A DNA stretch of 64,000 nt from Paenibacillus aceti (GTDB lineage Bacteria > Bacillota > Bacilli > Paenibacillales > Paenibacillaceae): the NCBI RefSeq assembly GCF_003614185.1, contig NZ_KZ987724.1, positions 1,544,633 through 1,608,632 on the forward strand, written 5' to 3'. Positions 1-64,000 of the stretch are shown one piece after another. Position 1 is the first letter of the stretch. Each line of letters starts with the position of its first letter. Made by a program: the position numbers and the translations under genes. The notes beneath the pieces were generated by a model. It was not told the DNA's origin and made no database searches. It saw only the letters and a program-made list of their open reading frames with translations.

Positions 1-3000
1 AAGACTGGTCTATATTCGCCAGTATAGTTGTCGGGTCGGCATAAATATTATGCGATCCGTAAACTCCTGAAGCAAATTTACTTCGATCAATCAGCGTTTT
101 CGGATAAATGATATTGTAATCAAAACTGCCATGCGTCATAACGCTCTTTGAACCTGTGTTGAAAACACCGACCTTATCCTTGCCATACAAAATATTGTTA
201 TAAAAATGGCTCCAGATCGGGCCTGTGCTGCCTGTACCGAATATTTGCGTCGTGTTTGCACCAAGCTTGAATATATTGTTGTGAATAATCGGATAATCGA
301 CACTATTCGAACTTCCGCCAACCGCATAATAAAACAAATGCGAGGATGCCGCAGATCCTTCTTGGGGACTGCCATCATCAATGCTAATGTTGTAACGCAC
401 AATGCTGTTCTTTGAGCTTGGCATGAACAACATAAAACCGCCATAATTGTTTCGGCTATAGTTATATTGATAAACTGCCCCATCATTAAAACTATCAATA
501 TCAAATGCTTCACCGTCTGCACAATTATACGGATTATCCACCACTTCATTAAACTCCATCACGGAATCCTTGACGCCCATGAACCACAGGGCGGCATAGT
601 TGGCCACACTGATATATTTGCCAACTCCATCAGTGATGTTTGGACCTTCCCCGTTCGGCTTCGCGTCAGTTAAATACGTTTTTCCAAAACCCGTAATATA
701 GTTGTATCGAGCTTCGCCCTCAAGAGCGTTGGAAAGAACCATCGCATCGCCAGAGCCATTAGCCAAGTAATTGTTGAAGTAACGCACCTTCATAATGGCG
801 GGATATCCGCTCTTGGTCCAACCGTCCGGGTGGAAACCTGTATTGCGAATTCCTTCGTTGTCACAGCGGATTGCGGTATTGCCCTCAGCCAGAATATCAT
901 CGATATAGCCGTAAAATATAATGCCGCCAGCCACCTTGGCACCGCCATAGGACTGATGAAGGGCATTGACATCATGTACATAGGAATTGGTCACGTATAC
1001 ATGGCTTTTTTTGCTGGCCATAAAGTTCTCGGGAGTACGCTCCTTAAGCGTCTTGGCGTAATTATTCATAATCATAATGCCGTTGCGCCCTATTTCCCAT
1101 TGGGAACCAAGGTTTGTCACTTCAAGCCCGTCGATCTCCCAATATTCCTCGTTCACGAGCTCGACAGCGCCGGAGGCTAGACGTCTTTCTACCGGATTGG
1201 TGTCAAAAATATAGTACGTATCCTTGCTTAGGGTGCCGCCGCCATTAATGACAGGTCTCTTGTACTTTTGACCTCCGTCGTTATATTTGCCAAGCTTAAT
1301 CACCTTGTCCTCCGTGCCGGAGCCTCGCAGCTTCAGTTGGCCGTTCCAAATCGACTCGGCATCCAGGAAGATTTGATCCCCAGGATTGAATCTTTTCTGA
1401 TTTATTTTGTCCAAAGACTTCCAGGCAGTCTCTGGCGCCAGTCCGTCATTGGCATCATTTCCGGTTTGGTTTGAAACATAATACACTCTCGGTTCATGAT
1501 TCACAATGTCGACCATAACGTCCAGAGTCTGACCGCCTTCAAATTCAAGCTGGACTGCAGCCTGACCCACAGGTAGCAAGCTTAAGAAGCCGTTCTTCAA
1601 TAGCATCATGCCTGTGGTGTCCAACAGACTATAATCGACATCTTCGATAAGTCTCTGACCATCGTACAGTACCCCTGTAAGGTCGACCAGGTCCGGCGTC
1701 ACGCCCAGGGTGATATTTTCCTTGTTCTCCAGGTCAAATTCAACAGCAGCGGGCGTTACTTTATATTGTTTACCAGCCAACTTGACCTGAGTGGAGATTG
1801 TAGTTGTTTTCAGACTCGCAGATTGCGAAATGACAGAGATATCGTCAAAAAAGTAACGATTTTCGATATTTCCAGCGTTAGCGTTCCAGTTGGTCATCAG
1901 CACAAGGGCGCCGATGTCCTTTACCGCAGTAGTGTTATACGCTATTTGCCCGTCAATTTTAGCTGTCATACCGTTACTGTTGACGATCCACTCGAATTTA
2001 TGCCATCCCCCGGAACGTTCAATTTTATTGCTGGTCGAACCGTCTGTAGGATTCCATGCGTTGCCTGCACGCCAAGTATAATAACCTTGTCTGTTTTTAT
2101 CGCTTAGATCCTGTACAACGCCAAGGGCATAATAATTGCTAGTACTGTTGTTATTAGCTACATTTTGGACGCTGAACGCCAGTTTAATCAGTTGATCCAT
2201 ATCACCATGATCATAGAACCAAGCCGTTACCGTTCCATGAACCGGATTAACCGCTCTTGAATTCACCAACGCTCTGGCAGGCCCTGTAGTACCGGACACA
2301 GCGGTTGCAGCATTACGCCCATAGTGCGGCCTAACAGCGGAATGACTATAGGAACCAGGAACCCCTGCAGTAAACTTCTTGTCGCCCTCAAAATTATCCA
2401 TGAAAATGATGTCGTTGCCCTCATAATAAGAGACCGTCGCGTATACAGTCACCCGGTCATCTTCGGACTCACGCGGATGATAGGACGGCTTGACTTGAAC
2501 ATTCCCGTCCTGATCCACATCAACCTTAGCCTTATGTACATCGTTTAGACTAAATACGACATCATCAATGACGTAATCAAATCCGCCATCAACGAACAGC
2601 CTGTCGATGGATCCCTTACTCAACACTGTTGAATCAAAGCTCAACGAAAGATCATTAGCGGAGAGTTGTTGCACATTAGATAGACCGAAGCCTTTGGAAT
2701 CACTTAATGCGGAATCCGGGGTATGCCGATTATCAGCCGTTACGCCCTTAACCTTGAATTTATAATCACCCGGGCCATGTTGGCTGATCATACTGTCCCA
2801 ATCATATTGGTTAGTCAAAGAGGCTTCCAGCCCTAATGAAGTTGTATTCTTAAACAATTCAACTACATAGCTGACAGCATCGGGCGTCTCCTCCCAAACT
2901 GCCTTGGCTCCGGACCATACAAAGCCTGTCACCGCCTTCAATTCGCTGCCAATCATTAGTTTCAAATCACTTCCCGTATGCCCGAAGCTCAATTCAAGCA

Positions 3001-3406
3001 CATAGCTTCCCAGCGGCAAGTTATCCAAATAATGATTTGAGATTAGAACAGTATTTTCAGACATATTAGCAGTGAAATTTCCACTGCCGATAGATTCACC
3101 ATTCAGCTTTATATCCGTAAAATCCTCTAGATTCGGCGACACTTTCACAATCAGAGCCTGTGTAGATCCATGATTATAGACAGCGCTTTCAGGATAAATG
3201 GAATAGTTCTCCTCGTTCTCATTAAGAACGATCCGTCCGTCTTCCCCCTCCTCGATACCTTCTGGCTTCTCCAAGCTAGCATCCAGAGTAGGCAGCCCCG
3301 CCTCCGAATTACCAGCTTGAACCTTAGCTAGGGCCAAATTTGCTCCTATAAGTGAGAAGATTAGAACAAGTGATACAATCTTTTTGAACCGTCTAAAAAG
3401 ATACAT
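1..3406 (-). CDS. Large secreted beta-helix protein (polysaccharide lyase-like), 3' end outside window
   Basis: An open frame of 1135 codons runs from an ATG at 3406, preceded by a strong GGAGGG site, off the left edge without a stop. Residues 1-27 form a signal peptide (basic start, hydrophobic core, then ALA). Residues about 40-150 look like a beta-sandwich, about 160-230 resemble a fibronectin III fold, about 335-520 resemble a LamG/concanavalin-like module (FMDNFEGD to FFDDIS), and about 530-630 form a second Ig/X2-like module. From about residue 640 (YYVSNQTGNDANDG) the sequence has the regular Asn/Gly/Tyr-rich turns of a right-handed parallel beta-helix, as in PL9/PL11-type or DUF1565 proteins. 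It is probably an extracellular polysaccharide-degrading enzyme. No catalytic residue can be assigned, so the substrate is unknown. It follows a foldase-like gene on the same strand with no terminator between, which suggests a shared transcript. Confidence 0.8.
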   Translation of the reverse strand, partial: MYLFRRFKKIVSLVLIFSLIGANLALAKVQAGNSEAGLPTLDASLEKPEGIEEGEDGRIVLNENEENYSIYPESAVYNHGSTQALIVKVSPNLEDFTDIKLNGESIGSGNFTANMSENTVLISNHYLDNLPLGSYVLELSFGHTGSDLKLMIGSELKAVTGFVWSGAKAVWEETPDAVSYVVELFKNTTSLGLEASLTNQYDWDSMISQHGPGDYKFKVKGVTADNRHTPDSALSDSKGFGLSNVQQLSANDLSLSFDSTVLSKGSIDRLFVDGGFDYVIDDVVFSLNDVHKAKVDVDQDGNVQVKPSYHPRESEDDRVTVYATVSYYEGNDIIFMDNFEGDKKFTAGVPGSYSHSAVRPHYGRNAATAVSGTTGPARALVNSRAVNPVHGTVTAWFYDHGDMDQLIKLAFSVQNVANNNSTSNYYALGVVQDLSDKNRQGYYTWRAGNAWNPTDGSTSNKIERSGGWHKFEWIVNSNGMTAKIDGQIAYNTTAVKDIGALVLMTNWNANAGNIENRYFFDDISVISQSASLKTTTISTQVKLAGKQYKVTPAAVEFDLENKENITLGVTPDLVDLTGVLYDGQRLIEDVDYSLLDTTGMMLLKNGFLSLLPVGQAAVQLEFEGGQTLDVMVDIVNHEPRVYYVSNQTGNDANDGLAPETAWKSLDKINQKRFNPGDQIFLDAESIWNGQLKLRGSGTEDKVIKLGKYNDGGQKYKRPVINGGGTLSKDTYYIFDTNPVERRLASGAVELVNEEYWEIDGLEVTNLGSQWEIGRNGIMIMNNYAKTLKERTPENFMASKKSHVYVTNSYVHDVNALHQSYGGAKVAGGIIFYGYIDDILAEGNTAIRCDNEGIRNTGFHPDGWTKSGYPAIMKVRYFNNYLANGSGDAMVLSNALEGEARYNYITGFGKTYLTDAKPNGEGPNITDGVGKYISVANYAALWFMGVKDSVMEFNEVVDNPYNCADGEAFDIDSFNDGAVYQYNYSRNNYGGFMLFMPSSKNSIVRYNISIDDGSPQEGSAASSHLFYYAVGGSSNSVDYPIIHNNIFKLGANTTQIFGTGSTGPIWSHFYNNILYGKDKVGVFNTGSKSVMTHGSFDYNIIYPKTLIDRSKFASGVYGSHNIYADPTTILANIDQS

Positions 3407-3482
3407 ACTTTCCCTCCTCAAATTAGAATGCTTCCCCGAAACTTCATGAATTTAAGACCTAAGATTCGTAATATGCCTTTTT

Positions 3483-3496
3483 CACCTCCTCCCTTT
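3483..3496 (-). promoter_or_regulatory. Strong Shine-Dalgarno-like tract without a clear start codon
   Basis: Between the foldase stop (3555) and the beta-helix gene start (3406), the minus strand carries AAAGGGAGGAGGTG, a near-perfect anti-16S match. No ATG, GTG or TTG lies at a normal distance in an open frame. The GTG inside the tract would give only eight codons and is too close. An open frame of about 18 codons begins with ATA/TTA codons. It may be a relic, a ribosome standby site or an unusual-start leader peptide. Confidence 0.4.
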
Positions 3497-3554
3497 CAAT
3501 CTTCTAAAGATTGCTGAGTAGATACTTGATTTTAGGCCGATTGATAGATGAGTT

Positions 3555-4517
3555 TTAAAATCGGATAGAATTAAATTTCTGTCGGTCGATGTGTATTTTT
3601 GCCTTTTCAACGCGTTCTTTCACCATCAATTGAAGCTGATTCTCCGCATTTATTTGCAGTAAAGATTGTTTAACCTCCGAATAAGGCTTATAACCCATTT
3701 CCTTTCTAGACATCAGCAATATATCGACGATCTCACCTTTGTATTCAACTTTACTCAGCTGCTGCCCCGCCTCCAGCTCGTTCAATTCATACCAAGTATT
3801 AAGCGTTTCCATATCTCCCTTTGGAATATCATTCTCCGTCTGAGTCAACATTTCAGTGGAGCCGTCCTGCCGCAGCATCATATATTTAAGTTCAATACCC
3901 AGCGTAAACATATCTTTGTTCTGTTCGTAAACTGGATATAACTCTTCTTCCGTCACCTTCGTTGTATCCAAGTACCACTTGACGAGCTCAGACCAAACAT
4001 TGTTTCTGATATAGTTATAGTATTGATACTCATCAAAGGAAGACAAGCCGTAAAACATCTTGCCATCCTTCAGCATGCGTTCGCGCTCGGCATTCATAAT
4101 TTCCCGTTCATTCATGATGGAAGAAAAGCGGATATCCTTGTCGATCAGCCCATATTCCACGGCAATGATAGCCTCCATTTTGGCTATCTCCAGCTTTTCA
4201 AGCGCGCTGTTGCGGGCATATTCCAAGGGAGTTTGCCCGTCATATTTGCGATCCCAAAATTCAGAGTCGGCATCAGCTCCATATTTCTGAAAAAAAGTGT
4301 TAGCGGTTAATGCACGTTCATCATATAAAAATAGTAGAAACTCCTGTTCGGATACCCCAAATCCGTCAATGATCAATAAGTCGCTACCCTGAGGAGATCT
4401 GTTTACCGGATTTATTAATATGAAACCTAAGAAAATAAGGCTTACGACAACGACGCCAACGAAAGAAACCAATGTAACTCTTTTAGTTTTGTTATGGACA
4501 AACAAGCGTTTAGACAA
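3555..4517 (-). CDS. Membrane-anchored SurA/PrsA-like foldase (peptidyl-prolyl isomerase family)
   Basis: 320 aa. A single N-terminal membrane segment (about residues 15-37) follows a basic start, so the bulk should lie outside the membrane. The helical region about 45-200 resembles SurA_N/PrsA chaperone domains, and the C-terminal part (YKPYSEVKQSLL, QLMVKERVEKAKI) matches the usual end of parvulin-type foldases. The central part (YMMLRQDGS onward) is short for a complete parvulin domain and its active-site histidines are not evident, so it may be a chaperone without isomerase activity. It lies directly upstream of, and on the same strand as, the large secreted beta-helix protein, which suggests a dedicated folding helper. 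The family call is fairly safe; the enzymatic activity is uncertain. Confidence 0.6.
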   Translation of the reverse strand: MSKRLFVHNKTKRVTLVSFVGVVVVSLIFLGFILINPVNRSPQGSDLLIIDGFGVSEQEFLLFLYDERALTANTFFQKYGADADSEFWDRKYDGQTPLEYARNSALEKLEIAKMEAIIAVEYGLIDKDIRFSSIMNEREIMNAERERMLKDGKMFYGLSSFDEYQYYNYIRNNVWSELVKWYLDTTKVTEEELYPVYEQNKDMFTLGIELKYMMLRQDGSTEMLTQTENDIPKGDMETLNTWYELNELEAGQQLSKVEYKGEIVDILLMSRKEMGYKPYSEVKQSLLQINAENQLQLMVKERVEKAKIHIDRQKFNSIRF

Positions 4518-4761
4518 AGAAATGCACCCCCCAGAAGACTTATGCAGGCGTTTTGTTTCAATAACTATAATAGGAAATAGTTTCTTTCGGAGCGTGCAGA
4601 AAATCTACTATAATGTGCAACTTTTGTACGAAAATGTATCTCAACACAGAATCCCCACATAATAGCGAGGATTTCTTACCGGATTACGTATCGTATCATT
4701 ACGCGTATTACATCTCACATTCAATTATTAGAATCACACAACCATAACGCAGTGGGCATAA

Positions 4762-4787
4762 AAAAGCACCCGATTTGGGGTGCTTTT
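4762..4787 (-). terminator. Rho-independent terminator (bidirectional) after the fucosidase operon
   Basis: A ten-base stem, AAAAGCACCC pairing with GGGTGCTTTT around a six-base loop, closes the GH29 operon on the minus strand. The rest of the 341-base gap (4518-4858) is AT-rich and should hold the promoter of the foldase gene; a minus-strand TATTATAGT near 4570 is a possible -10 box. Confidence 0.85.
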
Positions 4788-4858
4788 CGGTACTTTATAT
4801 TGAAGGAAATTTCCCGCATACTCCTTGTGGTTCCTGCCGTATCCCGGCTTGTCTCCGA

Positions 4859-6187
4859 TCAACATAACTCCTCTTCCACTAAAGTCAGTTCGATGACTGT
4901 ATCTATTTCATCTGGAAGCGGAAATGTATAGTGTTCGGGTCGAGACAAGGATAGAAACGCATCGTTGGGATAGAGCACTGTGTTCCATGGACGTCCGATC
5001 AACACCTCGGAACCGTCTGCCAGCATACGCGCTTTCTTGATCCGGTCAGCTAAGCCTAGTAAATGTATCGCACCTACATTTTCTTCAAATAAATGAGCGT
5101 ACAGCTTATCGCCTCTCCTCGTGTAACGTCCCCACTCCGGCTTCTCTATCCCAGCTTCGCCACACCCGTAGATACTTTCCGAGTTACGCCGCATCCAAGA
5201 ACCGATTTCCTTTAGAATTTCTATCGATTTATCCGGAATTTCCCCTCTAGCATTCGGTCCTACATTCAATAGCAGATTCCCATTCTTACTAACACACTCA
5301 ACCAGCTTGCGAATGACCATTCTCGCTGTTTTATACACTTGGTCGCTCGAGGAATAGCTCCAATGATTGTTGAGCGTGATACATGCTTCCCAGGGTATGG
5401 ATTCACCCGCTTCATTCATAACCCCTTGGGGCGGAATCATCTGTTCCGGTGAAGCAAAATCCCCGGAGTAGAAGCTGGGATTATTGGAGTATATACTTCC
5501 GCCGATCGAGCCGCTGGCTTCCAAGCGATTGTCCACGATAATCTGTGGTTGCAGTGAGCGGATCATTTCCATTAATTCACTAGCACGCCAAGCTTCCCCT
5601 TGCATATTGTCATATGAGAAATCGAACCACATGATATCCAGCTTGCCATAATTGGTGAGCAATTCTCGAACTTGGCCGTGCATATAGTCTAAGTATCCGT
5701 TGAGGCTATCCGGATTCCGCTTGAAATCGGGATTGTCGCGCATCGGATGATGGAGATCTCCATAAGCCGGATAATCAGGATGGTGCCAGTCGAGCAAAGA
5801 ATAGTATAATCCTACCTTCAATCCTTCCGCGCGAAAAGCATCCAGAAATTCTCGAACGAGATCCCTTTGGGCTTGCGTATTCGTCGATTTATAATCAGTT
5901 AGCTGGCTATCAAACAGACAAAAGCCATCATGATGCTTCGCCGTCATCACCGCATATTTCATGCCTGCCTGCTTAGCTATCCTCGCCCAAGCTCGCGGAT
6001 TATAAAGATCTGGATTGAATTCATCGTAATAAATCTGATAATCTTCCAATGACATTTTTTCCTGACTTCTCACCCATTCGTCTCTTGCCGGAATTGCGTA
6101 CAATCCCCAATGGATGAACATCCCAAATCGGTCGTGTAAGAACCACTGCGTACGTTCCGTTCTTTGCTCAATAATACTCTTATCCAT
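4859..6187 (-). CDS. Alpha-L-fucosidase, glycoside hydrolase family 29
   Basis: 442 aa, with no signal peptide, so it acts in the cytoplasm on imported fuco-oligosaccharides. GH29 signatures run in order: FGMFIHWGLYAIP near residues 21-33, AVMTAKHHDGFCLFDS at about 79-94, and DIMWFDFSYD at about 184-193, where Asp189 of WFD is the expected catalytic nucleophile of this retaining family. The C-terminal 100 residues form a beta-sandwich. The ATG has an AAGGGGTG site upstream. It is the last gene of the operon encoding a CUT1 sugar transporter and its sensor/regulator, and a terminator follows. The context supports intracellular trimming of a fucosylated glycan, but the exact linkage cannot be read from the sequence. 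Confidence 0.9.
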   Translation of the reverse strand: MDKSIIEQRTERTQWFLHDRFGMFIHWGLYAIPARDEWVRSQEKMSLEDYQIYYDEFNPDLYNPRAWARIAKQAGMKYAVMTAKHHDGFCLFDSQLTDYKSTNTQAQRDLVREFLDAFRAEGLKVGLYYSLLDWHHPDYPAYGDLHHPMRDNPDFKRNPDSLNGYLDYMHGQVRELLTNYGKLDIMWFDFSYDNMQGEAWRASELMEMIRSLQPQIIVDNRLEASGSIGGSIYSNNPSFYSGDFASPEQMIPPQGVMNEAGESIPWEACITLNNHWSYSSSDQVYKTARMVIRKLVECVSKNGNLLLNVGPNARGEIPDKSIEILKEIGSWMRRNSESIYGCGEAGIEKPEWGRYTRRGDKLYAHLFEENVGAIHLLGLADRIKKARMLADGSEVLIGRPWNTVLYPNDAFLSLSRPEHYTFPLPDEIDTVIELTLVEEELC

Positions 6188-6229
6188 ACAAGCACCCCTT
6201 AATATGTTTTCAGGCTATACCTTCCCGTC

Positions 6230-7810
6230 TTAATGTCTATATTCGCTTGGAGTTACTCCATTGTATTTTTTGAATACTTTAGAGAAATAAGTTCGATCCG
6301 AATAGCCCAATTTCATGGAAATCACTTCAATCTTGCCTACATCGTTCTTAATCATCTGCGCCGCCATATCCATCTTCAGACTATGTACATAATCGGTGAA
6401 ATTCATGCCCGTTAATTTCTTAAAGTAGCGAGAGAAGTAATTCGGATTCAAATACAGATGACTAGCCATCGTAACGGCTGTAATATTCTCCGATATATGC
6501 TCTATGACATAATCTTCTATGACTTTCAGCCTGGGTGTTTTCGAGAACATCATGACAGAGTGTTCTGCCAGTCCCATGACATGCTCAATCCGCATATGGA
6601 TCAGCTCCAGTGTCTCCTCCATTCTCCCAGAATGCAAGAAATAGTAGTGGAAGGACTCTGATTCTCCCTGATAACCGAGCTCAAATTCAATCATACGAAC
6701 CATCTGTGAGCTTTCTGATCGTCCCCTGGAGGGAGAAACCCTGTTTTCCTTCATTTCCGTCAAGGATTTATCAAATAATTCCAGTAACAACTCCGGGTTT
6801 CCTTCCCTAGCTGCGGCCAAGAATGAAGCTCTTACGCCTGTCGTCATATGTGGCGTTCTCAGCCACTCGGCTGGTTTCCAATCCTGCATAGCACCCGAGG
6901 GCTCTGACTCATAATACAGATCTGAATCATATTGCTTCAAACGGGAATGAATCGCACCGATCGATTTCACACCTTGGAACGGATTGCTAACAACAACTCG
7001 TATTTGAACCTTGATATACTGCTGAACCGCTTGATGAACTTGGTCGGTATATTGCGCGAATCGTTCACAGGCATTTATAGCAAGATTCTTTTCGTAATTA
7101 TAGATCAGCAGAATCATTCCTTCTTCGTCTTGAAATACGGACACTCCATCAATACCCAGAGCCAAATTCTCCGCAATATTGTATATAGCGAAACGGATCA
7201 GCGGCAGATCCTTGAAACTGTAGTGCGCCGCAAACGAAGCGTAGTTGAATATGCCATGCGCCATCAGAAAATAGTCCTTTTTCCATACCACCCCTATTCT
7301 CAAGCCCAATTGTTTCATCGAATCCGAGTCATCTCCAGACAAAACTTGCTTCATAAAAGACTGTTTAAGCAAGTTCTTATGCCGCTGAATCTCTATCCGA
7401 TCCGAAAATTGCTCCATGCGGCTCGTTAGTTCGTCCAGATGCGACACCGACTTGAGAACGCTTTCTTTTAATTTGCCAGAAGTGAGTTCATCCTTGATTA
7501 AATAATCGTCCGCGCTGATCTGCACCGCCTTGCGGGCGTAAGAGAAATCCTCGTGACAGGTTAGAAAGATAATCCGGACATCCGGATTGATCTTCTTCAT
7601 CTCCATAGCCAGTTCGACTCCATCCATCTGCGGAAGACCTATATCTGTAATAACCAATTGCGGTTCCTTCTCTTTGAACAAACGCAATGCCTGAATACTA
7701 GAGTAAGTAGAAGAGGTTATTCTCAGACCAAGCTCCTCCCATGGCAGTAACTGTTCCAGATAACTTAACATAGGAACGTCATCGTCAACCAGCATCATCC
7801 GATATATCAT
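6230..7810 (-). CDS. YesN-type response regulator with AraC DNA-binding domain
   Basis: 526 aa when started at the ATG at 7810, which has GGAGGG eight bases upstream; a longer frame to 7870 would run into the permease gene. The receiver domain is residues 1-120, with DDD at 9-11, the phospho-acceptor Asp56 in VITDIGLP and Lys in YLIKDE. A long middle region follows, then two AraC helix-turn-helix motifs in the last 100 residues (MASHLYLNPNYFSRYFKK, then ISMKLGYSDRTYFSKVFKK). It pairs with the histidine kinase at 9706-11484 and should activate this sugar operon when ligand is present. The kinase and regulator genes are separated by the two permease genes. Confidence 0.9.
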   Translation of the reverse strand: MIYRMMLVDDDVPMLSYLEQLLPWEELGLRITSSTYSSIQALRLFKEKEPQLVITDIGLPQMDGVELAMEMKKINPDVRIIFLTCHEDFSYARKAVQISADDYLIKDELTSGKLKESVLKSVSHLDELTSRMEQFSDRIEIQRHKNLLKQSFMKQVLSGDDSDSMKQLGLRIGVVWKKDYFLMAHGIFNYASFAAHYSFKDLPLIRFAIYNIAENLALGIDGVSVFQDEEGMILLIYNYEKNLAINACERFAQYTDQVHQAVQQYIKVQIRVVVSNPFQGVKSIGAIHSRLKQYDSDLYYESEPSGAMQDWKPAEWLRTPHMTTGVRASFLAAAREGNPELLLELFDKSLTEMKENRVSPSRGRSESSQMVRMIEFELGYQGESESFHYYFLHSGRMEETLELIHMRIEHVMGLAEHSVMMFSKTPRLKVIEDYVIEHISENITAVTMASHLYLNPNYFSRYFKKLTGMNFTDYVHSLKMDMAAQMIKNDVGKIEVISMKLGYSDRTYFSKVFKKYNGVTPSEYRH

Positions 7811-7838
7811 GCAGCTTCCCTCCACATCTGCTGTGAAT

Positions 7839-8669
7839 CTATCCCTTGACTCCCCCCATCGTAATTCCATTGATTACTTGCTTCTGAAGGAGTACGAAAA
7901 CGATAAGAATTGGCAAAATCGTTGATAAGGCAGCCATCATAATCACTGCATAGCTTGTACCGTATTGTGAAGCGAACGACTGTATTCCAAGCGTAACGGT
8001 ATACTTGCTTTTACTGATCAGGAAAATTAATGGGTTCTGGTAATCATTCCATGTCCAGAGAAACTTTAGAATACCTACAGTAGCCAGGATCGGTTTGGCC
8101 ATCGGCAGAATGATCTGCCAATAAATTCGCAAATGCCCGGCGCCATCGATCTTTGCGGCTTCGATATAGTCCGTGTGAATATCCTTAATAAATTGGCGCG
8201 CTAGGAATGTCAGCGGGATCGAACACGCTCCCATCAGGATCAGCGCAAAATGCGTATCATATAGCCCAAACCATTTAATAAGGATATATCTCGGAACTAA
8301 AGTCGATTCTTGCGGAATAAGAAAGAATGAAAGCACGAGTACAAACAGCCCATTTTTGAATGGGAAATTCAATTTAGCGAACGAATACCCGGCCATAGAT
8401 GAGAAGAGCAGTGTCAATATGGTCATTAGAATCGCAAGTTTCAGCGAGTTTAAGTAGTATAAGCCGAAGGGCACATTGCCGAGCCAGACGGTTTTGAAAT
8501 TCTCGATCAGGTTCCACTTGGTAGGAATCCATTCGATAGGAAATTTCATTACATCCACTTCATATTTGGCAGCTGCAGATAACATCCAAATCAATGGCGA
8601 AATGAACAATAAAGAAAAACAGCCGACTATACCAGTAGTTATCAATTTACCTAAACGCAATTTTTTCAT
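7839..8669 (-). CDS. Sugar ABC transporter permease, MalG/LacG type (CUT1)
   Basis: 276 aa, six predicted membrane segments. The EAA loop (EAAKIDGAGHLRIYWQIILP) that docks to the ATPase lies in the second half, and the C-terminus VINGITMGGVKG is typical of MalG proteins. AGGAGGGAA precedes the ATG. It is 12 bases downstream of the partner permease. No ATPase is encoded in the operon, so a shared MsmX-type ATPase elsewhere in the genome is expected. Confidence 0.92.
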   Translation of the reverse strand: MKKLRLGKLITTGIVGCFSLLFISPLIWMLSAAAKYEVDVMKFPIEWIPTKWNLIENFKTVWLGNVPFGLYYLNSLKLAILMTILTLLFSSMAGYSFAKLNFPFKNGLFVLVLSFFLIPQESTLVPRYILIKWFGLYDTHFALILMGACSIPLTFLARQFIKDIHTDYIEAAKIDGAGHLRIYWQIILPMAKPILATVGILKFLWTWNDYQNPLIFLISKSKYTVTLGIQSFASQYGTSYAVIMMAALSTILPILIVFVLLQKQVINGITMGGVKG

Positions 8670-8681
8670 CGGTCTTCCCTC

Positions 8682-9611
8682 CTAGAACTCGTTCTTCTGC
8701 ATACGTGATGTGATGATCGAAATAATAGCGATAATCATGAACAGCACCATAGACAATGCAGAAGCGTAGCCCATTCGGAAATTTTGGAAGCCTTCCTCAT
8801 AGAGGTAATAAACCAATACATTTGTCGCGTTATTTGGACCTCCAGATGTCAGAAAAGCGATCAGATCGAACACCTTGAAGGAAGAGACTATTCCCGTAAT
8901 ACTTAAGAAGAAAGTTGTCGGTCCGAGCAGAGGAACCGTGATTTTGAAAAACTTCTGTAATGTCCCAGCTCCGTCGATTTCTGCTGCTTCGTACAACTCA
9001 TCTGGAATGTTCGTTAATCCAGCCAGGTAAATGATCATATTGTAGCCGAGAACCTGCCACACGGCGATGATAATAATCGCCCAAAGAGCATAATTTGTGC
9101 TGCCCAGCCACCCCGGAGGCTCGCTCATCCCTAATGTCATCAAGATGTTGTTGATTGCCCCCTGGGTAGGGTGGAATAATATGCTGAACACGGTTGCAAC
9201 TGCTACAGTTGTAGCAATATACGGGATAAAGAAGACTACCTTGAACAGTTCCTTCAGATATACCCTCGAATTAATGACCGCAGCCAGAATCAATCCGAGC
9301 AGCATGCTTACCGGAACAAGAATGACCGAATAAAGCAGATTGTTCTTCAACGCTTTGAGAAATTTCGCATCAGAGAGAATCGCTTTGTAGTTATCGAGCC
9401 CGACCCAATGAATCGCATCGAATCCTCCGACCAGATTCCACTCTGTAAAGCTTAAATAAAGTGAAAAGAATAGCGAGAAAACACCAAACAACAGAATCCC
9501 CGTAATCTCTGGGACAACAAATAAAAATCCAACTAATGATTCCCTACGCGAGTTTGTCCAAAAAATCCTCCTACCTTTGTCAACATCTGTTTTCGTCGAA
9601 GCCATTGCCAT
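8682..9611 (-). CDS. Sugar ABC transporter permease, MalF/LacF type (CUT1)
   Basis: 309 aa from the ATG at 9611, which has GAGGTGAGG upstream; the GTG at 9620 lies inside that site. Six membrane segments follow a polar N-terminus. The EAA loop reads EAAEIDGAGTLQKFFKITVP. It forms the channel with the MalG-type permease just downstream. The substrate is probably a fucose-containing oligosaccharide, judged from the GH29 gene in the operon. Confidence 0.92.
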   Translation of the reverse strand: MAMASTKTDVDKGRRIFWTNSRRESLVGFLFVVPEITGILLFGVFSLFFSLYLSFTEWNLVGGFDAIHWVGLDNYKAILSDAKFLKALKNNLLYSVILVPVSMLLGLILAAVINSRVYLKELFKVVFFIPYIATTVAVATVFSILFHPTQGAINNILMTLGMSEPPGWLGSTNYALWAIIIIAVWQVLGYNMIIYLAGLTNIPDELYEAAEIDGAGTLQKFFKITVPLLGPTTFFLSITGIVSSFKVFDLIAFLTSGGPNNATNVLVYYLYEEGFQNFRMGYASALSMVLFMIIAIISIITSRMQKNEF

Positions 9612-9705
9612 ATCCCTCACCTCAATCTATATGTATCTATGAGAGTATGATAATGGATTACGGTAAAACCGACGGAAACGATTTATACTCGTATGTGAAA
9701 TATTG

Positions 9706-11484
9706 TTACCCTGAGCAAATATCCTCATCGACAACGATATATCCGGCCTGATCTTTTGGTCGACTGCTCTCTTCTAGCTTGGGTATAAACATGATAAAGG
9801 TGGTTCCAGCCTCCTCATTTCGCAGCATATCCATTGTCGCATCCGGCCCATAAGTTAAACGCAAGCGCCGAAGCGTATTTAACAATCCGACCCTGCGATT
9901 TTCCTCAACCTGCACTTCCCCCCTAAGTATTGATCTGAGCCGATCGATTTGGCCCTCCTCCATACCGATCCCGTTATCTTTTACCTCTATTATTACGCCT
10001 GACTCTGTCTCGCTAATTTGAACCTCAATCTCTGCATAATCAGGCGGATTTGCAAAACCATGTACAATTGCATTCTCTACCAACGGCTGAAGAATAAGGC
10101 GGGGGACTTCAAATGACTCTAGATGTTCCGGAAGCTCTACGATAAGATACAACCGCAATCGGCTTCTGACCTTCATAATATCGATATAATCCTGGAGCAG
10201 CTTGCATTCCTGGCTTAACGTACTCTTATCGTTCACCCGCATATAAGCTCTTAAAAGACTCATAAGAGCTTCGACCTGCCGACCCCGAATGGAATCCCCC
10301 GCTAGCAGCAGATCGCATTTGATGGAATTTAACGTATTTATCAAGAAATGAGGTCGGATTTGGGAAAACAGAGCCTGCAGCTCAATGATCCTCTTCTCCT
10401 CCTGCTCCTGCTCGACGTCAGCGATCAACTGATTGATCTGATCGAGCATATTGTTAAAGGCGCTGCCTAGAACCCCGAATTCGTCGGAGCCCTTGGCAGG
10501 GAATCGCACGAGCCGATTTCCGCTCCCGAATTGCTCCGCAATTCTCCTTAGCTTGAATAATGGCCGATGAATCCGTTTGGCCAGGACGATGGAGAGAGTG
10601 ATAAAGATCAGGATCGATACGCCGAGTACAAGCCCGTACAGAAAAAATATGTTCGTGATCTCATCCATAATCTCCTTAGGTGAGAAACGGTAACCCACTT
10701 TCCAGCCCGTCTTTGAAATGTCTGATTGCAATTCGATAACTCCAGGGACGGATTCAAGCTCTGATTGCTGCGGGTATAGAAGAATCGGAGTCCCATCTGC
10801 TTCATATAAGCCGATCTGCCCTGCCCCAATGCCTTCGAACAGCTGGTAAAAATACCTGTGCGAAACCGCCACATACAGCACTCCCAAGTAATCATTACCG
10901 TTATGCTCTTTGATCACTTTCACAAAAAGATACGTCGATTCATCGATATCGTACAAATCGCCTTTCTTTACAGGTACGTTAAACCAATAAATACGCTCTG
11001 GATCAGTCTCTCTCTTCCATTGTTCAGTCATCCATTTCGATGTCACCGCCTCGATCCTGTGATTGGCCTCGTAATCAGCACCAGCCGTTCCAATCTGAAA
11101 CTGGGCTTTGTTCACATAGAATACAAGCGCTTTCAAACCTGAAGTCTTGGAAAAGGCCAGATTCAGCATGTCGGAAATCCGCTCATATCGCTTATAATCC
11201 TCCGATGAATCAATCTGGTCCACGTTTTTAAACACCTGCAAATCATCATACAGCGCATTAAATCTAAATAAGTTTGAAGCGTAAATAATGTCCTCCACGC
11301 TTTTTTCCATGTCTCCAGCCATCACATCGACTACATTCTGACGCGAGCTTTGCACCTTGTCAATTACGACATCCTTGATCAAGAAGAAGGCCGTAAATGA
11401 AACGATGGACAGCGGAAGTAGAATAAACATTAACAAAGTTAGCTGATTTCGCATATAGAACGACCGTTTAAAAAGTTTGTACAT
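9706..11484 (-). CDS. YesM-type sensor histidine kinase
   Basis: 592 aa. A membrane helix near residues 13-35, an extracellular sensing domain to about 280, a second helix at about 285-307, then HAMP. The His_kinase box is QIRPHFLINTLNSI with the phospho-acceptor histidine, followed by the N box LVENAIVHGF and G box DNGIGM. This is the LytS/YesM class that pairs with YesN regulators. It lies between the binding-protein gene and the permeases, an arrangement in which the kinase probably senses the loaded binding protein. The start at 11484 has only a weak GTGAGGCGA site. Confidence 0.9.
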   Translation of the reverse strand: MYKLFKRSFYMRNQLTLLMFILLPLSIVSFTAFFLIKDVVIDKVQSSRQNVVDVMAGDMEKSVEDIIYASNLFRFNALYDDLQVFKNVDQIDSSEDYKRYERISDMLNLAFSKTSGLKALVFYVNKAQFQIGTAGADYEANHRIEAVTSKWMTEQWKRETDPERIYWFNVPVKKGDLYDIDESTYLFVKVIKEHNGNDYLGVLYVAVSHRYFYQLFEGIGAGQIGLYEADGTPILLYPQQSELESVPGVIELQSDISKTGWKVGYRFSPKEIMDEITNIFFLYGLVLGVSILIFITLSIVLAKRIHRPLFKLRRIAEQFGSGNRLVRFPAKGSDEFGVLGSAFNNMLDQINQLIADVEQEQEEKRIIELQALFSQIRPHFLINTLNSIKCDLLLAGDSIRGRQVEALMSLLRAYMRVNDKSTLSQECKLLQDYIDIMKVRSRLRLYLIVELPEHLESFEVPRLILQPLVENAIVHGFANPPDYAEIEVQISETESGVIIEVKDNGIGMEEGQIDRLRSILRGEVQVEENRRVGLLNTLRRLRLTYGPDATMDMLRNEEAGTTFIMFIPKLEESSRPKDQAGYIVVDEDICSG

Positions 11485-11530
11485 GCGCTTTTCGCCTCAC
11501 TCCGATCTCAATTCCGATGCAACCGAAAGC

Positions 11531-11563
11531 CTGAAAAGGCCGCCTCAGTGGCCGCCTTTTCAG
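11531..11563 (-). terminator. Hairpin between binding-protein and kinase genes
   Basis: CTGAAAAGGC pairs with GCCTTTTCAG, and three more pairs follow a mismatch. The minus-strand T-run after it is short, so it is more likely a partial terminator or 3'-end stabiliser that keeps binding-protein mRNA in excess over the rest of the operon. Confidence 0.65.
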
Positions 11564-11592
11564 TATACCAATCTATCAATCGGTCTATCTAT

Positions 11593-12975
11593 TCAATTTC
11601 TCGCTTGGCTGATAATTTTATTGGCATCATCCATCATTTGCTTCTGAGCAGCTTCAAACGTCAGGTTGTCAAGCATATAAGCGCTGAAGCCATCCTCGAT
11701 AACCTTCTTCATTTGCCCTGCATAATCAGTTGTCCAGTTCGCGTCGTAGACCGTTTTCGCTCTGCTGTCAAAGACTGTCGCCTTCAAGGACTCCTCCTCG
11801 ATCAGCGCTGCGTCCGAGCCGACCAGAGATTGTATTACTTTTCCAGCATCAGCTTTCTTATAGCCTGGGAAGTCTCGGATCACATCGGTCTGCATAGCCA
11901 CATATTCAATGAATTTATAAGCCTCTTCTTTATGCTTGGAAGAAGCCCCCACCGATAGGTAATCCCCGCCTATGTAAGAAGATCCGATTTCTACACTTTC
12001 CGATGAGCGAGGCAGGGGTGCAAAGACCGTCTGGAAATCATGCGGATATTTCTCTTGATCCTTAATCATTCCGACAATAAATGTCGCTGTAGGTACCATA
12101 GCTGCCTTCCCGCTGAAAAATTCTGAGGCATAATGAAGCTTGGCACCGACGATTTCAGAGAACGGCTTAACGGATTTATCGTCCTTCTCCATAGCACGGC
12201 GTAGCTCGAAGAATTGCTTATAGGATTCATCGTCGAAGATTGGCTGCTGATCTTGAGACAGATACGGATGTGGCTTTTCGGAGTACGCCGGGAAGCCCAC
12301 ATACTCTCCCCAAGTATGGAAGTAAGCTCCAAATTGTTTATCTGCTCCTTCACCTTTGTTCAGTCTTTTCGCATAATCGCGGAAATCATCCCAGGTCCAA
12401 CCCCATTCCGGAATCGGAAGATTGGCTTCATCGAGTGCTTGTTTATTGATGATTACGACCCAAGGGCTGGCCATATCCTGCAGACCGTAGACCTTGCCCT
12501 GATAGACCGGATTGACGTAGAAGTCATTAGTCGGGTCGATATTATTATTCTTGAGGTAATCGTCGATCGGAGCCAGGACGCCTCGTGCTGCCCGCTCGAT
12601 AATAAAATCGACATGAGAGAATTGAATCACATCAATAGGATCGTCCGCCGCACTCATAATATCCAATTTCTTATAGAAGTCAGTGCTGTTGGCGTTATCT
12701 ACAAGCTGAATCGGCTCTACATGGATATCGGGATTCTCCTTCTCAAAGTTAGTGACAATCTTCTGTATATCCTCAAATTGCGAACCATTGTACCAAGTGT
12801 AGTATTTGATCGTAACCTGATCCTTGTTTTCTTCTTTCGGCTGAGATGCAGCCTGATTGCCATCTGTATTACCTGCTGCCTGATCCTTTGCCACCGTATT
12901 TCCCCCGCTAGAGCCGCACCCAGCCATCAATGCAAGCGCAAGGAAGCTGATCAATAGCATTTTGAACCTTTTCAT
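11593..12975 (-). CDS. Sugar ABC transporter substrate-binding lipoprotein
   Basis: 460 aa. The signal peptide ends in the lipobox LMAGC (Cys20), so the mature protein is lipid-anchored outside the membrane. A low-complexity Gly/Ala/Gln linker follows, then a family 1 extracellular binding domain (TIKYYTWYNGSQ, AKRLNKGEG, YIGGDYLSVGASSKHKEEAYKF). It is the first gene of the operon running to the GH29 fucosidase at 4859. GGGGGATG precedes the start. The ligand is inferred to be a fucosylated oligosaccharide. Confidence 0.92.
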   Translation of the reverse strand: MKRFKMLLISFLALALMAGCGSSGGNTVAKDQAAGNTDGNQAASQPKEENKDQVTIKYYTWYNGSQFEDIQKIVTNFEKENPDIHVEPIQLVDNANSTDFYKKLDIMSAADDPIDVIQFSHVDFIIERAARGVLAPIDDYLKNNNIDPTNDFYVNPVYQGKVYGLQDMASPWVVIINKQALDEANLPIPEWGWTWDDFRDYAKRLNKGEGADKQFGAYFHTWGEYVGFPAYSEKPHPYLSQDQQPIFDDESYKQFFELRRAMEKDDKSVKPFSEIVGAKLHYASEFFSGKAAMVPTATFIVGMIKDQEKYPHDFQTVFAPLPRSSESVEIGSSYIGGDYLSVGASSKHKEEAYKFIEYVAMQTDVIRDFPGYKKADAGKVIQSLVGSDAALIEEESLKATVFDSRAKTVYDANWTTDYAGQMKKVIEDGFSAYMLDNLTFEAAQKQMMDDANKIISQARN

Positions 12976-13021
12976 TTCGCATCCCCCTACCTTTCATTAA
13001 GTACCTTCGCTTTAAATCTTA

Positions 13022-13040
13022 GTGGTAAAAGCGCTTCCAC
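13022..13040. promoter_or_regulatory. Candidate operator (cre/LacI-like) upstream of the sugar operon
   Basis: GTGGTAAAAGCGCTTCCAC has GTGG/CCAC ends and an AAGCGCTT core like catabolite (cre) or LacI-family operators. It lies 46 bases upstream of the binding-protein start. The match to the cre consensus is imperfect at one end. Confidence 0.4.
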
Positions 13041-13043
13041 AGT

Positions 13044-13336
13044 GTGCAATATTTCGATATGTTCGTGTATTATTTTGATGTTACATGTTATACTTCAAAC
13101 TGTGTATCGCTTGTAGATGATTTCACTTTTAAATATATCCTCACTTCTCAGAATTTAACGCCCGATCATGTTATTAAAATCAACATCTGGGCAACGGAAG
13201 AGATCGATTGGGATCATTTCGATAAAATATGGAATAGAGTATTCGGTGCTACGCCCCTTCAATGACGATTGCTTATATTAAAGGATTAGGTTTACCTGAG
13301 TTGAAAATAGAATTGGATGTTTGGGTTGCCGCTTGA
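13044..13336 (+). pseudogene. RidA/YjgF family relic, truncated and frameshifted
   Basis: The frame ending at 13265 reads FKYILTSQNLTPDHVIKINI and then a WNRVFGATP segment, the central part of a RidA (reactive enamine/imine deaminase) protein. Just past a CCCC run at 13254-13257 the +1 frame continues the family pattern with [20 protein letters not shown], ending at a TGA at 13336. One added C restores FGATPPSMTIAY, the usual junction. The first 40 or so residues of the family are missing, so the gene was already broken before the frameshift, or the N-terminus has been deleted. It is not expected to be functional. Confidence 0.7.
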
Positions 13337-13379
13337 TCGGTGTATCCCAAAAGATAAACTTCGCTCCAAATAACGCGAA

Positions 13380-13421
13380 AACAGCCCTTTCGCTTCCCAC
13401 TGGGAAAACGGAAGGGCTGTT
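13380..13421 (-). terminator. Hairpin at the 3' end of a response-regulator relic
   Basis: AACAGCCCTT pairs with AAGGGCTGTT over a 22-base loop. It probably was the terminator of the gene whose relic lies at 13431-13593. Confidence 0.55.
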
Positions 13422-13430
13422 CTTCTCTCC

Positions 13431-13593
13431 ACCCGTCACCTTATCGATCTCATCGCCTTTGGCTGTCATCATTAGCACTGGAACTGTACTGCTTTTGCGG
13501 ATTTCGGATAAAACCTGAAACCCATCCATCCCCGGCAGCATAACATCCAGAATGATAAGGCAGTATGCGTCAAATCAACACGGTATTGGGCAT
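13431..13593 (-). pseudogene. OmpR-family response regulator relic
   Basis: The minus strand keeps a good ribosome site (AGGAGGGGG) and a start at 13593 giving MPNTVLI. The frame then jumps, with about 40 residues missing, to [20 protein letters not shown] and on through [19 protein letters not shown], the receiver core with its phospho-acceptor Asp. After KVTG the gene is replaced directly by the hairpin at 13380-13421. Both ends of the old gene are therefore kept while two internal blocks are lost, including the whole DNA-binding domain. It is non-functional. Confidence 0.7.
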
Positions 13594-13857
13594 GCTTCCC
13601 CCTCCTGTTTCGCATGAATATGTAAGTCCCTCTTTCTTCCAAATGATAGATTCATAGCATGAAGAATCATTTGAACTGATTATAGATCAATTATAACTAG
13701 GCTTCAAATCTGTAATATAAAGGGCTTACATATTAAATGATGTTAGGAATCGGCGTATAAAAATACAATTTTTTTATTTTTTGAAACATTTTCATCTGGT
13801 TTTCTAGTAAAAATGAAATATAATAAGTAGATATTTAATATAACTGGGGGAACTTCT

Positions 13858-15213
13858 ATGACAACACCGCAAAAAAGCCCAGCAATGTCAGGAAAAAAAG
13901 ATCGTTTTTCTTCAGCAGGGTTTATTCTGGCTGCCATCGGCAGTTCCGTAGGACTCGGCAACATGTGGAAATTTCCGTACATTACTGGCGAAAACGGCGG
14001 AGCCGCTTTCTTTCTGCTGTTTATCATCTGCCTTTTCATCATCGGTCTACCCGTTCTGCTGGCTGAGCTGGCCATTGGCCGCGCAGGCCGAGGCAGCGCA
14101 GCTACTTCTTTCGTCAAAGCTGGCGGCTCCAAAATCTTCGGTCGGCTTGGCTTATTACAAGTTATCGCTCCTTTTCTGATTCTCACCTTCTATATTATCG
14201 TAGCCGGATGGACGCTGAACTACGCAGTTCAATCCTTCAGCGGCGAGTTGTACAGCAACGCTGATTTCAAAGGACAATTCAGCTCCTTCATCGGCGGATA
14301 TATGCCGATTGTCTGGCAAGCGCTGGCCATTCTGATTACTGGCCTTGTCGTGGCTAAAGGGATTTCCGGCGGAATTGAGAAATTCAACAAAGTGCTCATT
14401 CCAGGACTTATTATTCTACTGATCGGCTTGATGATTCGGGCTGTGACTCTACCGAGAGCGGGTGAAGGTGTATCCTTTTTCCTCAATCCTGATTTCTCCA
14501 AGCTCGGGCCTGAATCAGCCTTAGTCGCCTTGGGTCATGCCTTCTTCTCGCTGTCACTGGGCATGGGCATCCTGCTCACTTACGGAGCCTATGTGGACAA
14601 GCGTCAATCGCTCGGATCTGCTACGCTGGCCATCGGGGCCGGAGATTTGATCTATGCCTTTATTGCCGGACTGATTATATTCCCGACGACCGCTTCCTTC
14701 GGCATTGCGCCTGACTCGGGACCAAGTCTGGTGTTTATCGCTCTTCCAGCAGCTTTCTCCGCGATGCCGTTTGGGGCCTTCTTCGGAGGATTGTTCTTCA
14801 TCCTGTTGGCTATTGCAGCCCTGACGTCTTGCGTATCACTGCTGGAAGTACCGGTCTCCTTCACGATGGATCGCTGGGGCTGGAGTCGTACGAAATCCGT
14901 TATTATCATCTGTATTCTGGTTATGCTGGTCGGGCTGCCATCTGCGTTTTCCTTCGGCCTTGCGCCTGCTTTATCTGATTTAGGCGGTAAGAACTTCTTC
15001 GACTGGCTGGATTTCATTACTTCCAATATTATGCTGCCGATCGGCGGACTGATTACGACACTATTTGCCGGCTACTTCTGGAAAGGCGCTGCGGAAGCGG
15101 CTGGCCTGAAGTCGGGCTGGTTCAAGATATGGCTGTTCATGCTGCGGTATGTTGCGCCAATCCTTGTTTTTCTGGTTCTTCTGCATACGACGGGCCTTAT
15201 TAAGCTCGATTAA
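13858..15213 (+). CDS. Sodium-dependent transporter, NSS (SNF) family
   Basis: 451 aa, about 11-12 membrane segments. The first helix carries the family signature (AAIGSSVGLGNMWKFPYITG) that forms the Na+ and substrate sites of LeuT-like proteins. It imports an amino acid or related solute with sodium. GGGGG lies seven bases before the ATG, and a -10 box TATAAT lies at 13819-13824. It is a single-gene unit closed by the terminator at 15220-15267. The substrate is not predictable. Confidence 0.93.
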   Translation: MTTPQKSPAMSGKKDRFSSAGFILAAIGSSVGLGNMWKFPYITGENGGAAFFLLFIICLFIIGLPVLLAELAIGRAGRGSAATSFVKAGGSKIFGRLGLLQVIAPFLILTFYIIVAGWTLNYAVQSFSGELYSNADFKGQFSSFIGGYMPIVWQALAILITGLVVAKGISGGIEKFNKVLIPGLIILLIGLMIRAVTLPRAGEGVSFFLNPDFSKLGPESALVALGHAFFSLSLGMGILLTYGAYVDKRQSLGSATLAIGAGDLIYAFIAGLIIFPTTASFGIAPDSGPSLVFIALPAAFSAMPFGAFFGGLFFILLAIAALTSCVSLLEVPVSFTMDRWGWSRTKSVIIICILVMLVGLPSAFSFGLAPALSDLGGKNFFDWLDFITSNIMLPIGGLITTLFAGYFWKGAAEAAGLKSGWFKIWLFMLRYVAPILVFLVLLHTTGLIKLD

Positions 15214-15219
15214 CATGAC

Positions 15220-15267
15220 AAAGGCAATCTCACGGTGCTATCAACGGCGCCGGTTGAGATTGCCTTT
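15220..15267. terminator. Bidirectional terminator between NSS transporter and MarR gene
   Basis: AAAGGCAATCTCA (15220-15232) pairs with TGAGATTGCCTTT (15255-15267). It serves the transporter on the plus strand and the marR-type gene on the minus strand. Confidence 0.85.
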
Positions 15268-15335
15268 ATTGTATTTGCCTTTACCTCTGCCTCTGGCGGA
15301 TTCCCAATAAACTTAGCTGAGATGCCCGAGGAAAC

Positions 15336-15767
15336 TCATTCCTTCGGGGTTACATTCGCCACCATTTGCTCAAGTACGTTCTTGAAAATCTCCAAATCCT
15401 CCGCAGCGATCCCCTGCGTCGCGTCCTCATGGAAATTCTGTCCCAACGGCAGCAGCTCCGCTCTTAATTGCGCTCCCTTCGCGGTCAAGCTGATTCTGAT
15501 TATTCTGCGGTCCGACGTGTCTCTTTCCCGGATGCATAAGTCATCCCTCTCCATCCGCTCCAGCAATCGGGCTATGGAGGATTCATTGGCATTCATCTTC
15601 TGTGCCAGCTCTTTCTGGGAGATATGATCCTCCTCCCCAATGAAGAACAGAGCGATCCATTTGACCCGGGTGATGTTGTTGTCCCGTAATCGCGCGTTGA
15701 AGGCGTCGACGATCTTTTTGGAGGCCGTATTGGTAATAAATCCGATACAATCTGTTAGATTGAACAA
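15336..15767 (-). CDS. MarR family transcriptional regulator
   Basis: 143 aa with a winged helix-turn-helix: ISQKELAQKMNANESSIARL is the recognition region and the wing is DTSDRRIIRISLT, which carries the conserved DxRxxxxxLT pattern. The start is a TTG at 15767 with AGGAAG ten bases upstream. It lies 36 bases after the aminopeptidase gene on the same strand and could be its co-transcribed partner. The ligand is unknown. Confidence 0.88.
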   Translation of the reverse strand: MFNLTDCIGFITNTASKKIVDAFNARLRDNNITRVKWIALFFIGEEDHISQKELAQKMNANESSIARLLERMERDDLCIRERDTSDRRIIRISLTAKGAQLRAELLPLGQNFHEDATQGIAAEDLEIFKNVLEQMVANVTPKE

Positions 15768-15803
15768 ACTTAGATCACTTCCTTACCCGCTAAAACTTTG
15801 TTA

Positions 15804-17036
15804 TTAAAATGCCCAGTTCCCCTTGCGGAAGATGGCTTCTTTACGACCGTCCTGCGTAATGCCATCGATGGAGAGCTCGGCGTCTCCGATCATAAAGTCC
15901 ACATGGATCAGGCTTTTGTTCACCCCATGCTTGGCCAGCTCTTGTTCATCCATGTCCGTGCCGCCTTCAAGAGTAACAGGATAGGCTTGACCCAGCGCCA
16001 GATGGCAGGATGCATTCTCGTCAAATAAAGTGTTATAGAAAATCACGTTCGAGTTCGAAATCGGCGAGTCATGCGGAACCAGTGCAACTTCACCCAGATG
16101 TCTGGCCCCTTCGTCAGTATCGAGCAGCTTCTGCAGGGCTTCGGCCCCCTTATCCGCGCTAAAATCAACGACTTTGCCATCCTTGAGGGTCAGCGAGAAC
16201 CCGTCGATAATAACACCGTTATTGTTCAGCGGCTTCGTGCTGCGAACCGTTCCGTTGACTCCGTTCTTGCTCGGCAGTGTATAGACTTCTTCTGTCGGAA
16301 TATTAGGGTTGAACCATACGCCACGACTGTTCTCCTTGGCGCCGCCAAGCCAGACATGACCTTCTGGAAGCTCGATCGTCAGCGATGTACCTGGCGCTTC
16401 ATATTGCAGCTGCTTGTATCGCTTGTCATTCAAGAAAGTCACCATTTCACTCAGCTTCGCATTATGCAGGTTCCAGGCTTCAACAGGATTCTCATGATCC
16501 ATACGAGTCGCATCGATGATGCGGGCCCATAGCTTCTGCTCCGCAGATTCCTGACTCTCACCTGGGAACACCTTGCTTGCCCATTCTGGAGTAGCATACG
16601 AGAGCAACGTCCAGGCATTATGATGCGCCATCAGATAGCTGCGGTATTTATTTAGTGCGGTAGCCGCTGTCTTGGCTGCTGTCGCGATCCGCGTCGGCTC
16701 AACGCCGTCGAGCAAATCCGGGTCAGGAGAATAAATCTGGATGAAGGCCGCACCCATTTCCGCGTATTCCTCCATCGCCTTCGCACGCCATTCCGGATAT
16801 TCCGCGAATACCTCTTCCGGGGCATGATGATATTTAATTTTGGACAGCTGATCATCATTGTATTCTACATAGACATTATGTGCACCCGCTTGGTAGGCAT
16901 GCAGCGTGATTAACCGTACCAGGTCAGCGGCCACGATCGGTGCCATAACGACCACCGTTTGCCCCGGCTGAACATTCACACCTATCTTAACGGCTAGCTC
17001 CGCATAGTTGTCCAGTAACTGCTTGCTTGGATACAT
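15804..17036 (-). CDS. M29 family metallo-aminopeptidase (AmpS/PepS type)
   Basis: 410 aa from the ATG at 17036, which has GGGGG seven bases upstream. A longer frame to 17219 has no ribosome site and would exceed the family's usual 408-415 residues. Conserved features include the N-terminal DNYAELAVKIGVNVQPGQTV, GGAKENSRGVWFNPNIPTEE, and the C-terminal HVDFMIGDAELSIDG with metal ligands. It is a cytoplasmic enzyme that removes N-terminal residues from peptides using two divalent metal ions. Confidence 0.93.
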   Translation of the reverse strand: MYPSKQLLDNYAELAVKIGVNVQPGQTVVVMAPIVAADLVRLITLHAYQAGAHNVYVEYNDDQLSKIKYHHAPEEVFAEYPEWRAKAMEEYAEMGAAFIQIYSPDPDLLDGVEPTRIATAAKTAATALNKYRSYLMAHHNAWTLLSYATPEWASKVFPGESQESAEQKLWARIIDATRMDHENPVEAWNLHNAKLSEMVTFLNDKRYKQLQYEAPGTSLTIELPEGHVWLGGAKENSRGVWFNPNIPTEEVYTLPSKNGVNGTVRSTKPLNNNGVIIDGFSLTLKDGKVVDFSADKGAEALQKLLDTDEGARHLGEVALVPHDSPISNSNVIFYNTLFDENASCHLALGQAYPVTLEGGTDMDEQELAKHGVNKSLIHVDFMIGDAELSIDGITQDGRKEAIFRKGNWAF

Positions 17037-17365
17037 TTCCATTCCCCCATATGTCAATATCATTACTATACTAGTGTACACGACACAGCCCAAATGTACA
17101 CGGGTAGGGGATCGCATAAATTCCTGCATATTTGCAGGCTTTGTTGCTGTATGGGCAGTTAGAACACGTTTTTGCGAACAGAGCGACTCAGCCATCAGCG
17201 AGCCATCAGCGACACTCATTCCCCCTTTTGCGAACCTTGCAAAATCATGTTACTGTTGAACCAAACCTTACACTGGAGCTCTAACGAAACTGGAGAGCGA
17301 ATTCGATTACAGTATATGATGCTTGTGCTGCTGCCGATAGAATATTCCATCGCCCTGATCACTTC
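17037..17365. other. Intergenic stretch with short repeats
   Basis: No gene seen. It holds an 11-base tandem repeat (AGCCATCAGCG at 17190-17200 and 17201-17211), two copies of TTTTGCGAAC (near 17170 and 17223), and at 17282-17298 a fragment TAACGAAACTGGAGAGC resembling the repeat unit found beside bioY. Confidence 0.5.
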
Positions 17366-17860
17366 ATGCACTATAGACATTCCGGAGAGATCCCCACGGA
17401 GAAGCTTCGCGAGCTCATCATCCATCCAGAGGAAAAAGCACAGCTCTCCACGGACGATATCCAACGGTTACAGCAAGAATGGCAGAGCCTTACCGAGCCG
17501 AAGCCGAAGCCAGAACCGGAATCAGAGTCGGCGCAGATCGGAACACTGCGGATTTGGCAGGATAATTCCATAGTAGAGGTACCAGCGAATTATTATGATC
17601 AATACCTGCTGGATACCTTGGACAGACTAAGGCCGCCTGCGTCCGCTGGCAATGCCGAGTTCCTTAAGTCGGCCCGTCTGATCGGAGAGGTCATCGGCTA
17701 TTGCGATCAATATATCGGGGATTCTTATTTTGAATATCGGCTGAGGGAACTGATATATAGCGGAATACTCGAGATCCAAGGGATTCCTGCAGGCATGCGG
17801 TTCTTTAGTGTCAGACGCAAGCACCGCAGTCACGCGAAGAACACGCCTCAAAACGGATAG
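17366..17860 (+). pseudogene. DUF3658 domain protein, probable N-terminally truncated DUF1835 family relic
   Basis: 164 codons. The C-terminal 100 residues (LRIWQDNSIVEVPANYYDQY, then KSARLIGEVIGYCDQYIGDS and LRELIYSGILEIQGIPAG) match DUF3658, which normally follows an N-terminal DUF1835 domain. That domain is absent, and upstream in-frame sequence meets a stop at 17282. The ATG at 17366 has no ribosome site. A charged Pro/Glu/Lys linker lies at about residues 45-60. A shortened gene with an unusual start remains possible, but loss of the 5' half is more likely. Confidence 0.55.
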
Positions 17861-17861
17861 G

Positions 17862-17901
17862 ACGCTGATCCCCGCTCTAATCTTCGAGCGGGGATCAGCG
17901 T
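17862..17901. terminator. Long perfect hairpin between convergent genes
   Basis: A 16-base perfect stem (ACGCTGATCCCCGCTC with its complement at 17886-17901) and an eight-base loop lie between the DUF3658 relic and the MgtC gene. T-runs are weak on both sides. Confidence 0.75.
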
Positions 17902-17906
17902 ATCAC

Positions 17907-18674
17907 CTAAAGGGACAAGTGATTGCTTGAATCCTTCACATTCTTGGTGTATTGATCAAGAAGATCGGTCTCAAGAGAGAGGACGCCCTTCATCGATGAA
18001 ATAATGCCAATCGAGTGTCGCAGCCCCTCTGGAATCACTGCTTTTAATGTGCAATGCAGCTCCATAATCGAAACTTCGTCCATTTCCTTATCATCTACCG
18101 TATGCATTCGCAAATTCTGAATTTGCACACCTTGCTCGGCGAATACAGCTGTAATTTGCGCCAGATTGCCAGGCTCATCTATAATCCGCATCGATATTTC
18201 ATGACGGCGGCGATGGCGCATCAAATAATTTTCCCATTTATGAAGAACAACCAGACTGATCAATACAGCAATCGTGGCCATCACTGCCACATAGTAATAG
18301 CCTGCTCCCACACACAGGCCGATAGCTGCTACCACCCAAATCGAGGCAGCCGTCGTCAGACCGGATACAGTAAGCCCTGAGCGCATAATCGCTCCCGCAC
18401 CCAAGAAGCCGATTCCACTGATCACCTGTGCAGCCAGACGCGCTGGGTCCACACGAACATTCACTTCATCCACAAACTCCGAGAACCCGTAAATAGATAG
18501 GAGCATAATCGCCGTAGACCCGACACATACCAGGATATGCGTTCTGAGCCCTGCCGGATGATTCCTCCACTCTCGTTCGAATCCAATCAGCCCGCCTAAG
18601 ACGGCGGCAACGAAAAAGCGCAGCGTCAAATCAATATACGAGATATGCCATACATCCATCGGTATTAATTTCAA
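17907..18674 (-). CDS. MgtC/SapB family membrane protein with C-terminal ACT-like domain
   Basis: 255 aa. The N-terminal 135 residues hold about five membrane helices with MgtC signatures (GGLIGFEREWRNHPAGLRTH and GIGFLGAGAIMRSGLTVSGL). The soluble tail has the ACT-like pattern MRIIDEPGNLAQITAVFAEQ. The family is linked to magnesium limitation and control of membrane ATPase or potential, with no proven transport role. The start is probably the TTG at 18674; an ATG at 18659 is an alternative with no better ribosome site. Confidence 0.88.
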   Translation of the reverse strand: MKLIPMDVWHISYIDLTLRFFVAAVLGGLIGFEREWRNHPAGLRTHILVCVGSTAIMLLSIYGFSEFVDEVNVRVDPARLAAQVISGIGFLGAGAIMRSGLTVSGLTTAASIWVVAAIGLCVGAGYYYVAVMATIAVLISLVVLHKWENYLMRHRRRHEISMRIIDEPGNLAQITAVFAEQGVQIQNLRMHTVDDKEMDEVSIMELHCTLKAVIPEGLRHSIGIISSMKGVLSLETDLLDQYTKNVKDSSNHLSL

Positions 18675-18795
18675 GAAGCTTCACAACCTTTATTTGTGAT
18701 CCGCTCCTTAGAGCTCGCAATGATCGATTTGATATTATATATAGATCCCGCCAACAAAAATATGATCAATGCGAGCAGTAAATCAGGATGCGGTT

Positions 18796-19927
18796 TTATG
18801 AGACCAGCTCGAAATCCTTCATATATTTTCGGAAACCTTCGACGATTTCTTTTGAATGAGTATGGTGCAAATAATGTCCTCCATCCAGTTTTATGACTGC
18901 ACCATGAACAGAATCCGTGGCTTGCTCTTCATGCAAAGGAATCCATCCTTTCACGTCAGCATTCTCTGCTTGTACGAAGAGGATAAGCGGAAGCTCCTTA
19001 GGGAATTTCAAAGGCTCAGCCGCTTTAAAATTTGTATAGATATGCTCCATTTCATTCATCATGCTGGAATTATATAAATTTTTGAACATAATCATTCTCA
19101 TTTGTTTTTTCGTTTCGTCATCGAATGGTAGTCCCTCATAGGGGTCTCCACTTAATTTGATTAGCAATCTGGCTAGAACTGATTTTTCAAGAAAACTAGG
19201 ACTGTGAGAACGATCTGCCTTGAAGAACCGCTCAAATATACGCTTCTGATCCTCTGCGGAAATGCCGATGCCTTTATCACTTATTCGGACAATCACGTTC
19301 CTTGTATCTTGTTCGAGGCTGACTTGAATCACACCGTCCTCCGGGGAAAATTTGATGCTATTGCTGAGTATATTGGTCCATACCTGATTTAACTGGTCAT
19401 GGTCAGCGTTGATATGAACTGCGCTTAAGTTTAGCTCAAAATGAATGCGGCGTGCCGCCCATTGCGGCTGAATCGCCACGATAACCCGCCTTATTTGTTC
19501 ATCAAGACTAAATCTAGTCAGCCTCAGCTGCTGTGACTACGATTCAAGCAAGCTTAGCTTCAGCAGGCTATCACTCAACTTGGACATTCGCTCCGCTTCA
19601 GCGATGATAATATCAAGATAACGGCTTCGTTCATGGTCCGGGATAGCTACATGCTTGAGCGCTTTCGCATAACCGGATATGGAGGTAAGCGGCGAGCCAA
19701 TGTGCCCAGTTCACCTTTTTGCTTAATATTCAATTCAACATTGAAATCTCCGGCTGCTATCTGTTTAGTCGCTTTTGTCATCTTCTTGATCAGTCTTACC
19801 AGGAAGATGGAGGCGACCAAGATGAACAGACTACCTGCTATTAATGAATAGGCGATAAAAGAAGATAACCATTTTATGCAAGCTCACGAATGTTCGTATC
19901 GTCATCGGCAACCAGTATAGTGGGCAT
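18796..19927 (-). pseudogene. Chimeric relic: response regulator start, decayed histidine kinase, hydrolase 3' part
   Basis: Reading the minus strand from 19927: MPTILVADDDTNIRELA then TAA (19874), the first 17 residues of an OmpR-type regulator with a GAGAGAGAGG site. Next comes a histidine kinase piece (SFIAYSLIAGSLFILVASIF, HAMP IAAGDFNVELNIKQKGELGT), an internal deletion with frame change, the dimerisation part (LTSISGYAKAL, ISEAERMSKLSDSLLKL-like) ending in a TAG at about 19528, and then the ATPase domain (LNQVWTNILSNSIKFSPEDG; ISDKGIGISAEDQKRIFERF). After FFKADRSHS the frame passes directly into the C-terminal half of an alpha/beta hydrolase, which keeps the late catalytic region GGHYLHHTHSKEIVEGFRKY but has no nucleophile elbow. 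At least three deletions and one nonsense change are needed, so the 227-codon frame from 19479 is not a real gene. Confidence 0.75.
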
Positions 19928-20016
19928 CGGTTTCCTCTCTCTCTGTGTTCATCCCGGTACTGAAAACCGACTATTTGAACACGCATTTTATAGTCTGGCA
20001 GCAATCCAAGTTCAAT

Positions 20017-20976
20017 CTAGTTACCCCATGCCGCGCGGATGCTCTCGGCCTCTCTCACCATTCGCTCGATCAGCTGCGATACTGTCGGAATATCGTGAAT
20101 CATGCCTGTCACCTGTCCTGCCCAGCCGAAGCCTTCCTCCTTGACGCCGTCATAAATCCAGCGGCGGTTGGCCTCACCACCGATATAGTCTTTGAGCGCT
20201 TCATATGTAGGCGTTACGCGTTCAATCTCCAGGACTCGGTCGATATAGTCGTTACGCAATACTCTGGCCGGATAACCGATCGAACGTTTAATGATGACCG
20301 TATCCGTCTCCGAGCTCTCAAGCAGCGCTTTTTTATAGGATGCGGATGCATTCACACATTCCATAGTAGCGATGAAGCGCGTCCCCATCTCGATCCCCTG
20401 TGCTCCCAGCGCATGAGCTGCCATCCAGCCGCGGCCGTCCCCGATTCCACCTGAGGCAATAACAGGGATGCGAACAGCATCGACGACCTGAGGCACCAGC
20501 ACCATTGTCCCGACATCGTCACGTCCCAGATGCCCTCCTCCTTCCTGCCCGACGACGATGACTGCGGAGGCACCGAGTTGCTCGGCCTTTTGCGCCTGTC
20601 TACGCGAAGAGACGAGTACCATCGTTTTAATCTTCGCCGATTGTAATTTGTTCAGAATCCCGGAAGGATTGCCCCCGGTTATGCTTACTACAGACACTTT
20701 CTCCTCCATCGCCACCGCCAAGTGATCTTCATAAGCGGCATCATGCATCCCGATGGCAAAATTAACCCCAAACGGCCGATCGGTAAGCATGCGTGCCCGC
20801 TGGATTTCCCGGCGCAGGGCCGCGGCATCAGGAAGGCTCATCGCGGTAATCTGGCCCAAGCCTCCCGCATTCGAGACTGCCGCAGCCAGATCTGAGTAGG
20901 CCAAGTAAGCGAGCCCCCCTTGGATTATCGGATATTTAATATGTAGTAGCTCCGTTATACTTGTGCCCCATTTCAT
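20017..20976 (-). CDS. FMN-dependent nitronate monooxygenase / FabK-type enoyl reductase family protein
   Basis: 319 aa from the ATG at 20976, six bases after GGAGGGG; the ATG at 20982 abuts that site. TIM-barrel flavoprotein: YPIIQGGLAYLAYSDLAAAV, the loop GQEGGGHLG with the conserved His, and the FMN-phosphate region ASGGIGDGRG then GTRFIAT. Nitronate monooxygenase and the enoyl-ACP reductase FabK share this fold and motifs. As the last gene of a run with ligase, thiolase, ketoreductase and hydratases, a FabK-like enoyl reductase role fits the context better. It lies 36 bases after ecfT. Sequence alone does not separate the two activities. Confidence 0.8.
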   Translation of the reverse strand: MKWGTSITELLHIKYPIIQGGLAYLAYSDLAAAVSNAGGLGQITAMSLPDAAALRREIQRARMLTDRPFGVNFAIGMHDAAYEDHLAVAMEEKVSVVSITGGNPSGILNKLQSAKIKTMVLVSSRRQAQKAEQLGASAVIVVGQEGGGHLGRDDVGTMVLVPQVVDAVRIPVIASGGIGDGRGWMAAHALGAQGIEMGTRFIATMECVNASASYKKALLESSETDTVIIKRSIGYPARVLRNDYIDRVLEIERVTPTYEALKDYIGGEANRRWIYDGVKEEGFGWAGQVTGMIHDIPTVSQLIERMVREAESIRAAWGN

Positions 20977-21012
20977 CCTCATCCCCTCCTTTATCCTAGC
21001 ATAGGTAGCTCA

Positions 21013-21801
21013 CTATAATAACATCAGCATAATCGCAAATGCAATCGCTAGTCCACCCGCGCAATAATCGAGGCGTGTCAGCCTTAACTGCCGATAGGCG
21101 GTTCTACCCTTGCCCTTGCCATAAGCCCGCGCATCGATCGCCAGCGTCAGCTGTTCGGCCCGCTGTACCGTCGCGAAGATCAGAGGAACAAGAATCGGAA
21201 TGTAAGCGAAGAAGCGTCTCGGCGGCTTCACCGCATGGATATCATAGCCTCTGGCCTGCTGCGCCTGAATGATCCGCTCCAGCTCCTGTCGGATCGTCGG
21301 AATGAAGCGGATAGCAATCGCGATCATCAGGGAGAATTGCTCCACCGGCAGATGGAAGCGGGAGAGCGGCGACAGCAGCCTGTCCAGCCCCTGTGCCAGA
21401 GATAGCGGCTTGGTCGTCAGGGTCAGCACTGAGGCGAGTTGAATGAGTAGAATGATCCGGAGCACGAACCACGCTCCGTTCTGTAGACCTCCGACAGTCA
21501 CATGAATGAAGGACCAGGACCAGATGATGGTTCCGTCAGTAGTGAAGGCATGATATAGAAAAGTAAAGGCCAGAATCAACGAGATCGGCCGCAGCCCTCC
21601 CCAGTACATGCGCAGCGGGATTCTGGTCGAGACCAGCACCGCCAGTACAAAGAGCACTGCGAGCATGTATCCGGTCAAGCTGTGGAGCAGCATGAAGCTC
21701 AGCATAATAAGCATCATCGACAGAAGCTTGACCCTCGGATCGAGACGATGCCAGATGGAATCCATCTCCACATACTGTCCTAACAGGATATTATTCGTCA
21801 T
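21013..21801 (-). CDS. ecfT: Energy-coupling factor transporter transmembrane protein EcfT
   Basis: 262 aa from the ATG at 21801, which overlaps the ecfA2 stop by ATGA and has GGAGAGGTG upstream. About five or six membrane segments. The two coupling motifs of EcfT proteins are present: AQQARGYD near residue 180 and AIDARAYG near 220, which bind the two ATPases. With EcfA1 and EcfA2 it forms the energising module that drives an S component, here most likely BioY at the head of the same operon. Confidence 0.93.
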   Translation of the reverse strand: MTNNILLGQYVEMDSIWHRLDPRVKLLSMMLIMLSFMLLHSLTGYMLAVLFVLAVLVSTRIPLRMYWGGLRPISLILAFTFLYHAFTTDGTIIWSWSFIHVTVGGLQNGAWFVLRIILLIQLASVLTLTTKPLSLAQGLDRLLSPLSRFHLPVEQFSLMIAIAIRFIPTIRQELERIIQAQQARGYDIHAVKPPRRFFAYIPILVPLIFATVQRAEQLTLAIDARAYGKGKGRTAYRQLRLTRLDYCAGGLAIAFAIMLMLL

Positions 21802-22652
21802 GCAAGCACACCTCTCCTCTGCCAAATCGGCGCTAGCGCTTGAATAATATCGCCCTCCCGGCAGCTGGCTACTTCAATCCTCTGTCCGCATAATTCCTCC
21901 GTCAGCCTAAGGAGTTGCACTGGCTCTGGCAAGGGTAGTCCGGCCCTCTCCAGCAGCTCTGGCTTCTCGAAGAATAAAATACGAGCTGATTCATGTCCTC
22001 GTAAACGTCCTTCATGAAATACCATCACTTCATCCGAATACTCGGCCACATCCTCCATCTGATGGGAGATGCAGAGTAGCGTGCGGTTGTCTTGCTGCTG
22101 CCACGCTTTCAGCATGCGCAGCATGGCCGCCCGGTTCACCGGGTCAAGTCCGGCCGTCGGTTCATCGACGATCAGCAGTCCCGGATTCATCAGCAGCACC
22201 GACGCAATGGCGACGAGCCGCTTCTGCCCCCCGCTTAACTGCAAGGGAGAGAGGGGAAGAATCTCCCTTTGTAGCCCCATCTGCGGCAGAATCTGCTCAA
22301 TCGCCTGCTTGATCTGCCCGCTCGAATACCCAAGCATCTTCGGGGCGAAGGCCAGCTCTTTATAGACCGTCGTCTCGAACAGCTGATGCTCGGGATATTG
22401 GAACACGAAGCCAATATCAGGAATCACCTTGACCTGTCCCTTGGTATCTCTGGGAACAGGCTGTCCATCGATCAGATAATCTCCTTGGAAGTCGGGTATC
22501 AGCCCCTTCAAGGTTTTGACGAATGTAGACTTCCCGGCGCCGGTATGACCGATAATAGAAATCCAGCGTCCTTCCTCTATCCTGCAATCGATATTGCTCA
22601 GAGCGCTGCGCCCGGAGTAATTCACATTTACCTGTCTTAGTTCATAGACCAT
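21798..22652 (-). CDS. ecfA2: Energy-coupling factor transporter ATPase EcfA2
   Basis: 284 aa from the ATG at 22652, which overlaps the end of ecfA1; the frame also has an upstream TTG at 22676. Walker A GHTGAGKST, Q loop FVFQYPEHQLFE, signature LSGGQKRLVAIA, Walker B LLIVDEPTAGLD, and switch His in CISHQMED. It pairs with EcfA1 and couples ATP hydrolysis to EcfT. The AAGGAG site lies rather far (14 bases) from the ATG, so the start is less certain. Confidence 0.92.
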   Translation of the reverse strand: MVYELRQVNVNYSGRSALSNIDCRIEEGRWISIIGHTGAGKSTFVKTLKGLIPDFQGDYLIDGQPVPRDTKGQVKVIPDIGFVFQYPEHQLFETTVYKELAFAPKMLGYSSGQIKQAIEQILPQMGLQREILPLSPLQLSGGQKRLVAIASVLLMNPGLLIVDEPTAGLDPVNRAAMLRMLKAWQQQDNRTLLCISHQMEDVAEYSDEVMVFHEGRLRGHESARILFFEKPELLERAGLPLPEPVQLLRLTEELCGQRIEVASCREGDIIQALAPIWQRRGVLA

Positions 22653-23437
22653 TGGGAACGAAGCATCTCCTTCCAATCTGCAGACAGCTGCGCTTGGGGC
22701 GCCAGCGTTCGATGGAGCCGAACGGCAAAGGGCAGCTCCAATTCATAATCGGCAACGGCCATCGTGTCAAAAAAGGCCGCCGGATCGCCGTCATACTCCA
22801 GCCGCCCTTGATGAATCAACAATAAGCGCAAGGCAGAGAGAGCTTCCTCCATATGATGAGTGATATGAATGATCGTCATCCCCTGGCGGTGCAGCTCATG
22901 CATAATGGACAGCATTTCCTTCCTTCCCTGCGGGTCAAGCATCGAGGTGGCTTCATCAAAAATGATAATACGAGGACGCATCGCCAGTACAGCAGCGATG
23001 GCCACCTTCTGCTTCTGACCCCCGGATAGCTGATGCGGTGCCGCGTCCTCATAGCCTTCCATTCGCACGGCTCGCAGAGCTTGATCCGCCCGAGCGCGCA
23101 TCTCTTCCCTCGGCACACGGATATTCTCCAAGCCGAATATGATTTCATCTAGGACGGAAGCTGTAATGAATTGATTCTCCGGATTCTGGAATACGAAGCC
23201 GATTTGCTCCCGGATCATGGCCAGCTCCGCCGGATTGGCAGTGTCCAGCCCCCGGTAAGTCACACGCCCTCCCCTCGGAAGCAGCAGCCCATCCATCAAT
23301 TGGGCGAGGGTCGATTTCCCGCAGCCATTAGCACCGACGATGGCGACGAATTCGCCTTCTTCAATCGAGAAGCTTATATGATCTATAACAGGCTGGCGTT
23401 TCTGATAATAAAAAAACACCTGATCAAATCTGAGCAT
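22637..23437 (-). CDS. ecfA1: Energy-coupling factor transporter ATPase EcfA1
   Basis: 266 aa. Walker A GANGCGKST, Q loop FVFQNPENQFI, signature LSGGQKQKVAIA, Walker B IIIFDEATSMLDP, switch His ITHHMEE. The start overlaps the end of the ketoreductase gene by 14 bases, so translation is likely coupled. It forms the asymmetric ATPase pair with EcfA2. Confidence 0.93.
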   Translation of the reverse strand: MLRFDQVFFYYQKRQPVIDHISFSIEEGEFVAIVGANGCGKSTLAQLMDGLLLPRGGRVTYRGLDTANPAELAMIREQIGFVFQNPENQFITASVLDEIIFGLENIRVPREEMRARADQALRAVRMEGYEDAAPHQLSGGQKQKVAIAAVLAMRPRIIIFDEATSMLDPQGRKEMLSIMHELHRQGMTIIHITHHMEEALSALRLLLIHQGRLEYDGDPAAFFDTMAVADYELELPFAVRLHRTLAPQAQLSADWKEMLRSQWSMN

Positions 23438-24266
23438 CCTCTTCCTCTCTCTCCTTTAACCCCTGCCGCCAAGCTGTGAAGAACGATTCCGGGCCTTCCG
23501 TGGAAAAGTCGATCCTCGGTTTTTCCCAGCGACAGATCCTCGAACCGTTCACCCCGAATATTTCCCCGGTCAGCTCCTGATCCGGCTGGACAAGCAGCGC
23601 AGCTGCAAATCGGGCCACATCCTCGGCTTCGCCTACCTCCCAAAATACCGGAAACGGCTCTTGGCGCATGGCGTATTTCTCCCTGATCCGCTCGATCACC
23701 GGTCTTGTCATATCCGTTAAGGCAGCCGGCGAAATCGCGTTCACTCGTATCTTCTGCCGTCGCAGCTCAGCTGCCAGCGTCCATACGATGCCTAGCATCC
23801 CCGCTTTGGCCGCGCTGTAGTTCACTTGGCCCACAGAGCCCTGGCAGCCGGCTGTCGAAGTCATTAGTAGAATATCTCCTCCACGCTCATCAAAATGAGG
23901 GAGTACCCGCTGGATACAGTAAAATGCAGCGTTCAAATGCACATTCAGTACCGCTTGCCACTCTTCATCCGTCATCTCAAGACATCTGCGATCCCGTACG
24001 ATCCCGGCATTGTGGATCAAAACGTCAATGAACTCGAATTTGGCAGTGACTGCGTCCACCATCGCCGTTACCGCAGAGGCATCTGCAATATCGGCGCAAT
24101 AGCCCATCGCCTCACCTCCGGATTCATGGATCTCCCGCACCACTTCATCGATGAGCCTTTGCTTCGTGCCGTTTACGATTACTCGGTAGCCCTCTTGCCC
24201 CAATTGCAGCGCGATACAGCGGCCAATGCCGCGGGTAGCGCCCGTAATTATAGCCGTCCTGGTCAT
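23424..24266 (-). CDS. Short-chain dehydrogenase/reductase (FabG-like 3-ketoacyl reductase)
   Basis: 280 aa. Rossmann motif TGATRGIG at residues 8-15, NAG at 86-88, and the catalytic triad Ser137, Tyr150, Lys154 (YSAAK). This matches the FabG/PhaB class that reduces 3-ketoacyl thioesters with NAD(P)H. The tail after residue 240 is about 30 residues longer than usual for FabG and ends inside ecfA1. Its start overlaps the stop of the upstream MaoC gene by one base. In this operon it would reduce the thiolase product. Confidence 0.9.
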   Translation of the reverse strand: MTRTAIITGATRGIGRCIALQLGQEGYRVIVNGTKQRLIDEVVREIHESGGEAMGYCADIADASAVTAMVDAVTAKFEFIDVLIHNAGIVRDRRCLEMTDEEWQAVLNVHLNAAFYCIQRVLPHFDERGGDILLMTSTAGCQGSVGQVNYSAAKAGMLGIVWTLAAELRRQKIRVNAISPAALTDMTRPVIERIREKYAMRQEPFPVFWEVGEAEDVARFAAALLVQPDQELTGEIFGVNGSRICRWEKPRIDFSTEGPESFFTAWRQGLKEREEEDAQI

Positions 24267-24640
24267 CAGAATCCCCCTTTCACCGATTTCACAGCAAAGC
24301 TTCCAGTCGCGATCACCTCGCCATGTTCTGAAGTAACCTTAACATCGACTTGTTCTCCACATTCTACAAACTCGAAATTCGCGATGGTATCCTGTAGAAG
24401 CGGCCTTTGGAATCTCATACTGCTGGCTGAAATCCAGGGCAACTGATGCTCTGCCAGACTCGCCAAATCCAGATTCGCCAAGTATAGAGACTGCGCAAGC
24501 CCCATTACATACATTCCGTGCGCAATAGGCCGCTCGTATCCCGCTTCCGCAGCCGCTGCATGATCGAGATGGATCGCCGCCATATCCCCGGAAGCCTCCG
24601 CATATTGGCGGATCGCCGCTGCTGTAATCCATTTCCTCAT
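24266..24640 (-). CDS. MaoC-like (R)-specific enoyl-CoA hydratase
   Basis: 124 aa, a single hotdog domain. The hydratase motif is present as YAEASGDMAAIHLDHAAA, then IAHGMYVMG, with the catalytic pair Asp19 and His24. Family members interconvert (R)-3-hydroxyacyl and trans-2-enoyl thioesters. ATGA overlap with the upstream gene. It probably forms a two-protein dehydratase with the neighbour at 24637-25017, as seen for split MaoC/FAS1-like dehydratases. Confidence 0.88.
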   Translation of the reverse strand: MRKWITAAAIRQYAEASGDMAAIHLDHAAAAEAGYERPIAHGMYVMGLAQSLYLANLDLASLAEHQLPWISASSMRFQRPLLQDTIANFEFVECGEQVDVKVTSEHGEVIATGSFAVKSVKGGF

Positions 24641-25017
24641 GCTTCATCACCTACCCCAATAAGCACCGTTTCAGCTGTAACGATAAGGCTGCCGTCACAT
24701 TTGCAGATCAGCTTATGCGTATACAAGGTCAATCGGCTCTGCCGGCCCATCTTATGTTCCATTTTGCTTAGTGATAACTCACAATCAAGAGTCATTCCCG
24801 CAGTGATTGGCGCTTCATACCAGAATTGTTGGGAGCCATGAATCAATATGCAGTCTGCGGGAAGCCAAGGAATTTCAGCGGCTTTCCAGAAAATGATGGG
24901 CATCCCCGCCGGTGCGATGAGTAAGCCATTGATTCTCTGCAATGGAGCCTCAATGCTGCTGGCATACTCAGCGATCGACTCGGCGCTGATATGAAGTCTG
25001 CGATGCAGCCTGTTCAT
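24637..25017 (-). CDS. MaoC_N / FAS1-like dehydratase domain protein
   Basis: 126 aa hotdog-type protein lacking the D-x4-H hydratase motif. It has the FAS1-like dehydratase features APAGMPIIFWKAAEIPWLPA, ILIHGSQQFWYEAPITAGMT and a C-terminal strand TAETVLIGVG. Such non-catalytic subunits pair with a catalytic MaoC protein. The ATG at 25017 overlaps the thiolase stop, and its stop overlaps the next ATG. Confidence 0.75.
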   Translation of the reverse strand: MNRLHRRLHISAESIAEYASSIEAPLQRINGLLIAPAGMPIIFWKAAEIPWLPADCILIHGSQQFWYEAPITAGMTLDCELSLSKMEHKMGRQSRLTLYTHKLICKCDGSLIVTAETVLIGVGDEA

Positions 25018-26165
25018 AGGGGCGCCTCGACTAGTACGGCCATCCCAAGACCACCGCCAATGCCCAGTGTAGCTATCCCGTGCGTATAAGGCTTATGCAG
25101 CATCTCGGCACATAGCCGGGTGACCAGGATTGCCCCTGAGGCACCATACGGATGGCCGAGCGCGAGTGCGCCCCCTCCCGGATTGACCTTCTCCTCCGGG
25201 ATATGTAGCTCCTTCAGGGAGGCCAGCACTTGCGCGGCGAAGGCCTCGTTGAACTCGACGATATCCAGATCGTCAATGCGTAGCCGCTGCCGCTCCAGCA
25301 GCTTGCGCACGGCCGGGACAGGGCCGATGCCCAGATACTGCGGGTCTACGCCAACCACCTGGGTGTCGACGATCCGCAGGATGGGCCGCAGCTTAAGCTC
25401 GGCGCATTTCCGGCTCGACATCATCAGGACCAGAGCCGCCCCATCATTGAGCGGACATGCATTGCCTGCGGTAACCGTTCCTTCTGGCAGGAATACCGGC
25501 GGCAGCTTCTGCAGCTTGTCCAGACTCGTATCGGCTCTGGGGCATTCGTCTGCGGTGACCCGCGCCCCTCCGACCTGCAGCGGCAAGATTTCCTGCTCGA
25601 ATCTTCCCGTCTGCTGCGAGCGAACCGCCTTCTCATGGCTTCTTAAGGCGTAGCGATCCTGCTCCGCCCTGGAGATGGCGAATTTCTGCGCCACATTCTC
25701 CGCGGCTATGCCCATGTCCGGGTCGCCATAGGCAGCCGGTGTGAACTTCGCTCGCGTATACAGCCGGGGAGCTTCCGCTAACGTCCGCGGCTTGGCCATT
25801 CTCCACGGCGCCCGGCTCGTGCTCTCGACGCCGCCAGCCAGATACACGTCCCCGGCTCCGCTCTGAATAAGCCTGGCCGCGATATGTATCGCTTCAAGAC
25901 CCGAACCGCACTGTCGATCCACCGTCACGCCCGGTACAGTTACGGGCAGTCCGGCTTCCAGTGCGGCGACCCGGGCGATATTGCCGCCCGGGCCCACGAC
26001 ATTGCCGATGATACAATCGTCAATGGAGTCTGCAGGCAGACTCGTCTCTGAGACGATCTGCCGGATCAGCGGCGCCAACAATTCCTCCGGCTCCAGCTGA
26101 CTGAGCTGGCCGCCCATCCGCCCGATCGGCGTACGCTTGGCCATCACGATGACAGGCTCTAGCAT
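25014..26165 (-). CDS. Thiolase family protein (YhfS-like), second catalytic Cys replaced by Gly
   Basis: 383 aa. The nucleophile Cys86 in VDRQCGSG, NEAF and the oxyanion/base His338 in LGHPYGASGA are all present. The last motif reads ATLGIGGGLG where thiolases have CIGGG, so the acid/base Cys is Gly368 (codon GGC instead of TGC). In classic acetyl-CoA acetyltransferases that Cys activates the acetyl-CoA enolate, so normal condensation may be impaired or mechanistically different. The first bases overlap the ligase gene. Resembles YhfS of the Bacillus yhfUTS operon by position and neighbours. Expected to extend an acyl-CoA by two carbons, or to run the reverse reaction. Confidence 0.88.
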   Translation of the reverse strand: MLEPVIVMAKRTPIGRMGGQLSQLEPEELLAPLIRQIVSETSLPADSIDDCIIGNVVGPGGNIARVAALEAGLPVTVPGVTVDRQCGSGLEAIHIAARLIQSGAGDVYLAGGVESTSRAPWRMAKPRTLAEAPRLYTRAKFTPAAYGDPDMGIAAENVAQKFAISRAEQDRYALRSHEKAVRSQQTGRFEQEILPLQVGGARVTADECPRADTSLDKLQKLPPVFLPEGTVTAGNACPLNDGAALVLMMSSRKCAELKLRPILRIVDTQVVGVDPQYLGIGPVPAVRKLLERQRLRIDDLDIVEFNEAFAAQVLASLKELHIPEEKVNPGGGALALGHPYGASGAILVTRLCAEMLHKPYTHGIATLGIGGGLGMAVLVEAPL

Positions 26166-27646
26166 AGCGCTCCTCTTTTCATATATTCTTTCATAGCATG
26201 GCGAGAAATTTTCCCGCTACTCGTATAAATGAACCGCTCCACCGCGACAAGCTGCTTCGGCGCTTTATAGCTCGCCAGATGGAGACGGCAATAATCCTTG
26301 ATTTCCTCTAGGCTCAAGCGTGCTTCCCCGCTCCATTGCACGATGGCTGTGATCCGCTCTCCCCAATAAGCGTCAGGCAGCCCCATCACCATGATCTCCT
26401 GAATCGCCGGAATTTGCCGCAGCACGGCCTCCACTTCCTCGGGAAACACATTCAGCCCCCCGGAGATCATCCTGTTCCTAACGCGACCAGCCATATACAA
26501 GTACCCGTCCGTATCCACGGATGCATAGTCTCCCAGCTGGAGCCAGCCTTCCCGGAACACGGCGGCCGTCTCGGCGGGCATTTGATAATACCCCGAGAAC
26601 ATCATGCCGCTGCGGATATAGAGCTGTCCGACCGTTCCGGCTGGAACCTCACGGAACTCCTCATCGCGGATGGAGATCTCTACTCCCCGGAAGGGACGAC
26701 CTACCGACTGCGGCTTATGCTCCATCCTAACATCCATATAGCTGATGTAACTGGCCTCCGAGGAGCCATAATATTCGTACAGCCTGGCCTCGGGAAACAC
26801 ATCCATACACCTCTTTCTCGAAGCCTCCAACCATTGACCACCGGAGCTGATCAACGCCTGAATCGATGTCTGCCCAGGCTTCGCTTGCTGCAGTAACGCT
26901 TCAATCATCGTAGGCACGACGAACAGGATCATATCAGGAATCCGACGGCATAGCTGCAGTACCGCTTCAGCATCGAAATGCTCGATAATATGAAAAGTAG
27001 CCCCACTATGCAGACTCTGCATCAGGGCGAATAAAGACAAGGAATGAACGAACGGCCCCGGGGCGGAGATATGCTCCAGCCGATTCAATTGAAAAGCTTC
27101 ATTCGTCGCTGCAAAGCTAGTAATCCACGATGAATGCGTTCGTATATACCCCTTCGGCTTCCCGGTCGTCCCTGATGTGAAGCCGATGAATAACAATTCA
27201 TTGCTGTCGTCCAGATCGGCCTCCGCTTCTAACGGCGCGAGCCAGGCTTCGTAGGAGCCAATCTCCTCTTCACTGGAGAAGATCAGAATCCGTCGCTCCC
27301 CCTCTGGCACCTGCAATTTGGGGGTCTGTCCCGCTTCTATGAAAATCATGCCTGGCTGGGTTAACTGGAGAATCTCGTTCATCTCCGTCTCGCTCCACTT
27401 GGGATCGATCGGAACGGGCACACATCCTGCATATACCGCTCCCAGGAAGATCTCTACGAATTCACAGCGATTCGCTGATATAATCGCGACTTTATCATTT
27501 TTAAGTCCCTCCTGCCTTAATCCGCAGGCGATCCTCTTCATTCTCTCTACCAAAGCGGCATACGTCATACCCGTCCGATCATCAGACAAAGCCAGTCTAT
27601 CTGCATGATCGATGGCATGGCGCAGCAGCGGCTCTACCAGATTCAT
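26159..27646 (-). CDS. AMP-forming acyl-CoA synthetase (YhfT-like)
   Basis: 495 aa from the ATG at 27646, eight bases after GGGAG. ANL-superfamily motifs: FIGFTSGTTGKPKGYIRTH near residue 155, YEYYGSSEAS, LGDYASVDTDGYLYMAGR and the C-terminal lysine in SGKISRH. It activates a carboxylic acid as acyl-AMP, then CoA thioester. First of the nine tightly packed genes downstream of bioY, in the position of YhfT in Bacillus. The acid is unknown; a dicarboxylate or fatty acid feeding the pimeloyl moiety is the inferred substrate. Confidence 0.9.
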   Translation of the reverse strand: MNLVEPLLRHAIDHADRLALSDDRTGMTYAALVERMKRIACGLRQEGLKNDKVAIISANRCEFVEIFLGAVYAGCVPVPIDPKWSETEMNEILQLTQPGMIFIEAGQTPKLQVPEGERRILIFSSEEEIGSYEAWLAPLEAEADLDDSNELLFIGFTSGTTGKPKGYIRTHSSWITSFAATNEAFQLNRLEHISAPGPFVHSLSLFALMQSLHSGATFHIIEHFDAEAVLQLCRRIPDMILFVVPTMIEALLQQAKPGQTSIQALISSGGQWLEASRKRCMDVFPEARLYEYYGSSEASYISYMDVRMEHKPQSVGRPFRGVEISIRDEEFREVPAGTVGQLYIRSGMMFSGYYQMPAETAAVFREGWLQLGDYASVDTDGYLYMAGRVRNRMISGGLNVFPEEVEAVLRQIPAIQEIMVMGLPDAYWGERITAIVQWSGEARLSLEEIKDYCRLHLASYKAPKQLVAVERFIYTSSGKISRHAMKEYMKRGALC

Positions 27647-27676
27647 AACCATCACTCCCACTTCCAATTCAATCTC

Positions 27677-27953
27677 TAAACGAAACTACAGATCGCTATT
27701 CCTCAGAAACAGCGTTATGTACAGTCTAACGAAACACCCTATTGTTATTTGCGTGAAAACTAGCCTTGTAGCCCCTTAATTTGCTCTAATGGCGATACCC
27801 AGTTTCGTTAAAATTTGCGACAACTCTTTGAGCACGAGTAGCGTCACCCGTTTCGTCAAATTTACGACTGCCCTTTTGAGCGCAAGTAGCGTTACCGTTC
27901 CGTTAAATTCGCGACAGCCCTTTAAGCGCGGGTATCGTTACTCCGTTTCATTA
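27677..27953. repeat. Tandem 47-48 bp degenerate repeats with inverted partial copies
   Basis: On the minus strand four units start with TAAYGRAAC-type cores at plus-strand positions 27945-27953, 27897-27905, 27850-27858 and 27802-27810, spacing 48, 47 and 48. The shared pattern is TAACGAAAC, then GGGTAACGCTAC, GCGCTCAAAGGGC and TGTCGCAAATT. The first unit's TAA is the bioY stop codon. Partial copies in the opposite direction begin at 27677 and 27727. Related single copies lie at 17282 and 60275. No gene is present in this 305-base gap. Confidence 0.8.
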
Positions 27954-28541
27954 GAGAGAATTGACCTTTTCTTCTATCGGACTGATCGTCTTCAATTGCA
28001 CCGCGACCACGGCGGCGATAATCGCTTTAATACAATCCCCAGGCAAGAAACCGACAGCCCCGACAAGGGCGGTCCAGACCGGGATATGGGTGATCATCGC
28101 CATGACCGGAGCACCGATCAACGATACGAGAACAGCACCGAAGACAAAGTTAATGATGAATACTTTCCATATTTTCAGCTTACCCCATACTTTCTCCGTC
28201 GCCCAACCGATACAGAACGCCGCTATAGGCCAACTAAAGATATATCCAGCCGACGGCCCGATTAAGTAAGTGAGTCCTCCGCGTCCTCCCGACAACATAG
28301 GCAGACCCAGAGCAACCAATACGATAAACAGAATCAAGCTGATTCCTGCTATTTTCCGCCCCAAAAAGCATCCGGCCAGCATAACGCCAAGCGTCTGAGC
28401 GGTAACAGGAACCGGGATGAACCCCAACGGGATCGGGGGAACCAAGGCTAATGCTCCAATAAATGCGGCGAATAAAGCGGCGAATACCATTTCTTTCGTT
28501 CTCATTCCACTACCTCCGATCAGGATCAATCTATATTTCAC
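27951..28541 (-). CDS. bioY: Biotin ECF transporter S component BioY
   Basis: 196 aa, about six membrane helices. Family signatures: FAALFAAFIGALALVPPIPL at the start, FIPVPVTAQTLGVMLAGCFL, and GRGGLTYLIGPSAGYIFSWP. BioY binds biotin with high affinity and works with EcfA1/A2/T. The start at 28541 is probably an upstream codon; MRTKEMVFAALF (28505) is the more usual N-terminus and should be considered. The BirA-type operator at 28581-28618 lies just upstream, so biotin should repress the gene. The energising module is encoded in the same direction 4.5 kb downstream. Confidence 0.92.
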   Translation of the reverse strand: MKYRLILIGGSGMRTKEMVFAALFAAFIGALALVPPIPLGFIPVPVTAQTLGVMLAGCFLGRKIAGISLILFIVLVALGLPMLSGGRGGLTYLIGPSAGYIFSWPIAAFCIGWATEKVWGKLKIWKVFIINFVFGAVLVSLIGAPVMAMITHIPVWTALVGAVGFLPGDCIKAIIAAVVAVQLKTISPIEEKVNSL

Positions 28542-28580
28542 TCCATGCGCACTAAAAGTGATTATAGACTGATCTTTTTC

Positions 28581-28618
28581 GATTGTAAACCATAAATATT
28601 AATTATAGGTTGACAATC
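28581..28618 (-). promoter_or_regulatory. BirA (biotin repressor) operator
   Basis: GATTGTAAACC (28581-28591) and GGTTGACAATC (28608-28618) form an inverted repeat with one mismatch and a 16-base spacer. This fits the known BirA pattern TTGTNAACC-N14-16-GGTTNACAA. The spacer contains TATAAT on the minus strand, so the repressor would cover the promoter of bioY and perhaps the whole operon. Confidence 0.9.
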
Positions 28619-28646
28619 ATCGGCCTGAAAATAGGCGGTACAGGAT

Positions 28647-28992
28647 AAGTGCTTATTTACAACTAAATCTCCCCTTTATGCCCGAAACAGTCGATATAAA
28701 TGCAGTTATACACCTATTCACATGTATTTCCCTTCGATCGGGGCTAAGGTGAGGGAATAGTTGTATATTCGCAGTTATCCCCCGGTTTCATGCGGTCCCT
28801 CCCGGAAATAAGTGTACTTCTACACTTATTTTAAGGATAGCTGGGGGAGAGGCGCTTTCAGTTGTATTTTGTACATTTAAAAATCCACTGTTCCCACAAA
28901 TCAAGGAAAGGCGCTGTTTTAAGTGTACCTTTTGCAATTAAAGTGAAGCTAGAGCCAATTTGTAAGATTTTAGCTGTACCTTATGCAGTTAT
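28647..28992. repeat. Seven degenerate palindromic repeats spaced about 45-70 bases
   Basis: Related units of the form AAGTGTAC-TTTTGCA-RTTA occur at about 28647, 28695, 28757, 28808, 28861, 28921 and 28971. Several are themselves hairpins, for example AAGTGTACTTCTACACTT at 28810-28827. No open frame is credible in 28620-29020. They separate the bioY operator from the end of the beta-CASP gene. Confidence 0.65.
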
Positions 28993-29022
28993 GCAGGACG
29001 AACCCAGCTATAAATCAAAAAA

Positions 29023-29050
29023 ACTCCGCCAACAATAAGGTTGACGGAGT
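29023..29050 (-). terminator. Rho-independent terminator of the Fe-type ABC operon
   Basis: ACTCCGCCAAC pairs with GTTGACGGAGT (G-U allowed) over a six-base loop, followed on the minus strand by seven T. It closes the beta-CASP gene 17 bases after its stop. Confidence 0.88.
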
Positions 29051-29066
29051 CATCACAATAAATAGA

Positions 29067-30392
29067 TCACAAATCGAACTCAGCTCCCGGCCAAAGAGAG
29101 AGCAGCCCGATATGTCCCTCTTTGCTAAGTCGGGCAACTACCCGGTCTGTCTCTGGCTTGGGGGCATGAACCAGTATGGTATGCGTGCTGGGAACCTCCT
29201 GCAGCATATGGCGAACATCATCCAAGCCTTGGTGAATTTTATAGCCCAACTGCAATACCTCGTAGGATGGCTCCTCGGTTTCCTTCTTCAGCAAACGCCG
29301 GGCGAAGGTGCCTTCACTCGCGTGGCCGGTAATGATAATCGCAGAATCGGCGGATAGCGCGAGCTGGTCGGCATACCAGCGCGCCCGCGGCGATTCCATC
29401 ATGCCATCGGTAGTCAAAATAATGAGCGGCACTGTCCCTTGCAGCAGGTGCAGCCGTTCCTCCTGACTACTTGGAACATGGACAGTCGAAGAATCGATCG
29501 CTGCTTCAATCAACGGAAGGCTCCCCGGTTGCAGCCACCCCTTCCATTCTTGCATCTGGCGCAGACCTTCAAGGATCGCTCGTTCCAGCAAAATCGGCTG
29601 GTCTGGAAATACACCGAGCGCCCACACTAGCACCTCCTGGCTCCGGCCGAAGGCAGGAACCGGAAGCAGCACATGCCCGCCCCGCCCCAGCACTTTCGCC
29701 ATAAACTGGCGGAGAGCCTTCAGCTTCTGCTCCTGGGATTCTTCATCCATTCCATAAGCATTATCCATAATCGCTAGAGCCGTCTTTAGCCTAGACGGAT
29801 GTAACCCAAATGAATGTAACCCAGTTGAGCCGTCTGAAAGGAAAGCCCCTGGTGGATCGGAGGCCAGCAGAGCGGATTCCCGGCTGAAATCGCCGGAGAA
29901 GAACAAGCTCTGTTCCTCCATTTGTATCCGGAACCAGACCGAGCCGAGCATATGACCGCTCCGCCCCCACTGTATTTCCAACCCTTCATCCAGTTGAACC
30001 CACTGCCCTGCCTCCGCCTCTTCCTCCAGAATGCGGAATTTCATGGCCGCAATATGAGCAGGCTCATAGGGAAGCTCCCCACCCCGGCTCAACACATATT
30101 TGCGCCAATTGGCGAAGTACAGTTCAAGCTGCGATAAGGTCGGCTTCGTCGTCCAGATTTCCCCTTGGTAACCATACTTATAGAGCAGCGGCAGAGCCAT
30201 AGAATGATCCTCATGGGCATGCGACAGGAATACTGCCGTCAATCGGGGTATCACTTCGGCATCAAGCAGGGGATATTGCCCCGCCCCCTCCTTCTTGACA
30301 CCGCAATCGAGCATAATCCGATGCTGTTCTCCTGTTAGCACATAACAAGAACGGCCATGCTCGCCAGCTCCGCCCCAAATCTTCAGCTTCAT
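29067..30392 (-). CDS. Metallo-beta-lactamase / beta-CASP family hydrolase
   Basis: 441 aa from the ATG at 30392, whose ATGA overlaps the permease stop; the GTG at 30407 is inside that gene. N-terminal MBL motifs: MLDCGVKKEG, the metal-binding LSHAHEDHSMALP, RSGHMLGS and FFSGDFSRES. The middle region (MDNAYGMDEESQEQKLKALR; PVPAFGRSQE) and the later HASEGTFARR and HAP segments fit a beta-CASP insertion, as in RNA-processing nucleases. It is translationally coupled to an iron-type ABC transporter permease, an unusual place for such a gene. Substrate not known; it could be a nuclease or act on another phosphoester. Confidence 0.8.
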   Translation of the reverse strand: MKLKIWGGAGEHGRSCYVLTGEQHRIMLDCGVKKEGAGQYPLLDAEVIPRLTAVFLSHAHEDHSMALPLLYKYGYQGEIWTTKPTLSQLELYFANWRKYVLSRGGELPYEPAHIAAMKFRILEEEAEAGQWVQLDEGLEIQWGRSGHMLGSVWFRIQMEEQSLFFSGDFSRESALLASDPPGAFLSDGSTGLHSFGLHPSRLKTALAIMDNAYGMDEESQEQKLKALRQFMAKVLGRGGHVLLPVPAFGRSQEVLVWALGVFPDQPILLERAILEGLRQMQEWKGWLQPGSLPLIEAAIDSSTVHVPSSQEERLHLLQGTVPLIILTTDGMMESPRARWYADQLALSADSAIIITGHASEGTFARRLLKKETEEPSYEVLQLGYKIHQGLDDVRHMLQEVPSTHTILVHAPKPETDRVVARLSKEGHIGLLSLWPGAEFDL

Positions 30393-32071
30393 GCTGTCGT
30401 GTTCCACTTTATCCGCGAGCCGAGGACTTCCAGCAGGATGAGCATCAGCGTTGTCAGTCCGACCGAAATGACAGCCATCGCCATGCCAAGCGATACCTGC
30501 CCCTGCTCGAACTGTGCGTAGATATATGTTGCCGAGGTCTGTATAGACGGTGGCAAGATCAGCAAAGAGCCGACCAGTTCACGCGAAGCGATCGTAAAAG
30601 TCATCATCCAGCCGGCCAGCATTCCCGGAAGGATGAGTGGCAGCAGCACTCTGCGGAATACATATCCTGGTCTGCCGCCGAACACCTGTCCCGCTTGATA
30701 CAGCCCAGCATCGATTTGAGTGAATGCACTCTTCACGTACTGCACCGTATAAGGGACGAATAATACGACATAGGTGAGGATGACCATACCGTAGGTGTTA
30801 TATAGCGGAATCGGCATCCACGGCGCATTCCAGAGCAGGATCAGCCCGACGACAAGCACGATCCCCGGTACTGTATTCGGCAACAGGCTGAACAGATCGA
30901 CGGTCTGCTGCAGTCGGGATTTCGAGCGCCCGATTACGATCGCAAGCCAGGTGCCGAGTAACACAGCGACGGTGGAAGCAACCAAGGACAGACACAGGCT
31001 GTTCACCAGTGCCTTCATACTGGGTGAGTTCCAGCTCAGTAGCTCTTTATAGAAATCAAATGTAAAATTGTCCCACGCTAATCCCACGCCCCGCAGCTTC
31101 ATCGTAGAAGCCGCAATGATAGAGAAGTAAGGAATACCAATCGATACGAGCAGCAGCAAGATGGCATAAATGCCTCCCGCCCAATTCAGCCAGCCGTGGC
31201 TATGGATCGCGGAGCGGCGCACGCCTTTTCCGCCGACCAAGCCATAGGTATATTTACGGTTAAGTAGCGACTGGGCATACCATACAAGCAGGCAGGTGGT
31301 CAGCAGCACAGAGGACAGCGAGGTAGCCTTGCCGAAATCGATCGGCCAACTGGAAATATATTTGTGAATTTCCGAAGTCATCACCTCGTAGCCGATACGT
31401 TTGCCGAACGTCACCGGCGTTCCGAATTCGGCGATCGTCTTGACGAAGACGAGCATCGCTCCCATCCCGAAGGCCGATAGAAGCAGCGGAGCTACCACAC
31501 GACGGAAACGATACAAGAAAGTAGCCCCCGTGACCGCTGCCGCCTCCTCCATATTTCCGCCGATAAGCTCCATTGCTCCGCGCAGCAGCAAATACAGGAA
31601 AGGATACAGATGCAGGCTCATAATCACCACCATGCCCCAGAAGGAGAAAAAGCCCTCTCCCAGATCGGCAAGACCCGGAGCAAGCTGCTCCAGATAACCG
31701 TTCTTTTGCATGAACAGAATCCAGCCCATCGAGCCGATATATGGCGGTGTCATGAAGGGGATCAGGAACAGGATCTCCAACCAGCGCCAGCGAGCCAATC
31801 TAGTAGTCACCATGACCCAGGCCAGCGGTAGCGCAAGCACGGTCGTCCCGAAAATGACACATACGCCCAACCAAATGGAGGATAAGAGCACAGCCATCAT
31901 CTCGGAGTTTGCCAAGGTGCGGAATGGGGCTGACCACTGCAGCTGACCATCCCGGTATACACTTTGAATAAAAATTTCGGTCAACGGCAAGACGATAAGT
32001 AGAGTCAGGACGAGTAACGCCAATACCAGCGACCATCTCTTGAATAAACGTTGTAATAAGATACTATTCAT
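30389..32071 (-). CDS. Fe3+-type ABC transporter permease, fused double domain (FbpB/AfuB type)
   Basis: 560 aa with about twelve membrane segments, formed by two binding-protein-dependent permease domains. EAA-like loops are EEAAAVTGATFLYRFRRVVAP in the first half and YQAGQVFGGRPGYVFRRVLLP in the second. It starts one base after the binding-protein stop. The family transports ferric iron, or in relatives 2-aminoethylphosphonate or similar ligands. Confidence 0.88.
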   Translation of the reverse strand: MNSILLQRLFKRWSLVLALLVLTLLIVLPLTEIFIQSVYRDGQLQWSAPFRTLANSEMMAVLLSSIWLGVCVIFGTTVLALPLAWVMVTTRLARWRWLEILFLIPFMTPPYIGSMGWILFMQKNGYLEQLAPGLADLGEGFFSFWGMVVIMSLHLYPFLYLLLRGAMELIGGNMEEAAAVTGATFLYRFRRVVAPLLLSAFGMGAMLVFVKTIAEFGTPVTFGKRIGYEVMTSEIHKYISSWPIDFGKATSLSSVLLTTCLLVWYAQSLLNRKYTYGLVGGKGVRRSAIHSHGWLNWAGGIYAILLLLVSIGIPYFSIIAASTMKLRGVGLAWDNFTFDFYKELLSWNSPSMKALVNSLCLSLVASTVAVLLGTWLAIVIGRSKSRLQQTVDLFSLLPNTVPGIVLVVGLILLWNAPWMPIPLYNTYGMVILTYVVLFVPYTVQYVKSAFTQIDAGLYQAGQVFGGRPGYVFRRVLLPLILPGMLAGWMMTFTIASRELVGSLLILPPSIQTSATYIYAQFEQGQVSLGMAMAVISVGLTTLMLILLEVLGSRIKWNTTA

Positions 32072-32072
32072 G

Positions 32073-33151
32073 TTATTTCAACAGCTTGGTGAACTTATCT
32101 GTTACTTCCGCGCCATGCTCGCCCATCCATGCCCAATCCGTCTTCAGCAGCGGAATCTCTTCCAGATTGGCGCGGTTCTCAGCCTTGATATCCGTGCGGC
32201 CCGGCAGTAATGCGGCGTCGGAGACCAGCTTCTGTGCGGAATCGGAGAGCAGATAATCGATGAATGCCTTGGCATTCGCTTCATGCTTAGTAGATTTCAA
32301 AATGGCAGCTGGACGGGGGCTGACCACTGTACCTTCCTGCGGATAGACGATGTCGATCGGTTCTCCCTTGGCTTTTGCCTTGTAAGTCATATAGTCGACT
32401 GCTCCAGCTACCATGCTCTTCGCCCCGGTGATGACCGGATCAAGTGCCTCCTGGTAGCCCCGGCCAGCGCTACACCGTTCGCTTTATACTGCTCGAACAG
32501 GGACCAGCCGCCATCGCCCTGATCGCTAAGATAACCCGTGATGAAGTCGAGCGCGGAGCCTGATAACGATGGGTCAGGGATATTGATCTGATCCTTATAT
32601 TCGGGCTTGGTCAGATCGCTCCAGGATGTCGGGGGCGTCGTAACCAGCTTCGTATTATAAGCAATGCCGAGCGCCGAGGCGCTGGTGCTGAAGTAATTGC
32701 CCTCCGGATCGGACCAGTCCTTGTTCAGCTTGTCCGCATTTTGCGCTTCTGGATAAGGTAGCGTCAACCCTTCATTCTTAAGTCCCTGCGCGGATGGCAG
32801 CGAGGCTAGAATCACCACATCGGCCACCGGATTGGACTTCTCTGCTTCAAGACGGGCCAGAATTTTGCCTGTAGTACCTTGGAACATCTCTACCTTAATG
32901 CCGGACTGGGATTGAAAATCCTCAATAAGCTTGTTTGCCAGGCCTTCAGGTCCTGCTGTATATACCGTGAGCGTCTTGTCTGCTGCAGCTTGCGTGGGCT
33001 TGTTCTCTGCGCTGGCCGGAGTCGCTGTGTTTTGAGCCGCCTCTCCGCTTCCACTACCGCTTCCACAGCCAGCCAAGGCAACACCCAGGGCTAAAGTCAG
33101 CACCAGGCCGCTTCCCTTCTTCCTTGCATTACATGTCCAGTTCCACATCAT
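32073..33151 (-). pseudogene. Fe3+-type ABC transporter binding lipoprotein, frameshifted
   Basis: The first frame (33151-32408) gives a signal peptide with lipobox VALAGC and a family 1/6 binding domain (TLTVYTAGPEGLANKLIEDF; FQGTTGKILARLEAEKSNPV). It goes out of frame after NGVALAGA near 32455. The other frame continues with QEALDPVITGAKSMVAGAVD and through VYPQEGTVVSPRP to the stop at 32073. Adding one A (GCTACC to GCTAACC, encoding AN before QEAL) restores one 360-residue protein. Either a recent mutation or a sequence error; all other parts look intact. Confidence 0.85.
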
Positions 33152-33208
33152 TCATCATTTCCCCTTTGATTGATTTTCTCATGAGTCAGCTTCCAACCCC
33201 CGCTAATC

Positions 33209-34186
33209 CTAAGCCTCGCTAATGTGTCTAATGCGGTGAATACACTGCCATGGTACATACAGCGTCACTTCAGTCCCCTCACTCAACCGCTCCGGATAAT
33301 AAGCCAGCCACAGCTCATCAACTTCATCGGTCTGCAGCCTGATCTCATAGCGGTCGCCCACATAGCTGACCTGCCTGACTATGGCCGCATAGGACATGGC
33401 CTCCTGTCCATCCGGTTCGAAGCGGATATGCTCCGGCCTGAACATCGAGCGTCCATCCGCCAGCCAATTGGACTTTCCGATGAAGCGCGCGACGAACGGG
33501 TGCTCCGGCAAATTGTAGATCTGTTCTGGAGCGCCCTTTTGCAGCACTTGTCCGCTCTGCATGACAATGACCTCATCCGACATCGACATTGCTTCGATCT
33601 GATCATGCGTCACATACAGAGCCGTTAATCCCATTTCCCGCACCAGGTACATCATCTCAAGGCGCAGCTCGTCCCGCAGCACGGCATCGAGCGCACTGAG
33701 CGGCTCATCGAACAGAACCAGCTTCGGCTGCGTGGCCACCGCTCTTGCGAAGGCTACTCGCTGCTGCTGTCCCCCCGATAGCTGATGCGGATACCGCCCC
33801 TCCATCCCCGACAGCTTCACCTTGTCCAAGGCCTCCATAACTCTGCCCTGAATCCCGTTCTTACGCCCGGTTGCCCGCAGGCCAAAGGCCACATTCTCGA
33901 AGACCGTCATATGGGGCCAGAGTGCAAAATCCTGGAACACCATCCCGAAGCCACGCCGATGCGGAGGCACCTCCCTCGCGCTGTTATACAGGATCTCCTC
34001 CCCGAAGCTGATGCTCCCTGTGTCCGGCCGCTCCAGACCAGCGATCAAGCGCAGCAAGGTCGTCTTTCCGCAGCCCGATGGCCCGAGCAGTGTAGTGAAT
34101 TTCCCCTGGCGGATTCTGAGATCGGTAGGGTGTAGCGCGATATTCCCACCAAAGCTCTTACCCAGACCGCGTATGTTCAAATCCAT
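33209..34186 (-). CDS. Fe3+-type ABC transporter ATPase (FbpC type)
   Basis: 325 aa. Walker A GPSGCGKTT, Q loop MVFQDFALWPH, signature LSGGQQQRVAFARA, Walker B LVLFDEPLSALD, switch His VTHDQIEA, and a C-terminal TOBE-like region (FRPEHIRFEPDG; YVGDRYEIRLQ). First gene of the operon reading ATPase, binding protein, permease, beta-CASP hydrolase. AAGGGA precedes the ATG. The promoter region is shared with the divergent LysR gene. No Fur box was seen. Confidence 0.9.
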   Translation of the reverse strand: MDLNIRGLGKSFGGNIALHPTDLRIRQGKFTTLLGPSGCGKTTLLRLIAGLERPDTGSISFGEEILYNSAREVPPHRRGFGMVFQDFALWPHMTVFENVAFGLRATGRKNGIQGRVMEALDKVKLSGMEGRYPHQLSGGQQQRVAFARAVATQPKLVLFDEPLSALDAVLRDELRLEMMYLVREMGLTALYVTHDQIEAMSMSDEVIVMQSGQVLQKGAPEQIYNLPEHPFVARFIGKSNWLADGRSMFRPEHIRFEPDGQEAMSYAAIVRQVSYVGDRYEIRLQTDEVDELWLAYYPERLSEGTEVTLYVPWQCIHRIRHISEA

Positions 34187-34295
34187 CTGCTGATTCCCTT
34201 CTTTGCTATAACATTTGGTAGCTCTTAGAGGCTCTAACCTTCCTTCACCATCAAGTCTACCTGTCGGAATGAAGGGCAGTATTACCGTTATGTAA

Positions 34296-34317
34296 ATTGA
34301 AAATTAATTATTTCAAT
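34296..34317. promoter_or_regulatory. Palindrome in the shared ABC/LysR promoter region
   Basis: ATTGAAA and TTTCAAT lie eight bases apart. It sits between the divergent ABC operon and LysR gene and could be an operator or part of the -35 regions. Confidence 0.4.
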
Positions 34318-34334
34318 GAACTGCGTTGATATTC

Positions 34335-34349
34335 ATAGATTAAATCTAT
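34335..34349. promoter_or_regulatory. LysR-type operator candidate (T-N11-A palindrome)
   Basis: ATAGATTAAATCTAT is a perfect odd palindrome containing a T-N11-A LysR box. It lies 17 bases before the LysR start, a place suited to autorepression. Confidence 0.5.
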
Positions 34350-34366
34350 AGAGAGGAGAGTGGAAA

Positions 34367-35266
34367 ATGATGAATCTTAACCTATTGAAGCTTCAGATTG
34401 TCGAATTGCTGGAGCAGCACCACAAAATTACTACCGTCGCCGATCTGCTCGGGCTCAAGCAGCCGACTGTTACCTTTCATATGAAAAATCTGGAGCGGGA
34501 CTTCGGCGTTAAACTATTCGACGCTCGCATGGGCAGGATCATATTGACCGACGCTGGACATGCCCTGCTTCATTACGCCACCAAGATCAATGCGCTCGCC
34601 GCGGAAGCTCAGCGGATCGTGAAGGATTTCGACACGCTCCGGCAAGGAACATTATCAATCGGCGCCAGCTATGTGCCTGCCACGTATATTTTACCTGCGC
34701 TGTTGGACTCCTATAGCAAATCCTATCCTGGCATTCATATTTCGTTATCTGTGAAAACCGCCCCGGCGATCACCCAAATGCTGCATTCCCATCAGATCGA
34801 TATCGGCATCATTTCAACCGGCGCATTTCATGCCGCTCCGCTGAAGGCCCAGGCCCTATGCATGGACGAGCTTATTCTGGCCTGCTCGCCCTCCCACCCG
34901 TTCGCCGATGCAGCAGAGTGGACGCCTGAGCGGATAGCGGCCTCCTCCTTCGTACTGCATGGCCCGGCCTCGAGTACGCGACGCATGACGGAGCAATGGC
35001 TGGAGCAACATAGGATCCATCCCTTCTCCAGGTTGGAGCTCGACTCGCTGGAGGCGATTAAACAGGCCGTCATGCTCGGCGAGCATATCACCTTCATCTC
35101 ACGGATGGCGGTGCAATCCGAAGTCGATCGCGGCCTGCTGCGGATGTGGTCCATTCCCGGACTTCCTGCAGAACGTCAGGTATATGCGATCACTAATCCA
35201 GACCGTTATATGTACGCTACGAGCACCCGCTTCATCGAGCTGCTGTATCAATGGAGCCCGCTATAA
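34367..35266 (+). CDS. LysR family transcriptional regulator
   Basis: 299 aa. N-terminal winged helix (ITTVADLLGLKQPTVTFHMKNLERDFGVKLF), linker helix to about residue 85, then an effector-binding domain (GTLSIGASYVPATYILPALL; IDIGIIS; LGEHITFISRMAV). GAGGAGAG precedes the start. Divergent from the Fe-type ABC operon, which is the likely target. A bidirectional terminator follows. Confidence 0.92.
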   Translation: MMNLNLLKLQIVELLEQHHKITTVADLLGLKQPTVTFHMKNLERDFGVKLFDARMGRIILTDAGHALLHYATKINALAAEAQRIVKDFDTLRQGTLSIGASYVPATYILPALLDSYSKSYPGIHISLSVKTAPAITQMLHSHQIDIGIISTGAFHAAPLKAQALCMDELILACSPSHPFADAAEWTPERIAASSFVLHGPASSTRRMTEQWLEQHRIHPFSRLELDSLEAIKQAVMLGEHITFISRMAVQSEVDRGLLRMWSIPGLPAERQVYAITNPDRYMYATSTRFIELLYQWSPL

Positions 35267-35273
35267 AGACAGA

Positions 35274-35313
35274 AAACCCGCAGCTTGGATTGAATAGCTC
35301 CAACTGCGGGTTT
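35274..35313. terminator. Bidirectional terminator between LysR and alcohol dehydrogenase genes
   Basis: AAACCCGCAG pairs with CTGCGGGTTT, with an inner TTGGA/TCCAA stem after a one-base bulge. The genes converge here. Confidence 0.85.
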
Positions 35314-35347
35314 AACTATACGTTTGGCTATGCCATCAGCCTTTTGC

Positions 35348-36388
35348 CTATGGACGAACAACCACTTTGATCACTTGATCTGTGCGCTGCTCGAACATTT
35401 TGAAGCCTTTCTCAATTTCGTCGAGCGTAATTCGATGTGTAATCATTGGAGTCAAATCGATCTTGCCCATTTGAATCAGCTTAATCAATTTCCTAATGTT
35501 CCCGAGATAAGATAATCCCATCTCGATCCGTACATTCTTCATAAAGGCTTCTTGAAGCGGAATGGATACGGGCTGCCCGAAGATGCCGACGAGAGAGACG
35601 CGGCCACAGAGCCCAACACATTTCAAAGCTTGCTGGAGCGTAATCTCCGCACCTGCCGCTTCGATCGCTGCATCTGCCCCCTTACCCTTCGTTAATTCGG
35701 CGATAACAGCCAGCGGGTCCTGCTCCTTGGCATTGATCGTGTGCGTGGCTCCCATACGGGCACCGACCTCCAGCCGATATGGATCAATATCGACCAGAAT
35801 GATCTGGCTAGGCAGGAATAGCCGAGCTGCTTGAACCGCACATAGTCCCACAGGCCCGGCACCAAAGACAACTACACTATCCCCATGCTCAATCGCTGCC
35901 TTCTCCGCTGCAAAATATCCAGTAGACAGAATATCGCCGACGAACAACACCTGCTCATCCGCTAAGTCCTCAGGAACATGAACCAGATTGACGTCAGCAT
36001 AAGGAATCCGCATATATTCACTCTGTGATCCGGATAGACCGCCGAACTCCTGGCCGCTGCCATGCACGCCGCCATTCATACAATGCATAATGTCGCCCTT
36101 TTGGCAGCGCTCGCATCCTCCGCAATAAGCTGCCGCTGGGCCGACGACCCGATCACCCGCTTTGAATTGCTTGACCTTGCTCCCGACCTCTTCCACAATC
36201 CCTACGTACTCGTGGCCGAGCGCATAGCCTGGTGTTGTCGGGATATGTCCGTGCACCAGATGAACATCACTGCCGCAAATCGTGGTCAGCACGATCCGGA
36301 TGATCGCATCCGTATCGTCTAACAATACCGGTTTTTCCAATGTGGTCAGTTCAACTTCCTTAGAGCCTTTGTAGACAAGCGCCTTCAA
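35348..36388 (-). CDS. Zinc-dependent alcohol dehydrogenase (MDR family)
   Basis: 346 aa from a TTG at 36388, seven bases after AGGAGG; the upstream frame to 36415 precedes that site. Catalytic-zinc motif CGSDVHLVHG and GHEYVGIVEEVG, structural-zinc cysteines in CGGCERCQKGDIMHC, and NAD(P)-binding VVFGAGPVGLCAVQ with an acidic VDIDP after the fold, favouring NAD. It oxidises a secondary alcohol or polyol. Single gene; substrate unknown. Confidence 0.92.
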   Translation of the reverse strand: MKALVYKGSKEVELTTLEKPVLLDDTDAIIRIVLTTICGSDVHLVHGHIPTTPGYALGHEYVGIVEEVGSKVKQFKAGDRVVGPAAAYCGGCERCQKGDIMHCMNGGVHGSGQEFGGLSGSQSEYMRIPYADVNLVHVPEDLADEQVLFVGDILSTGYFAAEKAAIEHGDSVVVFGAGPVGLCAVQAARLFLPSQIILVDIDPYRLEVGARMGATHTINAKEQDPLAVIAELTKGKGADAAIEAAGAEITLQQALKCVGLCGRVSLVGIFGQPVSIPLQEAFMKNVRIEMGLSYLGNIRKLIKLIQMGKIDLTPMITHRITLDEIEKGFKMFEQRTDQVIKVVVRP

Positions 36389-36455
36389 TTCAACCCCTCC
36401 TAAGTGATTCACCATCGATTTCTACGCCAAATAAAACGTTTGCAAATTTAATTAT

Positions 36456-36467
36456 ATCAAATTTGAT
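36456..36467. promoter_or_regulatory. Palindrome and -10 region upstream of the alcohol dehydrogenase
   Basis: ATCAAATTTGAT is a perfect 12-base palindrome overlapping a minus-strand TATAAT box, 68 bases before the TTG start. A repressor site is plausible but no regulator lies next to it. Confidence 0.4.
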
Positions 36468-36544
36468 TTATACCAAGTCAGCGAAAGTATTATTTAACGG
36501 CTTGAATTGTGACGAATTGGTTAATTATTCCTATAAAAATAGCT

Positions 36545-36589
36545 GCAGCGACAGCCCTGGATCACTCAGATCCGAAAGACTGCCGCTAC
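36545..36589 (-). terminator. Terminator of the first chemoreceptor gene
   Basis: GCAGCGACAG pairs with CTGCCGCTAC with one mismatch, an inner GGATC/GATCC stem, then TATTTTTAT on the minus strand. It lies 21 bases after the stop. Confidence 0.7.
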
Positions 36590-36609
36590 AATCGCTTCAA
36601 GCTAAAGTG

Positions 36610-38592
36610 CTAGATTTTGAATCTCTTAACTAGCTGCTCCAGTTCATTACTGGATTGACTTAATTCCTCCGCCGATTGCGAGACCGTATCGATCGCCTGC
36701 AATTGGTCTTGTGTAGAAGCACTTACCTCTTCGGCTGCAGCCGCGGATTCTTCGGAAATAGCAGACAGACTCTCAATCGACTGTACAACATCATCCTTTA
36801 AGGTAGACATCTTCTGTACCTCGCCTGTCACCTGGTTAATCGATTGAATAACCTGCTCCATCAATTCCTGAATCATCGTAAATGCCGTCTCCGTATCTCG
36901 CACAGCACCATTCTGTTCTATCGTAATTTCCTTCGTCCGGCTCATCGCCTTAGTCGCACGCTCCGCCTCTTCAATAATACCTAGAATGGTATCACGAATT
37001 TCCTCGGTATGCTCGGCTGACTTCTCGGCAAGCTTGCGGATTTCCGTAGCGACTACAGAGAAGCCTTTACCCGCCTCCCCGGCTCTCGCCGCTTCAATCG
37101 ATGCATTGAGTGCCAGCAGATTGGTCTGACCGGAGATCGCATTCATCAAGGCCACAACATCCTGAATATCATTAATTTTCTCTACAAGTATACCTAACAC
37201 ATTTCCGATCGATTGAATTTCACGATAAGATTCATCTGAACGGGTCTGAAGGACTACCAGCTTCTCCCGGCCATCGACACTCGCCCGCTGTGTCTCATTC
37301 GATTTAGTCTGCATATCATCCACAGTTTCTTCGATTAACGTAAATTGGGAAGCCAGTTCACCTGTTACACGCTGCATATTATCCAGATTAGTCGCACTTT
37401 CTACCGAGCCCTTGGCCACATCTGACATGGCGTGAGCGATCTCCTCGCTCGTCGCCTTCGTCTCTTCAGACACGGCGCTAAGACTCACTGCCGATTCCGA
37501 TACATTCTCGGAGGAGACGATAACCTGTGACAGTACCTCACGTACCCTCTGCACCATTTCATTGAAATGACGGGTTAGTTGGCCGATTTCATCCTTCGAT
37601 TTACTCTCCCCTTGAACCGTCAAATCCCCTTTAGCCATGAGTTGTACTTGCTTCGTTAACTGAATGATCGGTTTGGTAAAATAACGGGCGATGAAGTAAA
37701 TAATAAAGCTCGCGACTACCATCGCAATCAGGGAGATCACCATATTCGTTCGTTGTACTTGGTTTACAAGCCTTAATAGTTCCTTTTCTTTATAAACGAT
37801 CCCTATTTTCCAATTCGTACCTTCCAACGTGTTGTAATAGACAATTTTCTTAATATGATCTTCATCGGTGTATTCAAATTTGCCTGAATCCTGATCATAT
37901 AATGGGGCCATATGCGGATTTTCTTTTATGTTCTCGCCTGCCTTATCCGGATGGGCAATCGCATTGCCTTCGGCATCTAGAATGAAACCATAGCCACCAT
38001 AGCCCACATTTATTTCATTGACTTGCTCCGTCACTGTACTCAATGGTAGATCCAAAGCGACGACGCCGATCACTTGGTCATGATCTACAATGGCCTTGGC
38101 GATGGCTATTTTCATTTGCTTGGCGCTATCCAGATAAGGATTCGTGTATTGGACTTCTTCCGGATTTTTACTCGCTACTTGAAACCAAGGTCTTGTGGTT
38201 GGATCATAATTAGCATCATAGGTATTGGATGTATCAGGATCATACATATGCTTGGACGAACTTGCCATATAAATATACGAAACCTCTGGCTTTACCTTTA
38301 TGTAATTAATCATTTCATTGCGCATTTCTGGCGTTAAATCCTCTTGATCCGCTTGGATGATCGCTTTAAGACGAGGATCCTCACTGAAAACTAAAATATC
38401 CTTCGCATAATTGGTAATACGTAAATCCGTCATTTTCATTAACGTTTCCGCCTGCTCGGCTCCTTCGATGTCCAAATCTGCTTTAAAGTTTTTGGACATC
38501 TGATTCCCTGTTACGAATTGCGAGACAACCATAATAATTATGAGTAATGCCGCAAAGATGAGAATGAGTTTGTTCTGCAATTTGTTCAACAA
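36610..38592 (-). CDS. Methyl-accepting chemotaxis protein with dCache sensor
   Basis: 660 aa from a TTG at 38592, seven bases after GGGGG; this start aligns with the ATG of the paralogue at 41462. Membrane helix near residues 10-30, extracellular dCache_1 sensor ([25 protein letters not shown]), a second helix near 280-305, HAMP ([20 protein letters not shown]), and a cytoplasmic signalling domain with the hairpin tip [20 protein letters not shown]. It senses small ligands and controls CheA. An IS200-type element lies in its upstream region. Confidence 0.92.
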
Positions 38593-38671
38593 GATTTTTC
38601 CCCCTAGACATGTTGTAAGATTATGAAGCGATTGGGCCCTACTCATTATATCGACCTTTAGCCCTATAAAT

Positions 38672-39388
38672 CATGACCACCCGTCCAACGGGTGGTTTGC
38701 ACTTGGGGTATAACCCCCTGTTGCCAAACTGCGCCTAAAGACGCTAGCCTGACCACAAATCTGTTCAGGCTCAGTGTAATTTGTCACTTTCACTAACCAG
38801 TTAAACTGGTTTATTTCTTTTTGCTCCTGTTACTGCTAAACGGATCTTCGTACTCTTTTACACTCAACTTATCTATTGCTTGGTCATGTGCTTCTTGTTC
38901 ACGAATGTATTTTGCTACGGTTGCTTCATTTAGGCCCACTGTACTTACATAATAGCCTTCTGCCCAAAATTTTCGATTCCCATATTTATACTTTAGTTGC
39001 GCGTGCTTTTCAAAGATCATTAGCGAACTTTTCCCCTTCAGATATCCCATGAATGTGGACACGGCTATCTTTGGGGGGATCGCTACCAGCATGTGTACAT
39101 GATCTGGCATCATATGACCTTCCAGGATGTCCACTCCCTTATACTTACATAAACGTTTGAAAATTTCGATTAAGTCTTTCCTCACTTGATTATAGATCTC
39201 TTTCCGTCTATACTTCGGGGTGAACACAATGTGGTATTTGCACATCCACTTCGTGTGAGCTAGACTATAGCTCTTGTTTGCCATCTAAGACCATTCCTTT
39301 CAATTGAGCCTGAACATCTCAATTCTATCGGGATGGTCTTATTGGTCAAACCCTCGATCCCTCCACCCGCATAGCGGGTGGTTTTTTG
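38672..39388 (-). mobile_element. IS200/IS605-type insertion element (IS200 group)
   Basis: About 715 bases, the usual IS200 size, with one transposase gene. Subterminal hairpins mark both ends: ACCACCCGT with ACGGGTGGT at 38676-38696, and CCACCCGC with GCGGGTGG at 39363-39381 followed by six T. No terminal inverted repeats or target duplication are expected for this family. Exact ends are estimated from the hairpins. Confidence 0.75.
38811..39284 (-). CDS. tnpA: IS200-type Y1 HUH transposase TnpA
   Basis: 157 aa. The HUH motif is HVHML at about residues 62-66, and the catalytic tyrosine lies in the YYVSTVG segment (about residue 111). The N-terminal KYHIVFTPKYRRKEI is typical. It moves single-stranded DNA via the hairpins at the element's ends. 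Length is normal and the frame is intact, so the element may be active. Confidence 0.93.
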   Translation of the reverse strand: MANKSYSLAHTKWMCKYHIVFTPKYRRKEIYNQVRKDLIEIFKRLCKYKGVDILEGHMMPDHVHMLVAIPPKIAVSTFMGYLKGKSSLMIFEKHAQLKYKYGNRKFWAEGYYVSTVGLNEATVAKYIREQEAHDQAIDKLSVKEYEDPFSSNRSKKK

Positions 39389-39430
39389 TTTCGCGCGTTT
39401 CACGCACTCAACTGGCTAAAGCCATAATTA

Positions 39431-39466
39431 AATAACCTGAGCAAAAAAACAGCTGCTCAGGTTATT
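39431..39466 (-). terminator. Terminator of the second chemoreceptor gene
   Basis: AATAACCTGAGCA pairs perfectly with TGCTCAGGTTATT over a ten-base loop, 23 bases after the stop, followed by TAATTAT on the minus strand. Confidence 0.75.
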
Positions 39467-39488
39467 CTTCATACCACTTGTTCAAATA

Positions 39489-41462
39489 TTAAATTTTAAA
39501 TTTCTTCACCAGCTGCTCTAATTCCCCACTTGCCAGACTTAAGGATTCCGCTGATTTCGCAACCGTGTCGATCGCCAGCAATTGATCCTGTGTAGAGGCA
39601 CTGACTTCCTCTGCCGCAGCCGCAGATTCCTGGGAGATCGCTGATAGATTCTCGATAGACTGAACCACATCATCCTTCAAGCTAGACATTTCCACAACCT
39701 GTCCCGACATTTGATTAATCGCATGAATGACCTGGTTCATCAATTCCTGAATCGTCGTAAATGCCGTCTCTGTATCTTTAACCGCACTGTTCTGTTCCAT
39801 CGTAATTTCCTTCGTCCGGCTCATCGCTACAGTTGCACGCTCCGCTTCTTCTATAATGCCCAGAATGGTATCACGAATCTCCGTAGTATGCTCGGCCGAT
39901 TTCTCAGCCAGCTTGCGAATCTCGGTAGCGACAACAGAGAAGCCTTGGCCTGCTTCGCCTGCACGGGCTGCCTCGATAGATGCATTCAGAGCGAGCAGAT
40001 TGGTCTGGCTGGAGATCCCATTCATCGTCGCTACGACTTCCTGGATATCATTGATTCTCTCCACGAGAATGCCGAGCACTTGCTCAATCGACTGAATTTC
40101 ATGATTGGATTCGTCCGAACGGGTCTGGAGCACAGCCAGCTTCTCGCGTCCATCCACACTTGCCTGCTGTGTCGTGTTGGATTTATCCTGCATATGATTC
40201 ATCGTATCTTCGATCAGTGTAAATTGAGAATCCAGATCACCCGTTACACGCTGCATTTTATCAAGATTCGTCGCACCTTCTACCGAGCCTTGCGCCACAT
40301 CCGTCATCGCCCGAGCGATTTCTTCACTGGTCGCCTTGGTCTCCTCGGAGACAGCGCTCAGGCTAACCGCCGAATCCGACAGCTTCACTGAAGAATCGAC
40401 AACCTGGGACAGCACTCCGCGAATCTTCTGTACCATCTCATTGAAATGACCTGTTAATTGCCCGATCTCGTCCTTGGATTTGACCTCGCCTTGAACCGTC
40501 AAGTCCCCATCAGCCATCAATTTCACCTGTTTGGTGAGCTGAATAATCGGCTTCGTAAAGTAACGCGCGATAAAATAAATGATCAGGCTTGCGATCACAA
40601 TCGAGATGATCGTAATCGTTAAATTCACCATCTGAATCTGATTAACCAGTTTCAATAGTTCCTTTTCCTTGTATACGACACCGACCTTCCACCCGGTGAG
40701 CTTCAATGTCGTAAAGTATATTATCTTCTCCGTTCCATTATCGTTATATTGTATTTTCCCTGAATCCTCGTTGTACATTTGCTCTACATAAGACTTGTCC
40801 CGTTGATTCTCGCCATCCGAATCTGGGAACACGATCGGATCACCTTGTGAATTCAGGATGAAACCAAAGCCATTGTAGCCTACATTAGTCTCATTCACCT
40901 GATCGGTAATATCATCCAGGTTCATATCCAGTGCGTAGACCCCCAGCACTTTATCGTTCTCCACGACAGCCTTGGAGATAGAGACCTTCATTTTCAGACT
41001 GATCAGATCCATATACGGCTCGGTAAATTGCACCTCATTCTTATTGTCATTCGCCCGTTTATACCATGGTCTGACGAGAGGATCGTAATCCTTCTCGTAC
41101 ACATTATCCTCCGGATCATACATCCGCTTGGTAGGGTCCCCCATATAAACCGCAGATACCTCCGGGTTAAGCTTAGTATACGATTTCATCTCCTTTATCA
41201 TAGATGGTGTTAATGAACCTGCTTTGAAGATGTTTTTGATTTCATCCATGTCACTGAAATGCATAACATCCTTCGCATAGTTGTCGAGACGCAACTCCGT
41301 TATCTGTGCTAATGCGATGGCCTCTTCAATCCCTGTCTCGTCCAGGTCCTTCTTGAAGCTTTGGCTCATTTGTGAAGTGGTCGCTAACTGCGAGGTGACC
41401 ATAGCTCCAATCAGCAATACTGCGAAAATGAGTATAAGCTTGTTCTGTAACTTTTTAAACAT
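39489..41462 (-). CDS. Methyl-accepting chemotaxis protein with dCache sensor (paralogue)
   Basis: 657 aa with AGGAGG before the ATG. Same architecture as the protein at 36610-38592: first helix about residues 8-28, dCache_1 sensor ([27 protein letters not shown]), second helix about 280-300, HAMP and the [20 protein letters not shown] tip. The cytoplasmic parts are nearly identical and the sensor parts differ more, so a local duplication followed by change in ligand range is likely. Confidence 0.93.
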
Positions 41463-41482
41463 GATGACGACCTCCTATGTAA

Positions 41483-41596
41483 TGTAAGCGTTACAAAACC
41501 ATTACTGAGAAGTATGTATAACAACAGTAATGACGCAATAACGTCTCCTAAAAAATTTTAGCATAATTTAACTATATGTGGAATGTCGTTATTGCG
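41483..41596. promoter_or_regulatory. Inverted repeats upstream of the second chemoreceptor
   Basis: TGTAAGCGTTACA (41483-41495) lies just before the ribosome site and is an odd palindrome, one base short of a cre site. CGCAATAACG (41534-41543) and CGTTATTGCG (41587-41596) form a ten-base perfect inverted repeat 43 bases apart, enclosing the likely promoter. Function unknown. Confidence 0.4.
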
Positions 41597-41650
41597 AACG
41601 ATTATTTTACAAGGCTCAACTCCGTCATAATTTCGTCATCGGCATTAGAA

Positions 41651-41689
41651 AAACCCGTAGAATGGATGATTATATCCACCAACGGGTTT
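41651..41689 (-). terminator. Terminator of the amino-acid ABC operon
   Basis: AAACCCGT pairs with ACGGGTTT, with TGGAT/ATCCA inside; on the minus strand a TTTTTC run follows. It lies 24 bases after the ATPase stop. Confidence 0.75.
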
Positions 41690-41712
41690 ACAAGTTTAAC
41701 GAGCTTATAAAG

Positions 41713-42441
41713 TTACAGCACCTTCTCCAGGAAGCTGATCGTACGTTCATTCTTCGGATTGCCGAACACTTCCTCCGGCGCTCCTTCTTCAATAATGTAG
41801 CCACCGTCCATGAATACGACCCGGTCCGCGACTTCTCTAGCGAAGCCCATCTCATGCGTTACGATCACCATCGTCATCCCTTCACGAGCCAGGTCCTTCA
41901 TAACGCCGAGCACCTCGCCGACCATTTCAGGGTCAAGCGCCGAAGTCGGCTCATCGAAGAGCATGACATCCGGATTCATCGCTAGCGCACGAGCGATTGC
42001 CACCCGCTGCTTCTGACCGCCAGACAGCTGGCTCGGGAATGATTCAGCCTTGTCAACCAATCCGACCCGCTCCAGCAAGCGCAATGCCGTAGTCCGCGCC
42101 TGCTCCGCATTCATTTTGCCCAATTCCATAGGCGCGAACATAATGTTCTTCAGTACGCTGAAATGCGGAAATAGGTTAAAATGCTGGAACACCATGCCGA
42201 TATTCTCACGCGCCTTATTGATATTCGTCTTCGGATCATTCAGATCATGATCATCGACGGTGACCCGTCCAGCCGTAATTTCCTCGAGACGGTTGATACA
42301 GCGTAGGAAGGTACTTTTACCCGAACCGGAAGGGCCGATCAGGCATACGACCTCACCTTCCTGAACCTGCATATCAATTCCCTTTAGCACCTGATTGCTA
42401 CCATAGCTCTTATGCAATCCTTCAATGCGGATTTTACCCAC
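41713..42441 (-). CDS. Polar amino-acid ABC transporter ATPase (GlnQ type)
   Basis: 242 aa from a GTG at 42441 preceded by AGGAGGGC. Walker [11 protein letters not shown] loop [11 protein letters not shown], signature [14 protein letters not shown], Walker [15 protein letters not shown], switch His VTHEMGFA. Overlaps the end of the fused binding protein-permease gene by eight bases, so the two form a complete importer. Confidence 0.95.
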
Positions 42442-43882
42442 GGTGCGCCCTCCTTTCGAGATAACCTGAGAGTTTCGTTAGAATCGTGATGACCAGCAGG
42501 TACATAATCGCTACGACCAGCCAGATATCGAAGGAAGCGAAGGTTCTGGCGATAATGATCTTACCGGATTGCGTCAGCTCTACAAGGCCGATCGCCGACA
42601 GAATCGACGTATCCTTCAGCGTAATCACCATCTGATTGATAAGTGCCGGGATCATAATGCGGATCGCCTGTGGAATAATAATCTTGATCATCGCTTTGCG
42701 ATAAGGCAGACCCAATGATCGGGCGGCCTCCATCTGCCCGCGGTCAATCGACTGAATGCCGCCGCGGATAATCTCCGTCACATAAGCCCCTGTATTCAAG
42801 CTCAGCGTCAAGATCGCCGCCAGGAAGAGCGGCATGGTGAAGCCGAATGCCTGCGGAATACCGAAGTAAATAAAGAAAGCAAGGACGATCAGCGGAATAC
42901 CGCGGAAGAGATCGACGAATACCGTGGCAACCCCACGCAGGAAGCGATTCCGTCCTACCTTCATAAATCCGAAGATCAACCCGAAGATCAAAGCAATGAA
43001 CAAGGATACGATCGTATATAGCAGTGTCTTACCAAGACCATTAAGCAGCGCGGGCAGCGATTCCATTATTAGCCCCCAGCGGCTTTGCTGCACCGGTTGG
43101 GAAGCATTCTCACCCAGATACTTCTCCAGAATCTGATCATACTGACCGTTCGTCTGCAAATTAGCCAGACCTGCATTGAATTTATTCATAAGCTCCTGAT
43201 TCATTCCTTTGTTCACCGCGAAGCCATAGGAGCCGCCTACTTCTTTTTCCGTTACGATTTTTAGCCCGTTATTCTGATTAACCCCATAGGCCAGAACGGG
43301 ATAATCATCAAAGCAAGCTACCGAATTTCCGGTCTTTACATCCTCATACATTTGTGCAGAATCGTCGAAGGGAACGATCGTGAAGCTGTATTCGGCAGCG
43401 ATCGATTCAGCGAATCGATAGCCCTCGGTGCCGGTCTTGACAGCTACCTTCTTCCCCTGCAAATCTTCATAGCTCTTGACGCTGTCATTATTCTTGCCGA
43501 TGGCCATCACTACGCCCGATTGAAAATAAGGCTCTGACAGTTCAAATTTCTGCTTGCGCTCCTCCGTAATACTCATCCCGGCGATGACGCCGTCCACCTG
43601 CTTCGCTTCCAGCGCCTGAACCGCTGCATTGAAGCCCAGTGGCTTAATCTCATACTTGAAATTCTGATCCTTGGCGATCGCTTCTAACAGGTCCATATCA
43701 ATCCCGACGAACTTACCGCTGGCATCCTGAAACTCAAACGGAGCAAAGGTTATATCTGTACCTATAACATAGGTTTTGCCCGGAGCCCCTTCCGCTGCGG
43801 CATCCCTCACCCAGCCGGACAAGCCGGTCAGCATGAGGAGCATCAAGGATATAGTGAATAATGATAGCTTTCTAAATTTCAT
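42434..43882 (-). CDS. Fused amino-acid binding protein and permease (GlnP type)
   Basis: 482 aa. Signal peptide (residues 1-30, ending DAAAEG), then a family 3 binding domain at about 35-265 ([55 protein letters not shown]), then a HisM-type permease at about 275-480 ([40 protein letters not shown]). Fusion of receptor and channel is known from Streptococcus and Lactococcus GlnP; two copies should assemble with two ATPases. The acidic Asp in the ligand region suggests a polar amino acid. Confidence 0.93.
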
Positions 43883-44114
43883 ATGTCCTCTCCTTCTCTG
43901 TCAATTTCCCAATATGATCTCCCCTATTATTTCCCCCATGGCAGGTTTCCTACCATCAGATAATTTATTTTAACAAAAATCACATCGATCCTAAAAATAC
44001 AATTTCAACCAGAAAGCTTGGAGTTCTACTCATTCATCATGAGGAAAAGCCCGCCGTTAAGCCATTTTCGCTCTCTTTTACAGCCGAAAATTACCTACTG
44101 ATCAAAGTTTTTTA

Positions 44115-44142
44115 TAAGCCCAATAAACTAAGCCCAATAAAC
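44115..44142. repeat. 14-base tandem duplication
   Basis: TAAGCCCAATAAAC occurs twice head to tail (44115-44128, 44129-44142) just past a terminator. The rest of the gap 43883-44140 is AT-rich upstream sequence of the amino-acid operon with no gene. Confidence 0.8.
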
Positions 44143-44163
44143 CCGTCTCAAATCGAGACGGGT
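44141..44163 (-). terminator. Terminator downstream of the ABC exporter relic
   Basis: ACCCGTCTC pairs with GAGACGGGT over a five-base loop, 20 bases after the relic's stop. The following minus-strand sequence starts TTTATT. Confidence 0.7.
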
Positions 44164-44182
44164 CAGGTCCTCACTTTGAATT

Positions 44183-44559
44183 TTATGAACCGAATTGAAG
44201 CCCATCCGGCAATGAGCTGATGAACTCATCTAGCTTTGCTCGGCGTACCGCTTCCCAAATTTCCGCATCAGAGGCGCGCAGATTACCATAGGCAATATTT
44301 TCACGAATCGTTCCTGAGAAGAGGAAGACATCCTGCTGCACAATCCCGATCTGTCCACGCAGGGAGGCCAGCTTCATGCTGGCGATGTCGATGCCATCCA
44401 CCGTAATCTTCCCGGATATCTGTCTCGATATTAATACCCAGTTGATGCCCCCAATATGTCACGATGTATTGCAGCAGACTATTAAGCGCATACACAGCCA
44501 AAATCAACCATAAACAAGACTTTATAAGGCTTGTAGTAAGCGAGAAATTTCCACAGCAA
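44183..44559 (-). pseudogene. ABC exporter relic with several internal deletions
   Basis: From a TTG at 44559 with AGGAG eight bases upstream, the minus strand reads LWKFLAYYKPYKVLFMVDFG, the normal start of an MsbA-like half-transporter. It then passes, with missing blocks and frame changes, to LAVYALNSLLQYIVTYWGHQ, LGINIETDI, and the nucleotide-binding piece VDGIDIASMKLASLRGQIGI, QQDVFLFSGTIRENIAYGN and DEFISSLPDGLQFGS. Walker A, the signature and Walker B are all lost. About 80 percent of an ordinary 580-residue gene is missing while both ends are kept. It follows the siderophore permease genes and may once have been part of that operon. Confidence 0.8.
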
Positions 44560-44631
44560 AGTATACGCTCCTTTCAATAGGGCTGCGGCAGTCCGTCTCA
44601 CTTGCGGATCCTGCCAGCAGCCCTCCAATTT

Positions 44632-45669
44632 CTATCGTGAACGACTCAATAAATATAGAAAATAAGGTGCGCCGACAATGGCGACGATGATTCCGGCCGG
44701 GATCTCAGACGGCTGCAGAATCAAGCGACCGAGCATATCGGCCACGATAACCATCAGCGAGCCGATCAGTGCGGACGCCGGCAGCAGCGCCTGATGCTTC
44801 GGGCCAACGAGCCGTCTGCCCAGATGCGGGCCGATCAGGCCCACGAAACCGATGCCACCGCTCACGGCGACACAGGAGCCAGCCAGCCCCACCGCAGCCG
44901 CGAGCAGGACGATCTGCTCCTTGGACACCTTCGCGCCTAGACCAGTCGCCGTCATCTCCCCCAGATTCAGCACATTCATCGTCCGTGCCTTGGAGAAGAC
45001 GAATGGGAGCAGGATCACGATGAACGGTAATAGGGCGAGAACAAATTTCCAATTCGTTCCCCAGATACTCCCCGCCATCCAGGTCGCCACGAACTGATAC
45101 TTCTCCGGATTGATCCGCAGTGTGATCACGATGGTCGCGGCGCTGATGCCCGCTGCGACGGCTACGCCTGTCAGCAGCAGCCGCGTAGGCAGCAAGCCCT
45201 TGTGGCGCTTGTAAGATAAGGAGAAGATGATCGCGGCGGTCACCCCGGCACCGATCCAGGCCAATACTGGCAGCAGAAATATCGAAGCTGTGCCCATATT
45301 CGGATAGTAAGCCACGAAGATTAATACGACCAATCCCGCCCCGGCATTGATGCCGAGAATTCCCGGGTCAGCGAGCGCATTGCGGGATATACCTTGCATA
45401 ATACAGCCCGACACCGCAAGTCCGGCGCCGATCAGCACGGAAATGACGATGCGCGGCAGACGGAACTGGAACAGGATTAATTCTTCCTTTTCCGTGCCTC
45501 CACCGAATAAAGTGCGAATCGTATCCAGCGGAGACAGACGGATAAATCCCGTGTTCATACTTAGCACAAAAGCAATAATGATAAGCAAGCCAAGGATCAG
45601 CAATACTGCAATATTATGCTGTTGCTTGCGCTTGTCCTTAAGCGACATCCCATTTGAAGTCTCCATCAT
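44632..45669 (-). CDS. Iron-siderophore ABC transporter permease (FecCD family)
   Basis: 345 aa, about nine or ten membrane helices. FecCD signatures: GAGLAVSGCIMQGISRNALA, DPGILGINAGAGL, GGIGFVGLIGPHLGRRLVG and the C-terminal EIPAGIIVAIVGAPYFLYLL. The ATG overlaps the stop of the partner permease (ATGA). The pair resembles YfhA/YfiZ of Bacillus. No ATPase gene follows; the next gene is a relic. Confidence 0.93.
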   Translation of the reverse strand: MMETSNGMSLKDKRKQQHNIAVLLILGLLIIIAFVLSMNTGFIRLSPLDTIRTLFGGGTEKEELILFQFRLPRIVISVLIGAGLAVSGCIMQGISRNALADPGILGINAGAGLVVLIFVAYYPNMGTASIFLLPVLAWIGAGVTAAIIFSLSYKRHKGLLPTRLLLTGVAVAAGISAATIVITLRINPEKYQFVATWMAGSIWGTNWKFVLALLPFIVILLPFVFSKARTMNVLNLGEMTATGLGAKVSKEQIVLLAAAVGLAGSCVAVSGGIGFVGLIGPHLGRRLVGPKHQALLPASALIGSLMVIVADMLGRLILQPSEIPAGIIVAIVGAPYFLYLLSRSR

Positions 45670-46733
45670 AGCTCCCTCACTTCCTTACGTGATATATAGA
45701 GGAAGAAAGGTACGCCTATCAGGGCGATCAGGGCGCCGAGCGGCGTCTCATAGGGAGGATTGACCATCCTTGCCGCCAGATCTGCAAATACGACGAGCAG
45801 CGCGCCAAGCACTGCGGAGCAGGGAATAATCAAGCGATAATCCACGCCGACCAGCTTCCGCGTCAAATGCGGGATAATCAAGCCCACGAAGCCGACAGCG
45901 CCCACTACGGAGACGGCTGCACCAGCCAGAATCAGCACGATGATCGCGCCGACCAGCTTAACCGTTCCGCTACGCAGACCGAGCCCTTTGGCTACATCAT
46001 CGCCCAAGCTGAGCATCGTAATGGAACGGGACAGGAAAATCGCGCCGACGACAGCCACCAGCACCCAAGGGAACATAATCTTGAGCTGCAGCCAGGTCGT
46101 GCCCGCGACTCCGCCCGCATACCAGAAGGCTAAATCCTGCCCGATGCGGAAATATAGAGCGAGGCCCTCGCTAAGCGCCGACAGCAGCGCCGACACGGCC
46201 GCCCCGGCCAGCACCAGCCGCAGCGGTGTCAGTCCGCCCTTGACCATAGAGCCGATGCCATAGACCAGCCCTGCGCCGAGCCCTGCACCCAAGAAGGAAT
46301 ATAGAATCAGGTACAGGAACGGCAGACCAGGGAAGAAGGAGAAGCAGAGGGCTAGAGCGAATCCGGCACCGGCATTCAGACCGAGCAAGCCCGAATCCGC
46401 CAGTGGGTTACGCGTCATGCCCTGCATAATCGCACCAGCTACGGCGAAGGAAGTACCGACCATGGCCCCGCCGAGTACACGCGGCAGCCGCAGCTCCTGA
46501 ATAATCTGATGTTGTGTCAGGTCTGGATTATAATGAAAGATCGCCTCCCAGACTGTCGCGAACTTAATTTCCGCAGCCCCGAAGGAGATTGACAGGCCGA
46601 TGCTGAGGATCAGTGCAACGATGCCTCCGATCATGATCAGCGCTGCGGCCCAGGGTCGGGATCGAAGTGAGAATGATCTGGCCTGCTCATCATCTGGCTG
46701 CGTATAATCCATATCTATCTTGCTAAGACTCAT
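45666..46733 (-). CDS. Iron-siderophore ABC transporter permease (FecCD family)
   Basis: 355 aa. A soluble N-terminal tail of about 30 residues, then FecCD helices with AGAIMQGMTRNPLADSGLLG, NAGAGFALAL, VGFVGLIIPHLTRKLVG and PLGALIALIGVPFFLYISRK. Forms the heterodimeric channel with the downstream permease. Start at 46733 has only a GGTGG site. Confidence 0.92.
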   Translation of the reverse strand: MSLSKIDMDYTQPDDEQARSFSLRSRPWAAALIMIGGIVALILSIGLSISFGAAEIKFATVWEAIFHYNPDLTQHQIIQELRLPRVLGGAMVGTSFAVAGAIMQGMTRNPLADSGLLGLNAGAGFALALCFSFFPGLPFLYLILYSFLGAGLGAGLVYGIGSMVKGGLTPLRLVLAGAAVSALLSALSEGLALYFRIGQDLAFWYAGGVAGTTWLQLKIMFPWVLVAVVGAIFLSRSITMLSLGDDVAKGLGLRSGTVKLVGAIIVLILAGAAVSVVGAVGFVGLIIPHLTRKLVGVDYRLIIPCSAVLGALLVVFADLAARMVNPPYETPLGALIALIGVPFFLYISRKEVREL

Positions 46734-46775
46734 CTTTAAGCCACCTTACGTAACAGAATTGAAGCAATAGTATAA

Positions 46776-46799
46776 ATGGCCGCTCACCTAAGCGGCCAT
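46776..46799 (-). terminator. Hairpin between siderophore binding-protein and permease genes
   Basis: ATGGCCGCT pairs with AGCGGCCAT over a six-base loop, with a weak T-run. It probably limits read-through or protects the binding-protein mRNA so that it is made in excess. Confidence 0.7.
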
Positions 46800-46805
46800 C
46801 CATGC

Positions 46806-47819
46806 TTATTTTACCGACAGCAGACTATCCGAGATGAACTTCATCTGCGCTTCGAGCGAGACCGGATCATTGTATGTATCCGCGTTCGGATTCAGCTGAA
46901 ACACATGACCTGCCTTCACAGCGGGAAGCCCCTTCCAGACCGCGCTATCATAGACGATCTTAGGATCGCTTGAGTCCCCCGCCCAAGGGCAAGTAAAGAT
47001 GATGTCGCCCGCAAATTCCGGAAGCTTCTCCAGCGAAATTGAAGCCCAGCCGGCTCCGCTATCAATCGCCTCTTTCTGGGCTTCAGGCGGTGCCTTCAGG
47101 CCAAATTCATCATAGATGATCTCGCCGCCGCGGCCATAGTTATGACCAAATACATATAGCCCCTTGGCATAAGGATTGAGGATCGAGACGGTCTTGCTTC
47201 CGACTGCTGCTTCTACCTGCGGCTTCAGTTCATTGATCCTGGCTTCCCATTGATCCACCCAGTCCTTAGCTGCTTGCTCCTTATTCGTCAGCTTGCCGAA
47301 ATCGATAATCTGATCTTTATAATTCTTCTTGCCATAGTCGATAGCTACGACCGGCGCGATCTGCTCCAGCTGATCGATGCCCTCTGCACCTGTGAATGTG
47401 ATGATCAGATCGGGGTTAAGCTCAAGAATCTTCTCCGGTGAAGGATCGATCCCTACATTCTCTACCCCATCCAGTTTCCCTTCAAAATAAGGATTCTCCA
47501 TCGCTCCTGCCGATACACCTATGGGCTTCACTCCTAGCGCCAGGAAGTAACCGGTATAGAAATTCGTCAAATCGACGATTCGTTGCGGATTTCTCGGCAC
47601 TTCGATATCTCCGTTGCCTGCTTGGAAGATCACCGTCTCGGATTCTGTCGATTCCGAGCCCTGAGAGGCAGACGCCGCCGGAGCCGTGCCTGAAGTATTA
47701 CTGCTCTCTCCTGCTCCTGAAGGAGCGGAGTTCCCTGTGGTTTGCCCACATGCTGCCAACAGCACAGCCAGTCCTACCACCAAAATAAATAAAGAAAAAA
47801 GCCTTGAAGATTGACGCAA
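46806..47819 (-). CDS. Iron-siderophore binding lipoprotein (YfiY/FecB type)
   Basis: 337 aa from a TTG at 47819 with AGGGGTGG upstream. Signal peptide ending in lipobox LLAAC (Cys24), a Ser/Gly/Ala linker, then a class III binding fold: NPQRIVDLTNFYTGYFLALG, LNPDLIITFTGAEG, AWVDQWEARI-type helix and KAGHVFQLNPNADTYNDPVS. It delivers a ferric siderophore to the FecCD pair downstream. A Fur box precedes it. Confidence 0.92.
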   Translation of the reverse strand: MRQSSRLFSLFILVVGLAVLLAACGQTTGNSAPSGAGESSNTSGTAPAASASQGSESTESETVIFQAGNGDIEVPRNPQRIVDLTNFYTGYFLALGVKPIGVSAGAMENPYFEGKLDGVENVGIDPSPEKILELNPDLIITFTGAEGIDQLEQIAPVVAIDYGKKNYKDQIIDFGKLTNKEQAAKDWVDQWEARINELKPQVEAAVGSKTVSILNPYAKGLYVFGHNYGRGGEIIYDEFGLKAPPEAQKEAIDSGAGWASISLEKLPEFAGDIIFTCPWAGDSSDPKIVYDSAVWKGLPAVKAGHVFQLNPNADTYNDPVSLEAQMKFISDSLLSVK

Positions 47820-47844
47820 GTCTATCCACCCCTATATAGATGAT

Positions 47845-47863
47845 ATTGATAATCATTATCAAT
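47845..47863 (-). promoter_or_regulatory. Fur box of the siderophore uptake operon
   Basis: ATTGATAATCATTATCAAT matches the Fur 19-base consensus closely and lies 26 bases before the binding-protein start, extended by flanking TGATA/TATCA. Iron should repress the operon. Confidence 0.9.
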
Positions 47864-47950
47864 ATATCATGGGTTAAGTGCACATACAATTGTTTTTATG
47901 CGAATATTTCCAAGACGTCCGACATGAGTTTTATACATACACAAAAAAAA

Positions 47951-47985
47951 CCGTCTCAACCTACTGAAAGAATCGGCCAAGACGG
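47951..47985 (-). terminator. Terminator of the mannitol/PTS operon
   Basis: CCGTCTCAACC pairs with GGCCAAGACGG (with G-U pairs), followed on the minus strand by eight T. It lies 16 bases after the HPr gene. Confidence 0.9.
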
Positions 47986-48000
47986 CTGTCTATGATTCAT

Positions 48001-48264
48001 CTATTCCTCGTAAATTTGCGTTAGCATCCGGCCAAGCTCCTGAAAGGCCTGCCCTTCTTGCTCCCCATCGACCTCAAGTCTAATCTCATCCCCGGCCGAG
48101 ATGCCAAGGGTCAACAGCCCGAGCGGACTTTTCCCATTCGCTTGCTTATCACCTTTATATAGAGTCACCTGACAAGGGAATGAATGGGCCTTCTCTGCGA
48201 AGGATTTAGAGGGTCGTGCATGAAACCCCTGGGGGTGAATAACTGTGAAAATCTGCGATATCAT
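48001..48264 (-). CDS. HPr-family phosphocarrier protein
   Basis: 87 aa. The phospho-acceptor His15 is in GFHARPS, as in HPr. Ser46 of the regulatory site is kept (NGKSPLGLLTLG), but the following residues are Pro47-Leu48 instead of the usual Ile/Met that contact HPr kinase and CcpA. The start overlaps the EI stop (ATGA). Last gene of the mannitol operon. It may be a mannitol-dedicated HPr with weaker regulatory phosphorylation; a second general HPr is expected elsewhere. Confidence 0.9.
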   Translation of the reverse strand: MISQIFTVIHPQGFHARPSKSFAEKAHSFPCQVTLYKGDKQANGKSPLGLLTLGISAGDEIRLEVDGEQEGQAFQELGRMLTQIYEE

Positions 48265-49991
48265 AGCTTCGCTTCACTCCTAAGCTGGTCATTTACGAAA
48301 TCAAGTACCTCGGATTGACTGCTCATGTTCAATGTTTGTACAGCAAGCCGTGACCACTCCTGCCTGGATAATCGGGACAACAGTTCCCGTGCAGGAAGCA
48401 CGGATGATGCGCTCATGCTGAACTCATGCAAGCCGAATCCTAGTAGCAGCGGGATGGCCGAAGCATCCCCTGCCATTTCTCCACACATCCCCACCCATTT
48501 ACCGTGTCGATCCGCAGCTTGGATGACGAGCTGTATGATACGAAGGATCACAGGATGATGCGGCTGGTATAGATAGGAGACAGATTCGTTCATCCGGTCC
48601 GCAGCCATCGTATATTGAATCAGATCATTAGTCCCTATGCTGAAGAAATCTACCTCTTGCGCTAATAGATCCGCAGCAAGGGCTGCAGCCGGAGTCTCGA
48701 TCATGATACCGATCTCAAACTCACTTGAGACCACGACTCCCTGTTGTACTAGACGAACCCGTTCTTCATCCAAGATCCGCTTGGCTTCACGTAGCTCGCT
48801 CAATATGGATATCATCGGGAACATAATACCCAACTTCCCATGCGCGCTTGCCCTGAGTAGTGCTCTTAGCTGCGTACGGAACAGTTCCTCCCGATCCAGA
48901 CAGAGACGGATCGCCCGCAGACCGAGGAACGGATTCATTTCTTGCGGTAGCTGCATATAACTTAGCTCTTTGTCTCCCCCGATGTCGAGAGTTCGGATGA
49001 CCACTCGTTTCCCGTTCATTTTCTCCAAAACATGCTTATAGACAGAATATTGCTCCTCCTCCGAAGGAAACGTTGAGCGCCCCATATAGAGGAACTCTGT
49101 TCGGAACAATCCGATCCCGTCGGCTCCATTAGCCAAAACCTTCTCCAAATCATCGATCCCGCCGATATTCCCGGCCAATTCCACCTGAACTCCATCCGCA
49201 GTCAACGAGGGACGATCTATATAGCTTTTCATTCGAGATACATCCTCTTCATATTTACGCTTACGCTCCGAATAATCTTCCATCTGGTTAGGTGAGGGGT
49301 TCACAATAATCTTGCCACTCGTTGCATCCAAAATAACGGTGTCACCTGTTCTGATATGTGACGCATCGGTTCCCGCACCAACGACAGCTGCAAGCTCCAG
49401 CGAGCGAGCCATGATGGCAGAATGAGATGTATGGCTGCCGATTTCCGTAACAAAGCCACGTACATAATCCATGTTCAATTGGGCTGTATCCGATGGGGTT
49501 AGATCCTTGGCAAACAGGATGGCCTCGTTGCTCAGCTCCGAGAGCGCATGATGTTCACGGCCCTCCAGCTTACTGATCACACGCCTTGTAATATCCTCGA
49601 CATCTGCTGCCCGCTCGCGCAGCATTTCATTGTCCATCGACCGCAGTGCGTCCATGATCGCTGCCGCTACTTCATACAGGGCAAATTCCGCGCAGACGCC
49701 CTCGCTCTCGATCCGGGCCAATGCCGCATCGGTCAATTCCGGATCATCGAGCAGAAATAGATGCGCTTCGAATATCTCTGCCTTCTGTGAGCCCAAGCGC
49801 TCAAGGGTCTGTATCCTGATCCGATCGATATCGGCCTTTGCGGATTCAACCGCTTCTTTTAGACGCTGAATCTCGGCAGCTCTGTCTTCAATCTCTTTAC
49901 GCGGTGGTATGGATTCATCCATGTCCAGCCGGTAAGCCTTCGCAATAGCAATCCCTGGTGAAGCAGGTACGCCCGTCAGTAAATGGCTCAT
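48261..49991 (-). CDS. PTS enzyme I (phosphoenolpyruvate-protein phosphotransferase)
   Basis: 576 aa, full length for EI. N-terminal domain GVPASPGIAIAKAYRL, active His in GSHTSHSAIMARS, PEP-binding TIM barrel (DGIGLFRTEFLYMGR; MGRSTFPSEEEQ; FFSIGTNDLIQYTMAADRMN; GMCGEMAGD with its catalytic Cys). It takes phosphate from PEP and gives it to HPr. It lies 59 bases after mtlD, with AGGAGG before the ATG. Having EI and HPr genes inside a sugar-specific operon is less common than a separate ptsHI. Confidence 0.93.
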   Translation of the reverse strand: MSHLLTGVPASPGIAIAKAYRLDMDESIPPRKEIEDRAAEIQRLKEAVESAKADIDRIRIQTLERLGSQKAEIFEAHLFLLDDPELTDAALARIESEGVCAEFALYEVAAAIMDALRSMDNEMLRERAADVEDITRRVISKLEGREHHALSELSNEAILFAKDLTPSDTAQLNMDYVRGFVTEIGSHTSHSAIMARSLELAAVVGAGTDASHIRTGDTVILDATSGKIIVNPSPNQMEDYSERKRKYEEDVSRMKSYIDRPSLTADGVQVELAGNIGGIDDLEKVLANGADGIGLFRTEFLYMGRSTFPSEEEQYSVYKHVLEKMNGKRVVIRTLDIGGDKELSYMQLPQEMNPFLGLRAIRLCLDREELFRTQLRALLRASAHGKLGIMFPMISILSELREAKRILDEERVRLVQQGVVVSSEFEIGIMIETPAAALAADLLAQEVDFFSIGTNDLIQYTMAADRMNESVSYLYQPHHPVILRIIQLVIQAADRHGKWVGMCGEMAGDASAIPLLLGFGLHEFSMSASSVLPARELLSRLSRQEWSRLAVQTLNMSSQSEVLDFVNDQLRSEAKL

Positions 49992-50050
49992 TCCAATCCC
50001 TCCTAGTGTTTGATGACCCTTCTATTTCCCGGTCAGCTTATCTTCTCTAT

Positions 50051-51187
50051 TTATTTCTCATAGGCTTCCATGACGGATTGAGTCAATTCATGCTCTGTGC
50101 TAAGCCCGCTGATCTCGGCAAAGGCTTGGCGGACACCCTTCTCTGCAATCAAATCCTGTAACTTCATCGCCTCAGCATCCCCGGCATAATCGAACTTGAG
50201 CGCAAGCGCCATGACCCTGGCCAGATGCCGGATATCCCCGCCCTGTTTCCAAGCCTTAAGCGCCGGTCGAACTAATCGATCCTCTGGCGACAGCTTGCGG
50301 ATTGGTGAACGCCCGACCCTCACGATATCATCGCTTAGACGCGGATTGCGGAACCGCTCCATAATATTGCGAATATAGGCCTTATGTTCTTCTTCCTTGA
50401 AGCCGTATGCCCCTACCAGCATACTTCCCGTCTCCTGCAGCGCACCGTTCACCAGATCGATGACCTCCTCATCCTCCGCCGCCTCCAGAATCGTTGAGTA
50501 TCCTTTACGATAGCCGGCGTAAGCCGTGCTGCAATGACCGGTATTTACCGTGAAGAGCTTACGCTCAATATAGGGAATCAAATCATCCACATAATGAGCC
50601 CCGTTAATTTCCTTCGTGCCGGGAAACATTTCCCGCCGATCGATGACCCACTCATAGAACGGCTCCACCGTAACATCAAGTGGATTTCCATGATGCTGAA
50701 GAGGGACGATCCGATCCACAGCCGAGTCTGGAAAAGCAACCAACGCAGCTGCCGTTTCTTGTTCTTTTGCGGATAACAGGGCCATAACCTGCTCTTTTAA
50801 CTGTGTACTCGACCCGATTGCATTTTCGCAAGCAATGATGTGAAGTGGAGATCCGCCACGCTCCATACGTAATTTAATTCCGGCAGCAATGCCTGGGGCA
50901 ATATGCTTCAGGGTCGTTACCCCCACTGCTGTCGTAATCAGATCGGCCGAAGCGACCTCTTCTGCAACTGCGACGGGATTACGGCCATCGATAGCACTGA
51001 CCCCCTCTACCTTAATGCGCTGCTCCGATTCATCCGCAATCATAACTTCGTAACCTTTGTGCTCCTGCAGGGCCTGAACGAGCGCCTCATTCACATCCGA
51101 GAAGACGACCTCATACCCCGCCTTGGACAATAACAGACCGATAAATCCTCTGCCGATATTGCCTGCACCAAAATGAAGAGCCTTCAT
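50051..51187 (-). CDS. mtlD: Mannitol-1-phosphate 5-dehydrogenase
   Basis: 378 aa. N-terminal NAD motif FGAGNIGRGFIG, then AVDRIVPLQHHGNPLDV-type segment, and the active region NTGHCSTAYAGY with KxxxxNxxH-related residues of the long-chain mannitol dehydrogenase family. It converts mannitol 1-phosphate to fructose 6-phosphate. The ATG overlaps the mtlF stop. Confidence 0.95.
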   Translation of the reverse strand: MKALHFGAGNIGRGFIGLLLSKAGYEVVFSDVNEALVQALQEHKGYEVMIADESEQRIKVEGVSAIDGRNPVAVAEEVASADLITTAVGVTTLKHIAPGIAAGIKLRMERGGSPLHIIACENAIGSSTQLKEQVMALLSAKEQETAAALVAFPDSAVDRIVPLQHHGNPLDVTVEPFYEWVIDRREMFPGTKEINGAHYVDDLIPYIERKLFTVNTGHCSTAYAGYRKGYSTILEAAEDEEVIDLVNGALQETGSMLVGAYGFKEEEHKAYIRNIMERFRNPRLSDDIVRVGRSPIRKLSPEDRLVRPALKAWKQGGDIRHLARVMALALKFDYAGDAEAMKLQDLIAEKGVRQAFAEISGLSTEHELTQSVMEAYEK

Positions 51188-51621
51188 TCCTCGATCCCGC
51201 TTTCAAAGATCGTTAAAATCTCTTCCGCTGAAGTGGCAGTACGAAGGCTCTCCATGCTGTCCTCATCTGAACAGACCATAGCGATGCTGGTCAGAATCCC
51301 CATATGCTCGCCCCGTTGCGCTGCGACGCCTACTACCAATACTGCGGGTTCATCACCACCAAAGTCGACGCCCTCGGGAATTTGCAGCACGGCAAGTCCG
51401 GTAGACTTGATCAATACTTTGGACTCATTCGTACCATGAGGAATCGCCAATCCTGAGCCCATATAAGTTGATAGGTTATCCTCACGTTCCATCATTTTCT
51501 CAATATAGTCCTGCTCCACATGACCGGTATCCACTAGCATTTGACCAACTAAGCGAATAGCTTCGTACTTATCCGATACCTTCACGTTTAATCGAATTTG
51601 CTCTGCGGATAAAATACTCAT
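51184..51621 (-). CDS. mtlF: Mannitol PTS EIIA component
   Basis: 145 aa. The phosphorylation site is His62 in GLAIPHGTNE. It passes phosphate from HPr to the EIIB domain of MtlA. Starts seven bases after the mtlR stop; part of the ribosome site (GGAGAGAG) lies in the end of mtlR. Confidence 0.94.
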   Translation of the reverse strand: MSILSAEQIRLNVKVSDKYEAIRLVGQMLVDTGHVEQDYIEKMMEREDNLSTYMGSGLAIPHGTNESKVLIKSTGLAVLQIPEGVDFGGDEPAVLVVGVAAQRGEHMGILTSIAMVCSDEDSMESLRTATSAEEILTIFESGIEE

Positions 51622-51627
51622 CGATGA

Positions 51628-53775
51628 TCACTCTCTCTCCAATTTATCTATTAAATAAGTGCGGAGATGGGCAGACATCAATGCTCTGATTTCCTGCTCC
51701 TGCCCTCCCGCAAGCGCTTCCATGATTTCTCTATCTAACAAGCTAGCACTGATCTCGCTTAACACCTCAATGCTCTCCCGCGATAATTGTCTCGGTGCCA
51801 GCATGAGTAGAAACCTCGACAGCTCTACAGATTCTGCTTCCCCCATCTTGAAGCTGTGATCTAGCTCAAACAGCATAAGAACAGGTTTCTTCACCGTATC
51901 TGACCGAGTATGAAAGAGAGCCAGCTCCGTTCCGGGAATAAGCTGGGTTCCATGCTGCTCCCGTTCGAACAACCGTCTTGCTACAAGATCAGGGTCTTCC
52001 AACACTTCCTTAAGCTGCGGGTGGAAGCAGGCGGCCTGCAGCCATTTCATTAAACTCGGCACACCGCTAATTTCTAAGCGAATGACCCGGAAAGCCTCCA
52101 GAAGCTTGATGCTCAGCTGTACACTCTTGTTGAGATAGCGCAATTCCTCTAGGCCAGCTATTCCCGCCGTTCGGTGTTGGACATCTGTCGGCTTCGTAGC
52201 CGAGTGCAGCTCATCATCCGCCCCTGGATGCAGCAATGGATCAGGCAATAGCTTATCTACAGACTGCTGGAAGCCTCGCTCTCGAATGTAATTCCGCAGT
52301 TGCTCCGTCTCCTCATCACTAAGCAGCGGACTCAGCTTCAAATATTGACCCTTGCGCAGCGGCAGATCGACCGTACTGATGAGCAGATCATAAGTCGAGC
52401 TTGGAATCCGAACGGCCTCATACCATGAAGCCTGCTCCACGATGTTAATCTGCGGGAATTCCTTGCGAAGTCGCACTGCCAGCAGCCTTGAGGAACCGAT
52501 CCCGCTCGTGCAGACGATAACCGCGCGTATATTCCGGCGGGTCTGCCCCATACGTTCCCGAGAAGCTCCAAAATGCATGACGAGAAAGGCAACTTCCTCA
52601 TCCGGGATATCCTTGTCTGGAAATGCCGCATCAGCAGCCTGACGGACACGATCGAACAATTCTGAGTACTCCTTGCGGATCATATCCAGCAATGGGTTTC
52701 GAATACGTTGTCCCGCGACGATCCGTTCCAACGCAGCCGTCAGATGAATGAATAATCCATCCCTTAGCGAACGGTCTGCTATATAATCCTGGTCATCCAA
52801 TTCCGCCATATAATGAATGAGCGATCTGATCGCTCTAACCAGCTCCAAATCATCGGCGGGCAATAATTCATTCGAGGAGCCGCTCGCTTTCTCCAAGAGA
52901 ATAGCCGTATATGTTAGCTCAGCTGCCGAGTATTCCAGACGCAGTGATTCGCCAAGCTGTTTACATAAACCATCGACTGCAGCGCTATGTGCTATTGGCA
53001 TTCCCTGTCTGCTATGGATCATCCGAGCGGCCTCCACTTCACTGACTGCCCTTCCAGCCTGAATGCGGTAAGCAGCGATTGACAGATGAATCAACAGGTC
53101 GGTATACGCCTCTTCACTGAAGGGTTCCTCCAGCGCCTGCTCCTCCCATTTCCACAGGATCTCTTCGATGATTTTGATAGAGTCAACGCCAGCCATCGAT
53201 GCGACCCGGCTATCTACCGGATGGAGCGGGCGCTGCTCCACGCCGGTGATTAATGACAAGTCATCCAATCGGACACCCACGAGATTTCGAATCGCTTCGC
53301 GGAGCGAAGGCTCGGAGCCCTTGATCTCAACTCCATAGCCACGCCGCCTGATTAGACGAAGCTTCTGCTTGCCAATCCAATCGGTCAGATCATCCAGATC
53401 TGCGGCAATGGTCGAGACGGTTACCCTCATCTCATGAGCCAGCGTATACAGTTTGATCGGTTCGTCGGAAGCTAACAGTCTATAGAGCAGGAAGATCCGG
53501 CGCTCATCCGCTGAGTACTCCACATTGAATGGGGTAAGAAGCTCCGACTTGATGTTCTCCAGCCGTTCGGGCTCCCCGTCCAGACTTAGACCCGAGCCCG
53601 CTTTCCGGTGAAGCCTGATCCCTCTACGATGCAGATAGCTCTCTACCGCGTCCAGCTCCCTATGAACTGTCCGGGGACTGACACGAATGCTCCGGGCAAT
53701 CTCGGCAACCGTGGACTCATACGGACTGCGTAGGAGCAAATCGAGGATCTGTCTCATGCGATGCGTGATTTCCAT
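51628..53775 (-). CDS. mtlR: Mannitol operon activator with two PRDs, EIIB- and EIIA-like domains
   Basis: 715 aa from the ATG at 53775 (GGAGGC seven bases upstream). Order: helix-turn-helix (VAEIARSIRVSPRTVHREL), a second HTH_11-like region (YTLAHEMRVTVSTIAADL), PRD1 about 190-300, PRD2 about 300-410 with His-containing FLVMHFGASRERM, EIIB-Gat-like CTSGIGSSRLLAVRLRKEF with its cysteine, and a C-terminal EIIA-Mtl-like domain (TELALFHTRSD). Its activity should be set by PTS phosphorylation at PRD, EIIB and EIIA sites, as for MtlR of Bacillus. Confidence 0.92.
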   Translation of the reverse strand: MEITHRMRQILDLLLRSPYESTVAEIARSIRVSPRTVHRELDAVESYLHRRGIRLHRKAGSGLSLDGEPERLENIKSELLTPFNVEYSADERRIFLLYRLLASDEPIKLYTLAHEMRVTVSTIAADLDDLTDWIGKQKLRLIRRRGYGVEIKGSEPSLREAIRNLVGVRLDDLSLITGVEQRPLHPVDSRVASMAGVDSIKIIEEILWKWEEQALEEPFSEEAYTDLLIHLSIAAYRIQAGRAVSEVEAARMIHSRQGMPIAHSAAVDGLCKQLGESLRLEYSAAELTYTAILLEKASGSSNELLPADDLELVRAIRSLIHYMAELDDQDYIADRSLRDGLFIHLTAALERIVAGQRIRNPLLDMIRKEYSELFDRVRQAADAAFPDKDIPDEEVAFLVMHFGASRERMGQTRRNIRAVIVCTSGIGSSRLLAVRLRKEFPQINIVEQASWYEAVRIPSSTYDLLISTVDLPLRKGQYLKLSPLLSDEETEQLRNYIRERGFQQSVDKLLPDPLLHPGADDELHSATKPTDVQHRTAGIAGLEELRYLNKSVQLSIKLLEAFRVIRLEISGVPSLMKWLQAACFHPQLKEVLEDPDLVARRLFEREQHGTQLIPGTELALFHTRSDTVKKPVLMLFELDHSFKMGEAESVELSRFLLMLAPRQLSRESIEVLSEISASLLDREIMEALAGGQEQEIRALMSAHLRTYLIDKLERE

Positions 53776-53854
53776 AGATAATGCCTCCAAAAGCGACCGC
53801 AAGCGCTAAGATGCCATTCATACAAGCACTCCCTTTGCCTTACGGATTCTGATG

Positions 53855-55317
53855 TTATTTCAATCGTTCGACAAGCACGTCATACTCAGGACTCTTCAGA
53901 AAATTGTCGATGGAGATATGCTCCGCCTGCGGTGCTATTCCTCGGGCACGATCCGTTAGTGTTTTATGGGTAACGACAATATCTGCATCCGCGGGAATGT
54001 CGCTGATCGCCATATTGCTTACTTCGATCGGCGAGCCGACGGACTTCATCTTCTTGCGCAAAATAGAAGCGCCCATCGCACTCGAGCCCATGCCGGCATC
54101 GCAAGCAAAAATAATTTTACGAACCTCATCTTTGCTCTTTTGCCCCCCGGAATCTTCAATGGCTACACCGGCGCTGGCTTCTCTAGCTCCAGCTCCACTT
54201 GCAGCCAATGAACCAGCAGCCTTCATATCCTTCACACGCTGGGTTGCCTCCTCCAGACCATCCCGATCCTCTTCTTGTCTCTTATCCGTCTTCAGCAGAA
54301 GTGCAGAAACGCCAAAGGAGACAATCGAGGCAGTGATGACGCCACCCAGCACCGGGATAAGCTCACCGCGCGGCGCCATAGCCAGATAGGCGATGATACT
54401 TCCCGGAGAAGGTGGACCGACCAGTCCAGCATTCATCATTGAGAAGGTGAGCGTGCCTGTTATGCCACCGGCGATCGCAGCCAGAATCAGCCGAGGCTTC
54501 ATCAGGATATACGGGAAATAAATTTCATGAATCCACCGAAGAAATGGATGATCGCAGCGCCTGATGCCGACTGCCTGGCAGTACCACGACCGAAGAACAT
54601 ATAGGCTAGTAAAATGCCGAGCCCTGGGCCAGGGTTGGATTCCAGCATGAACAGGATCGATTTGCCTGCAGTCTGCGCTTGCTCAATCGCGATCGGACTA
54701 AGAACGCCATGATTGATCGCGTTGTTGAGGAATAGAATCTTGGCCGGCTCGATGAGAATATTGACTAGCGGAATCAGATGATGGTTGACTAACAACTCAA
54801 CACCAGCCGAGAGAGCGCTGGTGACCGCTTCGATAATCCGCCCCATGACCGAGTAAGAGATCAGCACAAGCCCGCCGCCGATAATACCTAGTGAGAAGTT
54901 GTTGACTAACATTTCAAAGCCGGATTTAATCTTGCCTTCTACGGCTCTATCGAATTTCTTAAGAACCCAGGCGGCCCCGGGTCCAACAGCCATAGCCCCA
55001 AGGAACATTGGAATGTCTGTACCGATGATCACACCCATCGTGACTAAAGCACCGATTACGCCGCCGCGCTGCTTGTGCACCATCGTGCCCCCGGTGTAGC
55101 CGATTAAGAGCGGGAGCAGATACTTGATCATCGGATCAACGAGCTTGGCTAAATACTCATTTGGAATCCAGCCTGTTGGTATGAACAGAGCCGTAATCAA
55201 GCCCCAGGCGATGAACGCCCCGATATTCGGCATCACCATGCCACTTAGAAAACGTCCGAACTTCTGCACCCCCACTCGTGCCGATCCGGACGCAGAGGAA
55301 GATGTTGTTTGGGCCAT
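53855..55317 (-). pseudogene. mtlA: Mannitol PTS EIICB (MtlA), split by a frameshift
   Basis: The first frame (55317-54502) encodes the EIIC membrane domain ([40 protein letters not shown], the substrate-binding region) and goes off after AAIIHFFGG. In the other frame the family sequence continues [18 protein letters not shown], through AYLAMAPRGELIPVLGGVIT, to the EIIB domain with ACDAGMGSSAMGAS and its phospho-cysteine, stopping at 53855. Adding one A near 54531 (GGATTCATG to GGAATTCATG) restores a 487-residue MtlA of normal length. It could be a real inactivation or a sequence error. GGGAGG precedes the ATG. Confidence 0.88.
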
Positions 55318-55414
55318 ATGACAGCCTCCCTATATTTTTTTGCCGAACGATTATACATAATTTACCGCTCGCCATGTATCTATCGTATTGAACATCAGAG
55401 GCATACTCAACAAA

Positions 55415-55430
55415 ATGAAAACGCTATATT
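55415..55430 (-). promoter_or_regulatory. Candidate cre site upstream of mtlA
   Basis: ATGAAAACGCTATATT shares the TGAAAACGCT half of the CcpA operator but lacks the closing CA. It lies about 100 bases before mtlA. Confidence 0.35.
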
Positions 55431-55535
55431 GTCAGCATACTTCCTGACAACAGTTCACTAATCCACCTCCAAACCTTGGTAATAAAGCTTTCTAAAATGT
55501 GTGAATTCAATCACAATTATGCAAAAAAAAGAAAA

Positions 55536-55557
55536 GCAACCTCCGCGTGGAAGCTGC
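55536..55557 (-). terminator. Terminator-like hairpin in the mtlA upstream region
   Basis: GCAACCTCC pairs with GGAAGCTGC (G-U pairs) over four bases. The minus strand continues CTTTTCTTTTTTTTG, a strong T-run pointing toward mtlA. No gene on the minus strand ends here, so it may be a leader attenuator or end a small RNA. The rest of 55318-55729 shows no gene. Confidence 0.6.
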
Positions 55558-55729
55558 CTTTCTTCTTATTATTCTCCATTTTCAATGGTTAGTAATTTTA
55601 GCTTGTCTTAAAGAACATTTAAGGTTCCTCTAAGGTTGCCTCTCTATTATAGTAAATAGAATTAAGATTATTTTTCCACTTAACCCAACGTCATTTGATC
55701 TGTACTACTATGAAAAGAGGATTTAAGCT

Positions 55730-56125
55730 ATGAATATAAAGCGAGTGATGATCGTCGGAACGATGGTAGTCGTTATTTCCTTTGGAAACTCCGTGTTAAA
55801 CGGCTCCGTCACAAGCGCAAGTCCCCTAGCCAGAGTGTCAACGGCTGACCATCGGGCTGCGGAGAAGGATGCTTTGCTGGCTGCTCTTAATCAATCATCG
55901 GACGAGGAGCTGTATGAAGAGCTATTCGAGGGCAAATCTCTGCACGACATTGCAGCCGCGCAAGGCGGAGACATAGACGAAGTGATTGAACTGCAAACTA
56001 GACAGCTGAGCCAACAGCTGGATGAACGTCTGCGGAACGGAAGTATTTCTGCTAAGCAATATCAAGCACATCAGGAAGAACTCAAGGAAATCGTGAAGCA
56101 GAGTGTCCTTACATCCTTTGGCTAG
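55730..56125 (+). CDS. Small secreted protein of unknown function (DUF2680/YckD-like)
   Basis: 131 aa. Signal peptide at residues 1-30 (basic start, hydrophobic core, cleavage near TSAS). The mature part is helical and charged: EELYEELFEGKSLHDIAAAQ, VIELQTRQLSQQLDERLRNG and ISAKQYQAHQEELKEIVKQS, a pattern seen in YckD/DUF2680-like proteins where SLxxIAxxxG is followed by a helix pair. AAAAGAGG precedes the ATG. Single-gene unit with its own terminator. Function not known. Confidence 0.8.
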   Translation: MNIKRVMIVGTMVVVISFGNSVLNGSVTSASPLARVSTADHRAAEKDALLAALNQSSDEELYEELFEGKSLHDIAAAQGGDIDEVIELQTRQLSQQLDERLRNGSISAKQYQAHQEELKEIVKQSVLTSFG

Positions 56126-56144
56126 CTTAAGCCTTTAGCTCATT

Positions 56145-56178
56145 AATAAAGAGCCTGACAAATATCAGGCTCTTTATT
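56145..56178. terminator. Bidirectional terminator
   Basis: AATAAAGAGCCTGA pairs perfectly with TCAGGCTCTTTATT over a six-base loop between the secreted protein gene and the convergent nhaC-type gene. Confidence 0.92.
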
Positions 56179-56180
56179 AT

Positions 56181-57572
56181 TTATCCAGAAATCACTTCAC
56201 TCTCACGGCCAAGTGAATTCTTCTGTAATTGTGGAATAAAGGCATAAGCAAAGGTGAAGAGTGAGCATAGCCATAAGAAGGTCGCATACGGTAAAAACTC
56301 AACCACCGGAACCCCGAGCGTCGACGCGAAGAAGGCGCCGCTAACTCCCCACGGAATCAACGGGTTAATGAGTGTCCCACAGTCCTCTAATGTACGGGAT
56401 AATGTCTTCGCCGGAAGCCCTCTGCGATTATACTCATCCTTGAACATTTGACCCGGCAGCAGAATGGACAGGTATTGTTCACCAGTCATGATATTCACGG
56501 CGATAGATGATGCGCCGGTCATCAGAACAATGCTGCTGCCGCGCTTCAAAGGCTGAATGAGCTTGCGGAAGAAGGCATCGATCACACCGCAATGCTGCAA
56601 CAGACCGCCCAATGATAAAGCGATCAGAATTAAGGATACGGACCACATCATCGACTGCAAACCGCCGCGATTGACGATTGCAGCTACGGTCTCATTGGCA
56701 ATGGTGCTCTTGTATCCGCTCTGCATCACGCTAAACCATACATCGATCGCCATCTGATGCTGAACGAAGGCTGTCACCAGAAGTCCGGTTACAATCCCAA
56801 TGATCAGTGTCGGCAGGATCGAGACCCGTTTGAAGGAGCAAGCGATCACGGCAAGTGGCGATAGCAGCGTTAACCAATGGATATTGAAGCTATCCTGCAG
56901 CGCGAGCTTGATCTGCTGGATAGCCGTCAAATCGATCGAATCTGGACTTGGCGCGAACCAGAAGAATACGGTTGTGATGACAAGCGCAGGAATCGTTGTG
57001 TATAGCATATTGCCAATATGAGTGAATATCGATACCCCCGCAACTGCCGGAGCAAAATTCGTTGTATCCGACAGCGGCGACATTTTGTCACCGAAGCAGG
57101 CTCCGCTGATGATCGCCCCTGCAGCCAGAGTCGGAGATATGCCCGTCGTTAGAGCGATCCCCATGAAGGCAACCCCAACGGTGCTGACCGTCGTAAATGA
57201 ACTACCGGTAAACATCGAGACGATAATCGTAACATAGAGTGCACTCACGGCAAAAAATTGCGGTTTAATATAATCCATCCCATAGTATAGAATCGTCGGT
57301 ACTGTACCACTCATCATCCACACGGCAATAAGAATACCGATCAGGGATAGAATGAGAATCGGCATAATCGCCGTCTGTATCCCCTGAATAATAGCCGATT
57401 CAAGCTTCTTCCAAGAGAAGCCGAACAGACGAAGTAAAGTAGCAGTACCCACGGTAGTCGCTAATAATGGAAGATGCGGCTCCGCTTTTAAGCAAAAGAT
57501 TGATACGAACAGTAGCGTTAGAATGAAGATGAAGAGAATAATACTTTTTGTGAAACTAAGCTGTCGATCCAT
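56181..57572 (-). CDS. Na+/H+ antiporter, NhaC family
   Basis: 463 aa from the ATG at 57572 (AAGGAG nine bases upstream; the TTG at 57593 precedes that site). About eleven or twelve membrane helices. NhaC features: SMFTGSSFTTVSTVGVAFMG, ISGACFGDKMSPLSDTTNFA, VNIMTGEQYLSILLPGQMFK and LEDCGTLINPLIPWGVSGAF. It exchanges sodium (or malate/lactate in some relatives) for protons. Confidence 0.92.
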   Translation of the reverse strand: MDRQLSFTKSIILFIFILTLLFVSIFCLKAEPHLPLLATTVGTATLLRLFGFSWKKLESAIIQGIQTAIMPILILSLIGILIAVWMMSGTVPTILYYGMDYIKPQFFAVSALYVTIIVSMFTGSSFTTVSTVGVAFMGIALTTGISPTLAAGAIISGACFGDKMSPLSDTTNFAPAVAGVSIFTHIGNMLYTTIPALVITTVFFWFAPSPDSIDLTAIQQIKLALQDSFNIHWLTLLSPLAVIACSFKRVSILPTLIIGIVTGLLVTAFVQHQMAIDVWFSVMQSGYKSTIANETVAAIVNRGGLQSMMWSVSLILIALSLGGLLQHCGVIDAFFRKLIQPLKRGSSIVLMTGASSIAVNIMTGEQYLSILLPGQMFKDEYNRRGLPAKTLSRTLEDCGTLINPLIPWGVSGAFFASTLGVPVVEFLPYATFLWLCSLFTFAYAFIPQLQKNSLGRESEVISG

Positions 57573-57619
57573 GATGCAAGACTCCTTATCCAATAACTTT
57601 TATTGCCTATGTACTTCTT

Positions 57620-57650
57620 TGCTTTCTGGCTTTTTGGCTTTGTGGCTTTC
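57620..57650. repeat. Short tandem 8-base repeats in the nhaC leader
   Basis: Three near-identical TGGCTTT units in CTGGCTTTTTGGCTTTGTGG, period eight, 50-80 bases upstream of the antiporter start. Slippage could change the leader length. Confidence 0.5.
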
Positions 57651-57764
57651 TTGCATTGAAGTAATAATAAAGGTTACTATAGCGATTATTGTTGAAGGAG
57701 TCAATGTTATGAACATGAAAATCAGGATTTTTTAGGAAAAATTATCCATTCCATGGCTGATTCT

Positions 57765-58796
57765 TTATTCAGTTATAAACCGTACCGCATCATCGATAAT
57801 CTTCTCATAAGCGATCAGACCGCTTCCAAGCCAATAGCTGTCGTCTACTTCGAACACATGTCCCAGCTTCACTGCATCCATACTCTTCCAGATTGGACTA
57901 TCCATCATCGTGAGGTCTCCCCCTTGATGAATAGCAAATATATAATCCGCATCTAGCTCAGGAATAATTTCCAGCGACAGATTTGCACTATTCTCCTCTC
58001 CAACCAGCTTCGTCTTACCGAGATCCAAGTCCTGATGAAGCACATAGCCAGCTAAATATTGGCCTCCCATCAGATTTACCCCTCGCGGTGCAAAACGTAT
58101 AATCGCCACATTCTTATTCTCCGTAACCTTGCCCAGCTTCTGCTTAGCCTCTTCTACCTTCTCCCGGTAGGCCTGCAATGCCGCATCCGCCGCGGCAGAT
58201 TTGCCTAGCAGCTCCCCGATCTTCGTGAGTGATCCCTCAATATTCCCGGACGCATTCTTGAACACATAGGTCGGGGCGATCTTCGCATAGCTATCATAGG
58301 CTCCATTCTCGGCGTAAGTTGCAGTATGCAAGATGATTAGATCCGGCTCATAGGCCATAACTGCCTCTGGCGAAGGCATACCTGACGTAAAGTCCAGTCT
58401 CGGCACATCCTTCAGCTGCTCTTGCAAATAGACATGACCACTCTTGGCGTTAGACCATTGTGCCACAGGCGTTACCCCCAGCTTCAACAAAGAGTCCTCC
58501 AGATTAGGCGCGAATATCTTCTGCGGTATGCCGGATAGCTTGACCTCATGCCCAAGCTCATCCGTGATCGTACGCTCTTCCGTCGTCTCGCCTGCTTTAT
58601 TGCTGTCCCCAGTATTACCTTGTGAACTAGCTTCTCCGCCCGAATTTTGCTGTCCAGACGCGGTAGCGGCATTGGTCACGCCCCACTCCGTCTTGGTGCC
58701 GCAGCCAGCAAGTAAGCTCCCTATGATTACGCAGCTCAGTAGAACCGCTGATAGAGTCTTCAAGCTCTTTCTACTTGTTCCCCAAAGTCTTAACAT
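57765..58796 (-). CDS. Iron-siderophore binding lipoprotein (FecB/FepB type)
   Basis: 343 aa. Signal peptide with lipobox LLAGC (Cys32), a Gln/Ser/Gly/Asn-rich linker to about residue 73, then a class III binding fold: ITDELGHEVKLSGIPQKIFA, YEPDLIILHTATYAE, AYREKVEEAKQKLGKV and LGHVFEVDDSYWLGSGLIAY. AGGGGG precedes the ATG and a Fur box lies just upstream. No permease is next to it; it may share the FecCD pair at 44.6-46.7 kb or one elsewhere. Confidence 0.9.
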   Translation of the reverse strand: MLRLWGTSRKSLKTLSAVLLSCVIIGSLLAGCGTKTEWGVTNAATASGQQNSGGEASSQGNTGDSNKAGETTEERTITDELGHEVKLSGIPQKIFAPNLEDSLLKLGVTPVAQWSNAKSGHVYLQEQLKDVPRLDFTSGMPSPEAVMAYEPDLIILHTATYAENGAYDSYAKIAPTYVFKNASGNIEGSLTKIGELLGKSAAADAALQAYREKVEEAKQKLGKVTENKNVAIIRFAPRGVNLMGGQYLAGYVLHQDLDLGKTKLVGEENSANLSLEIIPELDADYIFAIHQGGDLTMMDSPIWKSMDAVKLGHVFEVDDSYWLGSGLIAYEKIIDDAVRFITE

Positions 58797-58815
58797 TGAT
58801 ATATCCCCCTCAGCT

Positions 58816-58832
58816 GATAATGATTCTCAATC
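58816..58832 (-). promoter_or_regulatory. Fur box upstream of the second siderophore binding protein
   Basis: GATAATGATTCTCAATC, read on the minus strand as GATTGAGAATCATTATC, fits the Fur consensus with few mismatches and lies 20 bases before the start. Confidence 0.8.
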
Positions 58833-58846
58833 GACTCTGAGTATAC

Positions 58847-60109
58847 TTATTCCGCCAAGGAATCACCATAGATATAATCCAGAAGTAGATTTGGACAATT
58901 TCCAGTAAATAAGAGCTGCGCTTGGTCTAGCATCCGGGCAATCGCTACCGCCGAATATTCAAACCAGGGATCGCCGCTAATCATATATACATAACCTCTC
59001 TGCACAGCCTGAAGCTGCTTCCACCCGGCGAAGTGCTGCAGTGTCAACCAATATTTGCGGCTTGAAGCCTCCGGACACACCATGATCAAGACACGATCCG
59101 GCTGCAACGCCTGAAGCTCCTGCAATGTAATAGACATGTCGCGCAGGCGGCTCTGCTGTTCACTCATAGTTACAACCTGGAGATCCAAATCCTCGTATAG
59201 CACCTCCTGAAGTCCCCGATTCCGGTATACGAATATTTGCGACCGATAAATCCGCAGGACGACAATACGATCATCTCCCAGAGCATCCTTTACCTGCTTC
59301 CTCGCAACCTGGACATGACTCTCATAATGGCTTATCCATTGTCTTGCGATATCTTCCTTATCTAAATAAATGGCCATATCAAGCAGCTGATCTCTCCAGC
59401 CCTTTTGGTCAGCCAGGCAATGAACCGGAGCAATCGAGTCCAGCCTGCTGCTGTCTCTAATAGGCAGTTGATCCGAGCTGATGATCACGTCCGGGCGTGC
59501 CTGACTTAGCTTATCGAGATTGATTTCAAACGCCGCTTCATGATAGGGACTTGTGAGGTTAAGATGGCACTTGATTTTGCCGCTATAGAGGTTGTAATAG
59601 TAGGGAGTCCATTTCGGATCGAGAGGCGCGACCTCCGGGATGATGTTGAGCGCCAGCAAATGGCCGATGGCCGGGGAGGAACATACTGCGATGCGACGCC
59701 TGGTATTTTTCGAGAAATCGCGAGGAGACATGCCCACTTCCTTTTTAAATTTTCGACTAAAATAGAACTCATCCTTATACCCTACCTTTCTGGCGATATC
59801 CCGCAGCCGCTCATCGGATTCCGCCAAATACCGCTTGGCGCGGTTGATGCGCACATTCGTCAAATATTCTATCGCACTCTGACCGAACGTCTTCTTGAAT
59901 AGATCCACAAAATATTTAGGGCAAATATTAGCCATCTTCGCCAATTGAGCGATGGACAGTGGTTCATCATAATGACTCTCTATATATGCCTTAATCTCCA
60001 GCAGATCCGTCCTATATGTGCCTGCCCCTTGCGCGTTAGTCCTATTCCTAAGCACGTCGCCTGTAGCCGTAGAGCCGCTCTCTGTATGTAGTGTTTCATC
60101 AGTATGCAC
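58847..60109 (-). CDS. AraC regulator with siderophore-binding-protein domain (Btr-like)
   Basis: 420 aa from a GTG at 60109 (GGGAGAGG upstream). The N-terminal 100 residues after a short lead contain two AraC helix-turn-helix motifs (LSIAQLAKMANICPKYFVDL; RDIARKVGYKDEFYFSRKFK). From about residue 135 (RRRIAVCSSPAIGHLLALNI) the rest is a class III periplasmic-binding fold without signal peptide, so it senses a ferric siderophore in the cytoplasm. This is the layout of Btr/YbbB, activator of bacillibactin uptake. The overlap of its end with the Fur box and promoter of the next gene, the binding protein it probably activates, is notable. Confidence 0.9.
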   Translation of the reverse strand: MHTDETLHTESGSTATGDVLRNRTNAQGAGTYRTDLLEIKAYIESHYDEPLSIAQLAKMANICPKYFVDLFKKTFGQSAIEYLTNVRINRAKRYLAESDERLRDIARKVGYKDEFYFSRKFKKEVGMSPRDFSKNTRRRIAVCSSPAIGHLLALNIIPEVAPLDPKWTPYYYNLYSGKIKCHLNLTSPYHEAAFEINLDKLSQARPDVIISSDQLPIRDSSRLDSIAPVHCLADQKGWRDQLLDMAIYLDKEDIARQWISHYESHVQVARKQVKDALGDDRIVVLRIYRSQIFVYRNRGLQEVLYEDLDLQVVTMSEQQSRLRDMSITLQELQALQPDRVLIMVCPEASSRKYWLTLQHFAGWKQLQAVQRGYVYMISGDPWFEYSAVAIARMLDQAQLLFTGNCPNLLLDYIYGDSLAE

Positions 60110-60155
60110 AGTGTACCTCTCCCTTTGGGTGTATAGATGAGCTCACGAATAATAT

Positions 60156-60174
60156 GATAATGATAATCATTATC
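60156..60174 (-). promoter_or_regulatory. Consensus Fur box of the Btr-like regulator
   Basis: GATAATGATAATCATTATC equals the classical 19-base Fur consensus. It lies 46 bases before the GTG start. Confidence 0.95.
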
Positions 60175-60274
60175 GTTAAATTAGCATACCTTCCCGGTGA
60201 GATCAAGCCCTGGGATCCATGCATGACTTTGTGTACGCAAAACAAAACAGAGTCCGCCCTCCCGCTCTGACTTG

Positions 60275-60314
60275 TAACGAAACCAGGTATCGCTATTGGC
60301 CTCAAAAGGAGATT
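60275..60314 (+). repeat. Solo copy of the bioY-adjacent repeat
   Basis: Begins TAACGAAACCAGGTATCGCT and continues with ATTGG and CTCAAAAGG. It matches the unit at 27802 (on its minus strand TAACGAAACTGGGTATCGCC, ATTAG) and the partial copy at 27677. It lies in the gene-free stretch between the Btr-like gene and ohyA. Confidence 0.65.
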
Positions 60315-60342
60315 AAATAGTCAATCAAAAAATGATAAAATA

Positions 60343-60370
60343 AGGAAACCGCCCTTCCAGGCGATTTCCT
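60343..60370 (-). terminator. Terminator of the oleate hydratase gene
   Basis: AGGAAACCGCC pairs with GGCGATTTCCT over a six-base loop, followed on the minus strand by TTATTTTATC. It lies ten bases after the stop. Confidence 0.85.
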
Positions 60371-60379
60371 CATTCTAGC

Positions 60380-62149
60380 TTATATCAACTTATATTCCTT
60401 CAATAGCTGCATGATTCTGGTATTGGAAATCTTCTTTACCCCTGTCATCGCAGCTAACTTAGCGGTATCAGGAAGCTCCATGTCGGTGAGCTTGTTACCA
60501 TCCATCATTTTCGCTGTGGAATCCATCAGTACACGAACATCATAAGCGGACCCAAATACTTCTGGTACACCGCGGTCAATGTCTAGCAATGTATATACAG
60601 CTTCCATAGCAGTGCGTACGGAATACTCCGTAGTGAAGACCGTATCCCGTGGTGTCTCAGCAAAGTTGCCGATAAAGGCGGCGTTCACACAGCCATCAGG
60701 AACGACATTCGGACGATCGCCTGCTGCTCTCGGCATGAAGTAGGAGGTAACATACGGCATCATGCAAGGAACACAGTTAGCGGAATTTACGGCCATATCG
60801 TGAATCTCTGCTTCAGGTACGCCCATATGATAGAGCCACTCTTCCGTGATTTCGATCCCCGTACAGTCTTTCATCGGTTTTTTGATATAATCGCCTGGCA
60901 CATCGCAATACAAGCTATATACCCACACGACGAGCTGATCTTTAGGCTGGGATTTGAAGTGAGGCTGGCGATTCAGCGTGAAGCTCATCAGCCATTTTGA
61001 ATCCTTCACCGTTACGATCCCGCCGGTTACAACCCTGCCGCTGAACGGGTCCCGCTTACAGATTTTCTCGATATAAGGAGGGATCCGATTATCCAGCGTT
61101 GTAATCGTAGCCGACTCCCAGTTGCTCTCTTCAATGTTGCCGCAGAATTTATCAGGACGGCCAAAGGCAGGGTCCTGCTCCGCGATTTTCTTCCACAGCT
61201 CCCAGCTGCCGCCGAGAGAAGTATTCATCACAGCTGGTGTATTGTTGTCTCCCAAAGTGGAGCTTTCGGTATTACTACCGTTCGTAATGAAGACCAGATC
61301 ATTTTCGGTCAGGTCGATCTGTTTTTCTTGTCCTTTTTGAACATAGACAAGCTTCTTAGCTACTTTCTTGTTGCCGGTAATCTCAAATTCAACATTGGTT
61401 ACGGTCGTAGCGTATTGGAAGGTCACGCCATGGTCCTCTAAATATTTCATCAGTGGCAGTGCGAGTGACTCATACTGGTTATATTTTGTAAATTTCAATG
61501 CCGAGAAGTCAGGCAATCCACCGATATGATGGATGAATCTAGCCACATATCTACGCATCTCCATCGCACTATGCCATGGTTCGAACGCAAACATCGTCTG
61601 CCAGTAGAGCCAGAAATTCGAGTTGAAGAAATCTTCAGAGAAGACATCGGTAATTCTCATATCCTCAAGTGCTTCTTCTGGAGTGAAGAATAATTTGATA
61701 ATTTCCATGGAAGCGGTTTGGGTAAGTGTAAATTTGCCATCCGTATGCGCGTCCTCGCCACGATTGAGAATCGCACGCTGGAGGGAATAGTTCGGGTCCT
61801 CTTTGTTGAGCCAATAAAATTCATCTAATACCGAAGCATCTTCTACTTCTAATGAAGGAATGGAGCGGAATAAATCCCACAGGCACTCGAAGTGATTTTC
61901 CATTTCTCTGCCACCGCGGATAATGAATCCTCTTCCGTCATCATAGATGCCGTCCAAGCCGCCGCCAGAAATATCGAGTTCTTCGAGAATATGAATGTTT
62001 TCCCCTTTCATTTGACCATCACGAATGAGGAAGGCAGCTGCGGACAGTGCTGCTAGACCTGAGCCAATCAAATAGGCAGATTTTTGGTCCACACCCTGTG
62101 GTTTCTTGGGACGGGCAAAAGCTTCGTAGTTTCCATTGCTGTAATACAT
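60380..62149 (-). CDS. ohyA: Oleate hydratase
   Basis: 589 aa from the ATG at 62149, eight bases after GGAGG. FAD-binding fold near the start ([20 protein letters not shown]), then [20 protein letters not shown] holding the catalytic Glu, [20 protein letters not shown] with [19 protein letters not shown] (the catalytic Tyr/substrate region), and [20 protein letters not shown]. Length and motifs match the family. It adds water to the cis-9 bond of oleic and related acids at the membrane, giving 10-hydroxystearate, often a defence against toxic unsaturated fatty acids. A TetR gene lies upstream on the same strand. Confidence 0.95.
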
Positions 62150-62237
62150 GCTTATAACCTCCAATTAGAATTTCATATTAGCGCAACCTACACATGCTTA
62201 TCTTCCCTGCAAATTCACTATACTGCTCCTGTAGAGC

Positions 62238-62250
62238 GTTTACACTAAAC
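62238..62250. promoter_or_regulatory. Candidate TetR operator upstream of ohyA
   Basis: GTTTACACTAAAC is a 13-base odd palindrome 88 bases before ohyA, between it and the TetR gene. Confidence 0.45.
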
Positions 62251-62255
62251 AGTAA

Positions 62256-62288
62256 AAGGGCTATGTATAAAATTTATACATAACCCTT
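62256..62288 (-). terminator. Terminator of the TetR gene
   Basis: AAGGGCTATGTATAA pairs with TTATACATAACCCTT with one G-U type mismatch, ending in TTTTAC on the minus strand. Confidence 0.75.
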
Positions 62289-62332
62289 AAAATGTCTAAA
62301 CCTTGGATTCAGCACTTCGGCTGGTCCCACGG

Positions 62333-62893
62333 CTAGCTTATGTTCACATATTTACTGATCGCCTTCTCCACATCCCCTTCAACCAGAATGCTCAAGCGGT
62401 CAATAATCAAGCTGGGCTCTTCGCCCATGCCATTACGAATCCATTCCAGCATGATGCCGATGAACGCAAAGGTATAGAAATTGGCGATGAATTTCTTGTC
62501 CTCCGCTCGCACCTGTTTGCCGACATCGACCTCCTCAATCACACCCATCAACAGCTCAAACACCGCCTTATGCAGGAAGAGATCAAGATGCTCCCGTCCC
62601 ATGGAACGATAGGTGCTTAAGCAGAACTTTTTGTTATCAAGCACATAATGGAATAATTTCAGGAAGCCCTGCTGCCAGGTGTCATAGGTGCGACAGTTGG
62701 ATATCGCGTCCAGCGCCTCTGTTCTATAAATCCAGCCCAATAAATCATATATATCTTGAAAATGATAGTAAAACGTCTGCCGATTCACTCCACATTCCGC
62801 TACGAGCTCCTTCACCGTTATTTTATCGAGAGAGGATCGCTCCATCATCGCCTTCAGAGTGGTGGCCAAAGCTTTCTTAGTCATCACGGACAT
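62333..62893 (-). CDS. TetR family regulator (DhaS/YxbF-like, TetR_C_8 type)
   Basis: 186 aa. N-terminal DNA-binding domain: KALATTLKAMMERSSLDKIT, VKELVAECGVNRQTFYYHFQ, DIYDLLGWIYRTE. The C-terminal part (NFYTFAFIGIMLEWIRNGMG) fits the TetR_C_8 class. AAAGGG precedes the start at 62893. It lies immediately upstream of ohyA in the same direction, with a palindrome between them, and is its likely repressor, perhaps released by a fatty acid. Confidence 0.88.
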   Translation of the reverse strand: MSVMTKKALATTLKAMMERSSLDKITVKELVAECGVNRQTFYYHFQDIYDLLGWIYRTEALDAISNCRTYDTWQQGFLKLFHYVLDNKKFCLSTYRSMGREHLDLFLHKAVFELLMGVIEEVDVGKQVRAEDKKFIANFYTFAFIGIMLEWIRNGMGEEPSLIIDRLSILVEGDVEKAISKYVNIS

Positions 62894-63028
62894 TTTCGCA
62901 CAGCCCTTTCAATAGAGTTATAACTGTACCTGCCTTCTAAAACCGGATAAATGATAGGCTTATAAAAACTGGTTAAATTAACTTTTATTATAACTCTAAT
63001 AGACGGTGCGGTAAAATGACCTACCCGT

Positions 63029-64000
63029 TCAACGGCGCTGCGATGCGCTCAAACCGCCCATATCGTACTGCCTTCTCCATAATCGGGCATATAGTCCGTT
63101 TAGCGAGAGCAATTCATCATGAGTCCCTGTTTCCACAACCCGCCCTTGATCCAACACGACAATTCGATCTGCGTTCCGCACTGTCTTAAGACGATGGGCA
63201 ATCACGATGATCGTTCGTCCATGGACGAGCTGGTCGATCGCTTGCTGAATTTCCGCTTCATTCTCGGGGTCGAGGGAAGCTGTCGCTTCATCCAAAAGTA
63301 CGACCGGAGCGTCCTTCAGCATCGCCCTGGCGATGGAAATGCGCTGCTTCTCCCCACCTGACAGGGTGCATCCCCCCTCGCCAACCACCGTATCATAGCC
63401 ATCGGGCAGCTTCGTAATGAAGTCATGGCAGCAAACGAGCCGAGCCGCCTCTTCGATCTCTCGCTGTGTGGACCGTCCCCTGCTCCGGATCGTAAAAGCG
63501 GGCGATCAGTCTGAGCACCATACTCTTCCCACTACCTGAAGGCCCGACGAGCGCGGTGAAAGAACCCGCTGGCATGCTGAGATTCAAATCATGCAGAACC
63601 GGCTTATCCAGATAGCTGAACGTGACCTGCTTGAACTCGATATCATGTCCAGCAGGGGGTCTCCCCTCTCCCTGCATAACTGGCTCCTGCAAGAGCTTAA
63701 CGATGCGTTCGCCGGCCTGCTCATGGTAACGGAATTCTGCATAGCCTATAAGGGCTGTCGTTAACGGGTCGAATATCCGCGTGTCATAGCCTTGGGGAAG
63801 CTGCTTAATAAAGGAATGACACTACGCCGCCTTGGCAGTCGAAGACTCGCTATAAGAGAAGGAGACCTTATCGAAGCTGACGTCAAAGGAACGAGGCTGC
63901 TGCGATGCTCCGGCTCTGGTATGGGCTGCTCTTCGAGAATCCGGTCGATACGCCCCACCCCTTCATGAATATCCTTGAGTGTCGAGGACAAGGACATAAT
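63029..64000 (-). pseudogene. Fused relics of a pair of ABC exporter genes
   Basis: Minus strand from the right edge: LSSTLKDIHEGVGRIDRILE and EEQPIPEPEH (end of a membrane domain), then in a shifted frame SFDVSFDKVSFSYSES (start of an ATPase domain). A jump leads to CHSFIKQLPQGYDTR, which belongs after the Q loop, and then directly into FDPLTTALIGYAEFRYHEQA, the membrane domain of a second exporter. That one continues to an intact Walker A (GPSGSGKSM, with Met where Thr/Ser is usual) and FYDPEQGTV, then loses the Q-loop block and shifts frame to [20 protein letters not shown]. It ends with [20 protein letters not shown], Walker [16 protein letters not shown] and [13 protein letters not shown]. 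At least four deletions are needed. It may continue past the window. Confidence 0.75.

Follow-up and report, generated by a model that had tools for sequence, protein, structure and literature searches.

A BirA-headed bioY operon in Paenibacillus aceti and its possible role in re-elongating side-chain-shortened biotin

Introduction

Why should a gene for biotin uptake head an operon of CoA-linked chain-elongation enzymes in Paenibacillus aceti? The closest known plan is bioY-yhfT-yhfS (yhfUTS) of Bacillus subtilis and Staphylococcus aureus, in which a BirA-repressed bioY stands with acyl-CoA ligase and thiolase genes, as it does here. In those two species the ligase and the thiolase are the only enzymes known in the bioY operon, a plan to which the P. 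aceti operon adds a pair of hotdog proteins, a ketoreductase, an enoyl reductase and an ECF module. Furthermore, both species synthesise biotin, whereas P. aceti lacks the de novo genes. The available portions of three papers report that BirA represses bioY, yhfS and yhfT, and they give no tested function for yhfT or yhfS (PMC6391492, PMC7235819, PMC11089781).

Results

Gene content of the operon

We analyse a 64-kb window, meaning the whole stretch of DNA of 64,000 nucleotides. A sequence-only reading had described ten same-strand genes including bioY, and its coordinates hold, as do its families in Pfam and NCBIfam searches. All ten lie on the minus strand; the features, read from the promoter, are as follows.

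28583..28616, minus strand: candidate BirA operator, core TTGTCAACC-N16-GGTTTACAA, 18/18 positions of a degenerate consensus written after the site had been seen
28561..28589, minus strand: sigma-70-like promoter TTTACA-17-TATAAT, 11/12 consensus positions
27951..28505, minus strand: bioY, biotin-specific S component of an ECF transporter (PF02632, E 1.1e-35)
27792..27949, no strand: tandem repeat in the bioY-ligase gap, 47-bp unit, 3.3 copies
26159..27667, minus strand: acyl-CoA ligase (ANL family; PF00501/PF13193), likely start 27646
25014..26165, minus strand: thiolase (PF00108/PF02803)
24637..25017, minus strand: HadA/ChsH2-like hotdog protein without catalytic Asp/His (PF13452, E 2.6e-5)
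24266..24640, minus strand: catalytic MaoC (R)-specific enoyl-CoA hydratase/dehydratase (D19, H24; PF01575, E 9.5e-14)
23424..24266, minus strand: FabG-like SDR ketoreductase (Y-x3-K; PF00106/PF13561)
22637..23437, minus strand: EcfA1 ATPase (TIGR04520, 315.3 bits, above the cut-off of 315)
21798..22676, minus strand: EcfA2 ATPase (TIGR04521, 266 bits, cut-off 330)
21013..21825, minus strand: EcfT transmembrane coupling protein (PF02361, E 1e-35)
20017..20982, minus strand: FabK-like FMN enoyl reductase/nitronate monooxygenase family protein (PF03060, E 4.2e-65)

The order is thus bioY, ligase, thiolase, inert hotdog protein, MaoC dehydratase, SDR, EcfA1-EcfA2-EcfT and flavoprotein. From the ligase through EcfT adjacent genes overlap by 1-40 bp (longest starts), 30 bp lie between EcfT and the flavoprotein, and bioY is separated from the ligase by 304 bp if the latter begins at ATG 27646, the start used by most ligase relatives. 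The bioY start is the ATG at 28505, in an ORF that can be extended to 28541, and this gene is the single BioY match in the P. aceti genome. With BioY, EcfA, EcfA' and EcfT all encoded, the set of a dedicated ECF biotin transporter is complete.

Several of the enzymes score below the cut-offs of their NCBIfam models. The best model for the ligase is the acyl-CoA synthetase PRK07638 (419 bits, cut-off 518); the SDR reaches 200.6 bits against FabG (cut-off 297.75), and the HadA-like protein falls under the HadA cut-off at E 1e-5. The flavoprotein, at 284 bits against a cut-off of 453.1, falls outside the FabK equivalog, and its nearest PDB sequence is FabK 7l00 with nitronate monooxygenase-type entries close behind. 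The operon contains no acyl-CoA dehydrogenase (Pfam) and no thioesterase. Taken together, the gene families support the view, already put forward in the sequence-only reading, that the operon encodes every step of one reductive CoA chain-elongation turn. That reading had also named "FAS1-like and MaoC" hotdog proteins; the MaoC assignment stands, while the "FAS1-like" protein is one without the catalytic Asp/His of its neighbour. Its comparison with Bacillus bioY-yhfT-yhfS holds as well: behind a BirA operator, bioY is followed by ligase and thiolase, a correspondence of gene families in which YhfT and YhfS are likened by description.

Regulation of the operon

The BirA operator that had been placed before bioY is found there, its core overlapping the -35 box of the bioY promoter. 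It is the only site matching at least 16/18 positions in the window, and none occurs at that level in 20 base-shuffled windows (one strand). Promoter-like and terminator-like sites show no excess in our scan (7 against 8.3, and 5 against 8.2, expected from shuffles), and the bioY-ligase gap contains neither. This absence of a terminator-like site speaks against a transcription stop between bioY and the ligase. The genome has one birA (TIGR00121, 225.7 bits), whose helix-turn-helix part we identified by eye. The sequence evidence therefore supports control of the bioY operon by BirA and, as this is the operator of a biotin-responsive repressor, expression would be expected under biotin scarcity.

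We examined operon content in 11 of the 50 family (Paenibacillaceae) genomes that carry the hotdog marker introduced below. A candidate BirA box (16-18 of 18) heads the operon in 8/11, directly preceding the ligase with no bioY between in five of these eight, and no such box is found before the operon in the other three (G053, G094, G013). In one carrier (G110, the same locus as L035) birA divergently adjoins the operon, as it does in four more named relatives (L036, L038, L039, L041). bioY lies away from the enzymes in 7/11 carriers, yet every one of the 11 genomes has it; where it sits at the operon, in three relatives, bioY stands 46 bp or 31 bp from the ligase or overlaps it. Ecf genes are inside the operon in 6/11.

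Biotin synthesis genes in the family and beyond

None of bioF, bioA, bioD and bioB is found above cut-offs in the P. aceti genome. bioA and bioD are absent from all 11 carriers examined, and five have bioF-like genes, two of them above cut-off. To survey the family at large we defined carriers among 395 genomes by a strong HadA-like hotdog marker, which is present in 50. In two of these genomes a stop codon interrupts the marker frame. We find bioB in 1/50 marker genomes versus 180/345 of the remaining family genomes; the within-genus expectation is 17.6, and 0 of 200,000 draws were as low as the one observed. By gene content, then, the operon is a trait of biotin auxotrophs within the family, because bioB is so rare among its carriers and the sole exception (G252) has no bioF. 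Nine further HadA matches, all of them weak (E 9.6e-9 to 3.3e-14; frames of 305-364 aa), are left out of this count of 50, and six of the nine are in genomes with bioB (G226, G065, G242, G243, G244, G090); with all nine counted as carriers, bioB is in 7/59. In another HadA scan two weak matches (G065, G107) were left out likewise. Across 398 genomes of the phylum, a HadA-profile scan gave strong matches in two Paenibacillaceae and weak ones in 13 others (E 3.8e-4 to 7.5e-13), and a scan of viral contigs with the MaoC protein gave 39 pattern matches and no relative.

Outside the family the link to auxotrophy breaks. There bioB is present in 8/10 checked named genomes with near-full gene sets, including two Kurthia with Ecf genes and the flavoprotein, in 15/15 other Bacillales-type genomes and in 5/5 further genomes checked; 29/49 genomes with relatives, near-full ones included, have bioB (the one gene scored). 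A prototroph with the operon could still salvage. For the co-occurrence with bioF/bioA/bioD/bioB that the sequence-only reading anticipated, the outcome is therefore mixed: the opposite is seen in P. aceti and the family carriers, while many relatives outside the family do have bioB.

A thiolase subfamily linked to BioY

The operon thiolase keeps the nucleophile C86, N306 and H338 of the CxS, NEAF and GHP motifs, and departs from the full motif set at the CxG cysteine, where it has Gly368; an extra cysteine, Cys237, lies in GNACP. These motifs recur in 11/11 family carriers and in the 77 readable of the best 80 wider relatives; at the CxG position all 11 carriers have Gly, and the 77 have Gly in 74 and Ser in 3, while a control paralogue (L118) has Cys there. 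In the Zoogloea thiolase, by comparison, this cysteine is the base. SCP2-thiolases have also lost the CxG cysteine, and an available portion of PMC7682436 describes a different cysteine as the one thought to be catalytic; they use an HDCF loop, whereas the operon thiolase keeps NEAF and has its new cysteine at GNxC.

The best 80 named thiolase loci span several phyla, with a ligase nearby in 77/80 and BioY within 7 kb in 64/80. BioY stands beside ligase and thiolase alone in Azospirillum and actinobacteria, and in Alicyclobacillus (L092) an NMO/FabK-like gene lies between BioY and thiolase-ligase, the other parts being unmatched. Judged by gene neighbourhood, the operon core is tied to biotin.

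A catalytic and an inert hotdog protein

D19 and H24 of the MaoC proteins are invariant in 11/11 carriers, and no Asp/His dyad is seen in the alignment of the HadA-like proteins. A catalytic subunit thus lies beside an inert one, the same arrangement as in the ChsH1-ChsH2 and HadAB/HadBC dehydratases, and from gene adjacency we infer that the two pair as one heteromeric dehydratase. Both proteins have Foldseek matches to HadAB and the ChsH complex (ChsH1 and ChsH2 chains assigned by length), and the MaoC protein matches PhaJ as well; identity in the rows of the two complexes is 9-22%, and the operon pair has no DUF35 domain. HadAB, which acts on long acyl chains, is the nearer relative by sequence, though weakly.

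The AF2 models (pLDDT 89.8 for the HadA-like and 84.9 for the MaoC protein) place a helix at 42-55 of the MaoC protein, and the matching part of its partner has no helix of at least 4 residues. These single-chain models thus predict no long central helix in the partner; a comparison of loop lengths between the two is uninformative, as the segments are not equivalent. The available part of PMC11321319 describes the inert subunit of ChsH1-ChsH2 as modified to admit steroid rings, with a shorter central helix, and Shy as accommodating such rings without an inert partner.

Discussion

Proposed salvage of norbiotins

We propose that the operon imports and re-elongates side-chain-shortened biotin (bisnor- or tetranorbiotin), a reading to which we give slightly less than an even chance and of which we infer substrate, direction, subunit pairing and product release. 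When biotin is short, BirA would leave the operator, and BioY with the co-encoded EcfA1/A2/T would import bisnorbiotin, perhaps also tetranorbiotin, supplied by other organisms through beta-oxidation of biotin. The ligase would convert the norbiotin to its CoA thioester, the thiolase would join this with acetyl-CoA, and the SDR would reduce the 3-keto group. Water would then be lost through the heteromeric MaoC/HadA-like dehydratase, with MaoC as the catalytic subunit and the bicyclic ring held by the inert one, before the FabK-like flavoprotein reduces the enoyl-CoA to biotinyl-CoA. Tetranorbiotin would need two turns, and biotin would be set free by a thioesterase encoded outside the operon.

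Family carriers without de novo genes, the BirA box, the thiolase-BioY link, the complete reductive turn and the inert hotdog partner together suggest such salvage. Against it stand the frequency of bioB outside the family, the want of an operon thioesterase, the three of 11 carriers without a BirA box, the separate bioY in 7/11 and the bioF-like genes in 5/11. The loss of the Zoogloea-type base cysteine, the scores of flavoprotein and ligase under NCBIfam cut-offs, the closer sequence relation to HadAB and the ability of Shy to take steroid rings without an inert partner count against it too. According to the available portion of PMC10670868, the known metabolites of biotin include bisnorbiotin and tetranorbiotin. 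In a literature search, mainly of open-access papers and so not proof of absence, we found no report of bacterial use or re-elongation of norbiotins.

Rival readings

The main rival is a biotin-sparing acyl metabolism: acetyl-CoA carboxylase fails without biotin, imported fatty acids would be activated and lengthened by acetyl-CoA instead of malonyl-CoA, and membranes would be made without biotin. The same enzymes, the repressor and the enrichment in the family's auxotrophs fit this equally, and the dehydratase is HadAB-like. We nevertheless think it unlikely, since it leaves unexplained both BioY in the operon, in many genomes with the ECF module, and BioY beside ligase-thiolase alone in Azospirillum and actinobacteria; moreover, an acetyl-CoA-primed route requires no ligase, and the predicted absence of a central helix in the inert partner suggests a bulky substrate. 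The strong linkage to BioY would also suit import of another molecule, a different biotin vitamer or a ring-bearing acid, to be re-elongated or activated in place of norbiotins. However, we know of no other vitamer that needs two-carbon elongation, and biotin sulfoxide, biocytin and desthiobiotin call for different chemistry, which makes this an improbable account.

The route proposed in the sequence-only reading, from glutaryl-CoA and acetyl-CoA to pimeloyl-CoA for malonyl-ACP-independent de novo biotin synthesis, is one turn of which the enzymes are capable, and relatives, some near-full, do occur in bioB genomes (29/49). It nonetheless fails in P. aceti because bioF, bioA, bioD and bioB are absent, and does not hold up in the family given the bioB counts above; an internal route, besides, has no need of BioY/ECF import. 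We reject it for P. aceti and 49/50 family marker genomes, unless other enzymes replace the late genes; outside the family it may apply, though as an account of the operon we think it very improbable. Equally hard to credit is oxidative shortening of BioY-imported biotin. Ligase, hydratase, dehydrogenase and thiolase can operate in the beta-oxidation direction, but a biotin-repressor operator predicts expression when biotin is scarce, the family carriers are auxotrophs by gene content, and R-specific MaoC/FabG-type enzymes with a FabK-like reductase suit the reductive direction. The operator, and an enoyl reductase instead of an acyl-CoA dehydrogenase, likewise disfavour the degradative half of the earlier suggestion of salvage or degradation of a biotin precursor.

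Wider implications and related systems

Norbiotin salvage can be extended to a broader claim, which we hold tentatively and with more doubt than belief: that a pathway in several phyla rebuilds biotin from its beta-oxidation catabolites with acetyl-CoA, that its thiolase has moved the base cysteine to a new loop, and that yhfT-yhfS of Bacillus and Staphylococcus is the minimal form. If true, "dead" biotin would return to the nutrient pool, and bisnorbiotin and tetranorbiotin, regarded as breakdown end products, would become vitamin sources for many bacteria. The reading of biotin auxotrophy from genomes would change, the BirA-regulated yhfT/yhfS would gain a function, and a thiolase with a relocated base would be added.

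Two known systems bear comparison, as far as the available portions of their papers describe them. In desthiobiotin salvage by bioB-only bacteria (PMC9561691) auxotrophs are rescued by a vitamer, as proposed here; that salvage requires BioB, whereas 49/50 family marker genomes lack bioB and norbiotin salvage would involve another vitamer and other chemistry. The BioZ route to pimeloyl-ACP (PMC7645780) shares with the operon a biotin-linked condensing enzyme, but BioZ, a 3-ketoacyl-ACP synthase, serves de novo synthesis, while the enzyme here is a thiolase in an auxotroph.

Operon layout and BirA control

The ten genes and the gene order described in the sequence-only reading were borne out. 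They occupy 20017-28505, all on the minus strand, and Pfam and NCBIfam assign them as BioY, an AMP-binding ligase, a thiolase, a FAS1-type (HadA-like) hotdog protein, a MaoC hotdog protein, an SDR, EcfA1, EcfA2, EcfT and an NMO/FabK flavoprotein. With the longest starts taken, adjacent genes between the ligase and EcfT share 1 to 40 bp. The EcfT-flavoprotein spacing is 30 bp and the bioY-ligase spacing 304 bp. The latter gap holds a 47-bp repeat in 3.3 copies (27792-27949), and in the three relatives with bioY in this place the spacing is 46 bp, 31 bp or an overlap. The BirA operator that had been read ahead of bioY also stands:

28583-28616: core of the BirA operator, matching the BirA box at 18/18 positions

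It is the sole window site scoring at least 16/18, and 20 base-shuffled windows, scanned on one strand, gave 0, with a degenerate consensus written after the site was seen. The operator overlaps the -35 box of a promoter match (11/12 positions). The window's own genome, G000, has a single copy of birA, and the N-terminus of its product is, judged by eye, a helix-turn-helix. A terminator parting bioY from the rest had been named as a ground against the operon; the gap gave no terminator-like and no promoter-like match, in a scan whose total number of sites was no higher than in shuffled sequence. Judged from sequence, transcriptional read-through from bioY into the ligase gene is likely.

Conservation within the Paenibacillaceae

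The order ligase-thiolase-HadA-MaoC-SDR-(EcfA1-A2-T)-NMO is retained in the ten relatives that we read. Paenibacillus wynnii and P. glacialis are among the species carrying the operon. Counting the window, the Ecf genes lie within the operon in 6/11 carriers and bioY at its head in 4/11; bioY is found somewhere in the genome of all 11. In 8 of the 11 the operon is preceded by a BirA box scoring 16 to 18 of 18; five of these have it directly before the ligase, without bioY, and at two loci (L016, L022) it runs into the 5' end of the longest ORF. No box was found before the operon in G053, G094 and G013, all of one genus. At the BioY loci of the 11 carriers the box is present in 11/13.

Several smaller features were seen at these loci. 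An apparent 3' end of a deleted bioY lies ahead of the ligase at L015 and L018 (by eye). These two loci have no BirA box, while both genomes carry an intact bioY with a box at another locus (L104, L105). In one Paenibacillus group birA divergently adjoins the bioY-ligase-thiolase operon (L022, 10607-11620, same genome as L035; L036, L038, L039, L041). The Paenibacillus sacheonensis ligase (L023, 9487-10981; L042) is split over two overlapping frames, a frameshift or sequencing error.

Biotin genes in carriers

A search with the MaoC protein over 148 family genomes gave 13 matches, strong in 11 genomes, the two weak ones being left out. None of these 11 carriers has bioB, bioA or bioD above cut-off (bioB is present in 77/148 genomes overall). 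Their bioF-like proteins, 2 above cut-off and 3 just below, may be the related KBL enzyme. With the HadA profile on a larger sample, 59/395 genomes matched; 50 of the matches are strong, at E 3.2e-49 or below, and the nine weak ones, in longer proteins, are excluded. The operon was read directly in 11 of the 50, the other 39 being counted from this marker alone, and in 2/50 the marker has an in-frame stop. Of the 181/395 genomes with bioB above cut-off, the marker genomes account for 1/50 and the others for 180/345 (Fisher p 1.5e-13); a within-genus permutation expected 17.6 marker genomes with bioB and reached one or fewer in 0/200,000 draws, both tests assuming independent genomes within genus. 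Adding the nine weak matches gives bioB in 7/59. The expected co-occurrence with bioF, bioA, bioD and bioB is reversed for G000 and, as regards bioB, in the family; by gene content the family's carriers are biotin auxotrophs.

The sole strong-marker genome with bioB, G252, lacks bioF. Two other genomes, G018 and G065, have bioB without above-cut-off bioA or bioD, and G018 also lacks bioF. From their genes, all three probably make their biotin from desthiobiotin, which would be a second mode of biotin salvage within the Paenibacillaceae; desthiobiotin salvage in bioB-only bacteria is described as established (PMC9561691).

G000 itself (5.6 Mb, completeness 100) has no above-cut-off bioB (best E 5.5e-9) or bioA (best 255.5 bits, the cut-off being 405), zero bioD matches and no bioF (best 24 bits), and the control genome G005 has all four above cut-offs. 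On this gene content G000 cannot use pimeloyl-CoA for biotin synthesis.

The thiolase and the dehydratase pair

The window thiolase retains the nucleophile C86, N306 and H338. The CxG-motif cysteine, the base in the Zoogloea enzyme (PMC3406046), is Gly in 11/11 carriers, and a new cysteine occupies the last position of GN[AT]C, which is Ser in the other thiolase of G000. All five sites were readable in 77 of the best 80 loci from at least 550 candidates: Cys237 in 77, Gly368 in 74, Ser368 in 3 and Cys368 in 0. In the actinobacterial L097, L100 and L101 thiolases Ser, not Gly, replaces the CxG cysteine, and Cys237 is retained. SCP2-thiolases have likewise lost the CxG cysteine, but there the cysteine thought to stand in lies in the HDCF loop (PMC7682436), whereas that of the operon enzyme is at GN[AT]C. 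We infer that Cys237 serves as the base.

In MaoC, Asp19 and His24 are invariant (11/11); no such pair was seen in the aligned HadA-like partner. AF2 single-chain models (pLDDT 84.9 for MaoC, 89.8 for the partner) give a central helix of 14 residues in MaoC and no helix of at least 4 residues in the corresponding segment of its partner. Foldseek relates the partner to PaIch, HadAB/HadBC and the ChsH complex, and MaoC to HadBD/HadAB, PhaJ, MFE-2 and the ChsH complex. The inert ChsH2 of the ChsH1-ChsH2 pair, which has a short helix, is described as adapted to hold steroid rings, and another steroid hydratase as working without an inert partner (PMC11321319). The pair resembles ChsH1-ChsH2 in having an inert subunit with a reduced central helix, short in ChsH2 and predicted to be absent here. 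This likeness favours a bulky acyl-CoA substrate. HadAB relatives accept long chains, so the likeness is not proof.

Spread beyond the family

We scanned named genomes by thiolase alignment, taking the best 80 of at least 550 candidates, a sample that leans to near relatives. Among these 80 loci a ligase is nearby in 77, BioY within 7 kb in 64, a HadA-like protein in 36, MaoC in 38 and NMO in 20. The arrangement is minimal (BioY-ligase-thiolase) in Azospirillum, with ECF genes, and in actinobacteria, intermediate (BioY-ligase-thiolase-HadA-MaoC-SDR) in Pontibacillus, and full in Paenibacillus and in Kurthia L060, where the HadA-like protein is unmatched; Alicyclobacillus L092 has BioY-NMO-thiolase-ligase.

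Fifty of these loci were given to a bioB survey and 49 searched, with our own grouping; 29/49 genomes have bioB. It is present in 0/11 of the named Paenibacillaceae that have the ligase, thiolase, HadA, MaoC and SDR genes (a set overlapping the family sample, at least in L035 = G110). Among near-full sets from other families it is present in 8/10: Psychrobacillus L030, Kurthia L046 and L060, L050, L058, L061, L067 and L070 have it, Pontibacillus L062 and L066 do not. Other Bacillales-type genomes have it in 15/15, alphaproteobacteria in 1/8 and the remaining five in 5/5. By gene content the link to auxotrophy holds in the Paenibacillaceae and the alphaproteobacteria checked and fails in Bacillaceae and kin. 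Kurthia L046 and L060 carry Ecf genes and the flavoprotein in a near-full operon, with bioB in the same genomes.

What the operon may do

Taken together, the biotin importer, the biotin repressor, the lack of biotin synthesis and the full reductive enzyme set for two-carbon elongation suggest as substrate a biotin-like acid two (or four) carbons short. We propose, with close to an even chance of being right, that the operon salvages biotin by side-chain re-elongation. Bisnorbiotin and tetranorbiotin are described as known metabolites (PMC10670868); one elongation turn on bisnorbiotinyl-CoA would give biotinyl-CoA, an acid four carbons short would also fit, and the identity of the substrate and the release step are putative. 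We found no report of norbiotin re-elongation in the open-access papers searched. BirA is known to control both bioY and yhfT-yhfS, the latter pair being described as genes for a putative fatty acid ligase and a putative acetyltransferase (PMC7235819, PMC6391492, PMC11089781).

The main rival, fatty acid elongation that spares biotin, is unlikely in our judgement: it accounts for BirA regulation and auxotrophy, but leaves both BioY in the operon and the need for a ligase unexplained. Since Bacillaceae-type carriers keep bioB, the system must also serve bacteria that retain it, and this pattern slightly lowers our estimate for side-chain re-elongation and slightly raises that for the route of the sequence-only reading, in which glutaryl-CoA and acetyl-CoA yield pimeloyl-CoA for de novo biotin synthesis. 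Even so raised by the frequent coexistence of near-full sets with bioB outside the family, that route is very improbable, as the late biotin genes it would feed are missing from G000.

Other features of the window

Four further features were noted by eye. The ORF at 18796-19479 seems to consist of a histidine-kinase ATPase stretch followed by the C-terminus of an alpha/beta-hydrolase, and it may be a deletion fusion. An iron-type substrate-binding protein ORF (32408-33151), adjoining its ABC permease and ATPase genes, is apparently shortened by a frame change. At 38811-39284 two methyl-accepting chemotaxis protein genes flank an IS200-like transposase ORF, and at 53855-55317 an apparent mannitol PTS EIIC/EIIB is broken near 54502 into two ORFs in different frames.
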